Source: Amoebophrya sp. AT5.2 (Eukaryota > Sar > Dinophyceae > Syndiniales > Amoebophryaceae). Taken from it: a DNA stretch of 15,837 nt. A program made the translations under genes and the position numbers. Location of the stretch: assembly GCA_005223375.1 (NCBI GenBank), contig RXOD01005110.1, forward strand, positions 1-15,837, given 5' to 3'. Each line of letters begins with the position of its first letter. Within the stretch, counting starts at the first letter, position 1. This document shows positions 1 through 15,837 of the stretch, one piece after another. The notes beneath the pieces are model-generated. The model ran no database searches. It was not told the DNA's origin and saw only the letters and a program-made list of their open reading frames with translations.

Positions 1-90
1 CCTCGCCCTTCTGAACGAAGTAGGTGCCTTTGTTCACGGCTAAAAGTGGACCCCGCCACCGAGTTTCGGCCCCGTGCCAGGCTCCAATTT

Positions 91-298
91 TTGTGAGGGC
101 GACATGCGTGTCGCGAGGCCTGGCCACAGAAGGGTATTGACGGCAAGCGTGACGAGTGGCCGGGCCTTGGATTGTTGTCAGGGCGGCACGAGTGTCGCGT
201 GGCCTGGCCACAGAAGGGTGTTGACGGCAAGCGTGATGCGTGGCCGGGCCATTGATAGTTGTGAGGGCGACATGCGTGTCGCGTGGCCTGGCCACAGA
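91..298. repeat. 84-bp tandem repeat, about 2.5 copies
   Basis: Units start at about 91, 175 and 259, with an exact 84-nt offset. The third copy is partial and stops after GGCCTGGCCACAGA. Copies differ by scattered substitutions only. Each full unit contains two adjacent small hairpins: GCGACA/TGTCGC with a 4-nt loop (degenerate in copy 2), and GTGGCC-T-GGCCAC (GAGGCC in copy 1). Because 84 is a multiple of three, an open frame at 74-301 runs through the array as a 28-residue repeat. No signal peptide, good start or downstream continuation supports translation, so I treat it as a satellite-like repeat. The array may extend in degenerate form to the left, but the first 90 bases show no clear further copy. 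Confidence 0.85.
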
Positions 299-397
299 TA
301 GCTTCAGTGTGGTGAGTCACCATGCGCTTCTCCTGGACGGAGTCCTTTTTCTCGGATGATCGATGTTGTTGATCGGTAGCTTTCGCGGTGAGGTTTC

Positions 398-436
398 TAC
401 CAAACTATCTACCACGTGGTAGTGCGATTTGGGTAG
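398..436. other. nested palindrome with CACGTG core
   Basis: CTACCACGTGGTAG at 409-422 is a perfect 14-bp palindrome centred on the E-box/G-box hexamer CACGTG. It is flanked by outer inverted arms CTACCAAA (398-405) and TTTGGGTAG (428-436, one extra G). The structure is visible directly. A role as a transcription factor site or cruciform is only a possibility. Confidence 0.5.
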
Positions 437-497
437 TGCCGTGCTCTCTTGAGGGCCACTCGCAGTCCTTTGTCACAACTTGAACTTGCCAAAGGAA

Positions 498-521
498 AAG
501 CCAATGCCAAGCAATTGGCTT
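498..521. other. small inverted repeat (8-bp stem)
   Basis: AAGCCAAT (498-505) and ATTGGCTT (514-521) form a perfect 8-bp stem around an 8-nt loop. An inverted repeat this short can occur by chance in this much intergenic DNA. No function is assigned. Confidence 0.35.
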
Positions 522-1069
522 GGGTAGAAGTGGTAAAGTAATGGGGATGAGTCTAGGTCCACGAAGCCGGAGCCGGTGGGGACCGGGAAGGCTTAATCGA
601 GACAGAAGCAAAACAAGCCTGAGTGTGTTTTACGTTTATCGCGACATGATACGCGAGGACCTACCAGCACAGCCACGCGCATTAATCTACTAATTTAAAT
701 TTTAGTATCTCAAACCCATACCCAATGCAGGCTGAGCGTACTATGCAACTGGTACTGCGAATTGTTTCCAATCCACCATCTCCATCATCAAAGACAAAGA
801 CGCTACAAAAAACTCACCGATTTGCTGTTGAAAACACCGAAAAGAATCAACATACTTTACAGTAACTCGATTTATTGTAGGAGGACGTAGTCGTTGTACG
901 CACCGTCAACCGTCAACGACCCGTCTTCGCTCTAGGCCGCTCTCTCGTAGCACTTCTACCGCTCCCGCTGGCATCGTTAAATTTAAAATTACTATAAATA
1001 TCAATCTCATCTACCACCGTTGCTAAAATCCATTTGTTTCAGCAACTACAACTTTCATCCAGCAAAAAA

Positions 1070-2221
1070 ATGGGAGGGCTGCACACGGCGAGGATGTTGT
1101 TCCTCATGGCGTTCTGTTTGGCCCTGCAGTGGAGGGTCACGCTTGCAGCCTCGACCGTGATGTCACCGGAGGAGTACCTTGACTTTTGGAAGCAGATGGA
1201 ACAGCCCTCGAAATGCGGCGTGGCTGCGAAACTCGGACTGACCGGGAAGTGGGCACAGGATACCGAAGGTGCGGCAACGAGTACGTCGAAGGGCGACAAC
1301 GTGGCGGAACAGGAAGATCGTCGTGTGAGCGAGAAGCGGGCCTTGTTGGTCGGCGCGGTCCGACGTGACGACGGGGAAGATCCTTCTCGTGGCGGCGAGT
1401 ATTCCGCGGTGAGAACACAAGATGCTCTACGCGCTTTAGCGAAGCATAGTGCGGCGGGCGGGCAGCCGCTCCTTGCCGGCTCCGAGGTAGGCCGGTTTGC
1501 TTTGATCCAGCAAAAGGCGGCGCAGGAGAGATCGCACTGGGTGGAAAAGAAAAAAGAGCACAAGAAGATCGCGGTGGTGCGCTTCGTGCGGGATCTTCTC
1601 GCGCTTTTTCGTGCAGAAGCTAATCGCGTCGGCCTGCTCGACGTGTTCGAGGTCGAATTGTGCCCGATCCGGAGGCATAATCCGATCTTAACCGATATAC
1701 TCGACAGACGGTTCCGCTACCTCCTGCACGCAGACTGGGACTATCGTTTACGGCCATCTTCTGGTACTGCAGAGACGCTGGCATCACCCTCACCGGACCG
1801 CAGTGACTCGAATAAGAAAGAACTGCAACTCTTCCCGTCGCTCTATGGCCATTGTGAACGAACTGGAAGGACGAGCTCTGGTGGTCGTGAGCTTGTGGAC
1901 GCGGTAACGGCAATCGTTCGGTCCGAGGATGCGAGGGACGAATCTGAGAAAATCGTTGACACCGATCACATACACATGGACAGGAATGACGGGTATAGAG
2001 CGGATGAAGGTGGACAGGCGGGGGATTTCTTTTCTCTCTGGCTGAATCTGGACCGCAAACCCAAACAAACGCACGGCACGGAGTCTGTGCCCACGACCGG
2101 CGCCCCCCAAACAAGGAGGCACAGGCGCGCCGGAGGGGACAGGCCGAAAGCGCGTACGCTGGTGGAAGCGGTGGAAGCGGAACTACAAAACACTACATCT
2201 GCCACCGCGCGCGACACGTAA
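1070..2221 (+). CDS. secreted protein of unknown function, about 383 aa
   Basis: I do not recognise a family. The frame is open from 1034, but the first ATG is at 1070. Translation from it begins with a classic signal peptide: a short polar start, then the hydrophobic stretch MLFLMAFCLALQW and a small-residue cleavage zone (TLAAS, about residues 25-29). The mature protein is highly charged. It has a basic/acidic stretch at about residues 160-175 (EKKKEHKK), a possible amphipathic helical segment (VRFVRDLLALFRAEANRVG), and a low-complexity, Arg- and Thr-rich C terminus. Third codon positions are mostly G or C, as in the other genes here. TAA is at 2219-2221. No introns are needed, though splicing near the C terminus cannot be excluded. 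It could be a secreted effector or a surface protein; nothing in the sequence decides. Confidence 0.65.
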   Translation: MGGLHTARMLFLMAFCLALQWRVTLAASTVMSPEEYLDFWKQMEQPSKCGVAAKLGLTGKWAQDTEGAATSTSKGDNVAEQEDRRVSEKRALLVGAVRRDDGEDPSRGGEYSAVRTQDALRALAKHSAAGGQPLLAGSEVGRFALIQQKAAQERSHWVEKKKEHKKIAVVRFVRDLLALFRAEANRVGLLDVFEVELCPIRRHNPILTDILDRRFRYLLHADWDYRLRPSSGTAETLASPSPDRSDSNKKELQLFPSLYGHCERTGRTSSGGRELVDAVTAIVRSEDARDESEKIVDTDHIHMDRNDGYRADEGGQAGDFFSLWLNLDRKPKQTHGTESVPTTGAPQTRRHRRAGGDRPKARTLVEAVEAELQNTTSATARDT

Positions 2222-2920
2222 TGATGCTGGTCAGGAACATGATGGAAAGCTCGAGGAGACAGACCCAATCTAATACGGGCAAAATCGGAAGATGCAGTAA
2301 CAAACTACATCTTCCGATTTTGGGCAGATTTATTCGGATCCAGGCTGCTAGTGCCTCATAATTAATCTATTAATCTATCATCGTTTAGATATATTCACTT
2401 CTGACTGATTTAGCTGATCCGGTTTGTAATTTTCCGCTGGAGGGAGCTTCGTATACTATTAGTATATTCACAGAAGTTGGCCTCCGGACGGTACCCGCCC
2501 ACGGCTTACACCTTTGCACCACGCTTCGCAATTTACTTGTGATAATGTGTATTTGATGTGCGGCTACTTAGAACAAGCCTGCGCTTTTATGGTTAACACG
2601 CGATTTTGGGAGTCGTGAGTAACTTAGAGATTTAGGTATTCCTAACCCCTCGCTTTGAACCTTCGTGACGCAGGAAAACAAGAGGACAGGTCGAGAGGCA
2701 CTTCGTTGCCAATGTTTTGGGTTTGGCAATGAAATGAGCAGCAGCGTCTCGGCCGTGGATTGTGGATCGTGTGTTCACCGAGAGAGATCGCTTTTTATAT
2801 TTGCTTGCGGATGTAAGTATAAAGCATGCTAATACTGCTATCTATGTGAGTGTTCCTGTTCATCAAGTTCCGTTGACAGCTCATCGTAGGACCTCCTTCG
2901 TATACAACTACATCTACATC
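2222..2920. other. intergenic region and 5' leader of the GH2 gene
   Basis: No gene is seen. It contains the 2280-2322 hairpin, AT-rich DNA at 2355-2470 and the leader of the gene at 2921. Within the leader, GTAAGTAT at 2813 (strong donor match) pairs with TTGACAG ending at 2879, with CTAAT between them, suggesting a 67-nt 5'UTR intron. The frame of the next gene stays open upstream to 2762, but without an ATG before 2921. Confidence 0.4.
2280..2322. other. perfect 15-bp hairpin downstream of the orphan gene
   Basis: CAAAATCGGAAGATG (2280-2294) is exactly reverse-complemented at 2308-2322, with a 13-nt loop. It starts about 59 nt after the stop codon of the 1070-2221 gene, so it probably lies in its 3'UTR. 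It could be a 3'-end or stability element, a small-RNA precursor-like stem, or the remnant of a terminal-inverted-repeat element. Only the fold potential is seen. Confidence 0.7.
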
Positions 2921-5900
2921 ATGAAGAGAAGGTTAAGACTCCTCTCGTCGCCTTTGTGGCTCGTACGGCTGCCGTCGTGCAGCTTGGTCTTTTCGTTTTT
3001 CGCCGCCGCGGCGTTGATCTCCCAGCTCGCGTCTGCCTGCCGGCCGAACCCGGCGCTCGCGTCGATACCCCAGTCCTGGGAGGACCAGGAGGCGCTTGTC
3101 CCTTTCCGGACGCATGGCGTTGAGGGCACGTTCATCTTGCTCAATCACGGCGCCTCGCTCCTCCGTCTCCCCGACGATGCAGTCCCGGGGGACCAGAGGA
3201 CAGAGGATGGTCTGGCTTCGTTTTTGCCGGCCGATTTGCGGGAGAAGCTCGGTTTTCCGGAAGAGCACGGCATCTGCCTCGCCATCCCGGACGTGTTCAC
3301 GAGAGGGAATCTGATCCGGCTAAGGTCCGACCTGTCCAGCTCGATGGTGAGCGAGGAACTGCTGAACGATTTGCTGGAGCAGAAGTTGGGCGAGAAACTC
3401 AAGCAAAGCACGGGCATCGGGCACGCAGCTGTTGCGACGGCGACGAAGGGCGAAGACTGGAGCCGACTAGGATTCGGGAAATCGGGAGAAACGTCGACGG
3501 AACAGGAGGAAACGGGAAATCGGGGAAACGGCAATGGTAAAAACGGGAACTACGCAGCCGCGGCGGCCGAAGATCAGCTCTTGCTGCGCAACAGCCTGCT
3601 TCTTCGCGAAAAGAAGAGGCAGGTGGAGCAGTCGCTTCCCCCCACTGGGAGGTACTGCAACAGTCTCGTCAACGACGTTACTTGGTGGAACCCGGAATTC
3701 CTCTCCAAATTTGAGCTCCTGCAAAGGTGGCGCGACTACTTGGCGAAGCAAACTGGGATTTTGCTGATCCTCGGCCCCAACGCGCCGAACGAAGAAAGGC
3801 TGAAACTGATCTTGCCCACCCCAACGGCGGGCGGCTCGGCGCCCTTCGCGATTGCGAACTACGTGAAGGGAAACAGCCTGGAAGAGGTCGCCGAAGTGGT
3901 GGAGCTCGTGAAGTCTGTTGTACAGACACCGGATCAAGGAGCCAAAGACGCGAATGCAGCAGAGGCAGATTTGGCCCAGATCCACCAGCAAGCGCCGATT
4001 TCGCTGATCTTCATCCTGGGCACAAGCGTTGAGTTTGCCACAGCGCTGGGGCTGCAGGTGCACTGCATGGCGCCGGTGGTCGACGGAGGGGAAATGAAAA
4101 TCCTTCCGGAAGATATCGTGGGAGGTGGAGGCGGGGGAGCTGCGCAGGGGAGAGACTTGGTGAAACACCGACTGCTCACACGAAATTATCCCGAAGTCGT
4201 AGAGAAGACAGCCGCTGATGAACTACCTTTGAGCGTGCAGCTCAATGGAGGGAGCAAGAAGGACGAGAAGCTCGACCTGAGTCGGCCCGAGGTGCGCGCG
4301 CGCGGAGAATTTGTCATGAACAACAAAACGCTGACGGCCAGCAGCCCTGCAACGTCACAGCGGGCGGCTTCCGGGAGGACCACCAGCACCAACCAAGTGC
4401 ACCTCGACCTGAACGGCGCCGAGTGGGAGTTTTTCGTGCAGCCGACGGCGGTCGGCGGGGGTCCTCTGGACGGGGCGGGACAGAGCCCGGACGCAATCTC
4501 CGCTGTCGCTGTGGGAAATATCAACGTGCCGTTCCCGCCACAGTCCGCGTTGAGCGGGTTGCAGCTCAAAATATCGAGTACGGAAAGAGTGTTCTACAAA
4601 CGAAGCGGGATAGTGTTGGATCCTCTGGCGGTCGAGGCAGAGGCCTACCGGCTGGTCATCGACGCCTGCGACTGGGCGTGCGAGGTCTTCATCGAAGGGG
4701 AGCCGCTGATTGTGCACAACGGCGGCTACGACCGCTTCTCTGTCGAGATACCGCGAAAGTTCTACAACTATGGCGGCGGCAAGGGCTTTGAACTGGTGGT
4801 AACGGCATGGGATCCGACGGATAAAGGCTGTGAGTTCGTGCAATCGCCGCCCGTGCCGTGCGTTGAGTGCTGCACCGTAGCGATACAACCGAGGGGGAAG
4901 CAGGTACGTACGTACTTTTTTAATTTAATAAAATAGTTGTGAATCTGAATGATGTTGATGAGAACTACATTCATGATGATCGTGTCGTAAAATAAGTTAC
5001 AGTATAGTACTAGAAAGATAAAGATTATGCGGCTTTGGCTTACTCTTACAGACACTACATACTTTCACATCAGGCGCTTGACCCCGGGTTTATCATGTAC
5101 AGTCCGGTCACGGGCATCTGGCGCGACGGCATTTGGATCGAGAAAGTGCAGCGGTGCTGGCTCAAGGATTGGTCGTGGCAGTACAACGCCTACGAAAAGA
5201 AGCTCACGCTCTTGAACTTCGACCTGTCGGCGGCGTGTTTCGATCCTGGCAGCTCGGGAGGGCGGACAGAAGGCCAGGCTGCAAAAACTTTCGCCGACTA
5301 CGGCATCCGCGCCACTCTAACGTCGTCCAGTGCGGCGTCCAAAACCGCAAGCGCGACGCTGCATCGCTTGCTGCGCGTCCCCTTCGAGGATGTTCTCGTA
5401 GACGCAAACTTTCAGAAGAACCGGATCGAGCTTTTTCTGGCTCCTGAAGCATCGGAAGATGAAAGCGAAGCCTCCTACTTCGCGGAGTGGAGCGTGGACT
5501 CCCCGACCTTGCACGACTTAAGATTGGAGCTGTTGATTGCCGGGAGCCCTGATACTGATTCGGACGAAAATATTCTTTCCTCCGCGAGCCACGCGCTTGG
5601 TCTTCGCGAGATCCGCATGGAGAGAAACCAGCTCTACCTCAACGGCAAGTTGCTCTTCCTCCACGGCGTCCTCCACCAAGGGTATTGGCCGGAATCTCTC
5701 CTCACCCCGCCCAACGAGAACGCTCTCAAACAGGAAGTCAAGGCCATGCGGGACGCGGGCTTTAACTCGGTGAGAGTGCACATGGTGGTCTTCCCCGAGG
5801 CGTTCTACCGGTGGTGCGATTTCTATATGGTGGGACCAGATGGTAAGTGGTCAAGTGGTAAGTGTTGCAGGACATGCCGAGCGGAGACCGAAAAAGAGGG

Positions 5901-7907
5901 CAGCAGTTGGAGGAAAGCCGTCTTGTCGCAGTCGGCGGGTTTGGAGGCGCTCTTGCACCCTACAGCCGACACCACCTAGAGTCCCTCTTTACCCTGCTGT
6001 CAGGCCCTATCGCGGCCAGTGTAGTCAGCAGCTGTCCGCTACCGCTGCACCCCTCTGCCTCCCAATCGGTTTCCTCTCGTGTTTCACACCCGGGCGGTTC
6101 AGAGCGCCTTAACAGTCTCCACCATTGCCATCTGGTCTCGCCATATTCTACGGTTTACTCGTTCTCCAGGACATGCCGAGCGGAGACGGACGAGTGATTC
6201 CGGCGTGGGACTTGCACAGGCGGAACACGCAAATGAGCGAAGGATACTCCATGGACGACAATACGGGCTTCGACGAGATCATACGGACGGGGGCAAGCTA
6301 TTCGAATTTCCTGGCCGAACTAAAAGCGATGATCTGTGGGCCGCTAAAGAGGTACTCGTACTACAATTTACTGGCGCTATGGTTTATGGATGAAGAGGCC
6401 TTTCGCCTTCGTTCTAAGTACTTAGATCTCCTTACACTTCACTTTGCTAGGACCTGGACCGCGAGGCGCGAGCGCGACCGCATTCAAAGTCAAATCCTAA
6501 TTCTTTGTCTTTCCTAGCTACCCAACATCCACAGTCGGCCATCCCTCGTTCAACAGGTACTCCTCGGTGATTATTTGGGTGCTTTTCAACGAGGGCTGGG
6601 GGCAGTCGAACACCATCCAGACTGTGGAGATTGTGCGGTTCTTCGATCCCACTCGTCTGATCGACGCGGTGAGTGGTTGGAACGACCCGATCATGTTCGG
6701 GGACCCGCACCCCGTGATCCAATTCGAGGAGGATCCCTTGAACAGACAGGGGCGGACGCGGTTCTCGCACGACGTCGGCGACATGTATATGAAGCGGCCA
6801 GGTGGTAAGTGGGGAACTGGTAAGTGCTAGGTGATGGGTCCCCTTGGACTTGGAAGGTGGCGGATTGCCCTAGGTGGCGAGCGGGTCAAGGCGCTCTAAA
6901 CCGCCCGGGTGTGAAACACCCGGGCGGTTTCAGAGATGCCCCATTGTGGGGGTAGGGGGTAGATGAGAGTGGTGGGTAGGGTCGGGGGTACAGCGTCGGG
7001 CGGTAAGCCATCGGAAGGTCGGGGGAGGCTGTAGTGGAAAACCACTGAATACAATGGTGATAGGGCCGCAAAGCAGGGCAAAATATGCCGCCAGGGTTGC
7101 AATTTATTGTCAGCCGTAGCAGGGGGCTGCAGAGCTGTGGGCGCCAGTCTTGCAGACCGCGGATACTTAGCCGCTTTTCTGCTTCTCTTGCGAACCCCTT
7201 CCCCACACAACCAATGGGGATCCCGAAGAGCCCCCCCAAAAAATCACTTACCACTTACCCACTTACCACCTGGTCCCGCCATAATGTACGACATCCACAA
7301 CTACGAAGGGAGCAACCCCATGCAAAATCTGACGAAGACGTTTGACATCTACCCCTTTCCTCTGGCGAACCGCCCGATTCTGGTGGGGGAGTACGGGGGC
7401 ATCGGCTACTCGCTGGGGGACGGGGAGCACGACTACGACGCGGACGCAAGCTGGGGCTACGGCGACGTGCGGAGGACGGAGAAGGGGTTCCTGGAAGCGG
7501 TGGGGGCGGTGTTCGAAAGACTCCGAATCCTGGCGTGCAAGAAAAACGAGAACAAACACAGCGTGAACAACGGGCTGCTGCAAAAAGAGCAGTACGGAGC
7601 CGCCGGTTCTCTGTCGGAGAAAATTGCGGAAGACATGGCGAAGTCGGACCAGGAGGTGGAAGTGGTGGCGCCTTATGCGAACAATACGTACAACGTGATT
7701 GGGGGAATCTACACGCAATGGACGGACGTGGAAACCGAGATCAACGGCCTGGTCACCTACGATCGGGTGCCGAAATTTGAGAACGGCAGACTGGGGGAGT
7801 TGCGGAAACTCTCGGAAAAACTCATCGCGGACTACTACGCATGCACAGGTCCACCCCGGTGGAGCTACGCTCATCTAGGGAGAAAAATAGAGATGTTTGA
7901 AGACTGA
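2921..7907 (+). CDS. secreted glycoside hydrolase family 2 enzyme, five exons, about 1261 aa
   Basis: Exons as I splice them: 2921-4903, 5074-5825, 6151-6351, 6557-6787, 7289-7907 (3786 nt, in frame). The ATG at 2921 opens an Arg-rich start and hydrophobic core, a signal peptide to about residue 39. Residues 40-550 have no recognised domain. At about 555-690 comes the GH2 jelly-roll sugar-binding domain, with the family signatures DPTD and QPRGKQ followed by YSPVTGIW. An Ig-like sandwich domain follows, then the TIM barrel: NGKLLFLHGV (851 on), HQGYWPE, GFNSVRVHM, the strand LLVLQDMPSGD, NEGWGQ with acid/base Glu991, and VGEYGG with nucleophile Glu1090. Retaining beta-glycosidase chemistry outside the cell or in the secretory route is expected; beta-galactosidase, mannosidase and glucuronidase cannot be told apart. 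Both catalytic Glu are kept, so the gene looks functional if the introners are spliced. Most related GH2 enzymes lack such a long N-terminal region. Confidence 0.88.
4904..5073 (+). other. intron 1 of the GH2 gene (GT-AG, 170 nt)
   Basis: The donor is CAG|GTACGTACGTAC and the acceptor CACATCAG|GCG. Phase 0 joining gives QPRGKQ-ALDPGFIMYSPVTG, which matches the conserved order of this GH2 signature. The intron is AT-rich, with several stop codons in the exon frame. A nearer acceptor (TTACAG ending at 5051) would add 22 nt and break the frame. Confidence 0.85.
5868..5888 (+). repeat. copy of downstream exon sequence inside introner 1
   Basis: The 21 nt here are identical to 6167-6187, which is exon 3 of the same gene, 299 bp downstream. 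Reading back two more codons, both copies encode VLQDMPSGD; those extra codons differ (GTG TTG here, GTT CTC in the exon) but are synonymous. After the match the sequences diverge and the GH2 homology ends, so this copy is not a usable exon. Confidence 0.9.
6079..6110 (-). repeat. 32-nt block shared with introner 2 (inverted)
   Basis: The reverse complement of this block matches 6888-6919 of element 2 with one mismatch. It contains CACCCGGGCGGTT followed by AGAGCGCCTT on the + strand. It ties the two elements into one family and, together with the terminal arms, shows that they sit in opposite orientations. Confidence 0.9.
6352..6556 (+). other. intron 3 of the GH2 gene (GT-AG, 205 nt; alternative acceptor at 6517)
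   Basis: The donor is AAGAG|GTACTCG. The acceptor CAACAG|GTACTCC joins in phase 2 to give GPLKRYSSVIIWVLFNEGWG, the right spacing for the GH2 acid/base motif. A second acceptor (TTTCCTAG ending at 6517) is also in frame and would add 13 residues before RYSS. I prefer 6556 because family members have about eight residues between the conserved Met-Ile and the hydrophobic strand. The octamer AGGTACTC occurs at both junctions (6350-6357 and 6555-6562). Confidence 0.75.
6888..6919 (+). repeat. 32-nt block shared with introner 1
   Basis: It matches the reverse complement of 6079-6110 with one mismatch. Here the block runs into a second, inverted copy of its own CACCCGGGCGGTT part, producing the hairpin at 6898-6930. 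Confidence 0.9.
6898..6930. other. perfect 15-bp GC-rich hairpin in introner 2
   Basis: AAACCGCCCGGGTGT (6898-6912) and ACACCCGGGCGGTTT (6916-6930) are exact reverse complements around a 3-nt loop. Element 1 carries only one arm of this palindrome (6079-6100 region). The hairpin would be very stable in RNA and may help bring the intron ends together; that role is inferred. Confidence 0.85.
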
Positions 7908-8482
7908 AGATGGACTTGGAATTGGCTTTATTGCGACATCTAACGAGAAAATAAGTTCTCAGAAACTCAAAGTCGGGCTGCGCAAGTGCTCGTGTTGCGG
8001 AGGCCGAGCATTTGCGGAGGTTGCGAAACCTCCGAGGATAAGGGGTTCCTGTCTTCTGAACAAACACTTGCGGAAGTCGATGATGTAGAGGTTGTTCCTA
8101 CTCGTACTCGATTGGAACCCCCTCAGGAGAGTGGCGCGAACAGCTCAACATCCAATGTACTTAGAAAGGCCCCCTGGTCCTCCAGGCAGGTGGTCTTCGA
8201 TGTAAGTACGACGTTTTATTCTACAGAGAGACACTTACAACACAGATTCAGATTTTTCATCTTGGCGGGCTGCAAGGAATTCGAATTGCAAGTGGCACTG
8301 TCCTCAGAGGCCGGTGGACTACACGCGCGTGCGCGAGACGTCTACTTAAAGGAGTACCAAGACCAGCAGCTGTATATTGCGAACAGCGACAGAAACAGAT
8401 CATCGATGTCAGAGCAGGATCTGCACCGCAGTCATCTCGTCGCGCCTTCAAGTCTCCGTTGGAGGCTTGAGCAGTTCCGCCC
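7908..8482 (+). other. intergenic stretch with a weak open frame
   Basis: This separates the GH2 stop from the methyltransferase ATG. A frame is open from 7986 to 8528 without an ATG start. Its part at 8235-8430 has moderately GC-rich third positions and could be an exon of an unrecognised gene or of an upstream-extended methyltransferase transcript. GTAAGTACG at 8203 is a good donor match, followed by candidate acceptors near 8227 and 8243. I recognise no domain. A small hairpin at 8015-8034 is listed separately. Confidence 0.3.
8015..8034. other. 8-bp hairpin with GCGA tetraloop
   Basis: CGGAGGTT (8015-8022) pairs perfectly with AACCTCCG (8027-8034) around GCGA, a GNRA-class loop. TTGCGGAGG is also repeated just upstream (from about 7995). 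It lies about 110 nt after the GH2 stop, so it may be a 3'UTR structure. No function is known. Confidence 0.45.
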
Positions 8483-9884
8483 ATGGCTTCGCTGGCCCCT
8501 GCTGCACGCGCCAGCAGAAGTTACGTAGTCTTCGTTGTCTCCGCGACAGCCTTTCTGCTCCGCAACTTCTCCAGCCGTCGAACGGCGGTCCTTCTGAAAC
8601 GAGCCAGGAGTGACAACCACAACCAGGGGACGTACCTACCCAGAAGTCTTCCGGGAGAAGATGACGGCCATGAGCTCCCGAGCGGAAAGCCACACGCCCC
8701 GCCAGTGCGTCTCCGTCGCGTGAGCCCGGAATTTTCCGACCACCGCGCCGCTTGTTTTTGCGCCCCATTCAACCCCGGGACGTGGAAGCAACCAGCGCAG
8801 CGAAAAGCCGGCGTCCGGAGGTGTTTTTTCATCGACCTCGGCGCGAATTCCGGCGACACGCAGCTGGCCTTCCTCGGCTACAAGGCAGTGGTGCCGGGCT
8901 CGGCGTGGAAAAAAAATGCCTTCGGCCAGCCAGATAACCACTTCGACTTTGGGAAGGCGGGGCCGATTGAAATCGTGCGCAACGACGACAAGTCCGCGGG
9001 TTACGACACTGGGTCATTCGGCAGGGCGGATTGCTACTCGTACCTGTTCGAGCCGAATCCGAAGTTCAAAAAGTCCCTGGAGGGCGTTGCGGCACTGTTT
9101 CACAGAGAGTTCTATCCGGCAATCCGCTCGACGTCGAGGATCGCGGCGGCGGATAAACCGGGCCCGGAAAAAAGCCGGCAGCCGAAGATAAATCCGAAGC
9201 CGCTAACCGCGGCGTACATGTGCGATCGAGACGATGGCATGTTCTTCCCTACCTGGGACGAGCACGCGGCGGGGAGTAGCTTGGACGGCCAACATTCCGA
9301 CGTGCTGCGCCAGAAGGCAGTGCTGGGCGAGAACCATAGAGCGCTGCCGAAACCGGTGCAGGTGAGCTCCTGTCGCTTCTTGCTTATTTTTGCTCTCGCG
9401 CTTGTTTGTGCCAAAACGAAACCGTTCAGCGTCTCGGACACTCAGGGTCAGGAGCGCCAGCTGCACTCACGCGCAAAAACAAACAACGAAGGTTTCCTAC
9501 ACCAACCTCGCCCGGTTCCTGTATGAGACTGTCATGGCGCAAGACCACGTCATTGTGAAGATGGACATTGAAGGAGCGGAGTGGGACATTCTCCCCTGTC
9601 TCGCGCACAATCCAGAGGTGCTGAAATTGATTGATTTTCTCTACGTGGAGAACCACTGCTGGACTGGGACGTTGTGCTGCAACGACAAGAAATGGCACCA
9701 GAGTGTGAACGAGAAGAAAAAGGATAACTCCACGAACAGGGCATACAGGGATTGTTACGCGGGCGACGACTGTGTCTGCCATTCCAAGGGGCAGAGTGGG
9801 AAGAGAATGGACGACTGGAATTTTGCAGTGGCGACGCTACAAAAGGCGGGAGTAAAGATGCCGCACTACAACACGCTGAGTTGA
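8483..9884 (+). CDS. membrane-anchored FkbM-type SAM-dependent methyltransferase, two exons, 423 aa
   Basis: Exons are 8483-9361 and 9492-9884. The ATG at 8483 is followed by basic residues and one hydrophobic segment (SYVVFVVSATAFLL, about residues 13-26), typical of a type II signal anchor facing the secretory lumen. The catalytic domain shows the SAM-binding motif FFIDLGANSGDT (115-126), an acidic residue in YLFEPNP (Glu190) and the FkbM hallmark VKMDIEGAEWDIL (315-327), then a hydrophobic strand ending in YVENH. FkbM enzymes usually O-methylate sugars or other small molecules; the substrate here is unknown. About 90 residues between the second and third motifs look like an insertion relative to the usual compact domain. 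The C-terminal tail has several Cys (LCC, DDCVC). It follows the GH2 gene by 575 bp on the same strand, with no shared function implied. Confidence 0.82.
9362..9491 (+). other. intron of the FkbM-type gene (GT-AG, 130 nt)
   Basis: The donor is GTGCAG|GTGAGC and the acceptor ACGAAG|GTTTCC, phase 0. Splicing joins KPVQ to VSYTNLARFLYETV, which leads into the conserved VKMDIEGAE motif. Without splicing the frame runs into a stop. Confidence 0.8.
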
Positions 9885-10546
9885 ATCACTTACTTCAAGG
9901 ATGGAAAAGGCGCCTAATTTAGAACTCCGAGTGGCAGTCGCCCGGGCTAACGCGCAAGTGTTTTTTCTTCTACACGCAATCGGCATGTCGCACTAGATAC
10001 ATAGTTTGTTTAGTGATGAACAAAATCATAAGCAATGGAGAACGAGAAGCAAGAAACAGGCCACGAAATCTCAAAACAAGTGAAAATTGCGGCTGGTATC
10101 GCGCACAGAAAGATTTGCTTATTGATTTTTAATGCCGAACCCGAAGCTGCGCGCATCCGCATGCGCAAGAACTGCAATGGCAATCGCAGCACTCTGATTC
10201 ATTAGTTCTCCGTTCCAGACACAGGGGTCACAAACTAACACAAACTGCTGTCGCGTATGCAGTACCGTTCGCAATCACCTTCATCAATCCCTCGTCTGCG
10301 GACACCGTGACTGAAAGTAGTAGCTTCATCCGGATAGACGAGCTACCGCTTTTTACTCGCCTCGCTTGCTTCGGTTCGAGTCCACTGACTTGTCCTCACG
10401 GCGCGTTTTGTCGTGTTAGTGCATGAATACTACTGCGCGTATGGTGCCAGTGCCTGGCAGCTGAGCCTCGTCCCGTTGTTCTAAGTATGTTTGTAAAAAC
10501 ATCGAAGGATTGCCTCCTTTCGTCTACCAAGCAATAGTACTTTCTT
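9885..10546. other. intergenic region
   Basis: I see no gene, RNA or repeat here. A tRNA B-box-like string near 10373 does not fold as a T arm (see rejected items). The last 60 bases are presumably the leader of the gene at 10547. Confidence 0.5.
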
Positions 10547-11419
10547 ATGCACACCTCCGCGTCTTTCGAGAAGGAGCTGAAGAGGAGCCGCGGTTTGTAC
10601 AAGACGCGGCAGTATGTGGCGCCGAACCCCACTCCGCCCAAGGCTTTCCTCGCCACTTCGATTTTCAACCTTCTCGTCCACGTTGCATTCGCGTATTGGG
10701 TGCTTTATCTCAGGTGCGGACAGCGGGGAGTTGATGATGAGCACGAGTTCGCGGGAGTGGGCCCCTCGAGCGGACTGCACACCCTGCGCGTAGAAAATCA
10801 TGACGCAGGAGCAGCTGCTGGTGTCGAACCTCCAGGAGGACTGCGTCATCTTCGGCCTGCACAACACCAACAGCATGGTGATGATCAAACCGGAGACGCG
10901 CATCAAGATCAACTCCAACAATCCAGCATCACCTACTCGCGGTCGCACGAGTTCTCCATCGGATTTTTGCTGTTTCTCGCAAGCTTGCTGGCGGTTTTGA
11001 GCCTGGGACGTAAGTTTCACGTCGACTACGCAAGGTACGCAGGTGCGGTCAGTGGCTTTCTCGGCCTCGTGCTTCTGCTCACTTGGATCGAAATCTCATT
11101 TGTGCGCGAGGCACGAGAGCTGTGGGGTGTACTCATGCGCGGCACTACAGTTTTCGAGTTCGGCACATCAGCAGATTTTGCGTCCCCACCGCCGCAGTCC
11201 ACCCAGCCGCAGAGCACAACTACTACGAGTACGAACAAATACATCGTGTCGCGCTGGTATGTTTTTGTGGCGGTTTGCGAAATACTCGCAGCGCAAAGCG
11301 GCTTCCAGCTGTACAGAGGACACCGTGATTACGTCCTACAGTGCTTCATTCAAGAAAACAGTTGCGCCGAAGTAGGCACACAAAATGGCGAAAAGATGAA
11401 GATCGTGAACGCGATGTGA
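10547..11419 (+). CDS. multi-pass membrane protein of unknown function, about 290 aa
   Basis: No family is recognised. The ATG at 10547 gives a basic cytoplasmic-looking start, then a hydrophobic span at about residues 34-55 (FLATSIFNLLVHVAFAYWVL). Further spans lie at about 136-154 (IGFLLFLASLLAVLSLG) and 165-187 (SGFLGLVLLLTWIEISF), with a weaker candidate near 238-256. A Pro/Thr/Ser-rich loop lies near 205-230. TGA is at 11417-11419. Between the first and second spans the true coding frame seems to move: over 10800-10919, third positions are G or C in 39 of 40 codons of the other + frame, against 10 of 40 in this one. The region between spans 1 and 2 is therefore probably mistranslated if read straight. 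The segment 11010-11042 (GTAAGT...CGCAG) could be a 33-nt in-frame intron. The topology suggests four or fewer spans. Confidence 0.6.
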   Translation: MHTSASFEKELKRSRGLYKTRQYVAPNPTPPKAFLATSIFNLLVHVAFAYWVLYLRCGQRGVDDEHEFAGVGPSSGLHTLRVENHDAGAAAGVEPPGGLRHLRPAQHQQHGDDQTGDAHQDQLQQSSITYSRSHEFSIGFLLFLASLLAVLSLGRKFHVDYARYAGAVSGFLGLVLLLTWIEISFVREARELWGVLMRGTTVFEFGTSADFASPPPQSTQPQSTTTTSTNKYIVSRWYVFVAVCEILAAQSGFQLYRGHRDYVLQCFIQENSCAEVGTQNGEKMKIVNAM

Positions 11420-12089
11420 TCTAGCCACAGGAACTACAAATTTCCGTCGATGTTGAGCGACAGACTCTGTGAACTCCGTACCGGTGGTGCTCCCGCCGTT
11501 CCCGTCGGGAAGTGATAAGTATCAATCTATCATCACGGAGCAGTCACTCCGACGACCAGGTACATCTGAAAACAGAGCTTCTACAGCTTGCTAGTACTGT
11601 GCAGACACTTCTGCGATTTTCGTTTTGGAATTCAAGGTGAAGATCGATTTTCCTCCGTGGCGTGAAGAGAGTTGGCGTTCCGAGGGAAGACAGAGAATCA
11701 ACATTCCGATGGGTGATGATTGGGTTTATCCGCGGGCGCTCGGAGGGATACCCATACCGCGTTGGATTTCATATTCTAAGTAATTCTTCATTTTTCGTCT
11801 TGCTTGCTCTTCTACTTTAACCTTAACAAGCATAGATAAGCTTTGTAGTTGACGTTAAGTTTAAGTAATCAATGTAATAGATTGATAGTTGTAGCAGCCA
11901 TCCTCGAATACCCACTCCCACCCTCGTCCCGAATAAAGTAGAACTACAGGTTGCGACTTTTAGATTTATAACTGAGTATTCAAGCGTATCATCAATTTAT
12001 TTGTAGCTGCTACGGTGTCTCGAAATCGATATCGAAGACGGCAAGAGGTGGCCAAGTGCCAGTCCAAGAAGTATCGAGAACTGCGAACG
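11420..12089. other. intergenic region and possible 5' coding extension of the next gene
   Basis: 11420-11975 shows no gene. From 11976 the frame of the next gene is open up to its first ATG at 12090. The part after TTGTAG (about 12001-12006, acceptor-like) encodes a basic, plausible protein segment (RNRYRRRQEVAKCQSKKY). The true start may therefore lie on an upstream exon that I cannot locate. Confidence 0.4.
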
Positions 12090-12877
12090 ATGTCGGCCCG
12101 CTCGCATTCTTCGTCCCAGATGATCAGTGCGCGGTCGGATAGACCCAGCGCTCGCTCCGACCGCCCCACTCCGCGCGCGCATTCGGAGCAGCAATCAAGA
12201 AGACGAGCCCACCCCAGCCAGCAGGAGGTGTACTTTCCGGAAGTCGGGAACTACACACTCACTGCGATACCAGGTAATAAATAAGGTTCAGACGACTTCT
12301 CTCTTTTTCTTGCAACTTTCTTTTTACCCAAGCAATCCATCGATCCCAGCAAGCTTGCTTCATACATCAGGTTACGGTGGTTACATACCGGGCAAGGTCG
12401 CGGAGAACGTGATCTCGAGCACTTTCAATCGAAGCAATCAACTCGCCGCCGTCAAGTGCGAAGAGCGGCTACTCGACGACCACCAGTACACGCAAGAGCC
12501 GCACAACTACGCACGACACAACCCCTTCGGAATCACCCTGCCACACAAAAGGTACTACTGCCTCTTTGTTTTTGCTTCGTCGTGGATGATCGATGTTGCT
12601 GCTCGTGTAGTGAAGGAGCAGGTGGGTTTGTAATTTTAGTTGGGATTTTTGATAGATAGATACTTCACATCAAACAACTTCTGAGCCTCGTCGACCTGCT
12701 TCCTCCAACTTATTGCACAGGGGCACGGACATGCCTGGATACACGGGATTCATACCCGGCAAGTACGCCGATGGCGTGTTCGGACACGTCTACGCGCGCG
12801 GAAACAATATTTCGCAACTGCTCAAGCAGCGCCAGTACGTCGATCGCGCCGAGTGGATTGGAAACTTGTACAAGTAG
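12090..12877 (+). CDS. putative axonemal microtubule inner protein with two GYxGaIPGK motifs, three exons, 173 aa or more
   Basis: Exons are 12090-12273, 12371-12551 and 12721-12877; TAG is at 12875-12877. The splices join in phase 1 and phase 2 and both restore motifs. The first motif is IPGYGGYIPGK (residues 60-70), built across intron 1. The second is MPGYTGFIPGKYADGVFG, starting at residue 126 just after intron 2. Repeated PGYxGaxPG motifs are characteristic of the FAM166/CIMIP2-type (DUF2475) ciliary microtubule inner proteins and related flagellar proteins, which bind the inner wall of doublet microtubules. The N-terminal 55 residues are Ser/Arg-rich and look disordered. The assignment rests on these motifs; the exact subfamily is uncertain. 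The start is the first ATG in frame, but coding may begin upstream. AATAAA follows the stop by a few bases. Confidence 0.68.
12274..12370 (+). other. intron 1 of the microtubule-protein gene (GT-AG, 97 nt)
   Basis: The donor is ACCAG|GTAATAAATAAGG and the acceptor ACATCAG|GTTACGG, phase 1. Joining creates PGYGGYIPGK. A stop (TAA at 12282-12284) in the unspliced frame confirms removal. A pyrimidine-rich stretch (TCTCTCTTTTTCTTG) lies inside. Confidence 0.82.
12552..12720 (+). other. intron 2 of the microtubule-protein gene (GT-AG, 169 nt)
   Basis: The donor is AAAAG|GTACTACTG and the acceptor TTGCACAG|GGGCACG, phase 2. Joining gives LPHKRGTDMPGYTGFIPG. The unspliced frame ends at a stop near 12631. 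Confidence 0.8.
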
Positions 12878-14150
12878 AATAAATAGATCTGGTGATCAAC
12901 AAAGGGAGCAGCTGGGTTCTTGCTGCGGTCGTGGTCTGCTTTGCCATGGTGTCGCCTCGGCGGAATCCGGCAACCAGCACACCAATTGAACAGTTTCCGT
13001 CGATTAAAAACACGGCTCCACGTCCATGATGGTTTTCTTTACTAGCAATTCTTCGAGGTTTGGGCTTCGAACCAAGAAAGCCGAGGAAATGAAAACGTTT
13101 CTAGCGTCCTCTTTCTCATTCTCATCATCAAGGCCAGGCCCAGGCCTAGCCGCATGAGAAGTAGTGTTTCGCCATCTCTTTCTGTTGAATTTCGTTTTTG
13201 CCTCGAGTACTCGGTAGAGTGAGACAACTGATTTCGAATCTGGTGACATCATCGAGCTAATGCGTCGTGGAAAATGCATTGAAACTGAATCTGAATAAAC
13301 AGAAAGTACTTATAGTAGTTGTCCTCTACAACTAAGTACGTCTACGCTGGTATTTTGTAGAAAAAGGGCCGCGCCGGCGCCGGAAGGTGATGATGGGGAC
13401 AGCTGCTGCGACGGCAGGACCACCAATAAGCCAACGGTCCTCCTCCTCCTCTGTGACGCCCGGCGAGCTGGTGTGTTCATGTTGTTCAGGTTCTATAAGT
13501 GACTCACTTTCGCTTTCTATCGAGGGGGCGGTCAATGACAGTGTGATATCACATTTTCCTCGAGAGTTTATAATTTCGGTGCCTGCATATAATTCAGCGC
13601 TTGGTTCTGTTGGATTATATCAAACAACTTGATTGCCATGATGGAGACCCTTTTCCGTGAGGAGTGCAGAGAACACATTCTGTGTCGGCGTGTTATCGAT
13701 TTTTTCGAATTCGAAGTCGGTTGCGCATGGGGGGGCGTCTGAGTCCAAATATACCACGATTGAATTCCACATATTTATCCGTACGGTAGTACCCGATCAA
13801 CATCATATCACAATTGAATTCCACATCCACAGTACTCATACCCGTACCTCATACCCGTACACGATCAGCAACAGCATCAACCATATATTAGTTTAGCTTC
13901 CAGACCCCGGCAAAAAATATGGATAGCCACTGGTAAAGCGAACGAATCAACACTCACACTGCCTTCTGCGCAATCAAACACAAGCACGAATAAATTTTAG
14001 GTATCAAAATTTTAGTTGAACGACCGATGTTCTGATTTTTTGATTGGACCGAGGTGGGAGCTGCCTGCTCAGAGTCACACTTTATTGTGCTGCCCGAGCA
14101 CATCAGCGTCACCTTCTTCAGCAACAGTAGTTATTGTGTAAGAAATTGAT
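12878..14150. other. long intergenic region
   Basis: No convincing gene is seen. Short open frames on both strands (for example 13004-13279 on the minus strand and 13387-13632 on the plus strand) lack recognisable motifs. The segment at 13740-13870 contains short direct repeats (listed separately). 13870-14150 is AT-rich and then becomes the leader of the gene at 14151. Confidence 0.4.
13759..13860. repeat. short direct repeats
   Basis: ATTGAATTCCACAT occurs at 13759-13772 and 13813-13826. CTCATACCCGTAC occurs twice in exact tandem at 13835-13847 and 13848-13860. These look like small slippage-type repeats. Confidence 0.8.
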
Positions 14151-15837
14151 ATGGCGCAGGTCGTTCTTGTCGAGGTCGAGCAGAAGGGGGCAGCTGCAGC
14201 CGGCAGCTCCTCCTCTTCAAGCAGCCGGACCTCGGCTTTGACAAGGCCGCGAGAGTCGTTGCAGTTGGAGCAGCTTTCCCACGTGGGCATGAAGCACAAG
14301 GACAAGTTCCCGGCAGCTGAAACGAACTTGATAAACCAGATTCCGGATCCCGCACTCGCGACTTTGTTTGAGTATCTCGACTCCCTGACTTCGTTGTTTC
14401 TGCTACAAGCTCTTGGACGCGTCACCTTCAGCGACAGCCACACGAGTAGGTGTGTAGTACCCCTCCTGTCGCCGCGAGTCGGTGGAAGCCGGGGAGCAGG
14501 ACGCGCAGGTAGTCGCAATGGATCGCCGGTCCTTCCAGGGGCGACTGGTACTGCTAGAAACGGCGCCTTCCTGCCGAGACCGAGAGCGACTGCAAGTGCA
14601 ACGCCATCAACGGCAGCGAGTAGCACGCCACATCGTGCTGCTGCAAGTAGCGGCCAGCGCGTTGAAGATGGTGAGATGTACCATTCTGCCCAACATCTCG
14701 AAACGATCACGGTCGTGAAGGGCAAGGGCGGTGGAAACATTTACACTAGCAGCAACGCTTCGACGGCTGGTGGCGTCTCATCAACAACATCATCAGTGGG
14801 TCCGGTCGTCCTGCCCTTGTCCAATTTCGAGACCGGAATCGTCCCGATCCCCTCGAAGCTGCCACTTCTCAAGTCTCTGCACATTTCTGACGTGTCCCTC
14901 CGCGACAAAGACCAGGACGTCGAGGAACTGATATGGCTCTTGACCGACTGCACGGAGTCCGTCGAGGTGGTCAGAATCGGGGGCTGTTCCGAGGCGACGT
15001 TTTTGAGCGATACCGCGGTCACCAGGGCGCTGCAGATAGGAGACAAAAACTTCGTTCTTGGTCAACGACGAGATGGAGGCCGCTCCCCGGGTGGACGAAA
15101 TGCAAAAAAACGAGAGCAGAATTTTGCGGCGCCGGGGGTCGCAGCCCGGGAGGACGTCGAGGCGGAAAAGATTTTGCTTCTTGCTCGGTTGCGCAAATGG
15201 TTTGCCAAGAACTTCGAACGGCTTCGCGACACGTTTTCGGCGCAGGAGTTGGGGCGGTCAGAGAGCGTGCAGCAACTGCTCAAAGGGGCGACGAGCACAA
15301 ACAGTCTGCACATGATGGTGAGCGACCTCGACCAGTCTTGTTCAGAGGCGGGATACATAAGCCGCAGCGGCAGCGAGGAAGACCTACAACACGTCGGCGT
15401 GACGTCGGCGAGTGACGGGGAGCTGCTCGATAGCGTCTTTGACTTTGAGGAGGCAGCCGGAGACGACATGCAGATGCAATTGGTGTATTACGAACACGAA
15501 GAGGACGTCAATAAAGAAGATGCTGTTGACGCTGCAGATGAAAAAGCCGCGGCGCAAGGAGCGGGTGCGGGAGCACCAGCATCAAACCAAAATAAACATA
15601 AACCACTCAACAAGCAGTCAGCTTCACGAGGAGCCGACGCATCCCAGGACAACCCCGTCGCTCTTCCCTTGCCGTCGCCATCTCCCACGTACGCTTCGCT
15701 GCGACGAAGTATCAAGGTGGCGTCGAGCACAAATCTGCAGTCTGCGCGCCCGCGCAGCGCCACAGCCAGCAAGGCCTCCGCCTCCTCTGAACACCTAGAC
15801 GAGGTAGTCCGCAGCGGTCCAGGAGCTCCCGCCAACG
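14151..15837 (+). CDS. putative F-box/LRR-like protein, 3' end beyond the window (562 codons or more)
   Basis: The frame runs from ATG at 14151 (in-frame stop at 14139) to the right edge without a stop, so the gene is incomplete. The N terminus has a Ser run (residues 20-26). At about 61-95, INQIPDPALATLFEYLDSLT resembles an F-box (Leu/Ile-Pro-Asp start, then alternating hydrophobic positions). Residues 237-290, with LPLLKSLHISDVSL and SVEVVRIGGC, look like leucine-rich repeat segments. If right, it is a substrate adapter for an SCF-type ubiquitin ligase. The rest is acidic and Ser/Ala-rich, probably disordered, with ERLRDTF and SRSGSEEDL among its features. Coding signal shifts to another + frame at about 15058-15117 (G/C third positions 16 of 20 codons against 5 of 20). 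It is also ambiguous at 14458-14715, where the frame starting at 14458 scores better. The product as read may therefore contain wrong segments. Family assignment is tentative. Confidence 0.55.
   Translation, partial: MAQVVLVEVEQKGAAAAGSSSSSSSRTSALTRPRESLQLEQLSHVGMKHKDKFPAAETNLINQIPDPALATLFEYLDSLTSLFLLQALGRVTFSDSHTSRCVVPLLSPRVGGSRGAGRAGSRNGSPVLPGATGTARNGAFLPRPRATASATPSTAASSTPHRAAASSGQRVEDGEMYHSAQHLETITVVKGKGGGNIYTSSNASTAGGVSSTTSSVGPVVLPLSNFETGIVPIPSKLPLLKSLHISDVSLRDKDQDVEELIWLLTDCTESVEVVRIGGCSEATFLSDTAVTRALQIGDKNFVLGQRRDGGRSPGGRNAKKREQNFAAPGVAAREDVEAEKILLLARLRKWFAKNFERLRDTFSAQELGRSESVQQLLKGATSTNSLHMMVSDLDQSCSEAGYISRSGSEEDLQHVGVTSASDGELLDSVFDFEEAAGDDMQMQLVYYEHEEDVNKEDAVDAADEKAAAQGAGAGAPASNQNKHKPLNKQSASRGADASQDNPVALPLPSPSPTYASLRRSIKVASSTNLQSARPRSATASKASASSEHLDEVVRSGPGAPAN

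Follow-up and report, generated by a model that had tools for sequence, protein, structure and literature searches.

Introner-like transposable elements with non-GT-AG borders in conserved genes of an Amoebophrya-like dinoflagellate

Non-canonical introns with RNA support have been reported from the Amoebophrya strains A25 and A120 (Farhat et al. 2021; PMC7789003), some of them bearing inverted repeats of 8-20 nt and direct repeats of 3-5 nt and falling into strain-specific families, and the introner motifs of A120 start with TAT and end with at least three A. Another Amoebophrya has mainly GT-AG introns, and the accessible part of that account suggests that only part of the genus has the strange introns (PMC12005148). 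The elements analysed here, two of which interrupt a single GH2-family gene, resemble the A25 and A120 introners, as far as the accessible text describes these, in being repeated, in lacking GT-AG borders, in carrying inverted repeats near both ends and direct repeats at the borders, and in their predicted hairpins (PMC7789003); like the A120 motifs they start with TAT, and the nearest listed relative of the GH2 protein also comes from A120. They differ from what the same text describes in their longer arms (about 39 nt, or 22 nt in element 1, against 8-20 nt), in a repeat of 5 nt that abuts the element ends where the repeats of A25 and A120 vary in length and position, in the presence of GTAAGT within the arm and in the sequence itself (PMC7789003). 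The arm also lacks the closing run of three A that marks the A120 motif families, none occurring in the 45-nt pooled arm consensus, and the family is known from DNA alone, whereas the A25 and A120 introns have RNA support (PMC7789003). The earlier note had pointed to such introners in Amoebophrya, and rightly so: the kind is the one described in A25 and A120 (PMC7789003), and the present elements are a new family of it in another such genome. No description of this family was found in the literature searched, whose scope left out most subscription papers and supplementary files.

Introners of Micromonas and Aureococcus were reportedly described by Huff in 2016. The present family is like the canonical introners of these genera in that both resemble DNA transposons, have target site duplications (TSDs) and terminal inverted repeats (TIRs) and create introns (PMC9860276; Gozashti 2022), but those of Aureococcus have canonical splicing motifs, according to the accessible part of PMC7789003, whereas the borders of the present elements are not GT-AG. 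By description only, the elements can also be likened to the nonconventional introns of euglenids, which have variable non-canonical borders, an RNA structure that joins their ends and a removal mechanism given as unknown in the accessible accounts (PMC4770533, PMC6221363), though the lineage is unrelated and the present host has the dinoflagellate spliced leader. Again by description only, introner families occur in other dinoflagellates (Roy 2023, as summarised in PMC11453091). A comparable mass departure from GT-AG within one lineage is found in the tunicate Fritillaria, where introner transposons with weak sites have been suggested as one source, although the accessible part of that account describes neither an inverted repeat nor a target duplication (PMC13326754).

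The window, a stretch of 15,837 nucleotides, is contig C1314 of the assembly searched here (50.7 Mb in 2759 contigs). The dinoflagellate spliced leader has 18 exact matches in the whole assembly and 50 with at most 2 mismatches, against 0 for its reversed control, and together with protein homology this makes an Amoebophrya-like syndinian dinoflagellate the best reading of the host. A conserved 18S pattern gave 1 match at 1 mismatch and 4 for its reversed control. The search for snRNAs returned no match for U1, which carries no meaning because U2 was not confidently found either (E 4.2 only, below its cut-off). Outside the gene discussed below, the window also holds tandem direct repeats with an 84-nt period in about 2.5 copies (87-298) and a 19-nt inverted repeat around a 5-nt loop (2280-2322).

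The GH2-family gene spans 2921-7907 on the forward strand, to which all window coordinates refer, with exons at 2921-4903, 5074-5825, 6151-6351, 6557-6787 and 7289-7907 predicted from open frame and homology. Two of its interruptions, 4904-5073 and 6352-6556, are predicted on the same grounds to be ordinary GT-AG introns; the second has an 8-nt direct repeat, AGGTACTC, on both sides (6350-6562), and was not classed as an introner because the assembly search found no second copy of it. The other two are introner-like elements. Element 1 (5826-6145, 320 nt) starts with TATG, ends with CATA, matches the rest of the family and lies between copies of its target duplication TTCTA at 5821-5825 and 6146-6150. 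Its 5' terminal arm is at 5826-5864 and its shortened 3' arm at 6125-6145, and at 5868-5891 family sequence is replaced by an inset of 24 nt copied from the downstream GH2 exon (source 6167-6190, 23/24 identical). Element 2 (6788-7283, 496 nt), with the same TATG and CATA ends, lies between copies of ATGTA at 6783-6787 and 7284-7288, has its arms at 6788-6826 and 7245-7283 and runs in the orientation opposite to element 1, as judged from inverted internal matches. The two arms of element 2 are 85% complementary over 39 nt, and those of element 1 are 86% complementary over only 22 nt, the 3' arm being shortened.

Much of this had been put forward in the earlier note. Its pair of related elements with inverted repeats is borne out by the 90% complementarity between the arm of element 1 at 5826-5864 and that of element 2 at 7245-7283, the 5-bp direct repeats that it named are exact and abutting at both elements, and its statement that no boundary within the repeat ambiguity is GT-AG holds at all six possible junctions of each. 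It had further claimed that removal of each element with one repeat copy restores GH2, and this too stands, in the frame as in the homologues: once both elements, each with one copy of its repeat, and the two GT-AG introns are taken out, the gene reads through 1261 codons without a stop. The homologue search passed 2021 proteins, scored 7999 candidates and listed 120, the best relative among the matches listed being a protein of Amoebophrya sp. A120 with 55% identity over the whole query. In an alignment of 12 homologues from the 120 listed, with A120, Polarella and Symbiodinium among them, the joint left by element 1 is gap-free in 12/12, and that left by element 2 in all 11 homologues that cover it, with at least 5 residues before and at least 7 after, some rows being gapped further out and P0003 stopping short of the joint. 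The first joint also agrees with solved GH2 structures, and the second, weakly, with the best of them.

The family extends far beyond this gene. A genome search for the terminal arm and a tabulation of duplication lengths had been proposed as checks, and both yielded what the proposal anticipated. A 25-base arm pattern with at most 3 mismatches has 892 matches in the assembly and 0 for its reversed control, so further copies exist; should every element carry two such arms, these matches suggest about 450 elements in the genome. A number of the arms listed are no more than about 300 bases from the start of a contig, so the family may cause breaks in the assembly and its copy number is perhaps underestimated. 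A viral route was rejected, the arm pattern having 0 exact matches in IMG/VR. The 57 elements examined, at loci L001-L079, form a non-random sample chosen by match to element 1, best arm match and distance from contig ends, arms close to contig ends being excluded. Forty-seven were paired regardless of repeat; the other 10 (7 with exact repeats and 3 one-base variants) were rescued by following 14 unpaired arms with a score in which a matching repeat counts, so that the rescue is biased towards repeats, L034, L057, L061 and L075 being left out. Element lengths range from 293 to 836 nt with a median of 461, none of the 57 being longer than 836 nt. The bodies align as one family with consistent relative orientation, and the 114 arms give the consensus TATGGCGGGACCAGATGGTAAGTGG, whose first four bases are 98-100% conserved. 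An abutting 5-nt repeat is exact in 41/57 (34/47 of those paired regardless of repeat, 7/10 of those rescued), one base off in 12 (9 and 3, respectively) and absent from 4, all among the 47, while exact 5-nt repeats at each of 14 other offsets number 0. In 7 of the 12 one-base variants the mismatch falls on the fifth base, in the orientation listed. Terminal inverted repeats, a duplication of fixed length, short bodies and many copies together characterise a TIR DNA transposon or MITE. A scan of the fetched loci for other inverted-repeat and TSD families found none above control, but it has little power, since it needed exact 10-base arms and detects even the present family hardly at all.

Many copies apparently lie inside protein-coding exons, from which the element and 5 nt must be removed exactly if the protein is to be made; retention would bring a stop or a frameshift at 47/47 of the loci whose strand was assigned. 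A codon model trained on long frames from other loci, with upstream and downstream flanks scored separately, was clear on both sides of 31 of the 57 elements and unclear at 26. After removal of the element and 5 nt, 23 of these 31 agree in strand and frame, the repeat-less L029 and L033 still among them, and the 8/31 without such agreement comprise 2 that share the strand only and 6 on different strands; in the first pass (n=47, 23 clear), 19 agreed, 1 had the same strand and another frame, and 3 had different strands. Frame agreement in 23/25, given the strand, would by our own arithmetic arise at random with a probability near 1e-9, taking one in three per locus. A plain open-frame test of the 47 favoured removal of the element plus 5 nt in 25, plus 4 in 16 and plus 6 in 6, thus preferring a wrong frame in 22/47, with a mean shorter side of 414, 248 and 241 nt, respectively. 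Joint proteins were built for 53 cases, of which 20 were printed and 9 searched, three of them chosen because the family was recognised. The DNA polymerase epsilon gene (L049) has two elements, at 1719-2128 and 2996-3476, and with both removed it reads 829 codons, each joint being flanked by gap-free alignment; in methionine synthase, too, the alignment is gap-free around the joint. Of six other joint pieces, one has a DUF938 match across the joint, two belong to no family found and three matched on one side only, one of these below its cut-off. Orientation relative to the gene is 18 vs 5 among the clear same-frame loci and 30 vs 17 at a looser cut, and the former skew suggests that body sequence may matter.

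The elements in the GH2 gene are very probably MITE-like non-autonomous transposons that were inserted in its exons and now act as introns, removed together with 5 nt. That they are ordinary recent MITE insertions which are not removed, in genes that are broken or alleles that are being lost, seems quite improbable: identical repeats in 41/57 mean that many insertions may be young, and removal is read from DNA, but the frame is kept on both sides in 23/25 clear same-strand loci, 12/57 repeats differ at one base, so that some insertions are not new, and polymerase epsilon and GH2, the latter with no second copy detected in the assembly, each hold two elements and are otherwise open.

If the elements are introns, their borders in general would not obey the GT-AG rule. 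With the junction slid through the repeat, GT-AG is possible in 4 of the 114 strand cases of the 57 elements, about 4 being expected by chance on our own estimate, and GT-AG sites supplied by element or target, as in canonical introners, were not found. GTAAGT is the consensus 5' splice site, and it stands inside the arm consensus, away from the junction, at positions 18-23, each of which is 82-91% conserved across the 114 arms. An ordinary spliceosome could conceivably cut at a GT and an AG inside the elements, some element sequence staying in the mRNA, as GTAAGT in each arm would allow; on the sense strand of the gene the 5' arm keeps this motif in 41/47 and the 3' arm in 34/47, a difference that is not significant by our own reckoning (13 vs 6 discordant). 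Splicing from the first internal GT to the last AG would, however, retain 18 nt or more (median 46) of each of the 57 elements, whereas GH2, polymerase epsilon and methionine synthase all align across their conserved joints without insertion, and internal splicing is the most improbable of the readings considered here.

On the reading that the elements leave with exactly 5 nt, a DNA transposon with inverted-repeat ends would insert into an exon, duplicating 5 bp, and the pre-mRNA would then be cut so that exactly the element and 5 nt are lost, the junction falling somewhere within the 5-nt repeat. Since the borders of elements 1 and 2 cannot be GT-AG, recognition would most likely proceed by pairing of the terminal arms, bringing the exon ends together, and since the arms are symmetric, removal would be possible in either orientation. 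Splicing had earlier been thought to be defined by the target duplication, which does mark where the junction must lie; recognition is more likely to occur via the inverted repeats, as the target 5-mers of the 57 elements have no strong base preference. The predicted RNA folds of elements 1 and 2 pair the arms, with z of -4.1 and -5.6 and 0/100 shuffles as stable in each case. Among the 50 of 57 elements that have no more than 10 mismatches, an element's own arms differ by 4.72 mismatches per 25 and the arms of different elements by 4.46 (1910/2000 permutations at or below the observed value), and selection on pairing or a hairpin requirement is unsupported because own arms match no better than foreign ones. 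GGUAAGU is typical of the 5' arm, and its complement in the 3' arm, ACUUACC, is identical with part of the 5' end of U1. The element might on these grounds carry its own U1 substitute in cis, needing no splice-site sequence and no trans-acting U1 and working in either orientation and in any target, a scheme we consider unlikely.

Empty sites occur at two other loci. At L002 (1330-2050) the host sequence of the occupied site, whose repeat is AGTAG, recurs next to it twice, once as a direct copy and once as a short inverted one, each element-free and with a single AGTAG. Inside the L071 element (1173-1735) lies, inverted, a 72-nt copy of that element's target, 70/72 identical, which spans the insertion point and has GATCG once only; should a U1 substitute in cis exist, this copy could record spliced RNA written back into DNA. 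Just inside the arm, the L048 element has 61 nt of its own flank, inverted and 85% identical, and the L079 element 27 identical nt. The natural empty sites of L002, the inverted empty target of L071 and the flank copies in L048, L079 and element 1 are new here. Own element-flank pairs match at 38 bits or more in 5/114 (4 elements), against 26/6384 for the flanks of other elements, all 26 falling on a single L006 flank, in which a further copy of the family evidently lies and without which the control has 0 matches; a looser cut gives 7/114 own pairs vs 5/676 in a sampled control. We read the flank copies inside elements as probable products of template switching during repair at the site, with a small residual probability that the 24-nt copy in element 1 is an assembly artefact.

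Loss of an element with one repeat copy in DNA would give the same product as removal from RNA, and the element-free copies at L002 would suit precise DNA-level excision of the kind seen with ciliate IESs, by which the genes would be restored in an expressed version of the genome. This appears very improbable, for we know of no split between germline and soma in syndinians, and no element-free form of the GH2 site was found in the assembly, where the joint of element 1 was searched. It is further opposed by the RNA-seq support for similar Amoebophrya introns, as given in the accessible text of PMC7789003. Removal of the present elements at the RNA level is what we infer from frame and homology.

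The new family suggests that the range of non-GT-AG introners extends beyond two Amoebophrya strains, and it offers exact junction predictions for RNA data from the host. One family that would make introns at hundreds of places can be followed here in DNA from target and empty site to product and, sitting in conserved genes in both orientations, it bears on the old question of where introns come from.
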